Source: Serinus canaria (Eukaryota; Chordata; Aves; Passeriformes; Fringillidae). From it: DNA of 64,000 nucleotides. This document shows positions 1 through 64,000 of the stretch, in pieces. A model generated the notes under the pieces. That model was given only the letters and a program-made list of their open reading frames with translations, was not told where the DNA came from and made no database searches. The stretch lies in the NCBI RefSeq assembly GCF_022539315.1, contig NC_066331.1, forward strand, positions 10,386,015 to 10,450,014, in the 5' to 3' direction. The position numbers and the translations under genes are program-made. The stretch's first letter is position 1; every line of letters starts with the position of its first letter.

Positions 1-1090
1 TCAGCTGCTCCAGCCCCTTCCCAGCTCTGTTCCCTTCCCTGGACACGCTCCAGCCCCTCCATGTCTCTTATTCTCCACATCTTTCCATTTCACTCGTTTA
101 TTTATAGCCTGGGATTTTGAAAAAAAAAATTGCATTTAAGGGAGAGGACACCTGTCAGGGACAAACACAAGCAGGGTAAACCCCTGCCTGGCTGGGTGTG
201 TGCTTCAGGAGGCACCAGGAAAACAACCCAGGAATGTTGGGAGCTCTCCCAGATCTTTGGGAAATGTGGCAAAGTGACCTTGGGGACCCGGAAGGGTGGG
301 GGCTGGCTCCTGAAGCTGCTGGGGGAGGAGGATGGTGCTGCTCTGTCTGCTCTAATTAGGGTTTTGAGTGCTCGGGGCTGAGGGCTGGCTTTGCACAGGG
401 GATGTGGCAGCGACCAGCACAGGGAGCTCTGAAGCAAGGCAGAGCATCTGGTTCCTTGTCTGAACCGTGGGCACAACACAAACAGGATAATGAGGGACAA
501 AACTCTGCTTTGGAGCGGGAAGAATAGCAGTAATGTGCTAATTGCAATAATTACAGCCCTGGTGTTAATTGGGTGATGGGAGGGTGCTCGGCAGGGCTGG
601 GATCAGGAGGGAGCACAGCCCGACACAACAGGGGCCATCACCCCCTGGGAGGGGGGAACGGGACAGGAGGGGTGCCCAGGTGTGCCCAGGGGTGCCCAGG
701 GGTGCCCAGGTGTGCCAGCAGCTGGGTTGCTGGTGGGTGGGGCAGGAACCTGTGGGGTCACAGCCGAGGCTGTCCCTGGTCCCTGGGGGAGCTGCCCTGC
801 CCACGTCACCTCTCTGAGCACCTCCAACCCCACCTGCAGTGATAATTCCGAGGGGTTTTGTGGTCAATTGGGCCAATTTCAGCCCATGCCAGCCTGAGCA
901 GAGTGTCTGAGCTCAGACTCCGGGGCCCTTGCAGCTCTCACGGGTTTAAATGGGGTGTAACAACATTTTGTGTCATCACCACTGAGATTCTCAGCACCTT
1001 GGGGACAGTTCCCTTTCCTGATCAAAGCTCTGAGGCCCTGCTGAAATCCCATTAGTCAACCATAATAATGATAATAATAATTACAAACGA
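1..1090. other. non-coding, mostly single-copy
   Basis: No gene seen. It contains a 9-A run at 121 and a small CCCAGG(G/T)GTG repeat at about 667-720. The ORFs here are short and show no domain. Confidence 0.6.
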
Positions 1091-1091
1091 A

Positions 1092-1240
1092 TCAGAAAAT
1101 CACAGAATGGTTTGGGTTGGAAGGGACCTCAAAGCCCATCCAGTGCCACCCCCTGCCATGGCAGGGACACCTCCCACTGTCCCAGGCTGCTCCCAGCCCT
1201 GTCCAGCCTGGGACACCTCCAGGGATGGGGGAACCTTCCC
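1092..1240 (-). mobile_element. CR1 LINE 3' fragment
   Basis: Reverse complement of the CR1 3' end: CACAGAATGGTTTGGGTTGG, then AAGGGACCTCAAAGCCCATC and the CCATGGCAGGGACACCT box. It is 5'-truncated, as usual for CR1. Confidence 0.85.
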
Positions 1241-1378
1241 TGGACAAGCCCTGAGCAATCCCAGTCTCTGCTTTCTGCTGAATGATGTCACAGCCTGAGA
1301 GCTCTCAGCTGCAGCTCAAATCCACTGAATGCATCAGGGGGCAGCTGCCACCCACTGGGATACAGCACTGACCTGGCA

Positions 1379-1567
1379 CAGGGGCAGGACCACCCCAGAT
1401 GTGCCCCCAAGGATGGGCACAGGGGCAGGACCACCCCAGATGTGCCCCCAGGGCTGGGCACAGGGGCAGGACCACCCCAGATGTGCCCCCAAGGATGGGC
1501 ACAGGGGCAGGACCACCCCAGATGTGCCCCCAAGGATGGGCACAGGGGTGGGATTATTCCAGATGTG
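1379..1567. repeat. 41-bp minisatellite, about 4.5 copies
   Basis: The unit contains GGGGCAGGACCACCCCAGAT and recurs every 41 bp (for example at 1380 and 1421). It reads as open frames on both strands, which are repeat artefacts. Confidence 0.9.
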
Positions 1568-1825
1568 CAGAGCTCAGCCTAAACCTGGGGGTGCAGAGCT
1601 CAGCTTAAACCTGGGGGTGCAGAGCTCAGCCTAAGCCTGGGGGTGCAGAGCTCAGCTTAAACCTGGGGGTGCAGAGCTCAGCCAAAGCCTGGGGGTGCAG
1701 AGCTCAGCCTAAACCTGGGGGTGCAGAGCTCAGCCTAAGCCTGGGGGTGCAGAGCTCAGCTTAAACCTGGGGGTGCAGAGCTCAGCTTAAACCTGGGGGT
1801 GCAGAGCTCAGCCTAAGCCTGGCTC
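1565..1825. repeat. 26-bp minisatellite, 10 copies
   Basis: The unit GTGCAGAGCTCAGCCTAAAC plus a G-run recurs every 26 bp. It directly abuts the preceding 41-bp array. Confidence 0.9.
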
Positions 1826-1899
1826 CCTCGCCTGCTTTTGCCCCCAAGCTCCCCTGAGCTCAGGCTGAGGCACCCAAACCCACAGTGGGGTTTGGGGCC

Positions 1900-2518
1900 T
1901 GTGAAAAATGCACATTTTATGCTTGGCTTTTCCCCAATATCCCAATCAATATTCCATGTGTTGTCTTAGACAGTGGTGCTGTGTTAATTCTCTTCAGCAG
2001 TGTGTTAAATGTAGTTTTAGGCTATAACAAAATGTTAAAATGGAAACTTTGCTGTGTAAGAGACTTTTTCTAAAGAGAGGACTGGCACCAGACAGCAGCC
2101 ACAGGACACCTGAATCTTTCAGAGAAAGGGAATTTATTGCCCCATTATCAGGAGAAATGAACTTGTGAACTCCTTCCTGCCTGCTCAGCCCTGGAGAGCC
2201 GTCAGGATCCAGAGGAAGGAGCTGACCCTGCCCAGCCAGAATCCTGGTGGGAATGGAATTGATGCACCATGGATGAGGTGTGGGAATGTGCAACAGGCTG
2301 TTGCTTTTAAGGGTTAATCCTCTGTTCACCTGGGGCCTTTTGGGGCTTATTTTGCCCAGAAAAGGTACCTGGACTGTCCCTAACTCTTTGTTGTCTCACA
2401 TTGTCCTAATCCAAACTGTCCAAATCATTATTACTCCAATTGCATTACTATGTTTATAATCATTTTATTACAATTAAACTTTTAAAATTTTAAAACCAAG
2501 TGATTGGTGTATTTCACA
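1900..2518 (+). mobile_element. solo ERV LTR, about 619 bp
   Basis: Starts TGTGAAAAATGCACATTTTA and ends GTGATTGGTGTATTTCACA, with TG...CA termini. The 3' part (ATTAAACTTTTAAAATTTTA) is a widespread passerine LTR ending. Flanks are GGGCC and GAGCC, a probable 5-bp target duplication with one change. No retroviral genes lie beside it. Confidence 0.75.
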
Positions 2519-2919
2519 GAGCCCATCAAGGCTCAGCTGGAGCTGTGCCAGTTATTCCTCCAGGATCAGAACCCAGCCTGGGCTGTGCCTCTGTACCCTG
2601 GGCAGCACTGGCAGCTCCTCTCTGGCACAGCCAAGAGTGGGGAAAGGCAATTTCTCCTCTGAAGGGAAATGGAGGTTTAGATGTAAGCCACTCCTTTTTC
2701 ATGCAAATGATATTTTCAAGGAAAAAGAGGAAATTTTTTTTCATTCTGAACTTGTTGCTATTTCCATGGTTTTGAGAGGAATGAGGGATTTGTCTTTCCA
2801 AACCAGCTGTGGGGCTGCTGGTGGATAAAACCTGCACTGGGAGATAAAAGAAACAGTGGGAAGGATTCCACTGATTAATGAATGGAAAAAGAGATTTGCT
2901 TTTACAAATAAACTTTAGG

Positions 2920-3379
2920 GTTGCTGATAAGTGAAATTGGACATTGAAAGATGAAAGAAACAATGGGGGAAAACCCTAAATTCTGTAAGAATTAAAAATG
3001 AAAAGGGAAGGTTGTACATTAGAGGGAAATCTCTGGGATCAGGTGTTCTGGGAAGTCTGAACCCCTCAAATACCTCAGAAATGGGGAAAAAACCCTAAAT
3101 TCCATAAGAATTAGAAATGAAAAGGGAGGGTTGTACATTAGAGGGGGATCTCTGGGATCAGGTGTTCTGGGCAGTCTGAAACTCTCAAATATCTCAGAAA
3201 TGGGGAAAGAGAGAAGGGAAATGTGGCTGGAAGTTGGGATAAAAAGGAGGCTGCATCCTCCAAAACATGGAGAGCCCCCAGGGGATGCCCCATGGCCTCT
3301 CCCTTGATTGGAATAAAGCCAAGGGACTCCTCTGTCTCCTTTTTGCACCTCTGGTGTTTGTGGGTTGATTTTCCTGACA
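2920..3379 (+). mobile_element. ERV LTR with internal tandem duplication
   Basis: Contains a promoter-like GGGATAAAAAGGAGG at about 3236, a polyadenylation signal (GGAATAAAGCC at about 3310) and a CA end (TTTTCCTGACA, about 3379). Upstream, a 119-bp unit is repeated twice (2973 and 3092, starting ACCCTAAATTC) with a partial third copy. Duplicated U3 segments are common in retroviral LTRs. The left end is uncertain. Confidence 0.6.
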
Positions 3380-3964
3380 GTTTTATCCCCGTGTGTTCTG
3401 GCTGGGTGTTTTTACTCAGCAGAGAAGTTTGTGGGTGAGTGCCCATGTGCAGGCATCAACAATTGCTGTTTTCTTTGTGGGCTCGTTCACTGCCTCAGCC
3501 TCCTCCGTGAGCCTCTGCTCTTGGCACCGGTGTGCCTTCCCTGGCTGCTGGACTGTCTGAGCCCAGGTGAATGCAGGGCCAGGGTGACCTGGGCACCCCA
3601 GGAGTGATGTCTGTGGCAGTGGGGAACGTGTTCCTGCTGGTAACTCATTCCCAGACAGAGCCTCCAGCCAGCACTTAGAAACCCTCCTGAGCACTTCATT
3701 GTCTCCGATGAGATCATGGCTCAGATCACTCCTGCAGAACCTCGGAACAAAATCCCTCGGGAGTGGAGCTGGATCTGAGGGCAGCATTCCAAAGGAAGCC
3801 GGGTTTAACTCTCCCCAGCAGAGAGGAAAGTGTCCAAGGAGCCCCCAGGTGGGATGGGGACAGTGACAGCCCGGCCAGGGAGGAGCCTGAGGGACCCAGA
3901 GCATCCCCAGGACAGGGAACAGCCTCAGGCAGTGCAGGGAAACACTGAAGAGTTTCATTGAGCG

Positions 3965-4575
3965 AGGTTTGGATGGTCAGAGACTTTGGGCTAAGACTAA
4001 AATGGGGGGGAAGTTTTGGATGTTCAGAGCTTTTGCTCTTTGGTCTAAGACTGAAATGTGGGAAAAAAGAGTTTTGGATGTTCAGAGCTTTTGCTCTTTG
4101 GTCTAAGACTAAAAAGTGGAAGAAAATATTTTGCTCTTTGGTCTAAGACTAAAAAGTGGGGGGGGGGGGAAGTTTTGGATGTTCAGAGCTTTTGCTCTTT
4201 AGTCTAAGACTAAAATGTGGGAAAAAAGAGTTTTGGATGTTCAGAGCTTTTGCTCTTTGGTCTAAGACTAAAATGTGGGAAAAAAGAGTTTGCTTTTTGG
4301 TCTAAGACTAAAAAGTGAGGGGGGAAATGTTTTGGATGTTCAGAGCATTTGCTCTTTAGTCTAAGACTAAAATGTGAGGAAAAAAAAGTTTTGGAAAAAA
4401 AAGTGGAAGAAAATATTTTGCTCTTTGGTCTAAGACTAAAAAGTGAGGGGGGAAATGTTTTGGATGTTCAGAGCATTTGCTCTTTAGTCTAAGACTAAAA
4501 TGTGAGGAAAAAAAAGTTTTGGATGTTCAGAGCTTTTGCTCTTTGGCCTAAGACTAAAACGTGGAAGAAAATATG
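3965..4575. repeat. composite minisatellite, about 58-bp unit
   Basis: The motif GGATGTTCAGAGCTTTTGCT followed by CTTTGGTCTAAGACTAAAA repeats with A-rich and G-run linkers of variable length. Some copies lack the first half, giving a higher-order pattern. Confidence 0.85.
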
Positions 4576-4599
4576 GACACCCTGAGAGCCCCACCAAAT

Positions 4600-5160
4600 C
4601 CTGATTGAAAGCAACAGAAAAAAAATTAAAATTTAAAATTAAAAATAAAATAAAAAATAAAATTAGAATTAAATTTATTAACCATTGAAAGCAATTCAAT
4701 GGTTAATAAAATAGAGGCAAATCTTTTCCTTGCTATTTCTTCATGGGAAAAGGATGAAACTTTTTTTTTTTTCCCTGAGTATTAAAAAAGTAAAAAGAGA
4801 AAAATCCACCTTGAGAGATGCGAGGAGCACGGAAGGGTTCAGCCCAATTAATTCTGTTCTCCAAGTCATTATCACCTAGCAGCAGGAGCAGAGGAGCTGC
4901 CAGACAGGCTGATCTGAGGCTTTGGTGTTCGAGTGACCCCAGGATTGCTGAGATCTCCTCTCCAAGAGCAGAGGACCTGCAGAGGGGGTTCCTCTCCCCA
5001 GCACCTGGAGAGCCAGGGCACAGAAGGAAATCATTTTGTGCCTGGGTTGAATTCTGCTCAGCAGCATTGCTGAGCCCATGGCACTGCAGGTGCCCCTGGA
5101 ATTCCCTTTTCCCAGAGCTGCTCACACAGAGGGAACACTGCCCTTGTTCCATGGGGTTTT
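4600..5160. other. A-rich tract then single-copy DNA
   Basis: 4610-4680 is an AAATTAAAATT-type simple tract, with a short inverted repeat around ACCATTGAAAGCAATTCAAT at about 4680-4705. The rest is unique, with no supported gene. Confidence 0.5.
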
Positions 5161-5164
5161 TTTT

Positions 5165-5675
5165 CCTTCCAGTTCCTGAAGGAGCTACAGGAAGGATGGA
5201 GAGAGAGGATTGACAAGGGATGGGGGGACAGGAGAAGGGGGAAGGGCTTTAAACTGAAGGAAAGTAGATTGAGATGGGATACTGGGGAGAAATTCTCCCC
5301 TGGGAGGGTGGACAGGGTGCCCAGAGCAGCTGGGGCTGCCCCTGCATCCCTGGCAGTGCCCAAGGCCAGGCTGGACACTGGGACTGGGAGCACCTGGGAC
5401 AGAGGGAGGTGTCCCTGGGACAGAGGGAGGTGTCCCTGGGACAGGGGACGGTGTCCCTGGGACAGTGGGGGGTGTCCCTGGGACAGGGGACGGTGTCCCT
5501 GGGACAGGGGGAGGTGTCCCTGGGACAGGGGAAGGTGTCCCTGGGACAGGGGGAGTGTCCCTTGGGCAGTGGGAGGTGTCCCTGGGGCAGGGGAAGGTGT
5601 CCCTGCCATGGCAGGGGTGCAATGAGATGAGTTTTAAGGTTCCTCCCACCCCAAACCATCCTGGGATTCTTTGGC
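5165..5675 (+). mobile_element. CR1 LINE 3' part with embedded minisatellite
   Basis: The CR1 3' region in sense: CCTGAAGGAGCTACAGGAAG, GTGCCCAGAGCAGCTGGGGC, TCCCTGCCATGGCAGGGG, ending near 5675. In place of the normal short GGTGTCCCTG stretch it carries an expanded array (5390-5600). Confidence 0.85.
5390..5600. repeat. about 20-bp minisatellite inside the CR1
   Basis: About ten copies of GGTGTCCCTGGGACAGGGGA variants. The unit is the CR1's own sequence just before the CCATGGCAGGG box, so the array arose by slippage within the element. Confidence 0.9.
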
Positions 5676-5814
5676 TCCCCAGCTCCCCCTGCTCTGTGCA
5701 CCCTCCCTGCCTGCCCTGCCACGGGGTCCTGCTGCCTCCTGCAGCCCCAGCCCCACACAGCCCCAGAGCTGGCTCAGCATCACAGAATCACAGAATAATG
5801 AAGTTGGAAGAGAA

Positions 5815-5915
5815 ATGACCACCATAAAAAAACCACCAGGAATAACCACAAGAAATAACCACCAAAAAAACCCACAAAAAATAACCACAAAAAAACCCCC
5901 ACAAGAAAAAACCAC
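5815..5915. repeat. A/C-rich simple repeat
   Basis: Imperfect AACCACCAAAAAAACCCAC units. It follows a CACAGAATCACAGAATAATG string at about 5780 that resembles a CR1 tail. Confidence 0.7.
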
Positions 5916-6530
5916 GTGGGCCTGGAGTCAACACCCAGAAAAGTTCAATTAAGGAAGAAGCCAAATACAAAGAGCACGGGGAGGGAGAAGGAAGAGGAGC
6001 CAGGAATTTGCATTCCCACGACTGAGGAGATTTATCTGCATTTCTAGTTAATAGAAGACATTAATTGATTCATGTTTTTTATGGCTGCACACTGAGCTAT
6101 TCCTGTCTGGAAGGAGACACTCTTAAATGGAATGAGTCAGAGCAGACCTGTTATGTCACCCTGGGACCCTGGAAGACTGGTTAATAGCTCTGAAGAAATC
6201 AAGTTGCTTCACAGGGCTATTTTCTCTTCAGACATCAAAAGCAGAGCGAAAGCAGAGTAGTTCTGAAGGCTGAAAATGATTTTTACACGGTCCTTTGCAT
6301 TTGACAAATAGCAACAGGATAATCAAAGAGCTTTGCTTCTTCACAAGACACTTCTTCACAAGACACTTCCACAGATGTCCCAGCAGGATTTATCCAGCCA
6401 GCTAAACAGGAGCTCCTGGAACGTGCCTGGGGGAAGTCCTGGCAGGCCCCAGCTCCTCAATTCACTTCCTGCCAGATTAACTTTGCAAATCAAAAGAGAA
6501 GGAAAGCTTATTTTTCATCTTTAAAATGTT
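5916..6530. other. single-copy AT-rich DNA
   Basis: No gene or known repeat seen. It contains a TTAATTGATTCATG stretch near 6060 and a direct CTTCACAAGACACTT duplication at about 6339-6368. Confidence 0.5.
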
Positions 6531-6534
6531 TAGG

Positions 6535-6778
6535 AAAACATCGGAAGGAATTCCTCCCTGGGAGGGTGGGGAGGGACTGGGATGGATTTCTCAGAGCAGC
6601 TGGGGCTGCCCCTGCATCCCGGGCAGTGCCCAAGAGAAGGCTGGACATCGGGGCTGGGAGAAGCCTGGGACAGGGGAAGGTGTCCCTGGGACAGTGGGAG
6701 GGGTCCCTGCCATGGCAGGGGCGGAGCAAGATGAGATTTAGCTTCGCTTCCAATCCAGACCATCCTGGAATTCTGTGA
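6535..6778 (+). mobile_element. CR1 LINE 3' fragment
   Basis: Sense CR1 with GAATTCCTCCCTGGGAGGGT, CAGAGCAGCTGGGGCTGCCC, TGCCATGGCAGGGG and a GGAATTCTGTGACATTCC end. A telomere-like tract begins about 70-80 bp beyond its 3' end. Confidence 0.85.
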
Positions 6779-6849
6779 CATTCCTACAAGCCCTTTTTCC
6801 CAAAAAAGGCACCCAAAACCTGACTTTAAACCTCACCCACACCCAAAAC

Positions 6850-7405
6850 AAAATGATGACCCAAACCCTAACCCTAACTGAAACCCTAACCCTAACCCAA
6901 ACCCTAACCATAACACTAACCCTGACCCTAACCCAAACCAAAAGCCTAACCCTAACCCAAAAGCTAACCCTGACCCAAACCCTAAACATAACGCTAACCC
7001 TGACCCTAACCCAAACCAAAAGCCTGACCCTAACCCAAAAGCTAACCCTAACCCAAACCCTAACCCTGCACCTAACCATTACCCGAATCCTAACACTAAC
7101 CCTTACCCAAACCCTGAACAAAAATCTAACCCGAACACTAACCCTAACTCTAACCCTAACCCGGACCCAAACACTAAGCCTAAACCAAACCCTAACCCTA
7201 ACCCAGACCCAGACTCTAACCCTAACCCAAACCCCCAAACGTTAAACCTAACTTTAACCCTGACCCTAACCCTAACCTAGACCCAGACCAGATCCAGACT
7301 CTAACCCAGACCCAGACCCAGTCCCAGACTTCAACCCTAACCCAGACCCAGTCCCAGACTCTAACCCAGACCCAGACCCAGTCCCAGACTCTAACCCAGA
7401 CCCAG
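6850..7405. repeat. degenerate interstitial telomeric repeat
   Basis: Many CCCTAA/ACCCTAACCC units mixed with variants (CCCAAACC, AGCCTAA, CCCTGACC), grading after about 7265 into CCCAGACCCAGTCCCAGACT. The plus strand is the C-rich telomere strand. The Thr/Leu-rich and Val/Arg-rich ORFs over it are artefacts. Confidence 0.88.
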
Positions 7406-7559
7406 GGGGTCCTTGCCACACAAGCAGGAGGAGGAGTGGGGACATGGTTTCAGTGCTGATCCAGCCTCTGTTTGCTGGATAACATCAAATCAATTCTTTC
7501 CAGCCCCCTGATGAATGCCACACACTCCCTGATCCTGCAGGCAGGCTGTTAGACATGGA

Positions 7560-7970
7560 TGGGTGTCACATTCATATTTTCTGAAAAATCCCTTGGCCCT
7601 GGATTGTTCTCCTGGGAAGCTGAGAGGCCTCAGAGAAAAGGAAAACAATTCTTATCTCATTTGTTTCTCCTGTGCTGTGCCCATGTGGAATGTGTTTGGG
7701 GATTGCTCACCCACAGGTGATTGTTCCATTGCATTCTGCTGGGAGTTGTTTTCACTCTTTGGCCAGTCAGGGCCAGGCTGTGTCAGGGCTCTGCAGAGAG
7801 TCAGGAGTTCTCATTATTATCTTTTTAGCCTTCTGTATCCTTGCTGTATTCTTTAGTGTAGTTTAGTATTCTTTAATATAATACAGTATGATAAAATAAT
7901 AAATTAGCCTGCTGAGAGCATGGAGTCAGATCCATCATTCTCTCCCCTCATCACTGAACCTGCACTCACA
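7560..7970 (+). mobile_element. solo ERV LTR with exact 5-bp target duplication
   Basis: Starts TGGGTGTCACATTCATATTT and ends CTGCACTCACA, flanked on both sides by ATGGA (7555-7559 and 7971-7975). It has a polyadenylation signal in AAAATAATAAATTAG near 7898. The same family occurs inverted at 9460-9885 and as a pair at 35611-36583. No internal retroviral sequence is present. Confidence 0.88.
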
Positions 7971-7979
7971 ATGGATCAT

Positions 7980-9450
7980 GAGTTCCTCCTAATGAACTTT
8001 GGCAGATAAACTGTGCCCAACACACTGGCTTTGCTGGAGCAGTAGATTTTGGGGATTTTTGGGAGTGCTCAAGCTCTCCATCTGCCAAACCCTGACCATG
8101 TTGTTGTGCAGAGATCACAGATGGTTCAGAATTACAGATCCCTCTGCAAAGTCCCCTCTCTGCTGCCAGGAGTCTCCAGTTCTTTTCACAATATTTGAAT
8201 TTCTTATTTGCAACTGGCAAGCAGGATTAAGAGCGAATGCAGCCCTGCCAAAGGCACATAATCCAGCTCCAGGGTGACCCTTCATGGAGGCTAAATTCCC
8301 TCTTTGGGGGGAGAAGCAGCCTGAGAGCCTCAGCAACACATAGCAAGAAATCATGAGGGCTCTTTATGCAACGGTTCTTGATCATAAATAGAGAAAAACA
8401 CGTTCTTCAAAGAGGAGCTGGTGGCAAGCAGCTGCAGCTCCAGTTTCACAGACAGCTGGGCTGTACCTGCCAGCTCTTCCCCAGCTTTCAGCTCAGCTTT
8501 CAAAGGTATCTGCCAAAACATCCCCCAGAGCTGACAGACTCCCTGTGAAAGGGCAGCCAGGAACAGGCAGGGCTCCTTTCTTCTGCTCTCAGCCACTGTC
8601 ACTCATGCTGTCACCCTGTTATTGCACACAGAAAGAAGAGGGATCCATTCTGCAGCTCCAGATGATGATTGAAGCCCATCCATGGCACTCAGCACAGGGC
8701 TGGGTGCAGCAGATGGGAATCAGTGGAGTGAAAACCTGGGGGATTCAGCTCGGCAGGGGAACTGGAGGGAAGCCTCCAGTGGAACCCTCAGCAGTGGGGA
8801 AGGCGAGTCTCAAGCTGTGGGTGTATCACACACAAAGCCAGAGAAGCCCTGTGACCTCCCAGATGCCCAAACACCCGGCTAACCCTGGGTGTGCACACCC
8901 AGAAAGGCCCTGGAGCCCTTCCCTGCCTCAAACACAAGATTTTGGCTTCCACTGTCTCTAGGAGAGAAAGAAGAGACAACCCCAGGCCTGTCCTTGTCCC
9001 CAGGGAAGCCCCTTTGATCAGACCGAGTCAAAAATGCCCAAATCAGTGGGTGGGTGAGCAGTGGGATCCCCAGGAGACAAAAGGCTCTGGAGCAGCCAGA
9101 GCAGCCTTTTTCCATCTGAGAGCTGGCTCTGGAGCAGCCCCAGGGGTCTCCTGGATCTCCAGGTGCTCCATGCCCAGCTTGTGGCCATCTCCCTGCAGCT
9201 CCAAGGAACAGAATGCTCCAGGCAGGGCCTCAGATCAGCCTCCATCCCTCGTGCTCCCTGCTAACAGTGTGGGACATGCTGGCTGGTGTGGGAGTTTGGA
9301 ATGAAGTTTGAATGGGACCTCTGAGCTGCTTTAGATGGTGCAATTTATTTTTCTTATCTTCTGCCTAGGCAGGAAGGGTGAGTTTGGCTCACATCTTCAC
9401 CACATGGCTCAGAAGGTCACAAGAGCCCTAGCTGCAAGATCTTTTAAGGA
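7980..9450. other. non-coding single-copy DNA
   Basis: No supported gene; ORFs of up to 138 codons here have no domain. 9040-9300 is repeat-like (CTCTGGAGCAGCC recurs) but I cannot classify it. Confidence 0.5.
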
Positions 9451-9459
9451 TTTATTTAT

Positions 9460-9885
9460 TGAAAATGCAGGCAACCCCAACGAGGGGAGAGAATGGTGCA
9501 TCTGACTCCACGTTCTCAGAAGGCTGATTTATTATTTTATGATACTATATGATATTAAAGAATGCTGTACTAAACTACACTAAAGAATTCAGACAGGATA
9601 CTGACAGAAGGCTAAAAAGATAATAATGAGAACTCCTGACTCTCTGCAGAGCCCTGACACAGCCTGGCCCTGACTGGCCAAAGAGTGAAAACAACTCCCA
9701 GCAGAATGCACTGGAACAATCACCTGTGGGTGAACAATCCCCAAACACATTCCACAGGAGCACAGCACAGGAGAAGCAAATGAGATAAGAATTGTTTTCC
9801 TTTTCTCTGAGGCTTCTCAGCTTCCCAGGAGAAAAACCAGGGCAAAGGAATCCTGAATACAGAACCTGGGAATGTGAATGCCACA
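9460..9885 (-). mobile_element. solo ERV LTR (same family, opposite orientation) with exact target duplication
   Basis: On the minus strand it starts TGTGGCATTCACATTCCC and ends CATTTTCA. TTTAT flanks it at 9455-9459 and 9886-9890. It shares the central GAGAGTCAGGAGTTCTCATT core and the polyadenylation region with the LTR at 7560. Its ends differ from that copy, so the two are separate insertions. Confidence 0.88.
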
Positions 9886-9890
9886 TTTAT

Positions 9891-10570
9891 TGGCCAATAA
9901 AACACTGCTAACAAGGATATTTATGCTTTTGACCCAATCCTTAAATGTTTTTATTACGGACTCGTGCAACAGTGTGAGCTTTCTTAGCCAATGATGTTCT
10001 GGCCCACAAACCTACAGTAGAACACACTAAATCTTTGCAACTACTTTTTTGCAAGTTACCTTTGCAACTACTTTTATTTTTCTACATCTTAAACTCTGAG
10101 ACTCTAAACTTTCCTCTGCTTAGCCTAATGTGTCTCTGCTTCAAACTCCAAATCCCCATTCTTGCTTCTGTCACTTGAGTTTGGGAGCCTTTTCCAAGGT
10201 CTCAGATCAAATCCTGGGTTTAATTCTCATTAATTAATTCCCAGGCCCAAAATTCTGAGAGCTTCCTGCATCTCAGCTCCCACCAGGCTTGGAGAGCCCC
10301 ATCCCAGCAGGCTCTGCCCAGGCTCCTGGGGCAGCAGGACAGGACCCTTTCAGCTCTGCTGGCTCAGTGCTCCTTGCAGAAGGGGACACCAGGGACTGGG
10401 GGCATTTTGCTGCTGTCCCCCCAGCCCTTCCCACAGCACTGCAGCCTCTGGAATGCTTCCCATGGCCTGCCTCTCTCCTCCCACCTGGCTGCTCCCAGGG
10501 CTATAAAAACCAGAGCTGTCCAGACTCTGCTGAGAAATGGCCGGGCCACGTCTGAGGGAGGTTAAATAAT
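9891..10570. other. AT-rich then GC-rich non-coding DNA
   Basis: 9900-10260 has a direct repeat of TTTGCAACTACTTTT (about 10035 and 10061) and could be an older retroelement. No gene seen. Confidence 0.45.
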
Positions 10571-11110
10571 TCAGAGAGGCTTGAAATGTCCTATTGCGTC
10601 ATGGAATGTTCCTGCACGGCTCCCAGGCCCCCCTCCACATCCCGGTGATCCTATTTCCCAGGCAATACAATCAGTGTCAGAATATGCAAGGCTTGGGATT
10701 CAGCTGGAATCGGGATGCGGGTGATCTTCACCAAGGCAGCGCGGACATCATCCGAAAGGATCCAGGAGAAACAGAAAGTGATTCATTGGCATGCAGCGGG
10801 CTCAGGCTTCACAGCTCTCCAGTGATGGGATTTCTAACAAGTGTTTAAGGACCCAGCACATCTAACCCTCAATTTTTGCAAATCTATTCACGGCAAGTTA
10901 TAGGTGCAGGTGTGAAAAAAATGATCCTCCAAGTCCTGCCTTGGCCTGTAATAATGAGTCTGCTGCGAGTGTGGGTTACTAATGCTGAGGGCAGGCAGTA
11001 AATTCCAGCTTGGAGCTGATTCACTGCGTGTTTTGTGGCTGTGCTGGGCCGAGGAAGTTGTGACAGGTGCAATATAAGACCCCAAAATAACAAATTAAGG
11101 GTACAAAGCA
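10570..11110. promoter_or_regulatory. candidate conserved non-coding element
   Basis: Single-copy and non-tandem, with several retained CpGs (TATTGCGTCATGG, GGAATCGGGATGCGGG, GGCAGCGCGGACATCATCCG) in DNA otherwise poor in CpG. TTGCGTCATG resembles a CREB/AP-1 type site. It has the look of a vertebrate enhancer, but conservation cannot be tested here. Confidence 0.35.
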
Positions 11111-11700
11111 GCACTTTGGGAAAGGAGCTGGAGCACAGAGCTGCGAGCCAAGCAATGGGGAAGCAGCCATGGCAGCAGGGAGCCAGGGCAGGGTTGTGGG
11201 GAGGAATCAGAACTCTCAAACTGCTAATGAGGAGCAAATTAATAAATCTCTTCTCTCCCACTCATCTCTGAATCACATTTACAGCCAATGGAGCAGCAGC
11301 CCCGCTGGTCCCCAGGTGGTGGCTGCCAAAGGGGCTCAGTTTGGGGTGCCCCAAGGCAGCAGGGCTGTGCCAGAGGGGCAGTGGGGCCACCCCAGTGTCC
11401 CAGCCTGCAGCAGCTCCATGTTCTCCATCAGCTGAGGCATCAGCACCGAGATTGGTTTGCATCCAGACCTGCCAGTGCTGAAATACAGAACCTGTCAGGG
11501 ACAGCTCAGCCTGCAGGGAAAGCAGCCAAGGATGGGCAGTGAGGGAACACCATGGATGGGAGATCAAACCACCCCAGGGGGAAATGACCTGCTCCTGGTG
11601 CTGCACAGGAGGTCCCCAGCCCGGCTGGCAGCCGGTGATGCAGAGACTTCTGGATTTAAGGGAGAGTGGGGAAGACAGGTTTGGGCATAAATAAACAGGC
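11110..11700. other. non-coding single-copy DNA
   Basis: Nothing recognisable apart from open but featureless reading frames. Confidence 0.5.
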
Positions 11701-11920
11701 AGCAAATACTGGCACCTGGCTGGCAGCACTGGGTGGCAGGTGAAAAACTGGCACCTGGCTGGCAGCACTGAGGTGAAAAACTGGCACCTGGCTGGCAGCA
11801 CTGAGGTGAAAAGCTGGCACCTGGCTGGGAGCACTGAGGTGAAAAGCTGGCACCTGGGCTGAGAGCACTGGGTGGCAGGTGAAAATCTGGCACCTGGGCT
11901 GGCAGGTGAAAATGAGTGTG
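11700..11920. repeat. about 33-bp minisatellite, about 6 copies
   Basis: The unit CTGGCACCTGGCTGGCAGCA plus CTGAGGTGAAAAG; some copies carry a CTGGGTGGCAGGTG extension. ORFs of 304, 123 and 104 codons pass through it on the minus strand and are rejected as genes. Confidence 0.88.
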
Positions 11921-12660
11921 GAGGACCAACCCCATGGGGTCCTGTAAATGTAAGGATGAGATGGGGGCACAAATGAGAGATGTTAACAGAACCTCTGACC
12001 GATTTTAACGGCAGTTCTGAAAGATTTGATTTAAAATGGGTGTGTGTGAATTTTTGTGTCCCATTCTGATTAGTTTTGGTAGGGTTCTGGCTGCTGCCAA
12101 AGCAAGAGCTGCTCTGAGGGTCACACACAGGCACAGCCTGAGCCCTGGGGCAGTGACTCTTTGCTCCTGTCTCCACAGCCAGGGCAGGAATCGCTCCAGA
12201 GGGAGCAGCAGGGCTGGGAAAACTTCTGCCAGCACAGGGGGCAGGGACTGTGCAGCCACAACCCCTGCCCTGCCCTCGTGGCTCATCCCTTTCTCTCCTT
12301 CCTGCCTGCTGGCACTGCAGAACATCCTCAGAGCAAGGCTGAGCAAGAAAAAATTAAAATGAAAATGAACTACTCCTGGGGATGCCCTGGCTCAGAGCAC
12401 ACCTGACAGGGAGCCCAGACACAGCCTCGGACCAAGAGGGAGAGGTTCCAGTTCTGGAAGTTTCTTGGGCAGCTCGGGGCACATCTGACTCCTCCTGAGG
12501 TTTCCTGCCTCTGCAGCTCCTCCAGGACTGGCAAAAGCTCACAGGGAAGGAGCAGAGTGTAGGAACAGTTCTAGTTCTGTTTTCCCCTGTGAAATGTCCC
12601 TGCAGAAGAGCCTGAACCCCCCTGCCCTTGCACTCAGCTCAGCTGGGAAATTCTGCTTTT
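11920..12660. other. non-coding single-copy DNA
   Basis: No gene or known repeat supported. ORFs of 108-113 codons overlap on both strands without domains. Confidence 0.5.
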
Positions 12661-12662
12661 CC

Positions 12663-13044
12663 CAGAAAATACCCTCCCTGGTTTTCACACTCTTGCAGAG
12701 CTACCAGGAAAACAAAGAAGCTGTTGAGTGCTGACCAGAGGCTAGCATCTGATTTTTTTTTCCCTTTTCAGATGGAGAAGTGTATATTCCAGCATCCTTC
12801 TTGGGGCTTTCAGGGGAAAATCTGAGGTACTATGGGATCCAAATCTGGTGACACGGTCCTGCTCCTCATCTGCATTTGCTACTCCCATCAGGAAAGGAGA
12901 CTGGGCTGTGCCAGGGACTGGGGAACAACCAGCATCCTCACTTTGCAGCATCCTCACCAGGAAGCAGAAAATACCCTCCCTGGTTTTCACACTCCTGCAG
13001 AGCTACCAGGAAAACAAAGAAGCTGTTGAGTGCTGACCAGAGGT
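12663..13044. repeat. 80-bp direct duplication, 302 bp apart
   Basis: 12663-12742 and 12965-13044 share CAGAAAATACCCTCCCTGGT through GTTGAGTGCTGACCAGAGG with only a T/C change in CTCTTGCAG/CTCCTGCAG. About 220 bp of unrelated sequence separates them. Confidence 0.9.
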
Positions 13045-14080
13045 TTTCATCCGAGTTATCATCTGCTCCACAGAGCTCCTGCTGCTGTTCCAGACTGCTG
13101 AAACCCAGAGAGCTCCATCCCACTGGGAAACTATTGTCAAGGTCTGAGACTGGGAGTAAAAAAACAACCAAAACCAAAATAAAAATCATGGTTTTACCAA
13201 AAACCCCAGCACTATGACGTGGGGTGGGCAGTGTGGAGTGGATGTGTTCCCTCTCCAGGGGGTTTATCCCAAATCTGGAGCTGTGAATCCCCTCCAGGCT
13301 GGGTGGATGCCAGAGCTCTGGGGAGCCCTGAGGGCACAGCCCAGGCCAGGGTGGGACACAGGCAGTGCCAGGATGCTCAGAACAGGCTGAGGGAGCTAGG
13401 ATTTACATCCCAGAGGGTGAGCTGGCTCCTGTCTCCCACGTGTGTCCCCGGAGCACTGAACCCTCCCACGGCACCAGCAGCAGCAGGAGCTGCTCCCACG
13501 CAGGAATGTGGGATCCACCCTCCTTCTCTGGGGGCTCAGGTGCCCTGTGCCCTCCCAGTGAACTCCTCAGAGCTGCTGGTGGTTTATTCCACACAGAATT
13601 AAAAGCTGCTACCTCAGAACCAACCATCCAACCTCCTCCTACCTAACCTCAGATGAGATGAGCCCTGCTTTGTGCCTCACCACAGCCTGAGGAGCCAGAT
13701 TCACCCCTGGACCATCCTGACAGCAGAGAGCTACCCCTGGTTTGGGAAACACGCACTGGAATGGCTTCAGAGCCCTCAGATGGCAGGCAGGGATGCGTGG
13801 CCCAGGGGATGCCATGGAAGAGCCATAAATGCCCATCCTGCCCAGCCTGGGCATGGCAGCCACGTGGAACTGCTGGTTTGGTATCCATGGTGCTTTGGCA
13901 GGGCTCACGGCTTTGCCTTCTGCCCAAAATAGATGAGCTCTTAAACATTACTCAGCACTTGGAGTTCTGCCACAGCACAGTTGAGAAAACACCAAAAATG
14001 TGTCTCCCAGTGCAGGGAAATATTGAGAGAAACTTCACTGGCTTTGTGTAGTGCAGGGCAGAACCCTCTGCACAGGGCAG
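13045..14080. other. non-coding single-copy DNA
   Basis: No gene supported. It is moderately GC-rich, with overlapping featureless ORFs on both strands. Confidence 0.5.
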
Positions 14081-14084
14081 GGGG

Positions 14085-14757
14085 AGGTTATCTGAAGGGG
14101 AGGCTGGAACACAAGGGCTGGAACTGGGAAAGCACAGAACCTGCTCATGGAAACAGGAATAGGAGAGAACAGGACAGAACCTGCTCATCTCAGTGGGAAC
14201 AGGAGAAAAGAGCACAGAACCCACTCATGTAAACAGGAATAGGAGAAAAGAGCACAGAACCCACTCATGTAAACAGGAATAGGAGAAAAGAGAACAGAAC
14301 CCACTCATGTAAACAGGAATAGGAGAAAAGAGAACAGAACCTGCTCACCTAAACAGGAATAGGAGAAAAGAGCACAGAACCTGCTCACCTAAACAGGAAT
14401 AGGAGAAAAGAGCACAGAACCTGCTCATCTCAGTGGGAACAGGAGAAAAGAGCACAGAACCCACTCATGCAAACAGGAATAGGAGAAAAGAGCACAGAAC
14501 CTGCTCATGTAAACAGGAATAGGAGAAGGAGCACAGAACCTGCTCATCTCAGTGGGAACAGGAGAATACAGGTCAGAACCTGCTCATCTCAGTGGGAATA
14601 AGAGAAAAGAACACAGGACCTGCTCATCTCAATAGGAACAGGAGAAAAGAGCACAGAACCTGTTCATGTAAATAGGAACAGGAGAAAAGAGCACAGAACC
14701 TGCTCACCTAAACAGGAATAGGAGAAAAGAGCACAGAACCCACTCATCTAAAGCCCT
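14085..14757. repeat. 41-bp minisatellite, about 16 copies
   Basis: The unit is AACAGGAATAGGAGAAAAGA plus GCACAGAACCTGCTCACCTAA. Variant positions (CCACTCATGT, TGCTCATCTC with AGTGGG) alternate in blocks, a sign of unequal exchange. Confidence 0.92.
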
Positions 14758-14759
14758 GG

Positions 14760-15700
14760 CTGAAGCTCTCTTACAGGTATTGGGTGGTGACTTCAAGCTG
14801 AACTCAGGAAATCTGTCACACAGTATTTCCCCAAATCCAAGCATTTCAGGCACAATCCCCATGACAGAACACCTCAGTCCTTTGGGACAGCCCATGTGCC
14901 CCTGTCACAGCACAGACAGACAATCAGGTCATGTCACAGACAAAGACAAAGCCACACACGAGCACAAGCAGGTCCTGCAGCAGGTGTGAGGTGTTCATCA
15001 CTTTCACCACCCAGCAGTGGGGGAATTTGCCATTAAGAATCTGGAAATGAACATGACAGCACTGTTCAAAAGCCAGGTGGATTTACAGGCAGCTGAAAGG
15101 TAAATTCCATGGCCGGTCCATTCTGATGTCTAGAAACAGCCACAATATTCATTTCTTGAGAGAACAAAGCTTTTTGTTCTGTTTGGAAACCCCAAACAGA
15201 GGGTTGTGGTGGATGACCAGGCTGCACTCCCAGTGCCCATTTGCCCCTGGCCAGGGACTGGAAATGTGCTGAGGAAAAGGTGTGGAAACCCTTGGAGCCC
15301 TACAGGAGAGCAGAGCCTTTGCAGCCAAAGGAGGAGAGGAGGTTTGGTTCTCACCTGAGAAGGAGCTGGGAGCAGCCCTTTTGTCCAGCAAACTGCTGGG
15401 AGGTGCCTCAGGGGTGTGGGGTGAGGATAACTCACCTGCCTGAGGCAGAGGGCTGGGGTTACAGCCCTGCTCAGGGATCTCCAGGGCTTGGTGGAGCTGA
15501 CCAGGACACCCCATTCCTGGGGGACACCACTCCTGGGGCACCTTTGCTACCTGACCCTAAAAACGCTCCTGATGTGGCAGGACATGAGCACAAAACTCCC
15601 TTGGGATGGGGACACCCTGTGTGAAATGTCACCCCTGGGTCCTCCCTGGAACCAGTGCAGCTCCCAGCCCACCTGAGGCTCCTCTGCTTCCCTTGCCTGG
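14760..15700. other. non-coding single-copy DNA
   Basis: No exon supported. A donor-like CAGGTGAGTTA on the minus strand at about 15430 was examined; the adjacent frame has no SHISA6 similarity. Confidence 0.5.
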
Positions 15701-15704
15701 TGCA

Positions 15705-16275
15705 GAGCTGGACTGGGACTGCAGGGATGGGGTAACAGATCTGGGACTGCAGGGACTGGGTAACAAATCTGGGATTGCAGGGGTGGAAGAACAGATCTGG
15801 GACTTCAGGGATTTGGATTACAAATGTGGCATTGCAGGGATGGGATTACAAATCTGGGATTGTGGGGATGGGATTACAAATCTGGCATTGCAGGACTGGA
15901 TAAAAAGTCTGGGATTTCAGGGTATTGGATTACAAATTTGGGACTGTAGGATGTTGGATTACATATCTGAAATTTCAGGGTGATGTATTACAAGACTGGA
16001 ATTTCAGGGTATTTGATCACAGGAGTGGGATTTCCAGGGTATTGGGTCACAAATCTGGGATTGCAGGGTATTGGATGACAGGATTGGGATTGCAGGGTTT
16101 TGGATCACATATCTGGAATTTCAGGGTTTTGGATTACAGGGTATTGGATCACAAATCTGGGATTTCAGGGTATTGGATCACAAATCTGGGATTTCAGGGT
16201 TTTGGATCACAAATCTGGGATTGCAGGGTTTTGGATAACAGGGTAGTGGATTACAGGGTATTGGATTACAAGTCC
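15705..16275. repeat. about 30-bp minisatellite, about 19 copies
   Basis: The unit GGATTACAAATCTGGGATTG plus CAGGGTATT, with many single-base variants. Plus-strand ORFs of 125 and 145 codons arise from it. Confidence 0.9.
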
Positions 16276-16284
16276 CACGGGTGC

Positions 16285-17075
16285 TGCCTCAGCCTCATTA
16301 AACTTTATTTAAGCACACACAGACATACACAGACAATATACATAGATTTGTTTCTTCTCTGACAGTTCTACAGGACCGACACTACTTTGGATGACACTCA
16401 TGGAGAACTGGAAAAAGTGCAGGAAATGTATTTAAAAAAAAATAATTAAAAAAATAAAAATATCAAGGTCTTTTAATCATTTGTGAGTCACGGTCATCCA
16501 CAGAAACAGCACAGGAGTGTTCAACCAGGCGAGCACGAGGACACAGCTCCACATACAGTACATTGGTGAGGGAGGAATCTCCACATACATCGTGTCTGCA
16601 GGGGGTACAGCAGTCTTGGGGACACAGAAGGGGACAGGAATGGCACATGCACCCCCGCTGTCACAGCCAGGCCGCCGGTGGCACTGGGGACAGGAGGACA
16701 CTCCGAGCACGTCTCACTGTGCGCCACAGAAACTCACCAAAAGCGTCGTCAGTGAACATTGCCTGGGGTTGTGGTGGCACCAGGACACGGCTCTGGTGGC
16801 ACCAGGACCCCCTGGGTGTTCAGGGACTTGTGTTCAAGCTGTCTCCCCACAGGTATTTATATACAGTACATGTACACAGAACATACACACAGCAGCACAT
16901 GGAGAGGGTTGTGGTTTCCCCTTTGTACGTATATAATATATAATAATATAATAATATTATTAGAATAATTATATACTGATAATAGAATAGCATTACTATG
17001 ATAATTATTTAAATATCTTTTTACATATATATTTCTATATGGTAGATTTATATATTTATATTTACATTTAATTTT
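16285..17075 (-). other. 3'UTR-like segment with polyadenylation signal
   Basis: Read on the minus strand, this stretch looks like the end of a transcript. It has an AT-rich part with TGTACATGTACTGTATATAA-like sequence (about 16860-17070), then unique sequence with short T runs, then GTGTGCTTAAATAAAG with the hexamer AATAAA at 16304-16309. It lies between two minisatellites but is not repetitive itself. It is on the SHISA6 strand, 19.5 kb beyond exon 2, but no SHISA6 terminal coding exon was found between them. It could be the tail of a long SHISA6 3'UTR with missed exons, an alternative terminal exon, a non-coding RNA end, or chance. Confidence 0.35.
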
Positions 17076-17082
17076 AAACCCT

Positions 17083-17565
17083 GTGGCAGTGTTCTGTCCC
17101 CAGGTGCCAATGTCCCCCTCTGGCAGGGCTCTGTCCCCAGGTGCCAATGTCCCCCCTGTGGCAGTGTTCTGTCCCCAGGTGCCAATGTCCCCACTCTGGC
17201 AGGGGTTTTGTCCCCAGGTGCCAATGTCCCCCTGTGGCAGGGCTCTGTCCCCAGATGCCAATGTCCCCCCAGGAGGTGTCCCCAGGAGGTGTCCCTGTGG
17301 CAGGGCTCTGTCCCCAGGTGCCAATGTCCCCCTGTGGCAGTGTTCTGTCCCCAGGTGCCAATGTGCCCGCTCTGGCAGGGCTCTGTCCCCAGGTGCCAAT
17401 GTCCCCCTGTGGCAGGGCTCTGTCTCCAGGTGCCAGTGTCCCCCTGTGGCAGTGTTCTGTCCCCAGGTGCCAATGTGCCCGCTCTGGCAGGGCTCTGTCC
17501 CCAGGTGCCAATGTCCCCCTGTGGCAGGGCTCTGTCTCCAGGTGCCAGTGTCCCCCTGTCCAGGC
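17083..17565. repeat. 36-38-bp minisatellite, about 13 copies
   Basis: The unit CTGTCCCCAGGTGCCAATGT plus CCCCCTGTGGCAGGGCT. Three frames on each strand stay open across it, giving false ORFs of up to 182 codons. Confidence 0.92.
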
Positions 17566-17569
17566 TGCA

Positions 17570-18280
17570 GCCCACCAAACTCAGGTTTTGGGACAGCTCC
17601 TCAAGTGCTCCTCTAAAGACTCCTCAGAGCTCTCCCAGTCCCTGACAGCGCTGCGGGTTCTAGAGACACCCAGCTCTTTAATATTTTAATCCATTAATAA
17701 AGGCAAAAAGAAAAGCACACCCTGCCTGCCTGTTACCATGCCGAGCTCTGAAATGAGGACACAGATGATTGTTCAGATACTCTTTATCATCTCCTCCCCT
17801 TTTCATGTTGTTAATTTTGCTGCTCCTATTATTTCAGGAAGAGGCAGAGATAAGAAAGGTGCAGGGGGAGGGAAGGGGGGAGGCCTGGGGGCTGTAGGGA
17901 TGCAGCTGAATCCCAGGGAAATTCCATTTTCCCTGATTTCCTACCTGAGCTGAGCTGGCAGAAGGTGCTGGGCTGGGGCACAGCAAGGTGGGCAGGACCA
18001 GGAGGGCACCCAGGCTCCAGGTGGAGCAGCTGGGGCTCTGTCCTGCCTGGCCCACGCTGCTCCACAGCCCTTCTCTGCTTTGCAGAAGCACAAAAACCCC
18101 AAAGCTGTTTGTTCCCACCCCATTCCAGGCTCTCTGGCAGCACCTTGGGAATGAGAGAGGCTTTGGAACCTTCCCTGTTTCCCTTGCAGCCACTCTCTGT
18201 CCCCAGAGCCCCAGCAGAGGGTCCGGGGTTAGAACAGCCTGAGGGCAGCACCCACCTGCCCCCAAGGTCCCCAAATGTCA
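17570..18280. other. non-coding single-copy DNA
   Basis: 17670-17860 is AT-rich and unique (TTTAATATTTTAATCCATTA and GATTGTTCAGATACTC). The remainder is GC-rich. No gene seen. Confidence 0.5.
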
Positions 18281-18282
18281 CA

Positions 18283-18787
18283 GAATCCCAGAATGGCTTG
18301 GGCTGGAAGGGACCTCAAAGCCCATCCAGTGCCACCCCTGCCATGGCAGGGACACCTCCCACTGTCCCAGGGACACCTCCCCCTGTCCAGGGACACCTCC
18401 CACTGTCCCAGGTGCTCCCAGTGTCCAGCCTGGCCTTAGGCACTGCCAGGGATCCAGGGGCAGCCACGCTGTGCCAGGGCCTGCCCACCCTGCCAGGAAC
18501 AATTCCCAATTCCCAAGATCCCATCCAGCCCTGCCCTGGCTCAGTCGGAAGCCATTCCCTGGGTCCTGTCCCCAACCCTTGGCAATTCTCTCTCTCCACG
18601 TTTCCTGCAGATCCTTTCAGGTCCTGAAAGATCACACTGAGCTCTCCCAAAGCTCCTCCTGCCCAGGTGAGCAATGCCAGCTGTGCCAGCCTCTCCTGCC
18701 AGCAGAGCTGCTCCATCCCTGGCATCATCCTGGAGCCTCCTTTGGGCTCTGCAGCAGCTCCAGCTCCTGCCTGTGCTGGGGCAGCTC
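18283..18787 (-). mobile_element. CR1 LINE 3' fragment (copy A of a near-identical inverted pair)
   Basis: Reverse-complement CR1: CACAGAATCCCAGAATGGCT, CCATGGCAGGGACACCTCCC, then the body. 18419-18825 is about 99% identical by eye to the reverse complement of 61898-62303, while the terminal 3' 130 bp differ strongly. Confidence 0.85.
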
Positions 18788-19045
18788 TGCAGGTGGGGTC
18801 AGTACAGGTGAGGTCTGTGCAGGTGAGGTCAGTGCAGGTGGGATCTGTGCAGGTGTCTGTGCAGTGGGGTCTGTGCAGGTGGGGTCAGTACAGGTGAGGT
18901 CAGTACAGGTGAGGTCTGTGCAGGTGGGGTCTGTGCAGGTGGGGTCTGTGCAGGTGGGGTCTCTGCAGGTGGGGTCTGTGCAGGTGGGGTCTGTGCAGGT
19001 GGGGTCTCTGCAGGTGGGGTCTGTGCAGGTGAAGTCTCACCTGAG
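18788..19045. repeat. 15-bp minisatellite, about 17 copies
   Basis: Units of GGTGGGGTCTGTGCA and GGTGAGGTCAGTGCA. The same array, with only about three copies, sits at the matching edge of the CR1 at 61.9 kb. Confidence 0.92.
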
Positions 19046-20335
19046 CCCCTCTGTTCTCCCCCAGGGGGTCTGAGCAGGCTCCAGCCCCATCCCCAGCGGG
19101 TGCCAGGCCAGGAGAGGCTGGCACAGGCTCTGCCACCTCGGGATGGAGCTGGAGAGCCTCAGAGGAGCTCCTAGGGCAGGCAGGAGGTGCTGGCACTTGT
19201 GACAAATGCTCTGATAGAGAATCCATCCCGCTCCCTTCCCACACAGGCTTTTTGTGGTCAGGGTCAGCCCAGAGCTCCCTGAAATGTCAGCACACACTCA
19301 CAAAGGGTTTCCACAGCCCTGGCAGTGCTGGCAGCTCCCAGTTTTCTTCTCACAGCTGTGGCAAAGCGAGGTGGTGGCAAAAACCTCCCAGTGTGGAGGC
19401 ATCCCCCAGAAATTCCCTGAGAAGAGCATCCAGAAAAAAGAAGGAAGGATTTTCTGCTTCCATGGCAAACATGGTGGGTTCTCTCCCTTCTCTTCCCACC
19501 TCCCTCTTGCAAGCTCTTCTGCTGGGTTCCTGGCAGAGGAGGCAGAGCTCTGGAATTGTTTGTGCTGCTCCTGAGGAGCCTCCAGAGCTGCTCTGGAGCT
19601 GCAATGCCCAGCTGGATTTCCTTTTCTCCATCACTCCTCTAAAATGTGCTGCATCTCTGCTGTCCTATGAGCTGATTTTTGCTCTTGTCCCAGGAATTTC
19701 TGTGCTCCAGCAGTGCCATAAATTCCCTGTTTTAAACCAGGCTAGAAGAGCCACACAAATATTGCTGCTACCTCCAGCTGAAATCAGCTGCCTCTTACAA
19801 TTCCCTTCGGAGAAGCTGCTTAAGACAGATCAAGAAGGGGAAGTTTATAAAAAAGCAAACATTTACTGGCAGATTGAGGATTCTTCATCAGCCATTTGCT
19901 CTCTGAACCTTGCTCTGCCCCTGCTTATGGAACATTGTAGTTCAATTAAAACATCCCTGTGATGACGAGCCATTAGCATTTGAACAGGAGTTACATTTTC
20001 CCAGGAGAAACTCAGATTTGCAGACTTCAAGCAGCAAGGTTTTCCCTTTCCACTGATATATTACAGGATGCTACCTTTGCTTTTTGGTTTGTTTTTTTTA
20101 ATTCCTGCTCTCTTGTGATCATTTCTTTCAGCCTTGCAAAGTTCTGGGAGAATTCTGGGAGTAGTTTTTCCTTTCAGAGGGGTCTAGGGGCTGCTGGGGG
20201 GCCAAATCCAGGTGTTGCTATTCCATTGATTTGCCACAATCCCATCCTGAGCAGAGTGTTTCCCACTGGAACTGAAGGGGTCCTTCGAGCAATCCCAAAT
20301 GCAGGTGCCCAGCAGAGCAGTGGGAGCACAGACAG
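19046..20335. other. non-coding DNA with long featureless ORFs
   Basis: A 236-codon plus ORF (19252-19962) and the start of a 250-codon ORF lie here. They have no domain, signal peptide or splice context, and the second runs into an LTR. Not called as genes. Confidence 0.55.
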
Positions 20336-20339
20336 GGAA

Positions 20340-20745
20340 TTTCCCTGTTGTGCTGTGAAGCAATATCCTGTCCCAGTTCCTCTCAGGGGTACCAACCTGT
20401 CCCTTCCCCTCCCCCTGCCCCCTTTCCTAAGTGCTGTCTGTCAAGCTCCACATTCCAGCAAGGGCATCGTGGGATTGGCAGAAGTTCCAAAGATGCTTCT
20501 CAGACCTGGGGTCATTGGCCTGTCCAGGTGTCACTGTCCCCTGAGACCCTCCCCCTCCCACCTGGTTGGTGGCTCACCTCTCCTCTCCCTCCCCCTTCCC
20601 TTTAAAAGTCACAGAGACCGTGCTGGATTCTGTTGGAGCTGTTACCAAGGTTCAGAGCTCTGTCACCCTGGAATAAACTCTGGATTTAACCCTCCAGCAG
20701 AATCCGCTCCCTTTCTCTTCACCATGGCCTGAACCCTTTCCACCA
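20340..20745 (+). mobile_element. solo ERV LTR (ERVK-like)
   Basis: Has a TATA-like CCCTTTAAAAGTCACAGAG at about 20600 and a polyadenylation signal in CCTGGAATAAACTCTGGATT at about 20670, followed by CCCTCCAGCAGAATCC. This arrangement is typical of passerine ERVK LTRs. The ends are approximate and no target duplication was read. Confidence 0.65.
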
Positions 20746-20749
20746 GAGG

Positions 20750-21210
20750 TAAACTGAGTTTCTACCATGCCTGGACTCATTCTGAGTGCCCAACTGCAAC
20801 TCCCAGCCAGCCAAAGGTGTCTCTGAGGTGAAACATCCCCAGCTGCTGCCTTTGGTCCAGAGCAAGAGCTGGATGAGCCCAGGCCTGTTCTACCCTGAAA
20901 TATTGGGATTTTATTTCAATAATTCCCCATTTCCTTCTCCACTGGAGGGGAGGTTTTCCTCCTTCCTGCCTCCAGCTGTGCTCTCCCCGAGGCACTGGGA
21001 GTCCTTGCAGAGCTGCCAGGGGGGCTCAGCCACGAGCTGCTGCTGGAGCTGCCTGTGCCCTGGGCTGGGAAGGAGCTCCTGGAACTCCTCCCAGATGTTC
21101 CCCCAGACCAGACTGAACCTCACGGTTGCCCTGGAGAGAGAGCTAAAAACTCCTTGAGAAACCAGCACAGATGGAGAGGTTTTCATTTTATTTCAGATTT
21201 CAGGGTTTTT
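20750..21210. other. non-coding single-copy DNA
   Basis: No gene supported; overlapping ORFs on both strands only. Confidence 0.5.
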
Positions 21211-21212
21211 TT

Positions 21213-21305
21213 ATAGAATCACAAAATGGTTTGGGCTGGAAGGGACCCTAAAGTCCATCCAGTGCCACCCCTGCCATGGCACGGACATCTGCCACTGTCC
21301 CAGGA
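21213..21305 (-). mobile_element. short CR1 LINE 3' end
   Basis: TATAGAATCACAAAATGGTT, GGGCTGGAAGGGACCCTAAA and GCCATGGCACGGACATCTGC, a diverged CR1 terminus in reverse. Confidence 0.8.
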
Positions 21306-21437
21306 AAATCAGCACAGCTCCACACCCCCAGCAGAGGCTGGAACAGGGTGGAATTTCACTCCTCGTGCAAACAGCTAGAGAAATTATAAAAAAAAGGCCT
21401 CAAGACATCAGGCCTGCTCTGTTAAATTATTATCCAG

Positions 21438-21806
21438 CCTGTCACTTCTCCTAAGGGCAGTTTGCAAGTTCTCCTAGGAAAACAGCTTGAAAATAAAGTT
21501 CTTTGACACAACAATCTATTCCTGGGGTGAAAAACAAGTGCACCTGGATAAACAATAAGATCTGTCCCATGAGAATTAGCAGGAAAAAAAAAATGTGTAA
21601 ACTAACTAAAACCACAGAAGTTTGATAGCTATGCAAAATACCCTGGACTGACCAGTGAACTGAGTAGGAATGTATTGTCAAGCTGGAAGATCTGACAATA
21701 ATAATAATAATAATGATAATAATAATCCTATAAAATATGACCTCTACAATAAAGATTTGGCTTTTCCTTCATGAAGAAAAATGGACTCCTGGCTCATTTA
21801 TTACAA
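21438..21806 (+). mobile_element. probable solo ERV LTR
   Basis: Starts TGTCACTTCTCC and ends near TTACAACA. It has TATA-like CCTATAAAATATGACC at 21727 and a polyadenylation signal in CTACAATAAAGATTTGG at 21748. An (ATA)n microsatellite (21697-21727) sits just upstream of the TATA. No target duplication is seen, so the ends are uncertain. Confidence 0.55.
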
Positions 21807-21809
21807 CAC

Positions 21810-22310
21810 ACTTCTTTCCCCCCTCTCCTCTTGTTACAAGAGAGCAGAGTGCTCTGCCTGCCACACAAAAAAAAAAAAGGCAAATTCTTCAGGGCACGGA
21901 GCTCAGAGGGAACATTTCATTACAAAGGCATCCTACAGAACTCACATATGGAACAACCTCGGCCACAAACTGCAATTACAACCCCAGCTCTGCTTTAACA
22001 GAATTATTAGAGCTGAACTAAAATGCTGTTATCCACCTCTTGGAAATGTTATTACTGAGCCCAGATTACATCACCCCGAGAAGGGCAGACAGGGACTGGC
22101 GTGGACAGACTTTTGCAAGATGCAAAAGAGAGATCTGACCTCAGCCTGGCCACAAACTGCCCTGGGGAAAAGAGCCCTGCACCCAGGGAGGAGCCCTCAC
22201 ATCCAGCTCCTCAGCACAGACATTGTCAGACAGATCTCTGCAGGAAAAGGAAAAAAAAATATTATTTTTTGGAGGATCCACAGCCTCCCTGCTTCTGGTG
22301 CTGCTCATTT
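21810..22310. other. non-coding single-copy DNA
   Basis: No gene supported. The 188-codon plus ORF starting at 21781 begins inside the LTR and has no domain. Confidence 0.5.
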
Positions 22311-22545
22311 CTGCTGGAGTGATTCTTTGGGGCTGTTCCCCACCTAACAGAGCTGCAGTGATCCTTTTGGGGCTGATCCCCACCTAACAGAGCTGCAGTG
22401 ATCCTTTTGGGGCTGTTTTACACATGGACAGAGCTGCAGTGATCCTTTTGGGGCTGTTCCCCACCTAACAGAGCTGCAGTGATCCTTTTGGGGCTGTTTT
22501 ACACATGGACAGAGCTGCAGTGATCCTTTTGGGGCTGTTTTGCAC
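22311..22545. repeat. 40-41-bp minisatellite, about 5 copies
   Basis: GAGCTGCAGTGATCCTTTTG plus GGGCTG, alternating between a TTTTACACATGGACA and a TCCCCACCTAACA tail. Confidence 0.9.
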
Positions 22546-23039
22546 AGAGAACAGCCCGAGCCCAAGGGCAGGAGCTGCCACAAGGGCTAGGAGGTGTTTG
22601 CAGAGTGCTCTGCACCATCTCCTGTCCTGCCACTCACACTGGGGCATCTTGGAATGCAAGGGAGGCTCAGCTCCAGACCCAAACCTGCTTTGTGTGGTTG
22701 GTCAAGAAACTTTTAAAGCAAGTTGTACCATTGAGTTCTGTGTCTGCAGCCTGGGATGTGAGCTGCTGGCATCTTCCCATTGCCATACCCATGGAATGAG
22801 AGAGATGCTGGAATATGAACACCTCCAGGCACGTTCCCAGCAGTGCTGTCCTGTCCATGATTTGTACAGGGATGCTGGCAGGGCCTGGCACGGGGCACCC
22901 AGAGCAGCTGTGGCTGCTCCATCCCTGGAATGCTCAGCACCCCAGTCACTTTTATCGGGGTGACATTGGCAGGGGTAGGACAGGGAGCCATGCCCAGAGC
23001 ACACTGGAGGAATCTGCTGGCCCAGCCTCTCCTCTAGGG
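22546..23039. other. non-coding DNA with a possible CR1 remnant
   Basis: 22880-22950 (GGCACCCAGAGCAGCTGTGG) resembles the CR1 GTGCCCAGAGCAGCTGGGG segment. Otherwise unique. Confidence 0.4.
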
Positions 23040-23371
23040 AGATTTAATGAACCCTCTCTGTTGACATCTGATTGCAGGGGTTCCATGCTGTTGTCTCCTC
23101 ATCACAAAGGTTTCACACCTTCTTGGTGTTTCTGGTGGGCAGCTCCTCAGAGCACTGACTCCTTCCTCTTCACATAGTGACCAACTGACCCCAGTTCCCT
23201 TCTCACCACCACCCCACTCTTTTATTGCACTCTTCTTCTCACTGGTCACAGCTGTGGCCTCTTAAAGTCAGGCCTGCTCCTAATCTTTGATAATTAACCC
23301 AGCTGCAGCTCCTTAGGGGTGAGATTGCTTTCTGCACTATCTTTATTTTTCTTATATTCTATCCCCCTACA
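23040..23371 (-). mobile_element. possible retroelement or LTR-like fragment
   Basis: On the minus strand it has AAAAATAAAGATAGTGCAG, CACAGCTGTGACCAGTGAG and a TATA-like GCAATAAAAGAGTGGGG. The pattern suggests a dispersed repeat, but I cannot name the family. Confidence 0.35.
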
Positions 23372-23560
23372 CCTCTCTAAATGAGATTCCAGCAGCAGCT
23401 CCCTGTGCCCTGCTTTGGGATGTATCCCAGGAGTGGCTCCAGCAGGGGCTGCTCCAGGCCCCATCCCCTCCCTGAACACTTTGTACCCCTGGAAGTGAGC
23501 TCAGGGGCTGGGGAGCCCAGCCAAGCTGTGCTGCTTCTGCTGGAATCTCATTTAGAGAGG
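23372..23560. repeat. perfect 24-bp inverted repeat with 141-bp spacer
   Basis: 23372-23395 (CCTCTCTAAATGAGATTCCA then GCAG) is the exact reverse complement of 23537-23560. No target duplication is visible outside. It may be a small non-autonomous element or a hairpin locus. Confidence 0.85.
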
Positions 23561-24117
23561 GCCTGATATTCCCCTCCTAATTAATTTGTTCTGTTCACCT
23601 GCGACCGAACTGGCTTTTGTTCTTCAGGAGCTCCTCAAAAATTAGCTGCAATACCTGATGGAATTTAATTATATAGGCTAAGGAAAGTGATTAAGGGCAC
23701 GGGGAGAGCTGATCACACCTCCCAGGCTCCAAGGGTATCAGCAGAAGGGAGGCAGAACCTGCTTCTCTCGGGTGGAGGGAGAACCTTGAGGAGGGACTGT
23801 CCCAGCAGGGATTTAAGGCTGGAGATAAACATTCCCTGATATCAGAGAGCCCTTGGAGGGTCAGCTGTGCACAGCTAAAGCTGTCCAGAGCTTCCTCAGA
23901 CACCATTCCAGGGAAATTAGGTCTGCACATCACCCCTGGCCCTACCCGGCAGCTCTGGACCCTCTTCAATGCCCTCAGGGGCTGAGGGGGGCCAGGCTGC
24001 AAGGGGAGCATCCCCCACCACAGCTCAGGGGGGACTGACCCTGATCTCTGCCAGGATCAGCTTGATCCAGAGCCTGGAACCACAAATCCCAGCTCAGTGG
24101 GACAGCTGAGCCAGCCA
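23561..24117. other. non-coding single-copy DNA
   Basis: No gene or repeat recognised. Confidence 0.5.
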
Positions 24118-24515
24118 GGCTCCTAAACATGAGAGGCATTCAAGAACTGGGGGCTCTTGGGTTAAATTCTGTAAAACTGCACAATTCCCTGCTAAACACG
24201 AGGGGCATTCAAGAACTGGGGGCTCTTGGGTTAAACCATACAGGAATTCTGTAAAACTGCACAATTCCCTGCTAAACACGAGGGGCATTCAAGAACTGGG
24301 GGCTCTTGGGTTAAACCTTACAGGAATTCTGTAAAACTGCACAAAATTTCCTTGCTAAATGTGGGGGGGGATCCAGGAACTGGGGTATCCTGGGTTAGAC
24401 TTTGACAGGAATTCTTTAAAACTGCACATTTCCCTGCTAAACATGAGTGGGATTCAGGAATTGGGGGATTTTGAGCCAAACTTAGACAGGAATTGTGTAA
24501 AACTGCCCAATTCCA
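24118..24515. repeat. 70-80-bp minisatellite, about 5 copies
   Basis: The unit contains GCTAAACACGAGGGGCATTC, CTTGGGTTAAACC and GGAATTCTGTAAAACTGCAC. The first copy is shorter by about 11 bp. Confidence 0.88.
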
Positions 24516-25384
24516 GCAGTGTCTGCCTGTGCCTCAGCCTGAGAACTGGGAAATGGTGATAACACTGATTTTCTCAGCTGGGCCTTGGGAGGCTCCTTAT
24601 GAATATTTATGAAGTGCTCTGTTTATAATTGTGAGTAAATAAATGGGTGTGTGGAATTCACAGTCCAAGGATGGGAGTTGCTCTGTTTCACACCCTCCAA
24701 GGAATCATTCATGGTTCCTGCTTTCCTCTGGGAAGCAAAGGATTTGGGAACAGCAACTCCAAAAAGTGCCATCTCAAAGGGAGCTGCAATCAGGAAAGAA
24801 AAGCCAGGACTTGAGGGGCAAATCCTGCTGAGGTCAGGAAAGGCAGGGAAAAGCTCTTGGCAGAACTTCCTGTGCCTGGAGATGGTGCCTGTTGCAGTTT
24901 ATGAAGTGCTGAAGTGTCCAGATCCTTTCTTAAATCATTTTGAGACGGGACATCATGCTCAGAGACTCGGAATCTTTTTGGATCTTACCCTCTCGTTCCC
25001 TGTGGTACCTGTGGGGGGTTTTGGGGACCTGCTGGGAATCCTCCTCGTTGGTTTTTATCCCCTTTTTACCCTCCTGTTTTTTACCCTCTTTGTCCTGAGC
25101 AGCAGCTGTGCATGGCCTTGTCCTTGGCTCTGTCCCTGCCCTGGTTCCCAGCTCAGCAGCCAGATCAAAGTTCCCATTCCCAATGAACCCCTGGAGTGAT
25201 GGCAAGTCAGCTGAGACAGGACCAAATTCCCTTCCAAGCCAGCCCTTCCAGGATTCCATGACCCTTTCCTGGATGTCTGTCCCAGGTCATGGTGGCCAGA
25301 GCTGGCCATGCCCTGCAGCTCCTCTGCTCTCTGTTTGCCCCTCTGCTCACACCCAGCCAGCCCAGCAGGGACTGCTCCAGGTAA
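24516..25384. other. non-coding single-copy DNA
   Basis: A 182-codon plus ORF (24651-25199) has hydrophobic runs but no recognisable family and no plausible gene context. Confidence 0.5.
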
Positions 25385-25690
25385 CCTCTGTCCCCACGTG
25401 GTCCCACCAGCCTTTCCTTCACCTGAATGTGCATCTGGGGAAAAAAAATGAGTGACATTCCCATGGGAATGCTGCCCTGTCCATCTCTGTGTCCCCACGT
25501 GATCCCACCACCTTTTCCTTCACCTGAATGTGCATCTGGGGGAAAAAAAAAGTGACATTCCCATGGGAATGCTGCCCTGCCCACCTCTGTCCCCATGGTC
25601 CCACCACCCTTTCCTTCAGCTGAACATGCAGCTGGAAAGAGGAAAATGTGACATTCCCATGGGAATGCTGCCCTGCCCGTGCTGTGGGCA
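25385..25690. repeat. about 95-bp tandem repeat, 3 copies
   Basis: Each copy has TCCTTCACCTGAATGTGCAT, an A-run, then GTGACATTCCCATGGGAATG. The palindrome CATTCCCATGGGAATG recurs in each. Confidence 0.88.
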
Positions 25691-26055
25691 CCCTGTGCCA
25701 GGGCTACCCACCCTGCCAGGGGACAATTCCTGCCTAACTGGGTGTCCTGGCAGGGATGTGGCAGGTGTGGCCCTTGTCAGCCAGGCTGGGAGGTGGCACT
25801 GCCACCCTGAGCAGCTCCTTGCACTCAGCCTGTCCCCTGGGAACAGGGCTGGAATTGCTGCTCTCCCGCTGCTCCAAGCAAGAGCTCAGCATCTTTTCAT
25901 TTCAACACTCACTGCTTTATCCCCTGAGCCTGCAGTTCTGTGAGAAACTTCCCCCAGCTGTGATGAGCAGCACAAACCACACATGGAGCTGGGACACGAC
26001 CTGCAGGACCTGTGTCCCCATGGGCAGGGCAAAGCTGTGTCCAGCTGTCCCTCAG
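25691..26055. other. non-coding single-copy DNA
   Basis: 25680-25740 (CTACCCACCCTGCCAGGGGACAATT) resembles a CR1 interior in reverse; nothing else seen. Confidence 0.4.
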
Positions 26056-26415
26056 ACTGACCCTCACTGGACAGAGCTGTGTCCAGCTGGACTGACCCTC
26101 ACTGGACAGAGCTGTGTCCAGCTGTCCCCCAGACCAGTGGTCCCTGGACAGAGCTGTGTCCAGCTGTCCCCCAGACCAGTGGTCCCTGGACAGAGCTGTG
26201 TCCAGTGTCCCCCAAAACAGTGGTCCCTGGACAGAGCTGTGTCCAGTGTCCCCCAGACCAGTGGTCCCTGGACAGAGCTGTGTCCAGTGTCCCCCAGAGC
26301 AGTGGTCCCTGGACAGAGCTGTGTCCAGTGTCCCCCAGACCAGTGGCCCCTGGACAGAGCTGTGTCCAGTGTCCCCCAGACCAGTGGTCCCTGGACAGAG
26401 CTGTGTCCAGCTGCC
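26056..26415. repeat. 41-bp minisatellite, about 9 copies
   Basis: GACCAGTGGTCCCTGGACAG plus AGCTGTGTCCAGTGTCCCCCA. Two copies carry CAGCTG in place of CAGTG. All frames stay open, giving false ORFs of 122-229 codons. Confidence 0.92.
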
Positions 26416-26920
26416 CTGCAGGGCTGGTTTTGCTCCCCTCCCTGAGAAGAACCTTCAGGGCAGCCACCAGGCCACCTTGCTTTTTGGACTATTTTCTGTT
26501 TGGCTGGACTGCTAATGCCAGAGTAATTACTTAGGAAAATTCCTTAATCAAAATCACATTTGTGGAGGTAATGAGCAAATAGGTCAAGGAGAGCAGCGTG
26601 CCTTAGGAGCAGGAGCTGCTTCCCTGAGCAGCTGCAGAGCTGGTGGCGTGCAGGGCTCAGGGCTGTCTGCAGGGCAGGGGTGGCCTCGTCCTGGGCAGGA
26701 TTCACATCCCCAGAGGAACACCTGGGCTCTGTCCTGTGTCTCTGCATCCCTCAGGGAGGCACCCAGAAGGAGCCACCCTCTGAGTGCTGCTGCTGTGCCC
26801 AGACTGGCTGCAGAGTCCCCAAGGTGTGAGCTTGGGCACAGCAGTGCCACCTGAGCCTGTCACACGGCAGGGTGGCTCTGGGGACCCCAGGCCACGCTGA
26901 GGGGTGGGGTGGGGCACTGG
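26416..26920. other. non-coding; candidate conserved segment at 26505-26600
   Basis: 26505-26600 is unique and AT-rich with homeodomain-like cores (GAGTAATTACTTAGG, GAGGTAATGAGC). The rest is GC-rich without a gene. Confidence 0.35.
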
Positions 26921-26924
26921 TGGG

Positions 26925-27351
26925 TGAGACAGAGTAGAAATTTTCCAGGTTCCAGGGTAGAAGTCCTTTTGATTTAGGTTAAATGTACATCTTTTAGTGA
27001 AGCCTTGGAATCTTAGCTGTTTAGTCTGAACTCACAACATTGCACCAGTGAAGGGCAGAGATAAGGCGGAGGGGGGGGGAGATGGGTCAACTTGGCCTAG
27101 GAATTTTTCTGATAATAAAAGAACTAGCGCTAAATGTCACGCGAAGTGTGTAAAATGAATATGTATGAACCTATTGTGAAATTGTATGCATATGTATTTG
27201 GGGCGAAAGATAAAAGGGGAACCTGAAGGTCCCAGAGGTACGCACGCCTTTTAATGGGGAGTAATCCCTGCATGCGTCCAGCGCTGCAACAAATATACCG
27301 GCTTTACAACTTTTACAAAGTTGTGGAGTTTTTGATTTTCTCCACAAAACA
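26925..27351 (+). mobile_element. solo ERV LTR (ERV1-like), 427 bp, 4-bp target duplication
   Basis: Starts TGAGACAGAG and ends TTTTCTCCACAAAACA, flanked by TGGG at 26921-26924 and 27352-27355. A TATA-like GATAAAAGGGG lies at 27209. Retained CpGs (CACGCGAAG, CGCACGCC, GTCCAGCGC) suggest a fairly young copy. The 4-bp duplication fits gammaretrovirus-like (ERV1) integration. Confidence 0.75.
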
Positions 27352-27355
27352 TGGG

Positions 27356-27713
27356 GGTCAGTGCTGTGCCACTCCCTGCCCTGTGGCCAGGGGTGCCCTC
27401 AGGAGCAGGGCAGAGGAGCTGTGGCTAAGTGCAAGTGCCCCAGCAAAGCCCTGATGGCAGAGGGCAGTGCAATTAAAGCTCATCAACAATTCAGGGCTGG
27501 CAGCAGCCAGTGAAACACTCCTGGCCTGACAGCTGCTGCAAGGTAAATATTTCATCAGCTCCACCAAGGGTCTCTCTGACATTGTGTTAGAGTGATGTTC
27601 ACAGGTGTCACCTGCCACTGAGCACAGGGCTGGGAGCTGCCTGTGCCACCAGAGCGCGTCCCCACGGAGTCACCAGGGCTGGCAGCTCCTCCAGGGTGGG
27701 CTGCTGTCCGAGG
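27356..27713. other. non-coding DNA
   Basis: Nothing recognisable; GC-rich with short ORFs. Confidence 0.45.
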
Positions 27714-28320
27714 GTGACATTGTGATGCTTGTATCCCCATTTGTGTGTGCTGTTTATGCTGGATATTATGTTCTGCGCCTTCAAGACTGCCTCTGAAGAG
27801 CGAATGTTTTGTTTTGCTTTGTTATCAGCTGCTCCCCCACGGCTGGTGGGACACACAGACAAGGCAGTACATAGTGCTGCTTTTGCTTTTTGCTTTGCTC
27901 TTGCTCTTGCTCCTGCTTCCTCCTGCTTCTGCTCATTAGTTAGTTTAGCTAAGCAGTCTACATTTTTCCCTGTACTGTTTTTCTTTCCTTTTTTTGGAGC
28001 CACTCGAGCCTGCTCCGGCCTGGGCCCCATTGTGGCCTAGCGGGGCCTGCTCTGGGCAGCAGCCGAGGGACTGATCACAGACCGACCACCCCGGGAGAGA
28101 CTTTCTGAATTTGTCATCTTTTTCAGAGCGGTGGCAGAGTGTTGTCACCCAGTATTGTTCATTTTGTGTGCTGGGGGTGCTGTGCCTGGTAAATAAACAG
28201 GTTTTTCCACTTCTCTCCGAGGAATCCTTCCCAAACCAGTTGGGGAGAGGGGCCGTGTGGGTTTGCTTTCTGGGGGACCCCCTTTGGAGCTTTTCTCCCA
28301 GATTTGCCCTAAACCAGGAC
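27714..28320 (+). mobile_element. solo ERV LTR (ERVL-like), about 600 bp
   Basis: It has a pyrimidine-rich GCTCTTGCTCTTGCTCCTGC part, GAGCGGTGGCAGAGTGTTGT, a polyadenylation signal (GGTAAATAAACAGG, 28192-28197) and the end CCCTAAACCAGGACA. This is a common avian LTR type. The left end is inferred and no target duplication was found. Confidence 0.75.
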
Positions 28321-28639
28321 AACTGGACACTGGAGGAGTGGGAGAGCTGCACCACAGCCCACAGATGAGAGCAGGAGCTGGAAGAGCAGAATTTGTACTT
28401 GTGGGAAGAGCTCAGCACCCCCCAAAGGGCCAGGGCCAAGTGAGCGCCACGGGCAGCACAGCAGCTCCTCAGGGAGCTTGGCTTGCTGACCTGGGAGATC
28501 TTCTCCAGCTTTAATGATTCCATGGTTCACATTGAGCTCAGGCCCTGTACCTCTGGGATGGGCACCAAGGAGGAGAAACACGCAGAGAGCAGCCTCAGAG
28601 GGAGGGGACAGCACGGGCTCTGTGCTGTGGGGCTGCCGG
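28321..28639. other. GC-rich non-coding DNA between an LTR and a CR1
   Basis: No clear CR1 homology until about 28640. No gene seen. Confidence 0.4.
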
Positions 28640-28937
28640 GGGGGATGCAGAGAGGACAGAGCTCCCTGGGGCTGCAGCTCCCATCTCTGCTCTGGGACAG
28701 GGACAGTGTGCAGGTAATGGCTGAAGCTGGGCCAGGAGAGATTTATGTTGGATTTAGGGAAAGGTTCTTCCCCCAGAAGGTGCTGGCACTGCCCAGGCTC
28801 CCCAGGGATGGGCACAGCCCCGAGCTCCAGGAGCCTTTGGGCAGCCAGGGGTGCCCAGGGTGGGATTGTTGGGGGTCTGGGCAGGGCAGGGGCTGGACTC
28901 ATGATCCTCGTGGCTCCAGCTCAGGAGATTCTCAGGT
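28640..28937 (+). mobile_element. CR1 LINE 3' part
   Basis: GGGCCAGGAGAGATTTATGT, GGATTTAGGGAAAGGTTCTT, CCCAGGCTCCCCAGGGATGG, ending GATCCTCGTGGCTCC. Same subfamily as the element at 51985-52268. Confidence 0.8.
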
Positions 28938-30000
28938 TACATGCATTCCTGCAGTTGGCAGACACTGAAAGCCGTGTTCTGGATATTCAAAATTTACCTC
29001 AGTGCTTTTGAGAGGGGCCTCTCTGAGCCCTGGGGCAGCCCCTGGGACTGGCAGTGGTGGAACATCTGTGGGGGGGGTCTTTTAGAGAGCAGCTCTTATC
29101 CACAGAAGTGATTTACCACCAGAGATAGAGGTGCTGGCACAGCTGACAAACCAGGGACAGATTTGGGAGAGAGCTGCAAAAGGCCAGCCACATATTTTAG
29201 AGTTATTTTCCTGAGGAGGATTTGATGAGATGTGAACTTCATTATTTGCTAATGTCGCAGCACAGAGCCTTGTCCAAAGCCCAGGAGAGTCAGAAGGAAT
29301 CTTTCCATTAACTTCACTGATTGTAAGTGAGATTGTGACAGATGTACTCCCTTTCCCTTCCTCCTCAAATATTTTAAATCCAACAGCACGAGCTGATGTG
29401 TCCTTTCCTGGAGGAGGGCATGGCTCCCTCTCAGACCTGCTTCAATAAATAACCCTGGGGAGCCTTTCAGGTCAGAGGGGCTGAGGGCATTAAAGCTGCA
29501 GGCAAGGGGAGGTGAGGCAAGAAAACTCAATTCCCCATGTGGCTGAAGGGCCAGAAGGAAACAGAGCCTGCACCAAGGAGAAAAGCTGTTTGCAGACAAT
29601 AAAATCGTCTTCAGCATGAGCCAAGCCTTGCTGCTGTGTGCCAGCTTAGAGAAAACCTGCAGAAAATCCCCTTGGCATGTTCCAGAAGGAGGGGATGCCC
29701 TGGAGACATGGGCTGAGGAGGAGCTGCCCCAGTGGAGGAATCTGCTGCAAGAAAACCAAAGGCAGAGTGTTGGCCTCAGCTCTGGGCTGGGGCTGAGCAG
29801 AGCTGAGACAAGCCAGGGACAGGCCCTGGCTGAGCCCTTTGGGCTGTGGGTGCTGCAGCAGAACCTCATCCCTCAGGTCTCCAGAGGCTTCAGCAGTGCC
29901 TTGTGCTGGGAAAGGCTCCCAGTTCCCCTGGGTGAGGCCTGTGAGAGCTCCACACCTGAGCTCAGGTGAGGGACTCTTCACACACTCAGGGCTGAACCAG
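28938..30000. other. non-coding single-copy DNA
   Basis: A 206-codon minus ORF and a 117-codon plus ORF overlap here without domains. No gene supported. Confidence 0.5.
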
Positions 30001-30004
30001 GTCA

Positions 30005-30680
30005 CTCTCCAGCACTGTCACCTCTGCAAGCTGAGCTGGTTCTGCATGGCAAGGGTCACTCAGAGCCCATGGCCACTGCACTGTCACCTCTGCAAGCTGA
30101 GCTGGTTCTGCATGGCAAGGGTCACTCAGAGCCCATGGCCACTGCACTGTCACCTCTGCAAGCTGAGCTGGTTCTGCATGGCAAGGGTCACTCAGAGCCC
30201 ATGGCCACTGCACTGTCACCTCTGCAAGCTGAGCTGGTTCTGCATGGCAAGGGTCACTCAGAGCCACCCAGAGCCCATGGCCACTGCACTGTCACCTCTG
30301 CAAGCTGAGCTGGTTCATGGCAGAGGTCCCTCAGAGCCTCCCAGAGCCCATGGCCACTGCACTGTCACCTCTGCAAGCTGAGCTGGTTCATGGCAGAGGT
30401 CCCTCAGAGCCTCCCAGAGCCCACGGCCACTGCACTGTCACCTCTGCAAGCTGAGCTGGTTCATGGCAGAGGTCCCTCAGAGCCACCCAGAGCCCATGGC
30501 CACTGCACTGTCACCTCTGCAAGCTGAGCTGGTTCATGGCAAAGGTCCCTCAGAGCCCATGGCCACTGCACTGCCACCTCTGCAAGCTGAGCTGGTTCAT
30601 GGCAGAGGTCCCTCAGAGCCCATGGCCACTGCACTGTCACCTCTGCAAGCTGAGCTGGTTCATGGCAGAAGTCCCTCAGG
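30005..30680. repeat. 66-77-bp minisatellite, about 10 copies
   Basis: GCCCATGGCCACTGCACTGT plus CACCTCTGCAAGCTGAGCTG and a variable GGTTCTGCATGGCAAGGG part. Left copies carry GTTCTGCATGGCAAGGGTCA; right copies carry GTTCATGGCAGAGGTCC, so two sub-arrays exist. Confidence 0.92.
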
Positions 30681-31370
30681 GCTGTGGCCCCTGGGCCCTG
30701 CTGCAGTTCCCTGCTCCGGGTGACAATGCCAAGGATAAAGCAGCCAGTCTCTGTCCCAGCACATTTTTGTGCAGTTTCCAGTGAAAATAACCCAGCTGGG
30801 AACTGAAGGAAGCTGATAGGGATGGAGGCAGAGCATAGATTGAGTTGCAATATCTGGGCAGGGGTCCAGCAAGAGGGGAGGGGACATTTACCGATTCTGG
30901 CACACTCTAATGGAGCTCTGCTTCCAGCTCCTCACCTCTGTTTACACTTCCATGGAGCGTGATAGGATCAGCAATCAGGAGCCAGGAGAGGCCCAACACA
31001 CACAATGTGCTCATAAAGATTTCATTCTTCACTGTGTCAAAAAGCAACTTTCTGGAGGCCAATTTAATTGTTGTCAATACCGGTTGCAAATTGGCCTTAA
31101 CATTTTAAATTGATGTTTTCTGTAAACTGCCCTGATTAATGGGAGGAAAGATTGTGTTTCTGACTTTCTCCTGAAGATCTAATGGAGGTAACAAACAATA
31201 ATTGATCTGGCAGGACACAGAGAGGGAAACAGGGAGACTCAGAGCTGCTACAGAAATTATTTTACCTGTCCACAGTACAGAATGGCACAGCTGCTTCGAC
31301 AGTGGGCTTGCTTAGCTTTGCTTCCTGAGGAAACTCTCAGCAGCTTTAACTAAAGTTCCTGAGCTGCAGG
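30681..31370. promoter_or_regulatory. candidate conserved non-coding element (core 31000-31220)
   Basis: 31000-31220 is unique and AT-rich, with SOX- and homeodomain-like sequence (AATTTAATTGTTGTCAATAC, CAAACAATAATTGATC). No coding frame. Function is inferred from composition only. Confidence 0.3.
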
Positions 31371-31374
31371 CAGA

Positions 31375-32545
31375 GGAGTTTGGCTTTGGGGGAAGGCATT
31401 GATAACCTGGAATGAACCTGGATCCCCTGGGCTTTGGGGGAAGGCATTGATAACCTGGAATGAACCTGGATCCCCTGGGTTTTGGGGAAGGCATTGATAA
31501 CCTGGAATGAACATGGATCCCCTGGGCTTTGGGGAAGGCATTGATAACCTGGAATGAACCTGGATTCCCTGGGCTTTGGGGAAGGTATTGATAACCTGGA
31601 ATGAACCTGGATTCCCTGGGTTTTGGGGAGGGCATTGATAACCTGGAATGAACCTGGATTCCCTGGGTTTTGGGGAAGGCATTGATAACCTGGAATGAAC
31701 ATGGATCCCCTGGGCTTTGGGGAAGGCATTGATAACCTGGAATGAACCTGGATTCCCTGGGCTTTGGGGAAGGTATTGATAACCTGGAATGAACCTGGAT
31801 TCCCTGGGCTTTGGGGAGGGCATTGATAACCTGGAATGAACCTGGATTCCCTGGGCTTTGGGGAGGGCATTGATAACCTGGAATGAACCTGGATTCCCTG
31901 GGCTTCGGGGAAGGCATTGATAACCTGGAATGAACCTGGATTCCCTGGGCTTTGGGGAAGGTATTGATAACCTGGAATGAACCTGGATTCCCTGGGCTTT
32001 GGGGAAGGTATTGATAACCTGGAATGAACCTGGATTCCCTGGGCTTTGGGGAAAGTATTGATAACCTGGAATGAACCTGGATCCCCTGGGCTTTGGGGAG
32101 GACATTGATAACCTGGAATGAACCTGGATTCCCTGGGCTTTGGGGAAAGTATTGATAACCTGGAATGAACCTGGATTCCCTGGGCTTTGGGGAGGACATT
32201 GATAACCTGGAATGAACCTGGATCCCCTGGGCTTTGGGGAAGGTATTGATAACCTGGAATGAACCTGGGTCACCTGGGCTTTGGGGAAGGCACTGAGACC
32301 CTGGGGGGAACCTTGGTCACCTGGGCTTTGGGGGATGGCACTGAGAACCTGGGGGGAACCTGGGTCACCTGGGCTTTGGGGGATGGCACTGAGAACCTGG
32401 CATTCCCTAGGGTTTTAGGAAAGATGTTGATAACCCAGAATGAACCTGGATCCCCTTGGGCTTTGGGGGAAGGCACTGATAACCTGGGGTTTGGGGGAAG
32501 GTTCTGATAAACCAGTGGGAACCTGGATCCCCTGGGCTTTAGGAA
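31375..32545. repeat. 47-bp minisatellite, over 20 copies
   Basis: GGGCTTTGGGGAAGGCATTG plus ATAACCTGGAATGAACCTGG and ATTCCCT, period 47 bp (31446, 31493; 31921, 31968), decaying beyond about 32270. Because 47 is not a multiple of three and the unit lacks minus-strand stops, all three minus frames stay open for up to 307 codons. These are not genes. Confidence 0.94.
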
Positions 32546-33140
32546 AGGGCAGAGCCCTGCTGAGCCCGTGGGGAGCAGGGCCAGGGACACAGAGCCCTTT
32601 CCCAAAGTGCTGCTCAGGGTGGAAGTGCTCCTGGGTTTGGCTGGAGACATTTGCCACAATTTCCATGAAGATTTAAGGCCTGCCCTGCATTTTTTCACAT
32701 TCAGAAGGAGCTCAGAATGTGCCCCTGGGTGCGAGGTGCTGCTGAAAGCAGCACTTTGAATGCATCCATCTCTGGAACATCCTGACTCAAGCTGCTCATT
32801 AAAAGCCTTCCCCAGATAGATCAGGCTAATTAGAGCACTGGCCTGTGCTGTTTGCTGCATTCCAAGTGGTGATCCTGGCCACCAGCTCTTCTCCACACCT
32901 GCAGGTCCCAGCACAGGTGAGGAGCAGATTTTAACCCTGGGGAAAGTCTCAGCCCTCCCCTGGCACCTCTGGAGCTGGATCCAGACCAGTGCATCCCCTT
33001 GGAGAGGCAGTGGGATATTCTGAGCATGATGAGGCCAGCAGAATATGCAGAATATAAATCTGGGCCAGAGTCTTGTGGTGGTGTTTGAGGGTCCCCAGGA
33101 CAGGGAAGATGAGAATCTTGACTCCGTGTTTCAGAAGGCT
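32546..33140. other. non-coding single-copy DNA
   Basis: No gene seen. 33100-33140 (CTTGACTCCGTGTTTCAGAA then GGCTGATTAATGG) resembles the LTR family of 7560/9460, probably a remnant. Confidence 0.4.
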
Positions 33141-33142
33141 GA

Positions 33143-33815
33143 TTAATGGGATGGAGGGACAGGACGAGAGGAAACAGTCTTGAACTGAAAGAGGGCAGAT
33201 TTAGATTGGATATTTAGAGGAAGAATTCCTCCCTGTGAGGGCAGGGATGTGTCACAGCACATGCCACAGCTGGGACAGCCACAGTACACAGAGTGTCACC
33301 ATGCAAGTTCCGATAGCTTCAACCCAAACACAGCAACACCATCCCACTTCAGAAGGCTGCAGGCATCTGTCTCTCTTGCCCTTCAGCCCACCCTTTTATC
33401 CCCTGCTGCCCCTGCACTGCCCCTGTGTGCCCTCTGCTCCCTTGGGTGGTTGCTCAGCACCCCTGGGCACTCCATGGCTCATTGCTGTCAGTGCTGCTCA
33501 CCTGCTGCTCACAGCTGCACCCACTGGGGATGAGGCTGGGCCACAGCCCCATCCCAGTGACCCTAAAATGTGCCACACACAGCCCAGTGACCCCAGACTG
33601 TGCCACACACAGCCCCATCCCCAATCCCCACAAGGACACCCTGGCACAGGGTGCCCAGAGCAGATGGGGCTGCCCCTGAGTCCCTGACAGTGCCCAAGGC
33701 CAGGCTGGACATTGGAGCTTGAAGCACCCTGGGCAGTGGGAGGTGTCCCTGCCATGGCAGGGGTGGGACAGGAGGTTTGTAAGATCCCTCCCAGCCCAAA
33801 CCAGCCTGGAATTCC
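33143..33815 (+). mobile_element. CR1 LINE 3' part interrupted by about 390 bp
   Basis: 33143-33243 is CR1 (GGATGGAGGGACAGGACGAG, GAATTCCTCCCTGTGAGGG). CR1 resumes at about 33640 (GGGTGCCCAGAGCAGATGGG) and runs to GGAATTCC near 33815. The inserted 33245-33640 contains short GTGACCCCAGACTGTGCCAC-type duplications. Confidence 0.75.
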
Positions 33816-35380
33816 AGCAGTGGGAGATGGACTCCTCTCCTCTGCCCTCAGCAGAACCTGCTCAGGCTGCTCTGCTGGGCCCCTGCAGCCTCAGGGACAG
33901 CCACCTCCATTTGTCACTGTCACCCACAATCATCCTGCTCACTGACACCAAGCCAGCCTCACAGAAAATGAAGCCAAGGTTTATTTAGCAGGACTTAGGG
34001 GCACCCTTCCAATTATAAGTTTGGAAACAAAAGTTCCAGGTCAAACAAGCACCAAACTCAATCAGCCCCTGAGCAGCGAGGACAGTCCTTGCTGGCTGCC
34101 CTCGCTGCTCAGCCCTGCCCTCAGCTCTCCTCCTCTGGGCTCTCTCTGACCACAGCCACCAGATCTGCAGCCCCAGAGAGCAGTGCCTTGCCTGGATCCT
34201 CCTAGTCCATATTCCTGCCTCTTTTTCCTCCAGCTCTTTCTGTTTCCTTCTTTTATTTTTTTCTTTTTTTAATTTTATTTTCTTCCCTTTGTCCCCAGAA
34301 ACCAGGCATTGCTGATTTTCTACCCACATCCTGGCAGGAGCTGTGCAGAGCCAGAATTTCCCCCTGATCCCCTTTTCTCCAGGCTGAGCCCCTTTCCAGC
34401 TCCCTCAGCCCTCAGGACTCATTCTCTGAACCCCTGTCACCCCGAGGGTGATGTCCCAGCTGTCCCCTGATGGTGCCTGTCCCTGGTCACTGGCCAGAAT
34501 CCCTCACTCTTAGTGTTTCAGGACCACAAATCCTCTCCAGAGGAGATCTGGCTCCAAGCCTCAGATAAGCAGCAGCAATTCCTTCTTCCACACAAGTCAC
34601 CTCAAGGCTGTTCTCCAGCCCAAGGCTTTATCCCACAGATCCAAACTGACACACAAAATCACAGGGCTCCCTGTGGGGGAGAACACAGGAAAGCAAAGGG
34701 ATCAGCTCAGCTCTCAGGGAAAGGGCTCTGTCCCCAACAGCAGGGACAATGCCACCTTCAGAGGATGCTGTCACCTGTCCCCACAGGGGGAGGGCAATGC
34801 ACCAAGCCCCTTCAAAGAGGCACAAAGCAGCTGAGCCCACAGCTTCCTGCAGAACCCTGCCCAGCAGGGACCAGGAGCAGAGCCAGGTGACACAGGGCAG
34901 GAAGTGCCACCAGAGCAGCTCATGAGTGGAGGAGGGCACAGCTTTGAGGAGGAGAGCCCCACCTCCAGCCCAGGAGGGATGGAGGAGCTGCCACACCCCA
35001 CTGACCCCACCATCACCCATCCATGGAGCATTAAATAAATCAGAGCAATGTCTGCAGCCAAGAGGCTGCAACCCCTGGGCCACTGGGGAAATCAAAATCC
35101 AAAAAAAAATAATTTTTTTTGTATGAAAAGAAGCTGAAAACGACAACAGATGTGTTTTGTAATTTACACAAGTCCTAAAGCAGGGGAGGGGAAAATCATT
35201 CCAAAGGTGCTGTGTAACAGCCCCTTCCTGTCCATTCAGGCAATTTATGGATTGCTTTGAGTAGACAAATCCATTCCCTCCAGAGTTTATATCCCATAAT
35301 AGTTTCTTCCTCTCATAAATTTAACTTACATATGAGAAATCACACCAATTCTCCAAAAACCCTGGGAATTTCACTGGGAG
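33816..35380. other. non-coding single-copy DNA
   Basis: Includes a T/C-rich tract (34200-34290) and an A-rich/T-rich pair at 35099-35120. A 172-codon minus ORF and overlapping frames lack domains. Confidence 0.5.
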
Positions 35381-35383
35381 GAG

Positions 35384-35462
35384 AGGAGGGGAGAGGGGGA
35401 GAGGGAGAGGGAGAGGGAGAGGGAGAGGGAGAGGGAGAGGGAGAGGGAGAGGGAGAGGAGAG
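35384..35462. repeat. (GGGAGA)n microsatellite, about 12 copies
   Basis: Pure purine hexamer run, GAGGGAGAGGGAGAGGGAGA and so on, about 150 bp from the LTR pair. Confidence 0.95.
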
Positions 35463-35610
35463 GCACTGCTCAGCAGAAACCTCAGAGAGCCATCCCCTGC
35501 CCTCCCTGCTCTGCCTGGCTGCCTGCTGAACCATTTGCCATCCCAGTTTTAGGTTACACAGTTTGCTGTGGCTCAGGGGATGCTCTGCTGTCTCCTGGCA
35601 CAGCCCTGAG

Positions 35611-36583
35611 TGTGGTATTTGCTGGGTCCCCAGGACGAAGAAGGAATTGAGAATCTGCCTCCATGTTCTTAGAAGGCTAATTTATTATTTTATGTGCTTA
35701 TTTTATATTAAAGAATGCTAAACTAAAACTATAATAATGAATAGAGAAAGGATCTCACAGAAGGCTTAAGAAGATACTAATGGAAAACCTGTGACTCACC
35801 AGAGCCTCGACACAGCTGGATGTGATTGGTCATTAACTTAAAACAATTCACATGGAACCAATCAAACAACCACCTGTTGGACAAACAGCCTCCAAAGCAG
35901 CAGAACACAGGAGAAGCAAAGGAGAAAATATTGTTTTCCTGGCTCCTGGCATGGCCCCAAGTGTGATACTTGCTTCCTCCCAGGATGAAGGAGGAATTGA
36001 GAATCTGCTTCCATGTTCTTAGGAGGCATATTATATTATATTATATGTATATTATATTATAGTTATATTAGATTGATATTATATTATATTATATTATATT
36101 AGATTATTATATTATAGATTGATATTGATAGATATGATCTTATTATTATATTATATTATATTATTATTATATTATTTATTATTATATTTATTATATATTA
36201 TATTATATATATATTCATTATCATATCATATAGTCTGTCAGTATAGTATCGTATCATATCATCATATCATATATTATGCTAGACCTAAAACTATACTAAA
36301 GAATAGAGAAAGGATCTCACAGAAGGCTTAACAAGCTACTAATGAACAACTTGTGACCTCTTCCAGAGCCTCGACACAGCTGGATGTGATTGGTCATTAA
36401 CTTAAAACAACTCAGATAAAACCAATCAAACAATGACCAGTTGGATAAACGATCCCCAAACCACATTCCAAAGCAGCAAACACAGGAGCAGCAATCAGAG
36501 AATTATTGTTTTCATATCTCTCTGAGGCTTCTCAGCTCCCCAGGAGAAAATCCTGGCAAAGAGAATTTTTCAGGAAGGTGTCA
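35611..36583 (-). mobile_element. tandem pair of ERV LTRs next to SHISA6 exon 2
   Basis: Two LTRs of the 7560/9460 family, in the same orientation as SHISA6. Copy 1 (35611 to about 35940) lacks the first 70 bp or so of the LTR. Copy 2 (35962-36583) is longer. The sequence left of each is also similar (CTCCTGGCA...GCCC...AG), so the repeated unit includes about 20 bp of flank. A minus-strand AATAAA lies at 35681-35686. Copy 2 begins TGACACCTTCCTGAAAAAT, 27 bp beyond the exon 2 donor. Confidence 0.82.
36029..36285. repeat. AT microsatellite inside LTR copy 2
   Basis: Imperfect TATTATATTATATTA units. It replaces the LTR's AATAATAAAT polyadenylation region, which probably seeded it. Confidence 0.92.
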
Positions 36584-36610
36584 GTGCCCCCCCAAGGGAG
36601 CAGCACTTAC

Positions 36611-36771
36611 CTGGGTTGCTCTTGGAGGTGCGCACTGGGGTGTACTGGTTTTTGGAGGAGGTCCTGACTGGGGTGTTCTCTTTGGGGGAGGTATCTATGG
36701 CCGAGATTGTCTCTCTTTCACAGTGTCCGATTGGGATTGGTCCCTGCTGCCTTAGGATGTCGGCCAGAGCC
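36611..36771 (-). CDS. SHISA6: SHISA6 coding exon 2
   Basis: This 161-bp exon is too short to stand out as an ORF; I found it by looking for the sequence that should follow MNIHR. Its first base completes the split arginine codon. It then encodes 53 residues beginning ALADILRQQGPIPI and containing HCERETISAIDTSPKENTPV, a near match to the SHISA6 cytoplasmic tail as I remember it. The acceptor is strong (pyrimidine run, then TCTTCCCAG, AG at 36773-36772) and the donor is optimal (CCCAG|GTAAGT, GT at 36610-36609). The exon ends in phase 1, so the next exon must start with two bases completing a glycine codon. An LTR begins only 27 bp beyond the donor. The phase match with exon 1 and both splice sites make this a firm call. 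The PDZ-binding C terminus expected for SHISA6 is not here. Confidence 0.93.
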
Positions 36772-38394
36772 CTGGGAAGACAGGAAAGAAAGGGGGGAAA
36801 TGTATTTTAACCCAGCTGGAATTCAGTATTTCAGAGTAGAATGGAATAGGGTTCAGTGTTTGTACTTGTGAATCCAAAGCAGCTGGGTTCATACCATAAA
36901 CAGAGAAAAAAAGCAACGATAGCAGTGATACTAATATTTAAAAATAGGGCCTAAAAGCTCTGTTTCTTTCTGTGTATCTGCTGCAAGGATTTCCAGGCTA
37001 TTGTCTGGTATCTCATCTGCTCTCTCTAATTCACATCAGCCCAGGGTGATGGTGCCTGTCCATCATCTCCCAGGGCAGGCAAACTGCTCCTAGCACACAG
37101 AGCACTGCCTCCATCAGGAGCCCCTGCTGGCCCCAGCCCTGGCACCTCCTAAAAGTGACACCAAAACCCCCCTGCCCCAGCCAAACTCCCTTAAAACTGA
37201 CTGGGATCAGGATCCCCACATCCTGAAATCCCTGCACACAGCTCAAATCCCAGCAGTGCTCAGAGTGTTTTCCAAAGGAGAACCACAAGGCAGAAAAATG
37301 GATTAACCAACGTGCAGGGGTTGATGTCAGCACAGCTCTGAGCCTGCCTTGAGCTCTGTGCTCAGCAGGGGTTGCTTTAATGGCTGAGTTCTCTCTGCCA
37401 TTCCCAGGGAAAAGCAACATCACCCAGTTCAGCTGCAGCCAGTGGTTTCCTCTTGGGCACTCCAAGGCTTTCCCCCTCTGTGAATATCATGGACACATGA
37501 AAGGCCCTGATCTTCCTGGGACAGCCCCGGGTTCTCTGCTGGGCCTCAGGAAAAGCAGGAAAGGGGTGGCCTCTGGGGGCTGTAAGGGACAGTGGCACTT
37601 GGAAGCTGATGGAGTTGGAAAAATCTCATTTCTCCTGGCAAGGGGAACATGTCTGGAGTCAGCTCAGGTCCCAAGGAAGGTGTCAGGAGGAGACATCCCC
37701 TCACTGCACATTAACGAGAGGGATGCTGGCATTGCTCATTGCCACTGGCATCCCTTAAATGCCACAGATTCTGGGCTTTCAGATGAGAAATAGTTTGGGC
37801 CCTGGGTCTGTTCCATTTTCCAAATCATTTCCTCTCCAGACTCCTGTCCCTGTGCATAATGGATTGCAATACTAATGTGCTCCACAGAAGGAACTCTTGG
37901 AGGATCTCAGAGGCTCCTGAGCAGAATCACATTAGTTCAGCACCAGCCTGTACAGAATAAGGATATTTTTACCCTTTTTTTGGTTGTAGAAAGAGCAGAC
38001 CTGGAGGCTATAACCACCCAGGGGATACCTGTGTGTGCACACAGAGTGACCCTCATGGGGTGAAGGGATTGTTGTTTGTAAGGACAGGAGAGCACAGACT
38101 GGGCCAGGCCCAGAGAGAGGTGAGGGTGGCAGCCACGAGAGAGGGGTGCTGAGCCTTGAGCAGTGTATTTCCATAAATCCTGAGGGGGTGGAAGGTCAGT
38201 CCCACTTAAAAGAGGCAGATTTGTTGGTGACAGTCCCTTGGCTCCAGCTGGCTCAGTGCCCTCTGCACAGCTCCAGGAGAACAGACTCACTGGAATATTT
38301 GTGTCCCACGTGTGCAGCCAGTTGGGCACAATTAGTGCCACTGATGTCAGCAGCCCCCTAATCACCTGCACAGGGATATGAGACACTCCAGAGC

Positions 38395-38520
38395 CCTTCC
38401 TGTGACGCCACGTCTCTTATCTGAGGAGCACAAAGCTCGCTGGCTGGAGCGTGGCACTGATAAGGATTTGTGACACCTTTCCCTCACGTCATCGCCGTGC
38501 CAGCGCTGGGCTCTGCCACC
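38395..38520. promoter_or_regulatory. candidate intronic enhancer-like segment
   Basis: Unique DNA with retained CpGs, two GATA-type sites (GTCTCTTATCTGAGG, CACTGATAAGGAT) and a CRE-like CTCACGTCATCGCC within about 100 bp, in SHISA6 intron 1. Suggestive only. Confidence 0.3.
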
Positions 38521-39717
38521 CTCCCCCAGAGCAGCCAGAGGCCAGCTGGGAGGCTGCTCCAGGGGCTGCACTGCTCTGGGAGAGGGAAATCCATGGATGT
38601 GCCCCATGGCTGGACAGCCCAGGCCAGGCCCTGCTCCCTGGGACGGCTCTGGTGGCACTCTGCATGAATTTGGGGAAAACCCCAGCGGGATGAACACTGG
38701 GGTTCATCAATTTTCAGAAGGAAAAATCAAAAGGATTTGGTGTAAATCCAAAGGAATTGAGGGGAAGGATGGAAGCAGTGGGGCAGCAAGGCTGGCCATC
38801 AGCTGGGGAGTGGTGCTGGAAGGGGAAGTGACAGACTTGGATCCCAAAATGTGGCTTTAGTCAGGGAGAAGGTAAAGCTGGAGGGCTGGGAGGGACCAGC
38901 TCACCCTGCCCCTCTAACCCAGCCCAGACCTCAATCTGCTCCCTGAAATTCCCACGAGGACTGCTGTCCTCCCCACAGCATTCCTGGGAAAGTGTTGTCC
39001 CACTTTCCCCACACCCAGATTGCCAACACTAATTAACAGTGGGAGTGTTAACTGGGGAGTGTTCAGGGTGTCCCTTCTGCTGTCACCAGGGCAGCTCTGG
39101 TGACAGCTCCAGCAGGCTGGGAGGGGAATGAGGGGAATGAGGCTGGACTGAGGGGTCTGGGGGTGCTGGAAGGGGAGGGCACAGGGAAGAGCTGCCTGTT
39201 CCCAGCAGTGCAGGGGGTGCACACTCAAAACTTCACTGATTCACCTTCTGAAAACCCCCTCTCGTGCAGAAATTATCCAGGGCTGCTAGCAAACAGAATT
39301 TCCTGTTCCAAGTCCCTGTGAATGTGGGGAGGAATGGAAGGAGAATGACCAAATGGGTCTGGCAGAGCACAGTGAAGGGAGCAGTGCCTGGCTGAGCTGC
39401 AGCTGCTAAAAGCAGAGCAGGGATGGAGCTGGTGGCAGAACTCCAATCACTTCAGCACAGCCAGGATTTCAGTAGAAAAAAAGCCAGGTTAAAGACTCCC
39501 CTATGCTCTGTTACTAACTGGGAAAGAAAGAGGCAGTTATTGCAGGAGATGGATTTATCCAGCCTGCAGCCAGCTCACCTGGAAGGGACAGCTCTCTCTG
39601 AGGGACAGCACTTGGGTCACAGCCACTGTCACAGAGAGCAGCTGTGCATTATTCATGGCCTGGCTGCTGTCCCCACACCTGCTCTGTGCCCTGGGCAGCT
39701 CCAGATGCTGACCACAC

Positions 39718-39973
39718 CTGGGGCTGGCCACTCCTGGGGCATTCCCACATTCCAGGTGCTGCCAGCTGGGTCCTGTGTGCCCAGGGCTGGCCACTCCTGG
39801 GGCATTCCCACATTCCAGGTGCTGCCAGCCGGGTCCTGTGTGCCCAGGGCTGGCCACTCCTGGGGCATTCCCACATTCCAGGTGCTGCCAGCTGGGTCCT
39901 GTGTGCCCAGGGCTGGCCACTCCTGGGGCATTCCCACATTATAGGTGTTACCAGCCAGGTCCTGCATGCCCAG
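39718..39973. repeat. 63-bp minisatellite, 4 copies
   Basis: GGGCTGGCCACTCCTGGGGC plus ATTCCCACATTCCAGGTGCT and GCCAGCTGGGTCCTGTGTGC. 63 is a multiple of three, so each frame repeats a 21-residue unit. Confidence 0.93.
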
Positions 39974-41618
39974 GGCACACAGGGAAAATCAGATGTCTCC
40001 TGAGAAATCTTAATTCCAAACAACGTGGGAAGCTCCTGGAATTTCATCTGGCTCCAAAGACAACCACTTCACACACCTGGCAGCAATGTCCTAACTGAAA
40101 ATCTCTGCCTGTTGCTATGATGTGGGCCCGCTGTGTCCAGAGAACAAAACTGCTATGGAAATATTTGGTAATTAAAAGCTTAAAAGGAACCTTTCCAAGG
40201 GGCGTTTCTCTGCAGAGAGATGTCACCCTGAGCACAAAGTGTCCTCAGCAGGGCAGGACCTGCACCTGGGCCATGGCCAGGCTGCTGGGGACAGTGAGTG
40301 GCAAAAGATTGGTACCCCCAGGTGTTCGAGGCCCCAGCTGGCTGCAGGGGGGAGCAGCCCCTGGGACCCCCAGGTCCCACCTGCACCCACCCAGCTCCAG
40401 CCCCTGCTCTTCCCAGGACAATGGGGAGGCTCCCTGCAGGGAGAGGTACCAGGGGTGCTGGGGAGAGTGGGGAGCTGTGCAGGACAGAGACAGAGCAAAG
40501 AAAGGAGAGAAAATAAAAGCAGCAGCTCTTGCTGGGTGGGAAAGGCTGTGGGGAGGGTGCTGGGCTGGCCCAGCTCTGTCCTGCTCTGTGCTGTGCATCC
40601 CCAGCACAAACACAGAGACAGCACCCACTGCTCACCCAGAGCACCTGGGGAAGGGTCGAGCACAGGGGCTCTGGGTTCACACCAAATCCTCTGCTCTGAG
40701 CACAGCTCAGGGGCTTTGAACTCACTGAGGAAAGCTGAGCTTTCTCTGAAGAGCCCTCCCAACAAAGGAGGCTGCGGTGAGAGCCCAGCCCGGCATTTCT
40801 CATGGAGGAATTCTGTGTTTATCCCCCTGGGGAAGGAGATAGCTGAGCCCTCCAAGAAGGGCAGAGCACACAGATCTGAGGAGGCACAGCCAGCCCACCT
40901 CAGTGGGGCCAAAGGCAAGCAACACATGCCCTGATCTCATCTGCCCCAGAAAGTTCAGATCTTATGTGAAGCAGAAATTTTAAAAGGCAGCTGATCTCCA
41001 AAGGCACGGAGATCAACTGCTACTGAAGGATAGAAGAGATTACAAAACTAAAATGAACAGAAGTTCAGAGCGACACTGGATTCCCTCGACACCTCATGGT
41101 GGAGTTGGACTAACAGAAAAAGTTAATTAGCAAGCAGAAAAATGCCAAATAAATGGGAATTAGAGACACTGAGCTGATTTGGTGGAGGCAGCACAGTTCC
41201 TGAGCCTGGCCTCTCGTAATGGGAGAAGTTCAAAGAGAAAGGAGGAGCCCAGAAGCATCCAGAGGAAGTCGGTGGCCAAGCAGCCTCTGTGCTCCCACAG
41301 AGTCAATCTCACCATAAAATAGACTCAGAGAGGAAAACACAGCAAAAACCCCAATTATCAAACTGCAAACACAACCAGAGCTCCAGACTGGAGCTTTCCC
41401 AGCGCACGGAAGTGAAACAAAAGGAAAAATCTTTTGTACAGGTACAGGCACCCAGAGACACACCTGGCCTGGATTTGGGTCTGCAGCTGGACAATCCACC
41501 CTGCAAAGGGACAAGATCCAGGTGTTCTCCCTGCTCAGGGGTCACCACAAGTCCAGCCAGGTGCAGGGTTGTTCTGACAAAGAGCCAGTCCTGAGGAACT
41601 TGTCTGAGGTCAGGAGTG

Positions 41619-41702
41619 AAGGTGTCCCTGCCCATGGCAGGGGGTGGAACGAGAGGATCTTTAAGGTTCCTTCAAACCCCATCCATTCTGTGATTCTGAT
41701 TT
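41619..41702 (+). mobile_element. very short CR1 LINE 3' end
   Basis: GGTGTCCCTGCCCATGGCAG, GAGGATCTTTAAGGTTCCTT and CCATTCTGTGATTCTGAT, the canonical CR1 terminus. Confidence 0.88.
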
Positions 41703-43469
41703 TTATGGCTGCACCTTTTTTGGTTTTTCTTAGCTCAGTCTGACCTGTATTCTGTGCCTGTGAAAAGGACTGGGCACTTCAGAGGAGAACCTCAGAAACC
41801 ATCAGGATTAAACAACTCAGAGCAGGGCAAAGAGCAGCTGAAAGGCACCGAGTGAGTCCGAGCAGAGTGAAAAAAGGCAGAGCATAAAACACATCAGTGG
41901 AAAGAGACTGAGAGCAGGAACAGCATCCAAGAAAGAAAACCTCCTGCCGAGTCCCCATGGCCAGGAGTGTTCACAGCACTCCCTGCCTGCCCTGGGGACC
42001 ATGGGGTTTGATCCTTTGGCTCCAGCAGCAGAGAGCAGAGCTGAAGGAGCTGCCTGTGATCCCCGTCTCAAAGAGCAGGGCTGGAGAGAGGCACTGCTCA
42101 TAACCTTCACAGCTGAAAGCAGCTCCCTCCAGCAGCCCCTCAGCAAGCACAGGGCCCTGGGCTGTGGGGGATGCAGCCTGAGGAACACAAACCCTGCTGT
42201 ATTTCAAGCTGGGCTCACACAGAGCAGCAGCTCCTTGGATCTGGGAGCAGACAGATCCATTGCCTATGGTCCCTGCTGGAACTCGGAGCCACGGAGCAGA
42301 AACAAGCAGGAGTGGATCAATTAAACTCAGGTCTCTACACGGGCAAAGGATGTGTTCATTTATAAAAGCTGGCAGTTATCACTCCCAGAGCAGGAGATGC
42401 AGAGGCTGAAGGGAAGAGCAGCACAGATGCTGTGGGAGGAGGGTGAAGTGAAGCACAGCACAGAGCCTGTTTCCCTTCTCCCTTTCCCACCCATCAGCCA
42501 CTCTCCATGCAAGGCCAGATAAGGCCTTTGAGCAGCACACAGAGCTGGTTTGCTGGGAAAAATCCCTGTGCAGCTGCCCAGGAGAGCAGCTGGGCTCCCA
42601 GCAGTGCCCCAGGGCCAGCTCTGCCCCTGTGTCCCTCTGGCCCCAGCTGACCAGTGGGATGCGCTGGGGATATTTCAGTGCAGGTTCCAATCTGTGCATT
42701 CCCAGCTCAGCAGAGTGCAGTGGCTGCTGCTGAGGCTAAGCAGGGGTCGTGGAGCAGTGCTACATCTGTGAGTTATTTGTGTTCTGTAGTGTGGGGATGC
42801 AGGGTCACAGCCACGAATGAGAACGTTCTGTGTCACCCCTTCGTGCTGCAGAAAAATTCACCCAGCTCTGGAAAGAACCAGCTGATATTCCCTGCTCAGA
42901 GACTCCTTAATTCACCCCCAGACTGAAAGTAAAGTAATTAATTCTTAGATTTCACTGAAGAAATGCTCGAGAGAAGAAAACAACCCTGGCAATGAGACAG
43001 AAACAAACCATCCTCACCAATGCATGAGAGAGCATCAGCTCACACAGTACTGCTGGGTGTCATTCTCAGAAACCAGCCCCAGCTTCTACCTGGACCCCAG
43101 CAAAGTTCTGGCAGTGTAACCCCCAAAGCAAGGGGCAGTTCTATACAGCCAGGCTCAAAGATCCTATCGCTGCCAAAAAAAATAAAAAAATAAAAAATCA
43201 GTGCCATTGAAAGCATTACAAGCATTTCTGCACAATAGGAATATTTCAGCTCCTGGTTTTCAAAGCACTTCCACTTAACTGCTGTTAGAAAGGCCTGAAT
43301 CAGTGCTTGTGAGCCCAGGATCACAGCAGTGCCCTGCTTTGAAGGGACGTGGCAGTGCCTGGAAACTGGAGCTCATTCCAGCTCGGAGCTGCACATGCAC
43401 AGCCAGCCCTTCCTTCCACGGCACACTGACAGCTCTCCTGGGGATCTGAAAACCCTCCCTCCACCTAAA

Positions 43470-45100
43470 GATATTGTATGAGCCCTGCCTCCCTCAAAAT
43501 GTTCTCTCTGAGTTCATGAGGATTTTCTGTGAAAGCTGGATGAGAAATGGGCAGAGGGATGACATCCACACACTCGGCGAGCATTTAAGAGGAAGTAAAA
43601 TTTCCGGTGTGATCCTGCTCGTGGGGAGGCGCAGGGAAGTTCTCATTGATCTTCCCTGCCCGTGGGATACGAGCCCAAGAGGCTTTTTCCAGCCCCTGGA
43701 GCAAGCTGTGCTCATGCTGCTGCTCTGCTCCTCCCAGAGGATGCACACCGAGGTTTGGTGCACTCGCCATCACTACAGAGCGTTATTCCAGATGTCACAC
43801 TCCACTCCAGCTGACACGACCTCAAACAGACAGAAATATCTGACCCCAACCTGCTTTCCTCCTTCCCTGTTCCTCCCCAGCAGCTGTCAGAGACAAAGAC
43901 AAACCATTCCTCTGCTGGTATTTACATTCTGCTTAGAGCACCCAGAGCATTCAGCCCAGCGCAGGAGATGCACTTCAAAATATTTAAACCCTCGTGTGAT
44001 GTTGATCAAGTTCAGGTAACACAGCTCTGAAAGGTATAATCTTTTACCAGCTACCATATTATAGAAGTCAATCAACTCCTTAAAATGCTCTGGAAGTCAA
44101 GCTTCCCGAGCACTCAATCTGCCATTCATACTTCTACACACAGGTGAATCATTTCAGCAGAACTTATCTAAATAAAGCAAAGCAAGCATCAAAGAAATGA
44201 AAACATCAGGAAGAATCCAGACAAGTCTGGCAACACTGGCTCTGATTTCCAAGGGTAAAGGATCCAACCCTGCAGCAGGCTGGAGCAGAAGTAACATATG
44301 GACATCCAACCCAGATTTCCAAATTTAGTGTGAAGATAAGGCCCAGGCGAAGTTGCCGTGAAGCCAGAAGAGCTGGGCAGCTGGGGAACCATCCCTTCAT
44401 TAACAAACACGATTTCCTGGCTAAGCCACTTGCAGGACCCCTGCCTCTACACAGCTGTGTGTAGTTTTTAACACTGTGGAGTTCAATTCTTGCAGGGACC
44501 AGGGGCAGGTGGGATTTGGAGTGGAATATGTGGGCCAGACCCTCAGCAAATGTAAAGCAGCCTCACTGGCTGTCCTCACTGCAGGGAGGAGTCTGAATAA
44601 ATAAAAACTCCCCCAATAAATAAAAACTGCGTCACTCATCTCTTTTTCCTCTTAAAAAACTAATATTTCTCCCCCCAGTCTCTGTTGGTTGCAGCTGAAG
44701 TTCAGCCTTTAAAATATGGTCAATGATTTCAAGGGTTCTGATTAAAAATCTTCATTGAAATAATTTTTAGGAGGCATTATCTGCGAGAGTTGAGGACTGT
44801 CCCTCTGATGCTCAGCACTGCTCTTCCAAAGAAGCCTCTCACAGTTTTTATGTTCAGACACAGGCAGCTCTTGCATTCGCGGCACGCAAGCAGCACTCAT
44901 CGTTTGGAGGGACTTTTTCATCATAAAATAAATATGAACTGAGAGAGAACACGCATTTGTCCAGAAGGAGGATTGCTACAGACTCCCGAGCTTTTGCTGT
45001 GCAGCAGGATTTTGTGTGCCACACCGAGAGCAGCTGTTCTTACAGTAACGAGGGGCCAGCAAGCCCCGCAGGGATCGGAGAGGGACAGAGTGAAAAAGGG
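43470..45100. other. single-copy intron 1 DNA
   Basis: No exon recognised. 43560-43680 and 44860-45060 retain CpGs and lack repeats (GGCGAGCATTTAAGAGGAAG, ATTCGCGGCACGCAAGCAGC), so they may be conserved. 44600-44625 has a direct AATAAATAAAAACTCCCCC-type duplication. Confidence 0.35.
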
Positions 45101-45171
45101 AAAGGACAGAGCTCTGCCACCACCAGCGCGTCCCCGCACAGCCCCAGCACCCCGCGGGGAAGGCACCTCCC

Positions 45172-45390
45172 CGGGGATCCCGATCCATCCCCTCCGCACT
45201 TCCAAAACCTCCCCCGGGAGTCCCGATCCATCCCCTCCGCACTTCCCAAACCTCCCCCGGGGGTCCCGATCCATCCCCTCCACACTTCCCAAACCTCCCC
45301 CGGGGGTCCCGATCCATCCCCTCCGCACTTCCAAAACCTCCCCCGGGGGTCCCGATCCATCCCCTCTGCACTTTCTAAACTTCCCCCGGC
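45172..45390. repeat. 43-bp GC-rich minisatellite, 5 copies
   Basis: CCCGATCCATCCCCTCCGCA plus CTTCCAAAACCTCCCCCGGG, period 43 (45181, 45224). It is CpG-bearing, inside intron 1. Confidence 0.92.
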
Positions 45391-45509
45391 CGGGCAGGAC
45401 AGGACAGGACCGGACCTGCGGGGTCCGAGCGGCGCTGCTGTGCTGGGGGAGCTCTGGGGAGGCTTGGAGGGGAGATGGGGGATCCGAGCGGCTGCTGAGG
45501 ATCTCGGGT

Positions 45510-45970
45510 TCAGGGAGGGAGTGCCAGGGGCAGGAGGAATGTGCCGGGGGCAGGAGGGGAGTGCCGGGGGCAGGAGGGGAGTGCCAGGGGCAGGAAGGGA
45601 GTGCCGGGGGCAGGAGGGATGTGTGGAGGTCCCAGGGGCAGGAGGGACATGCCTGGGGGCAGGAGGGATGTGCGGGGGTCCCGGGGAAAGGAAGAGGGGT
45701 GCAGGGTGCAGGGGAGCCAAGCCGGGATGCTGGGGAACACTCCGGGGAGCAGGACGGGGGTGTCAGGGTGCCGGAGAACAGGAAGGGGCTCCGAGGGATA
45801 AAAGGGGATGCCGGGGTGCAGAGGGAGGCTCTGGGGGGCAGGAGAGGGGTGCAGGGATGCCGAGGGGCAAGGGCGACGTTCTGGGATGTAGAGGAGGGTG
45901 CCGGGGAAGAGGAGGGAATGCCGGAGGCAGGAGGGAATGCCGGGGGCAGGAGCGGGTGCCGGGGTCGGCT
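45510..45970. repeat. about 22-bp G-rich minisatellite and decayed copies
   Basis: GTGCCGGGGGCAGGAGGGGA units, regular to about 45690 and decaying to 45970. The G-runs could form quadruplexes. A 487-codon ORF passes through and is rejected. Confidence 0.85.
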
Positions 45971-46024
45971 ACACGTGGAGCTCCGGGACGGACTCTGGGC
46001 AGAGCGGGGCAGTGCGGCGCTGTT

Positions 46025-46320
46025 CAGCAGCGGTAACAGCCCGGGAATTATCCGGGAGCTATTCGGGAATAGCCCGGGAATTATCCGGGAGCTGTCCGGG
46101 AGCTGTTCGGGAACAGTCCGGGAATTAATTATCCGGCAGCTGTCCGGGAACAGCCCGGGAATTAATCATCCGAGAGTTGTCTCGGAGCTGTCCGTGAATA
46201 TTCCGGGAGCTGTCCGGGAATTTTTGGGGAGCTGTCCCAGAGCTCTCCGTGAATTATCCAGGAGCTGTACGGGAACAGCCCGGGAATTATCCGGGAGCTG
46301 TCCCGGAGCTGTCCGCCAAG
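46025..46320. repeat. CCGGGAGCTGTCCGGGAA-type minisatellite
   Basis: Imperfect units of GGGAATTATCCGGGAGCTGT and variants. It remains CpG-rich, suggesting it shares the hypomethylated state of the nearby CpG island. Confidence 0.85.
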
Positions 46321-47025
46321 CCGGTGCTGAAGGCGCGGGCAGGAGAGCACAAACGCGGCCGCGGGGCACCAGGACGGGCCGCGGGGTGGGCAGTGGGATG
46401 GCCAGAGGGGTGAGGGTGGCCCTGGTCGGACCGTAGGGAGGAGGAACTCCTGGGTAGAGCATGGAAAGGGAAAACCCTTTGGTGGATGGTGCGAAGAGGG
46501 AAACCTTACACAACCCTTGCAAAGAGGGAAACCCTTGGATAAATGACTCAAGGGGGGGCCCTCGAAGCGGCAGCACAATGGGAAATCGTTTGGCCAGGTG
46601 GCATAGCCGTAGGAGAGCCACGGCACTGGGGAAACCCTTGGAAGGGTTGGCAGGGGAAACTCATGGAGAGCCAGAGCAAAGCGTAGAGAGCAGAGTGGGT
46701 GCTTCCAGGGAGACTCCTTGGGCAGAGAGAACCCCCGGACAGCGGTGTAAAAACTGAGCCCTTGGACAGCGAGTCCAAAGGGGGAATCCCTGGAGGAGCC
46801 ATGCCACGGGAAACTCTCGAGCAGGCTGCACAGCTGGGAGCCCTTGGCTGGGCGCTTAAACGGAGGACCCTTGGGTGGGCAGCTCCAGCGTTTCTAGCTT
46901 GACACCACGCTGTCTCCCAGGGCAAGCGGCAGCAATTTCTCACTAGAGAAACCCCGAGCAGACTCTGCCAAGAGGGAAGCTCGGGCAGGGGGAGCAGGGG
47001 AAGGGGTGAATGTTCATGAATGTAC
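46321..47025. other. 5' end of SHISA6 intron 1, GC-rich
   Basis: Repeated GGAAACCCTTGG-like short motifs (about 46470-46830) form a loose, decayed repeat. No exon. Confidence 0.4.
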
Positions 47026-47714
47026 CTGTGAATGTTCATCTCCCGGGGCGGGCGCCGCGCCTTGTCGTAGGCCACCTTGGCAAAGACGCCGGCGATGAGC
47101 ACGAAGGCGATGGCCCCGCACGAGATGTACACGGTGGCGTTGGTGCTGTCCTTGTCCGGGTCGTACTTGTTGGCATCCCCGTCGCCGCCGTCGCCGCCGT
47201 CGGCGGGCAGGGCGCCGCTGGCCGTGGTGGGGTGGGCCCACTCGGGGCTCTTGTAGTTGCGGCACAGGCTCTGGTTGAGCTTCTCGGCGCGCTTGTTGCA
47301 GCAGAAGCGGTAGAAGCAGGTGCCGCAGCAGTAGCGGAAGCCCGTCAGGCTGTTGTTGCACTCGAACTCCTTGTCCCACTGCCCGCTCACGTCGTAGTAC
47401 CCCCAGCACGTCTCGTGCGCCGGGGCCGAGCCCCCGCCGCCGCCGCCCCCGCCTCCGGGGGCCGCCTTGCCGCCCCCCGCGCCCTTGCCGCGCCCGGGCA
47501 GCGCCGTGGGGGCGGCGGCCCCCGGGCCCGCCAGCGTCTGGTTCAGGAGCTCCTTGCCCGGTTTGGGGGTCCGCCGCGGCGCCGCCGCCCCCTGGGTCCG
47601 GTTGCCCTTGGCGCGGGGGGGCCCGGCCGCCTGCGCGGGCAGCGGCAGCAGCAGCAGCGCCAGGAGCTGCAGGGAGAGCAGGAGCAGCGGCAGCAGCAGG
47701 TGCCGCGGCCCCAT
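47026..47714 (-). CDS. SHISA6: SHISA6 (or very close SHISA6-like paralog), coding exon 1
   Basis: Encodes residues 1-229 plus two bases of codon 230. Residues 1-29 are a leucine-rich signal peptide. Residues 30-100 are a low-complexity Pro/Ala/Gly ectodomain with a nine-glycine run (87-95). The Shisa cysteine-rich domain follows (about 101-160): it opens ETCWGYYDVSGQ and holds the paired-cysteine core YCCGTCFYRFCC. A single transmembrane helix lies at about 195-216, then the juxtamembrane sequence PPREMNIHR, which is typical of SHISA6; SHISA7, SHISA8 and SHISA9 differ there. N-glycosylation sequons are at N38, N58, N120, N147 and N192. The start has a strong GCCATGG context. The exon ends AG|GTACAT within the Arg230 codon, and exon 2 supplies the missing G. 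From the family: SHISA6 (CKAMP52) is a type I membrane AMPA-receptor auxiliary subunit that slows desensitisation and holds receptors at synapses. The gene name is inferred from motifs; a lineage-specific paralog cannot be excluded. The frame staying open to 46548 is intron read-through. Confidence 0.92.
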
Positions 47715-47769
47715 GGCGAGGGGCGAGGCGGGGGCGCGGCGCGGGGGGCGCGGCGGGCGGGGTGGGGGC

Positions 47770-48204
47770 TCAGCGGCCGCGGCGCTGCCCCATGGAGCGG
47801 GGCGGGGGCGGGGGGCGCGGCCGGGGGTCCCGCTGCTGGCTCCTCAGCGGCGGCCGCCCGGCGCCGGGCGCTTCATGCCGGCGAGCGGCGGAGCCCGGCG
47901 GAGCGCGGCTGGAGGCGGCGGGGTCCCGGTGCTGCTCCGGCGAGGGGCTGCGAGAGACGGGGAGAGGGTGAGAGCTCGCCGCGCCCCGGGCAGCCCGGCC
48001 CGCCCCCGCCCGCCCGCCCCATGCCCACGGCCTTACCATGCCGGAGCGGGACTGCAGCGGGGCCGCGGGGCTGCCCGCGCTCCGAGCCCAGCCGGGGGCG
48101 GAGCGGAGCGGCGCCGAGCCGGGCGCGGAGCAGGGGCGGGCGCCGAGCCGAGCCGGGAGCCGGGGAAGGACCGCCCACCGCTGCCGGGCCGCTCCTGACA
48201 TCAC
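47770..48204 (-). other. long upstream ORF (144 codons) in the SHISA6 leader region
   Basis: This open frame starts with two Met codons and stops about 55 bp before the SHISA6 ATG. It is Arg/Pro/Ala-rich as expected from CpG-island DNA and shows no domain. It matters only if transcription starts upstream of 48204, where it could act as an upstream ORF reducing SHISA6 translation. Splicing of the candidate 89-bp intron would change it. Confidence 0.3.
47948..48036 (-). other. candidate 89-bp 5'UTR intron
   Basis: On the minus strand there is a good donor (GGCATG|GTAAGG, GT at 48036-48035). 89 bp further there is an excellent acceptor: a long pyrimidine run ending TCTCTCGCAG, AG at 47949-47948. 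Introns this small occur in birds. If used, it would join a non-coding exon upstream of 48037 to the leader at 47947. GC-rich DNA can produce such sites by chance, so this is a hypothesis. Confidence 0.35.
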
Positions 48205-48352
48205 CGGGACCGCGCCGCGCCGCTCCGCTCCGCCGGCACCCCGGCACCACCGCCGGCTCGCCCGGGCAGCGCCGGGGCTCGGGGGGCTTGCAGGGCGCGG
48301 GGAATGGGCCCGGGGCGGGGGTACGGGTGGGGTGTGTGCGGTGCGGAGCAGG

Positions 48353-48745
48353 TGCGTGTCCCCCGGGATGTGCTCCTGGCAGGGGTGTGCTGAGTGACAC
48401 TAGACCTGTCCCCCGGGATGTGCTCCTGGCAGGGGTGTGCTGAGTGACACTGCACCTGTCCCCCGGGATGTGCTCCCGGCAGGGATGTGGTGAGTGGCCA
48501 CTGGACCTGTCCCCGGGGATGTGCTCCCGGCAGGGATGTGGTGAGTGACACTGCACCTGTCCCCCGGGATGTGCTCCCGGCAGGGGTGTGGTGAGTGGCC
48601 ACTGGACCTGTCCCTGGTGGTTTGAGGTGGTCCTGGCAGGGATGTGGTGAGTGACACTGGACCTGTCCCTCGAGATGTGGTCCTGCCGGGGATGTGGTGA
48701 CTGGCAATTGTAGCTGTCCCCAGGGATGTGGTTCTGGCAGGGATG
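48353..48745. repeat. 50-bp minisatellite at the edge of the CpG island, about 7-8 copies
   Basis: CACCTGTCCCCCGGGATGTG plus CTCCCGGCAGGGGTGTGCTG and AGTGACACTG, period 50 (48361, 48411). It is more regular near the promoter. Confidence 0.92.
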
Positions 48746-51560
48746 TGGTCCCTAAAGGTGAATGTGGGCTGTGGACCCCCTAGCTGTGTGGTCCCCGTGG
48801 TCCCTGCAGGAATGTGGTCTCTATAGGTGTGGGTGACCCTGTCCCTGTGCCCGCGGCAGAGCCTGGTGCTGGGCACACCTTGTCCCCAGGCTGTCTGGCC
48901 GTGCTGCCCCCCAGGCCGTTCTGTCCCCTCTCCCTGTCAGCCCTGCACAGGATCAGCCTCCCAGGCTTCCCAGGATTGCTGCTCCAGCTGGGGCTCTTGG
49001 CACCTCCCTGGGAAGGTGCTCCAGGCCCGGCTGAGTCCCAGCTCCTGCTCCCTGATGTGCTCAGCGTGGAGAGAGAGCAGCACCCCCACCCCAGCCCGAT
49101 ACACTCCCCACTCCTTCCAACTGTCCCCTCCAGGAGGGCTCTGGGGTGCTGCAGGGGTGGGCTGGCACTGCCTGGGCTGCCAAGTGACCCGGGCACAGCC
49201 ACCCCAGGTTTGTTCTGACAAGATCCCTTCAGGCACAGCAGCTTTCACTGCTGTGAGCCACGACCACCGAGGCAGAATTTCCTCAAAGTCCCAGTGCTTC
49301 CTCCATGTCCCCCTGCAAACCCGACTAATGCCTCCACAAACATTTCCCGGAGAAGCCAAGGTGCTGCCAGCTGTAAGGACACACAGAGGGCAGCGAGGAA
49401 TCCCAGCAAGGAGCAGCACACGGAGGTGGGAGCTGAGGGGGTCCCCACAGCTGCAGACAGGCACTTTTCAGGAGAGCAGTGTAGGAGGAAGAGAGCAATG
49501 GAAAGGGAGAACCACCCCTACAAATCCCTTCTTGCACCCTGTGGGAATCATCTCCCCAAACTGCCGAGGTGTGAGTGCCCACAGCTCGTTTGAAAACTCC
49601 CTTAGGAAAGCCCCCAGGCTGAGGTGGGCAAAGAAAGCTTTAGCTCTGCCATCCAAAGCTGCTCTGCTGCTGGGGAGCACCTGGGGAAAGTGAAAATCCC
49701 TTCATGGCTCACGGAAGGGAGGGTGCTACCCTTCCATGGCTGCTGAGAACTGCAGGTAAGGGAGGTGCCCAGGTGAATCCAAACCATGGGATGGTGTGGA
49801 TTCCACCTCTGGCTCAAGCCTGAGGCCACCCAGGGTGGGTCTGAGCTGCTTTAATTCATGCACCACTCTGAACCCCAGAACCCTGAGCCCAGCTCCTCTG
49901 GCCCCTCCCAGGGATAACTCCCCTGTCATGGGTGGCTGCCAGACCCCGACACCAAAGGCTGCAGAGCAGATTTGGCTGGGGCAGGGAGGCCATCTCCAAA
50001 CTCCCTGGGCCTGCCACATGTCCTCATCAAATTCACAGGAACATCCTCAGCCCTGGATTACCTTGGAACACTGTCTCTGCTTCTGCAAGGCTTTGCAGAG
50101 TGTGGGAGGCACCCAGATGGAACAATCCAGGTCCTTCCCTCACCTGGCCGAGCCCTGCACACAGAACTGGGGTCTCTGCAGTGGCTCTGCTCAGGGCAGA
50201 GGGGCTGCCACTCAAAAACCCAGTGTCCTCTCCCAGCTGGGCAAGGCTTCCTGCTGCAGGCAATCCCTGGGGAAAGATCCAATGGTTTTGAGACAGAAAC
50301 AGCTGGCAGCCCCGTGTCCTTCCACCAAACATTACAAAGGCACAGAGGGTGCCTGGTGAAACGCTGAGGGTCGGGTTTTCTGCCCCACAGGATATTTGGG
50401 GGCTGAGATTGGCTTTTCCTCCGTGCCTGCCCAGCCTCCTGAACCGGCTGAGCCTTGGACTCCACGTGCTTTCCTGGTGCCAACGCAGCTTTATCACACC
50501 GAGGGGACGATGAAACCCCACTCAGATGCCTCTGCCTCCTCCTGCTGCTCAATTTATCAACGCCAGAGCAAGCTAAGGAAGGACAGAGCTTCCCGGGATG
50601 CCCGGTATAATCCCATTGCCTTGCCTGGGGCCAAAATACAGGAGAGACGAAGCTGAAGCAAATGTGAAAAGAAGGAAAGAATCCCAAAGGAGCAACGCTG
50701 GATTTCTGGGACTTTCCTGGGGTTTGGAGCCGCGTTTCTGGCTGTGGGAGGGAAGGACAGAGCTGAGATGCTTGTGGGGGAAATGCCTGAGCTGCGCTCC
50801 CCCCATGCCCACAGAGTGACAGTGGCTCTGTGACAGCTCCATCCTCTCCCGCAAGTCACTCCAAAACCTCCAGCACTTTCTCTTTCATCTCCCGTCCCAT
50901 CCTCCCCAGGTTGTTTTTGGCAGCGTGACTGTTCAGAGCTGTTTTCTTGTTTATCTCCTTTGCCGGGTGCTTTCATCTCCGTGCCGGAGCTGCCGCGGCT
51001 GCAGGCAGGGAAGGGAAGTGCAGGTTCAGAATGTCCCGAAATCCGATTCCTCCCCAGCATCCCTCCCTCAGCCCCTCGTCCTGCCCCTCATCGGCCTCTG
51101 ATGACTTTGAGAGGAGTTTCTAATGACTCCGATGTGCTCAAAAGCTGATTCCTCATCGCCAGGGGATTCAGTTGTGACCGCGAATCTTCACTAAAATGAG
51201 CCCAGCACTTCGGACCTAATTTTTCTTCTAAAATTAATGTAGCTACAAAAAGCTCCTGATAGGAGTTTGGAGAGTTATTTCTGTGGAGCTGGATTCCTTC
51301 TAGCCTGAGTAGGGATGGGTGGATCCCGGGTTTGTTGCAGGCAGGAGGCTGCTCGTTCCAGGTGCCAAACAGGCTGAGCAGCAAGCAGGGAAATGCCAGG
51401 GGAACAAGCAGGCACAGGGGTGGCAGAGCCTCACACAGGGAGGGCCAGACGTGCTCAGCTTCCCCTGCAGCTCCTGAGCAGCTGCCTCAAAGGACAGGAC
51501 AAAAACCCAGAGCTCTTCTTGTGTCAGCTCACCCAGGGCTGGCCTCACACCTGGCTGGGC
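48746..51560. other. upstream flank, non-coding
   Basis: No gene supported; ORFs of up to 288 codons have no domain. 51080-51300 is unique, AT-richer and CpG-retaining (GATTCAGTTGTGACCGCGAA, TCTAAAATTAATGTAGCTAC), a possible conserved element. Confidence 0.45.
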
Positions 51561-51564
51561 AGCC

Positions 51565-51985
51565 TGAGGGACACCAATGCCATCACAGCCTGGGGGACAC
51601 CAGTGCCATCACAGCCTGGGGGACACCAGTGCCATCACAGCCTGGGGACACCAGTGCCATCACAGCCTGGGGGACACCAGTGCCATCACAGCCTTGGGAA
51701 CATGGGTGCCATCACACCTTTGGGGACACCAGTGCCATCACAGCCTGGGGGACATGGGTGCCATCACAGCTTGGGGGACACCAGTGCCGTCACAGCCTTG
51801 GGAACATGGGTGCCATCACAGCTTGGGGGACATCAGTGCCATCACAGCCTTGGGGACATGGGTGCCATCACACCTTTGGGGACACCAGTGCCATCACAGC
51901 CTGGGGGACATGGGTGCCATCACAGCTTGGGGGACACCAGTGCCATCACAGCCTGGGGGACATCAGTGCCATCACAGCCCTGGTT
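51565..51985. repeat. 25-26-bp minisatellite, about 16 copies
   Basis: GGGGACACCAGTGCCATCAC plus AGCCT, with a second variant GGGACATGGGTGCCATCAC arranged in blocks. It directly precedes a CR1. Confidence 0.93.
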
Positions 51986-52268
51986 CTCCCTAGGGGCTGC
52001 AGCTCCCTGGGACAGGGACAGGAGCCAGGGAGCAGCTGGAGCTGGGCCAGGAGAGGTTTATGTTGGGTTTAGGGAAAGGTTCTTCCCCCAGAGGCGCTGG
52101 CACTGCCCAGGCTCCCCAGGGATGGGCACAGCCCCGAGGCTGCCAGAGCTCCAGGAGGGTTTGGGGATGCCCAGGGTGGGGTTGGGGGGGTCTGGGCAGG
52201 ACCAGGGGCTGGGCTTGTGGTCCTTGTGGGGCCCTCCCAGGTCAGGAGATTCCTGGGTTCCAAGCACA
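51985..52268 (+). mobile_element. CR1 LINE 3' part
   Basis: GGGCCAGGAGAGGTTTATGT, GGGTTTAGGGAAAGGTTCTT, CCCAGGCTCCCCAGGGATGG, GGTCCTTGTGGGGCCC. Same subfamily as 28640-28937. Confidence 0.85.
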
Positions 52269-52945
52269 GGGCTCACAGCACAGCCTGATAAAGACACGGG
52301 AGTTTTCCAGGAGAGCTCCTGCTGGGTGCCAGCCCCTCCCTCAGCCCCCGTGCCAGGCAGGCAGATTGGCCAGAAAGCAAATGAGTCCCTCAGGCCTGAC
52401 AGGGATTTCAGAGAGTGACACATCTGCTCCCAGGCTCCCTGAGTCTCTCTGCTTCTCTTTCCAGGTGAATTTTTTACCTTCTCTAAAAGCCCCGGGGAGG
52501 AGCCAGCTCTTCCCAGCCGCTCACGGGCCAGGTGAATGACTGGAAAATGGGAGGACTCAGGAGTCCTTTGAATAGAGCTGAGAGCTCTCTGAAATCGGGA
52601 TATTTTTCAAGGCTGAGAGGGAGACCAAAGAAAGCAGAACCCCAGGCTTGCACAACTGAGAAAAGAGCGTGGGATGGAGCACGGTGTGCACGGCAGGCCA
52701 GGGCAATCCTCACCACGGGCACGAACAATCCCAGATCCCGAGCAGGGGGCAGTGGGAGGAGCAGCTCTGGGGCTGAGGCAGGCTCTGCTCAGGCAGGGTG
52801 TCCCTGGCTTAATGGGAATTATTTTCCTTAGGTCTTTGTGCTGCTGCCAATTCACTCTCTGAGCAGACAAAGGAGCACTTCAGGGGCCCAATTGCTGCTG
52901 CCTGCAGCCAGCACAGCGGCCCAGGAGAGGAGGAAGGAGCATCCC
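52269..52945. other. non-coding single-copy DNA
   Basis: No gene supported. Confidence 0.5.
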
Positions 52946-52946
52946 A

Positions 52947-53345
52947 GCTGGGCAAGGAGCAGGTTCTGCCTGGGCTACTGACCCTGGGCACTCTGATTTT
53001 CTTCAGAAAAGGGGGAAATTACAGCAGAAATTATCATAAATTATCATAAAACCATGGGATGGTCAGGGTTGGAAGGAGCATTAAACCCATCCATGGGCAC
53101 ATCCCATGAGCAGCACACAGTGGGTAAAGGTGGGGACACCAAGTGACACAAGTGACACCCAGCTGGGCAAGGAGCAGGCTCTGCCTGAGCTCCTGACCCT
53201 GTGCACTCCAAACTTCTTCAGAAAATTGGGCAATTGCAGGAGAAATGATCACAAAACCATGGGCTGGTTTGGATTGGAAGGGGCATTAAACCCATCCCAC
53301 GAGCAGCACACAGTGGGTAAAGGGGGGGCACCAAGTGGCACCCCC
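52947..53345. repeat. tandem duplication of about 200 bp with CR1-like core
   Basis: 52947-53152 and 53160-53345 both run AGCTGGGCAAGGAGCAGG, CTTCAGAAAA, ATCA(T/C)AAAACCATGGG, AGCAGCACACAGTGGGTAAA. The ACCATGGGATGGTCAGGGTT / GGAAGGAGCATTAAACCC part is an old CR1 terminus. The copies are about 85% alike, and the first has an extra ATTATCATAA. Confidence 0.8.
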
Positions 53346-54105
53346 AGAGTCAGAGCTGGAGGCCCAGCACCCCCAGTGTGTGAAGGATTTTCTCTGCAGA
53401 GCTGTGTGCAGGTGGAACCATGGAAGTGCCAGCATTCCTCCCTCCAGCAGCTCCCCGGTTCCCTCTGCAAGGCCTTCCACAGGATTTCTCCTGGAGCAGG
53501 GAAGGAGGTGCTGGCACGTCAGGCTGCCCTCCCTGGGCCTGGAAACCATTAGCAAACAAGCCTGGCTCTGAGACTTTCCCAACCTGGTTTTATTAATTTT
53601 CCCTTTGCAATAATCCTCAATATGCTTCGTTTACATTCAACGAGCAAGAGGGGAGCACTGCCTTAGTTAATTTAACTCCCACAAATTCCCATCTCTGCTG
53701 GGGAGAGATTGTGCTTCCTCGCAGATAAAGCAGCTTCTTCATATTTCAAAAGGTTAGAGATTAGATCTGCTTACTGCTATCCTTTTATTAAAATTCCTGT
53801 TTACATTTTTTTTCCCCACGTTGATACAATTACAGAAAAGGCAGAAAGGAAACGTTTGAGCCAGAGCAATCCCTGAGCACTGGAAAACCCCTCACCTGTG
53901 TGACCATGGGTGTGGCAGGGGACAGCCCTGCTTGCTGTCCCTGCAGGTGGCCAGGAGGAGCTGCTCCTCCTCCTCCTCCTCCTTGTCCTCATCCTCCTCA
54001 TCCTCCTGCCCCACGTGCTGAGGGCTCAGAAACAGCACAAAACCTGACCACAAAACCTGACTGAATTCCTCAGGCCTGCAGCAAGAGGGAAGTTGAACAA
54101 GAGGG
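53346..54105. other. non-coding DNA with a CTC-type triplet run
   Basis: A short TCCTCCTCCTCCTCCTCCTT run at about 53965-53995 codes for Glu on the minus strand (in a 192-codon false ORF). AT-rich unique DNA lies at 53590-53830. Confidence 0.5.
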
Positions 54106-54107
54106 CT

Positions 54108-54428
54108 CCAGCGTGACCTTACTGTGACCTTGCAGGACCTGAAGGGGCTCCAGGAGAGCTGCAGAGGGACTGGGGACAAGGGATGGAGGGACAGGACCCA
54201 GGGAATGGCTCCCACTGCCAGAGGGCAGGGCTGGATGGGATACTGGGCATTGGGAATTGTTCCCTGGCAGGGTGGGGAGGAGCTGGGATGGAATTCCCAG
54301 AGCAGCTGGGGCTGCACCTGGATCCCTGGCAGTGCCCAAGGCCAGGCTGGACAGTGGGGCTGGGAGCACCTGGGACAGTGGGAGGTGTCCCTGGCACAGT
54401 GGGAGGGGTCCCTGCCATGGTAAGGGGT
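54108..54428 (+). mobile_element. CR1 LINE 3' part
   Basis: GGACCTGAAGGGGCTCCAGG, GGACAGGACCCAGGGAATGG, GAGCAGCTGGGGCTGCACCT, CCTGCCATGGTAAGGGG. The normal ATTCTGTG tail is replaced by the GAGATAT array. Confidence 0.87.
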
Positions 54429-54662
54429 GGGTGAGATGAGATATGAGATATGGGATGAGATATGAGACATGAGATATGAGATATGGGATGAGATATGAGA
54501 TATGAGATATGGGATATGAGATATGGGATGAGATATGAGATATGAGATATGAGATATGGGATATGAGATATGGGATGAGATATGGGATGAGATATGAGAT
54601 ATGAGATATGAGATATGAGATATGAGATATGAGATATGAGATATGAGATATGAGATATGAGC
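54429..54662. repeat. (GAGATAT)n heptanucleotide satellite, about 30 units
   Basis: GAGATATGAGATATG runs with GGGAT variants, starting exactly at the CR1 3' end (GTGAGATGAGATATG). Confidence 0.95.
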
Positions 54663-55374
54663 TGATGTTCTGGGAGGGTCCTGCTGTCAGTGAGGAGTGA
54701 GACACCAGCCCTGCCTGTCCAAGAGCAGCTCAGGTTTCTCCCCTCCACCTGTTAACCCCCAGGACCAGGGGAATCCATCAGGAGCATAGTGGGTGCTTGG
54801 CACAGACGTTTTCTGAGGGCTCCTGAGGTTTGCTCTGCAGGAAAACAAACCCACCTGAGCGTGCAGGCTGCAGAAAGGAGCATTTATTGAACACTGCCTC
54901 GGTGGGGAACTCAAGCCACAAGGAATACAGACAGGTTTAAGAGGCTGTCAGACAGATCCACCCTGAGGAACACCCCCAGGGCTCTCAGAGCCTGCTGCAG
55001 CTCCTGTCTGAGGAGATCTCTGAGGCTCAGCCTGCCTGGAGCCTGCAGGCACGTGAGAAGCTGTGCATCCCTGCTCTCCTCCTCCTCGTTCCCTAAGAAC
55101 TGCAGCTGCAGGATGGAAAAAAACCCAGGATTTTGTTGGGCCCAGGGCTCTCCAGGGCTCCCCAGTGCCAGGGACTTTGTGCTCCAGAGGCAGGAGAGGC
55201 ACATCCAGGGGTTTGCAGGATTCCTTTCCTCCGGTGACATGAAGGACATCGAGGTTTTGAAAGGGGCAGGAACCACCTGAGAGCTGTGTTGGGACCTCTT
55301 TTCCCAGAGAGCTGGGGATCTTCCCCCTGGAGATCTTCACCCAGGGGTCCTCAGGCCTTTTTGCCCCACTCTGG
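54663..55374. other. non-coding single-copy DNA
   Basis: Includes ATTTATTGAACACTGCCTCG near 54883. ORFs of up to 130 codons on the minus strand lack domains. Confidence 0.5.
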
Positions 55375-55604
55375 GCTCAGCTCCTCCAGCTGCACCAAGG
55401 GAAATACAGGCTGGATATCAGGGAAAAGTGTTTTCCAGAAAGGTGATAAAGTTCTGCAATGGCTGCCCAGGGAGGTGGTGGAGTCCCCATCCCTGGGTGT
55501 TTACAAAGCCTGGATGTGGCACTGGGTGCCAGGGGTGAGCTGAGGGGTTGGGGCTGAGTTGGACTCAGTGATCTCGAAGGTCTCTCCCAGACCGGTGATT
55601 CTGT
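55375..55604 (+). mobile_element. CR1 LINE 3' part (different subfamily)
   Basis: CAGGCTGGATATCAGGGAAA, TGGCTGCCCAGGGAGGTGGT, GAGTCCCCATCCCTGGGTGT, ACTCAGTGATCTCGAAGGTC. The terminal tail has expanded into the following satellite. Confidence 0.9.
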
Positions 55605-56145
55605 GAATTCTGTTAATTCTGTGATTCTGATTCTGTGTGATTCCATGATTCTGTGTGATTCTGTGAATTCTCTGTGAATTCTGTGTGATTCTGTGAATTC
55701 TGTGTGAATTCTGTGATTCTGTGAATTCTCTGTGAATTCTCTGTGAATTATGTGTGATTCTGTGTGAATTCTGTGAATTCTGTGTGAATTCTGTGTGAAT
55801 TCTGTGAATTCTCTGTGAATTCTCTGTGAATTCTCTGTGAATTCTGTGTGAATTCTGTGAATTCTCTGTGAATTCTCTGTGAATTCTCTGTGAATTCTGT
55901 GTGATTCTGTGAATTCTCTGTGAATTCTCTGTGAATTCTCTGTGAATTCTGTGTGATTCTGTGAATTCTCTGTGAATTCTCTGTGAATTCTCTGTGAATT
56001 CTCTGTGAATTCTGTGTGATTCTGTGAATTCTCTGTGAATTCTCTGTGAATTCTCTGTGAATTCTCTGTGAATTCTCTGTGAATTCTGTGTGATTCTGTG
56101 AATTCTCTGTGAATTCTGTGTGAATTCTGTGGTTCTGTGGCTCTG
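55605..56145. repeat. 540-bp satellite grown from a CR1 tail
   Basis: Units ATTCTGTGA and ATTCTCTGTGA alternate for about 540 bp, e.g. GTGAATTCTCTGTGAATTCT. The 10-bp TTCTCTGTGA form dominates. A 300-codon minus ORF (55377-56279) is an artefact of the array. Confidence 0.95.
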
Positions 56146-57200
56146 GGCTCAGTCCCTGTGCCCTGCTGGCCCTGCCCTCCCCCTCTGAGCATCACTAACC
56201 CCCAGCCAGGCCCTCGGGCAGCAAACACCCCCTGCACTGAGTCCTTTGCAGGGGCTGGGGACAAGAGCCCATCAGGCAAAGCCTGGCCCAGCTGAGCTCA
56301 GCTTTGCACCCCGTCTGTCAGTGCCAGGCCAACCCAGTGCCCCAGGACAGAGCACCGTGCAGGGAAACTGAGGCACGGGCACTTTGAGGTGTTGCTGTGA
56401 CACCAGAGTGGAGCTCATGAGGTATCTGTGCCCTTGTGCTGCTTGATTTAATTATCAGAGAGCAGAAAATGTGCCTAGAGAAGGGTAATTACAGAGTGAG
56501 GGCGGAATACTTGGGGTAAAAATACAAAATATTCTCCAGGGAGCTCTGGGGAGCCCGGTGTGAGGCTCAGCAGTGCCCAGGGCTGCTCCACCAGCTGAAA
56601 GGCTCCTTCACCCCAGGCCTGACAGAATTCCCACTCTGTCCCCTGCAGGAATGAAGCTCTGACCTCTGCTGACAAATCCCTTTCCAGGGAGAGCAGCAGA
56701 GCTCCCGAGCCGTGCTGGGGGACGCTGCCCACCCCTGGAGCTCTCGGCCAGCAGAGCCAGGCTGTTGGTAAATGTTATAAAACACAAGAGCTGCTGGGGT
56801 AAATCTTTGCTGGGATGGAGTGATCAGCTGTGGGATGAGTTCCAGGGACAAAATGCCATCAGCACAGGCAATGTGTTTCTGCTCTTCTCGGAAGAGCAAG
56901 CACCAAGCTCTCTTCCCACCCCCAAAAATAACCAGCTGGATTTTTCAGGATGCACAAGCAATAGGTCTTTTCCAGCTTTACTAACCCCAGGATAACCATG
57001 GCCTCTAGATCTTCATTTTTCTCCAGCAAAGCCACCAAAAGCACAGATGTTTAAAGTCCTCCCTTAAACTGCCAGGACACTCTTTGTGCTCCAGCCTTTC
57101 CCCACCAGCCCCAGCCTCATTCCCTGCCCTCCTTTTATTTCCCTATTTATTAATTAGTAAATAAGATTTATTATTTAATCCATTTATTAGTATTTCATAA
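56146..57200. other. non-coding single-copy DNA
   Basis: No gene. 57130-57200 is AT-rich (TTATTAATTAGTAAATAAGA). Confidence 0.5.
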
Positions 57201-58375
57201 TTTTCTGGATGTTTCCAGTGCTGGGAGTGACACCTGGGTGGGTTATTCCAAGGTGGAATGATGGCTCATTCCCATCTCCAGGCCGTGGCAGGGGTGTAAC
57301 AGCTCATTCCCATCTCCCTGGTGCTCGTGGCTGCACTGAGGATTTGCTGTTTGAGCTCAGAAAATGTATAGATGGCATAAATTTATAAGGATTTTATAAT
57401 ATAGATATAAAATTAATATAGATGGCATAAATTTATAAGGATTTTATTATTTAATTATTATCTATTAATTTATTTTCCTATTTAAATTTTAAGGAGATGC
57501 CTTAAATTCCCAGGGCTGCTCTGGGGCACTGCAGAGGTAGGAATTTGATTGCTGAAGCCCATTTGCTGTCAGTGCTGTGTCCCCAGCCCTGTGTCACAGC
57601 TGCAGGGACACGTGGAGAGGGGCAGGTGTGTGGGAGCACATCCCCCTGCTGCCTCTGTCCCCGCAGGTTGGGCTGGGAGAACGGCCACGGGGGAGGCAGA
57701 GCTGGGGCAATGAGCCCTCTTTTCTGTGTCACATACAAATAAAGATATTCTAGATAAAACCTCACAAAGCACAGATAAGGCTCCAGCAGCTCCCTGCATC
57801 CCCTGCCCCTGCTCCAGCCCTCGGTATTCAGGCGTTAATTAGCCCTTGCCGTTATTAATTACTGATCAGCCCCTATTAGTGGCTCACAGCCGGGTCTCCT
57901 GACCCTCGTTGTTCGAGGTGAGATCAGATCAGGCTGGCTGTCCCCTTGTTCACAGCCCTGCTGGAATCCCGGCCCCTCCCGCCGGTGTTTGCCCAAGGGA
58001 TTTACTCCGAGTTGCTCCTCGGGATTTTCTCCCACTGCTGAGGGATAAGAAGGGTTGGGAGCACGGTTCTTTCATTCCAGTCGTTTGTATTAATTGATAT
58101 TTTAGATCAAATGGAGGAGGCTTAACTGGCCTAAGGGGTCGTCACCTCTGAGTCAGCGGCTCCTATTGGAGGAATGGAATGAATTTTGTCACAGACACTG
58201 GCAGGGATGTTCTGAGCTCAAACAGCAAATCCTCAGTGCAGCCACGAGCACCAGGGAGATAGATGGGAATGAGCTGTTACACCCCTGCCACGGCCTGGAG
58301 ATGGGAATGAGCCATCATTCCACCTTGGAATAACCCACCCAGGTGTCACTCCCAGCACTGGAAACATCCAGAAAA
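57201..58375. repeat. near-perfect inverted repeat, 161/165-bp arms, 849-bp spacer
   Basis: 57201-57361 (TTTTCTGGATGTTTCCAGTG to TTTGAGCTCAGA) equals the reverse complement of 58211-58375, apart from a 4-bp ATCT duplication in the right arm. I see no substitutions. No target duplication flanks the arms (CATAA left, GTTGC right). Confidence 0.95.
57362..58210. promoter_or_regulatory. inverted-repeat spacer with an enhancer-like core
   Basis: 57362-57450 contains a duplicated ATAGATGGCATAAATTTATA. 57825-58190 is unique, with homeodomain cores (GGCGTTAATTAGCCC, CGTTATTAATTACTGATCAG), retained CpGs (CGTTGTTCGAGG) and a CCTATTGGAGG CCAAT-type box. It looks like a conserved element, unproven. Confidence 0.35.
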
Positions 58376-58709
58376 GTTGCTGCCACCACGAAGCTCGGCT
58401 GCCAAGAGCCAGTGCTGCTTCCTCAGAATGGCCTAGGGACAGCAGGGGACACTGGCAGGAGGGGTGGTGGCTGCCCCTGCTCAGGGCAAGGTTCCCCAGC
58501 TCCCCCCAGCCCTGCCTGAGGGCTCTGGCCCTGTGGGGGACTCAGCTCTGCCCTGGCTCCCAGCCATGGTCCCTGTCCCCAGGTGATGATGTTGTGTCAC
58601 AGTCCAGGAGTCCTCGGCAGCTCCTGGGAAATCCAAGAGAAGGTGAGGCACACACAGCACAGAAAGGATCAATCCCTGCTCCTCTGGGCTCCAGAGCAAA
58701 GCCAAACAT
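58376..58709. other. non-coding DNA
   Basis: No gene seen between the inverted repeat and the next minisatellite. Confidence 0.5.
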
Positions 58710-58955
58710 TCCCCCGGGGCACTGCATCCCAGTGGCACTGTCCCCTTCTCTGGCACTGCATCCCAGTGGCACTGTCCCCTGAGCACAGCAGCCCAGTGGG
58801 AATGTCCCCTGCCCTGGCACAGCAGCCCAGTGGCACTGTCCCCTCCCTGGGGCACAGCATCCCAGTGGCACTGTCCCCTCCTCTGGCACAGCATCCCACT
58901 GCCACTGTCCCCTCCTCTGGCACAGCATCCCAGTGGGAATATCCCCTGCCCTGAG
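58710..58955. repeat. 34-bp minisatellite, about 7 copies
   Basis: GCACTGTCCCCTCCTCTGGC plus ACAGCATCCCAGTG, with several insertions. Confidence 0.9.
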
Positions 58956-59019
58956 CCAGGACAGCTGCACTCCCCCTCCCAGCACCCCACAGCTCCAGAC
59001 ATGACCGGACACCTCTGGA

Positions 59020-59140
59020 CAGCTGTCACCCCAGGCTCTGGACAGCTGTCACTCTGGGCTCCACACAGGTGTCACCCCAGGCTCTGGACAGCTGTCACCC
59101 TGGGCTCCACACAGGTGTCACCCCAGGCTCCAGACACCTC
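59020..59140. repeat. 46-bp minisatellite, about 2.5 copies
   Basis: CAGGCTCTGGACAGCTGTCA plus CCCTGGGCTCCACACAGGTG. Confidence 0.88.
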
Positions 59141-60045
59141 CAGCCAAGTGCCACCACAGGCTCCATAATGAGTGGAACCAGCCAAGTGCCAAAGGCACTG
59201 CCAGCCCTGCCCAGCCCAGCCCTGCCCAGCTCAGAGCAGGGCTCCGTGTGCTGCTGAGTAAATGCCTGCACTAAGAATAGCTCCTTCCAGCCTCGCTGCT
59301 CACCCACCTCATCCTGCTCCAATTACCTGCCTTAATTTACTCCAGCTGTTCCTCCAGAGCTCCACCATCTATTTTCTACCCCCTCCTGGTTCCTGCTTGA
59401 TTTCCCCGTGTATTTTCCCACTCCCCATTGGTTTGTGTCTGGAAGTGCCTCTCCTGGCAGGAAGGCTGCTCCAGCCTCGCTGGGCTCCCGTCCCTGCCGC
59501 TCTCAGCAGGCTCTGCAGCACATCCAGCTGCTGGCAGCACGCTGCAGCCCTGCAGAAGGCATTCAGCCCAGGAAGCACTTGTTCCTGAATGAAACTCCTC
59601 GTCCTGACCCCTTCCTGTCTCTCCCAGCAGACGGGTTTGAGGAGGAAAGTCGCAGTCTGAATTCCTGATGCTCTGCTGGAAACCCAGCTCAGCTGTTATT
59701 GCCCAAATCAGGGGAATTTCTCCTCTCCCAGTCCTGTCTGGGTGGGAATCCTTGTCCCCACAGCAGGGCCGTGCCACTGTGGCTGTCACTTGGAGGGACA
59801 GGGCCAGCCAATGGTGCTGTTCCCTAATTTCCTCTTTGGAGAGGGGAAAAATGGTGATGGGGACAGGTTTTGGTAGAGCCGGAGCTGCAGAGTGCTCTGC
59901 TCCAGGGATGAATCCCAGCACGGATCTGATCTCCTGCCCCCTCCACAAACCCTTCGCTGCCAGGGCTGGGAGCAGGAGGAGATAAAACAGTGCAGCCTGC
60001 AGCTGGGAGAGGCTGAGAGAGGGGTGGGAGCAGGAGGGGATTGGG
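59141..60045. other. non-coding single-copy DNA
   Basis: No exon recognised; a 234-codon minus ORF (59376-60080) has no domain. Confidence 0.5.
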
Positions 60046-60049
60046 TGGA

Positions 60050-60530
60050 GCAGATGGGAGTGGGTGAGGGTAGGGTGCAACCCCGTGGGAGTGGGATGGG
60101 AGCAGAGTGGAACATAGGAGAGTGGGATGGGAGCAGGAGAAATTGTGTGGGAGTGGGAGTGATGGGGAGGGAGCAGGTGGCAGCAGGGTGGGAGGGTATG
60201 TGACTGGGTGGGATGGGAATGGGACTGGTTGGGATCAGAGTGGGATGGGAATGGGGGGGGGTGGTAGGGATGGGGGATGGGACTGGGCTGAGATTGGGTG
60301 GGATCAGGGGTGATGGTTGGGATCAGGGATGGGATTGGGGGAGATCAAAAGTGATGGTTTGATGGACTGGGATATTGGATGGGATCAGGGGCTGATGGCA
60401 TCAGGTGGGATCAGGGGGTGGTGGGATCAGGGGTGATGGTTGGGATCAGGGATGGGATCAGGGATGGGATCGGGACGATGGCTGGCGTCAGGGATGGCAT
60501 CAGGGATGGCATCAGGGATGGGCCGGGCGG
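60050..60530. repeat. degenerate GGGATCAGGGATGG-type repeat
   Basis: Loose units of GGTGGGATCAGGGGTGATGG and GGGATCAGGGATGGGATC. Strongly G-rich on the plus strand. Confidence 0.85.
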
Positions 60531-60570
60531 TCCCGGAGCGGCGCCCGGAGGAGGCGGCCCGCGGCCAGCA

Positions 60571-60584
60571 CCGCTAGGGGGCAG
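60571..60584 (+). promoter_or_regulatory. candidate CTCF site
   Basis: CCGCTAGGGGGCAG matches the CTCF core consensus (CCnCnAGGGGGCAG type). It lies in a small CpG-rich patch (60520-60610), about 12.9 kb upstream of the SHISA6 start codon. Binding is inferred from the motif only. Confidence 0.45.
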
Positions 60585-60599
60585 TAACGCACTGCCCGC

Positions 60600-60795
60600 G
60601 GCACCGAACGGAACCGAACGGGACCGAACGGGACCGACTGGGACCGACCGGCCCCGACCAACCAGCACTGACCGGCACCGACCCGAACCGGGACCGACCC
60701 GCTCGGGAGCCGAACGGAATGGACTGAACAGAATGGAGCGAACGGGACCGACCCTCTCGGGCCGGGACCGACCGGCACTGACCGACAGGAACCGG
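60600..60795. repeat. about 10-bp CpG-containing repeat
   Basis: GGGACCGAACGGGACCGACT and related decamers (GACCGACCGG, CACTGACCGG), about 18 units. Confidence 0.88.
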
Positions 60796-60799
60796 CAGA

Positions 60800-61890
60800 T
60801 CCAGAAATATTCATCCCTTCAAAGGCATCTGCTCACCCCGCAGCTCAACTCCCCGTGCAATGCAACATCTCCTCCCCTACAAGGAGAGTCCGGGCTCGTG
60901 CTCTTGCAGAGAACTGGGAATTTCTGACGGACTCCTGGTTCTTTGGGACCGTCCTATCCAGCTCTGCAGGCTGGAGACGTGGCTGGCTGCAGAACTGGCA
61001 GCTCCCTGTCACGCAGCCAAGGGATTACTGCTTCCCTTCCTGCTGAAGCTCCCCGGGGTTTGTCCCCTCTCCATCCCTCCTATCTGGAGCTTCACACACC
61101 CTGTGCCTTTCATCTGCTGCTGGCAGGGTGATCCAGGCGCCTGGAGCCTCTCCAGGCTCAGCAGGACAGCAGGGAGGTGCTGGGCACAGGTCCCACCTGG
61201 GCAGGGCTCTCCTTGTCAGCTCTGGCCAGCCCGTCCCGCTGCCCCCACTCAGGGAATCATCCCCGGCCTGCTGGGGGCTGTTATCCCTCGGGGTGCTCCT
61301 TTCCCTCAGCTGGATGAGCTGTGTTCCCATCCTGTCCTTGGCTGGGGCTGTGGGAGGTGCCCAGGAAGGCACAGCCAGGTGGAGGGAGCTGTGTGTTCCA
61401 CGCTGGAGGAAATTCCTCCCAAGCCCTGGAGCTCGGGGTGCTGCAAACGGGGCAGAACCACCTTGGGTGGATGAGGACACTGAGCCAGAGGGGTCCCAAG
61501 TCCTCCTGGAGGCTCTGCCTGCAGCCTCCTGCTCGGGGACACCCTTGCTGAGCTGTCTGCATTAAAGCTCTTCACAAGTCCTGAGCCAGGAGCTCAACCC
61601 TGAGCTGAGGCAGCAAAGCCAGCAGGGGCTCCCAGCCCTGCACTGACCTTGTCCCATGACTGTCACCACTCCCAGACCCGTGTCCCACGCAGAAAGGCAG
61701 AGGTGATGCTTTGTCACAGCTCTCCCACAACTGAGGTGACACAGGCTTGGCGACCCCTCAGCACCTGGATCCCCTTCCCACTGAAATCAGGGCATGGAAC
61801 CAGAAGCAGAGGTGTCAACAAAAGAATTTCAATCTGAGGGAAAAGGGAGAGCAGCAGGGAGGGGAGGGGGGGATTCTGCCCCACCTGCAC
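60800..61890. other. non-coding single-copy DNA
   Basis: No gene supported, although ORFs of up to 204 codons overlap on the plus strand. Confidence 0.45.
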
Positions 61891-61897
61891 AGACCCC

Positions 61898-62445
61898 ACC
61901 TGCACAGACCTCACCTGTACTGACCCCACCTGCAGAGCTGCCCCAGCACAGGCAGGAGCTGGAGCTGCTGCAGAGCCCAAAGGAGGCTCCAGGATGATGC
62001 CAGGGATGGAGCAGCTCTGCTGGCAGGAGAGGCTGGCACAGCTGGCATTGCTCACCTGGGCAGGAGGAGCTTTGGGAGAGCTCAGTGTGATCTTTCAGGA
62101 CCTGAAAGGATCTGCAGGAAACGTGGAGAGAGAGAATTGCCAAGGGCTGGGGACAGGACCCAGGGAATGGCTTCAGACTGAGCCAGGGCAGGGCTGGATG
62201 GGATCTTGGGAATTGGGAATTGTTCCTGGCAGGGTGGGCAGGCCCTGGCACAGCGTGGCTGCCCCTGGATCCCTGGCAGTGCCCAAGGCCAGGTTGGACA
62301 CTGGGGCTGGGAGCACCTGGGACAGGGGGAGGTGTTCCTGGGGCAGGGGAAGGTGTCCCTGGAGCAGTGGGAGGTGTCCCTGCCATGGCTTTCAGGACAA
62401 TCTTTAATGTCCCTTCCCACCCAACCCCTTTTGGGATTGATGTTC
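61898..62445 (+). mobile_element. CR1 LINE 3' fragment (copy B of the near-identical inverted pair)
   Basis: Sense CR1 ending GGACAATCTTTAATGTCCCT and TGATGTTCTGTG. 61898-62303 is about 99% identical by eye to 18419-18825 reversed. A three-copy form of the 15-bp repeat lies at its left edge. Confidence 0.87.
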
Positions 62446-63400
62446 TGTGAAAGCCCCATGGCAGCAGCTCCGGGGGGGCCTCGTGCCCTGCAGGGCAGGT
62501 CTGGGGGCTCCCTCCTGGTGCCCCTGGCCTGGGAGGTATTCTGGGAGAGCATCCCAAGGAGCTGGAGCCTGCACAGCTTCGGGGGCAAGCAGAGGAATCC
62601 CAGCCTGAGCTAACGCAGCCTCTGGTCAATATTGGAGTTCTGCTCACCAGGTATTTTAAAACCCCACACTCAAATATTCACTTCCCAAACCTTAAAGACT
62701 TTAAACGACATGAAAATACACTTACCTGGGAGAAAGAAACCACGAGAAAGGTCAGTGGTGTTTAAAATGCACCAGTCACTGCTTTGTTTAACTCTTAAAG
62801 GATCGTTTGAGAACACACTGGAGGAACCTGGATTTGCCAGAGCTTGTTTGCTTACACAAAGGATTTTCTGTGAATTCCACCAGCTGCACAGGCTTTAACC
62901 TGTTTCTGGCTGGGCTCTGGCTCTCCAGGCTTCACCAAAGGCTCCAGCCTGAGACTCACCCCTTTTCCATGGCTTTTCCAGGCACTGAGCACCATGGTGG
63001 GGAGGAATTCTCAGTGCTGCAGGGCACAGAAGAGCAGATCTTGTTTCTGGAAGGACACCAGAACCGTGGCTTGTGTCTCCCTGGGATTAAAAATGTCAAT
63101 TTAACAATAATCCATGAAAAAAACAGCCTTGTTTAACTTCTAGCTTTCCTGGATTCATCCTTCTGTGCTCCTTAGGGTGCAGTGCCACTTTCCTAAGGCT
63201 CCTGTCACCCCAAGCCCCGAGGGTGCTCAGAGCTCTGCAGCCACCACTCCCAGGTGCTGGCCACATCTGCCAGCCTGCCCTGGGCACTGTCCCTCGTGGG
63301 TGACTGAATCCCTGCCCGAGCAGCCAGGCAGAGCATTTCCACATCAGCAGCTGCACTGCCAGCACAGCCACGGCCACTGCACGCCTTGCCTGGCCTCTGG
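62446..63400. other. non-coding single-copy DNA
   Basis: No gene supported. Confidence 0.5.
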
Positions 63401-63404
63401 GGGA

Positions 63405-63850
63405 GAGGGACATGTCCTTTCCTCATGGCAGGGACATGTCCTGCTCCTCATGTGAGGGACATGTCCTTTCTTCATGGCAGGGACATGTCCTGCTGCCTGT
63501 GTCAGGGACATGTCCTTTCCTCATGGCAGGGACATGTCCTGCTCCTCATGTGAGGGACATGTCCTTTCCTCATGTCAGGGACATGTCCTTTCTTCAATGC
63601 AGGGACATGTCCTGCTCTTCATGTGAGGGACATGTCCTTTCTTCATGGCAGGCACATGTCCTGCTCCCTGTGTCAGGACATTTCCCTCTCCCTGTGTCAG
63701 GGACATTTCCCTGTCCTTGTGTCAGGGACATGTCCTTTCTTCAATGCAGGGTCATGTCCTGCTCCTCATGTGAGGGACATTTCCCTCTCCTCGTGTTAGG
63801 GACATTTCCTTCTCTGCCTGCAAGGGACATCAGGGACATTCCCAGGGACA
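63405..63850. repeat. 22-25-bp minisatellite, about 19 copies
   Basis: GGGACATGTCCTTTCCTCAT plus GGCA or GTGA. ACATGTCCT carries the palindrome ACATGT in most units; the last copies change to ACATTTCCCTCTCC. Confidence 0.92.
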
Positions 63851-64000
63851 CCAGGAAGATTGGAAATTTCAGAGCTTCCCACGGCACAGCCCTGCCCTCA
63901 GCTCCCTCCTCCTCTGCCACTCTTGGATCTTTGGGCTGAAATTTTCCACCTCGGGGCTCTGGCAGAGCCTGAAGCGTTCTGCTGTGTCTCGTGCACACAA
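63851..64000. other. non-coding right end of window
   Basis: Nothing recognisable. Confidence 0.5.

Follow-up and report, generated by a model that had tools for sequence, protein, structure and literature searches.

An apparently recent inverted duplication upstream of bird SHISA6 and its probable origin in a templated inverted insertion

Short inverted copies that lie close to their source have been described in several systems. In great apes, short-range template switches copy nearby sequence as its reverse complement and so make an inverted repeat. One survey reports an excess of these events in AT-rich and poly(dA:dT) DNA, and in its gold-standard set the copied stretch has a median length of 12 and a maximum of 128 (PMC7954356). 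Class 2 templated sequence insertion polymorphisms are reported to lack a target duplication and to leave the donor in place; their donors are distant and copying via RNA has been proposed, while experimental repair-patch insertions given in the same source measure 73-414 bp with a median of 191 (PMC5110952). At yeast breaks, local foldback insertions are described as mostly about 5-34 bp (PMC11724301). Inverted duplications also flank the segments reversed by staggered-break inversions in Drosophila (PMC7584159), and human-chimpanzee microinversions are vertebrate segments between inverted repeats, the segments being reported as 17-33 nt and the repeats as 3-75 nt long (PMC8755829). Here we describe an inverted repeat in a 64-kb window (the whole stretch of DNA that was analysed) and compare it with these systems.

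The left arm (57201 to 57361, plus strand, 161 bp, 54% GC) aligned to the reverse complement of the right arm (58211 to 58375, minus strand, 165 bp, 53% GC) without a substitution and with a single 4-bp gap, and exactly 849 bp of spacer (57362 to 58210) lie between them. The alignment thus bears out the original prediction of a near-perfect inverted repeat with a 161-bp arm and an 849-bp spacer. The gap reflects an extra AGAT/ATCT unit found in the right arm only, where alignment and sequence place the tandem unit AGATAGAT at 58257 to 58264 (ATCTATCT on the other strand); the unit is single in the left arm, and its doubling suggests a minor slippage event of its own. Past 57361/58211 the alignment shows a single mismatch followed by 2 matching bases, too little to be informative. 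The longest exact inverted run between the arms was 115 bp. The longest exact inverted matches in 20 random Markov-1 sequences, each as long as the window, measured 15-21 bp, so the arms are not due to chance.

As had also been predicted, the junction sequences revealed no target-site duplication at the arms, the left flank ending in ...TTTCATAA and the right flank starting with GTTGCTGCC. Nor did they contain a poly(A) tract at the left arm, the putative insert; the longest A/T homopolymers at its edges have 4 bases, and the one at the outer edge is also present in the putative donor. When the 64-kb window was searched with blastn (word size 7, E≤0.01), no third copy of the arm was found. The arms pair with each other in a DNA fold, a result obtained without shuffled sequences at that length. 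This pairing is a consequence of their being an inverted repeat and is therefore no evidence for hairpin function. In the sequence analysed, the arms are a real and apparently recent local inverted duplication.

The surroundings of the two arms differ markedly in composition. AT islands, scored as at least 80% AT in 60-bp windows, flank the left arm both outside (57127 to 57219) and inside, towards the spacer (57354 to 57512); the listed end of the first and the listed start of the second overlap the arm slightly, as the window width entails. The left arm is 54% GC, and the 60 bp on each side of it are 85% AT. The corresponding flanks of the right arm are 52% AT on the inner and 40% AT on the outer side. 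The 64 kb hold 11 such islands, two of which abut the left arm. We compared this arrangement with 62,918 control positions (56900-57700 left out) carrying flanks at 161-bp spacing. The left flank reached at least 80% AT at 530 of these positions and both flanks at none, a result to be read with the fact that, counted by island, the AT-flank controls are the 9 other islands only. When the threshold was lowered to 75% AT, both flanks passed in 24 controls, and in none of the 24 was the middle at most 55% AT.

Because only the left arm is bounded by AT islands on either side, it would be the inserted copy and the right arm the donor, and the composition suggests that the insertion was into one AT island. 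The AT-rich end of the spacer still faces the AT-rich flank, which suggests that the spacer keeps its original orientation. The two AT flanks of the left arm resembled each other no more than their composition predicts, with 551 of 1,000 shuffles reaching the observed score in the same orientation and 418 of 1,000 in reverse complement. Similarity between the flanks was therefore rejected as proof of a split island, and the case for a single divided island is one of composition and position. The inner island also holds an AT-rich tandem duplication of ~50 bp directly inside the left arm (57367-57416 and 57417-57466). The best 37 bp of this duplication contain 2 mismatches, so it is probably older than the inverted repeat.

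We consider it moderately probable that the right arm was copied in inverted orientation to give the left arm, through a template switch or patch repair, and that the spacer was not inverted. On this model the right arm (58211-58375) would be the original. While an AT-rich stretch about 850 bp from it was being replicated, or a break there repaired, the nascent strand would change template, copy about 161 bp of the right arm in reverse and then go back; alternatively, a copy of the right arm would be pasted in as a patch. The outcome would be an inverted copy within the AT island, now the left arm, with the orientation of the spacer unchanged. Two nearly identical arms, with AT islands flanking the left arm only, are what we observe, and from them we infer which arm was copied, that this happened once, and by what mechanism.

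The locus shares with the great-ape template switches the reverse-complement copying of nearby sequence, the resulting inverted repeat and the AT-rich surroundings. In contrast to that set (median 12, maximum 128), 161 bp were here copied from about 850 bp away (PMC7954356). The copy thus exceeds the great-ape maximum and lies outside that size class, though the mechanism may be alike; it is also longer than most of the yeast foldback insertions (PMC11724301). Like the Class 2 insertions, the putative insert has no target duplication and no poly(A) tract, its donor stays in place and its size falls within 73-414 bp; unlike them, as far as they are characterized in that source, it has a donor less than 1 kb away and is inverted (PMC5110952). 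The repeat most likely reflects a templated inverted insertion, a mutation of ordinary type though of some length among its kind, and the inverted structure is a scar whose function is not evident. Should the left arm indeed stem from a template switch, it is a germline case of rather great length, exceeding the sizes recorded in one great-ape survey. Inverted copies of this type make inverted repeats that can later seed inversions.

The original prediction had taken the arms as the possible footprint of a small inversion. In such an event one staggered break would leave the arm sequence as an overhang, its fill-in at each end would produce the two copies, and the spacer would now be reversed. 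The anatomy X-A-spacer-A'-Y is what one staggered and one clean break are predicted to give, and Drosophila inversions are reported to carry inverted duplications of this kind (PMC7584159); here, too, a segment is bounded by inverted duplications at either end. An inversion could plausibly break at AT-rich sites, and if breaks favour such DNA, it could likewise have brought AT islands to where we find them, which weakens the argument for insertion drawn from the flanks. However, the inversion needs AT islands from two separate break sites to end beside the same arm, an arrangement met with at none of the 62,918 control positions, and repair alone is described as able to yield inverted duplications as well (PMC7584159). 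Compared with the human-chimpanzee microinversions, the segment and repeats are far larger (849 and 161 bp against 17-33 and 3-75 nt in that report; PMC8755829). In contrast to the Drosophila cases, the AT islands beside the left arm speak for an insertion, and the spacer has been read in one bird only. A recent local duplication is supported, while the reversal of the spacer through staggered breaks is possible but unlikely and does not fit best, as the left arm interrupts what appears to be a single AT island.

It is improbable that the second arm is an assembly or haplotype artefact placed by mis-assembly. Inverted chimaeras and assembly errors do occur, and near-perfect identity of the arms is what an artefact would show. 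Against this, the arms differ by the 4-bp indel and the flanking sequence differs on both sides of each arm; the window also contains no N, which together with the indel and the distinct flanks still falls short of excluding an assembly error.

Slightly less credible still is an older inverted repeat whose arms were kept identical by gene conversion from arm to arm, possibly with repeated flipping of the spacer. The arm length of 161 bp falls within the 50-250 bp cited as needed for eukaryotic homologous recombination (PMC8755829). Identity nevertheless breaks off abruptly at either end of the arms, one indel has survived, and nothing in the sequence requires conversion.

That the arms are terminal inverted repeats of a DNA transposon or foldback element is very improbable, since the outline of arms around a spacer of about 0.85 kb resembles a non-autonomous element but no target-site duplication accompanies it and the arms occupy a single locus in the 64-kb window, with no other copy. 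Exact words from the arm had no match in collections of viral and prokaryote contigs, nor did a word from the spacer in viral contigs, although these collections hold no birds and make both tests weak. A search for a spurious bird protein with a conceptual open reading frame through the right arm and its flank, likewise a weak test, returned 5 candidates, none of which scored. A control frame through a repeat family of the window returned 115 candidates and 2 matches.

The absence of substitutions at 161 sites limits the divergence of the arms to below 1.8% (95% bound). With the mutation rate of 5.0e-9 per base per generation reported for the zebra finch (PMC12047795), simple arithmetic gives the copy an age of less than about 1.8 million generations. 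This estimate would be too young if gene conversion had kept the arms alike. We give this age in generations only, since yearly mutation rates are reported to vary widely among birds (PMC9995274).

Judged by its coding sequence, the window is a bird SHISA6 locus, and the bird is probably a passerine. A minus-strand open reading frame at 46548-47843 carries a Pfam Shisa_N domain (E 1.7e-15) and has bird Shisa and SHISA6 proteins as its best matches; its part at 46551 to 47714 contains the first coding exon of the gene. The first ATG of the matching frame is at about 47714, and the 3' part of the frame probably runs into an intron. The protein search, in which the 7,987 candidates sharing most words were scored, gave 220 matches at E≤0.001. 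Among the best 120 of these 220, the top match by E-value was a Geospiza parvula protein (89% identity over 53% of the query), and the top matches by identity were SHISA6 of Cyanoderma ruficeps (99% over 45%) and of Catharus ustulatus (96% over 46%). The inverted repeat is situated 5' of the SHISA6 start codon, at a distance of about 9.5 kb. This locus did not appear among the titles and abstract openings listed in the literature searches, which is a thin test.

The spacer had been called enhancer-like, and this description holds for part of it. About 400 bp (57801 to 58200) are relatively rich in CpG, with observed/expected ratios of 0.53 and 0.57 in two 200-bp windows as compared with 0.18 for the whole 64 kb. 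The 400-bp window at 57801 ranked 37th of 636 for CpG, behind windows that include the SHISA6 exon 1 region and 60.2-60.7 kb. Three of the 23 TAATTA sites in the 64 kb fall in the spacer, two of them in the CpG-retaining part (57836 and 57856) and one in the AT island. The left ~140 bp of the spacer are part of the AT island. The composition of 57801-58200 is compatible with a putative regulatory element. No Rfam family matched anywhere in the 64 kb at the gathering threshold. We regard as a long shot the idea of a recent and segregating switch, in which recombination between the arms would flip the CpG-retaining, TAATTA-bearing element, both orientations would occur in the population and SHISA6 expression would be affected. 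A second CpG-rich stretch at 60201-61100 reaches an observed/expected ratio of 0.98 in 400-bp windows. It overlaps a tandem array of the CGGGACCGAA type and is distinct from the CpG-rich sequence around the SHISA6 exon.

Near-identical inverted pairs elsewhere in the 64 kb were examined as possible signs of a regional process; 51 were present, of which 25 were viewed. One is a pair of ~500 bp whose members lie 43 kb apart (18340-18842 and 61880-62389), with 491 matches, 12 mismatches and 7 gap columns, including a stretch of 426 nt that is 99% alike. It includes part of a repeat family with members near 5.3, 6.6, 33.7 and 54.2 kb, and it runs into a 15-bp minisatellite of 16.5 copies in one member and 3.7 in the other. 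Another inverted pair (7591-7949 and 9482-9848), ~360 bp long, is 92% alike across a distance of 1.5 kb and has kin at 35.7 and 36.3-36.5 kb. Because overlapping sequences recur elsewhere in the 64 kb, as judged from the first 70 of 72 rows of the within-window comparison, the ~500-bp pair looks like copies of an interspersed repeat and the ~360-bp pair probably represents such copies too. A degenerate telomere-like array of ACCCTA and ACCCAG hexamers, with about 70% matches, extends over about 550 bp at 6859-7405.
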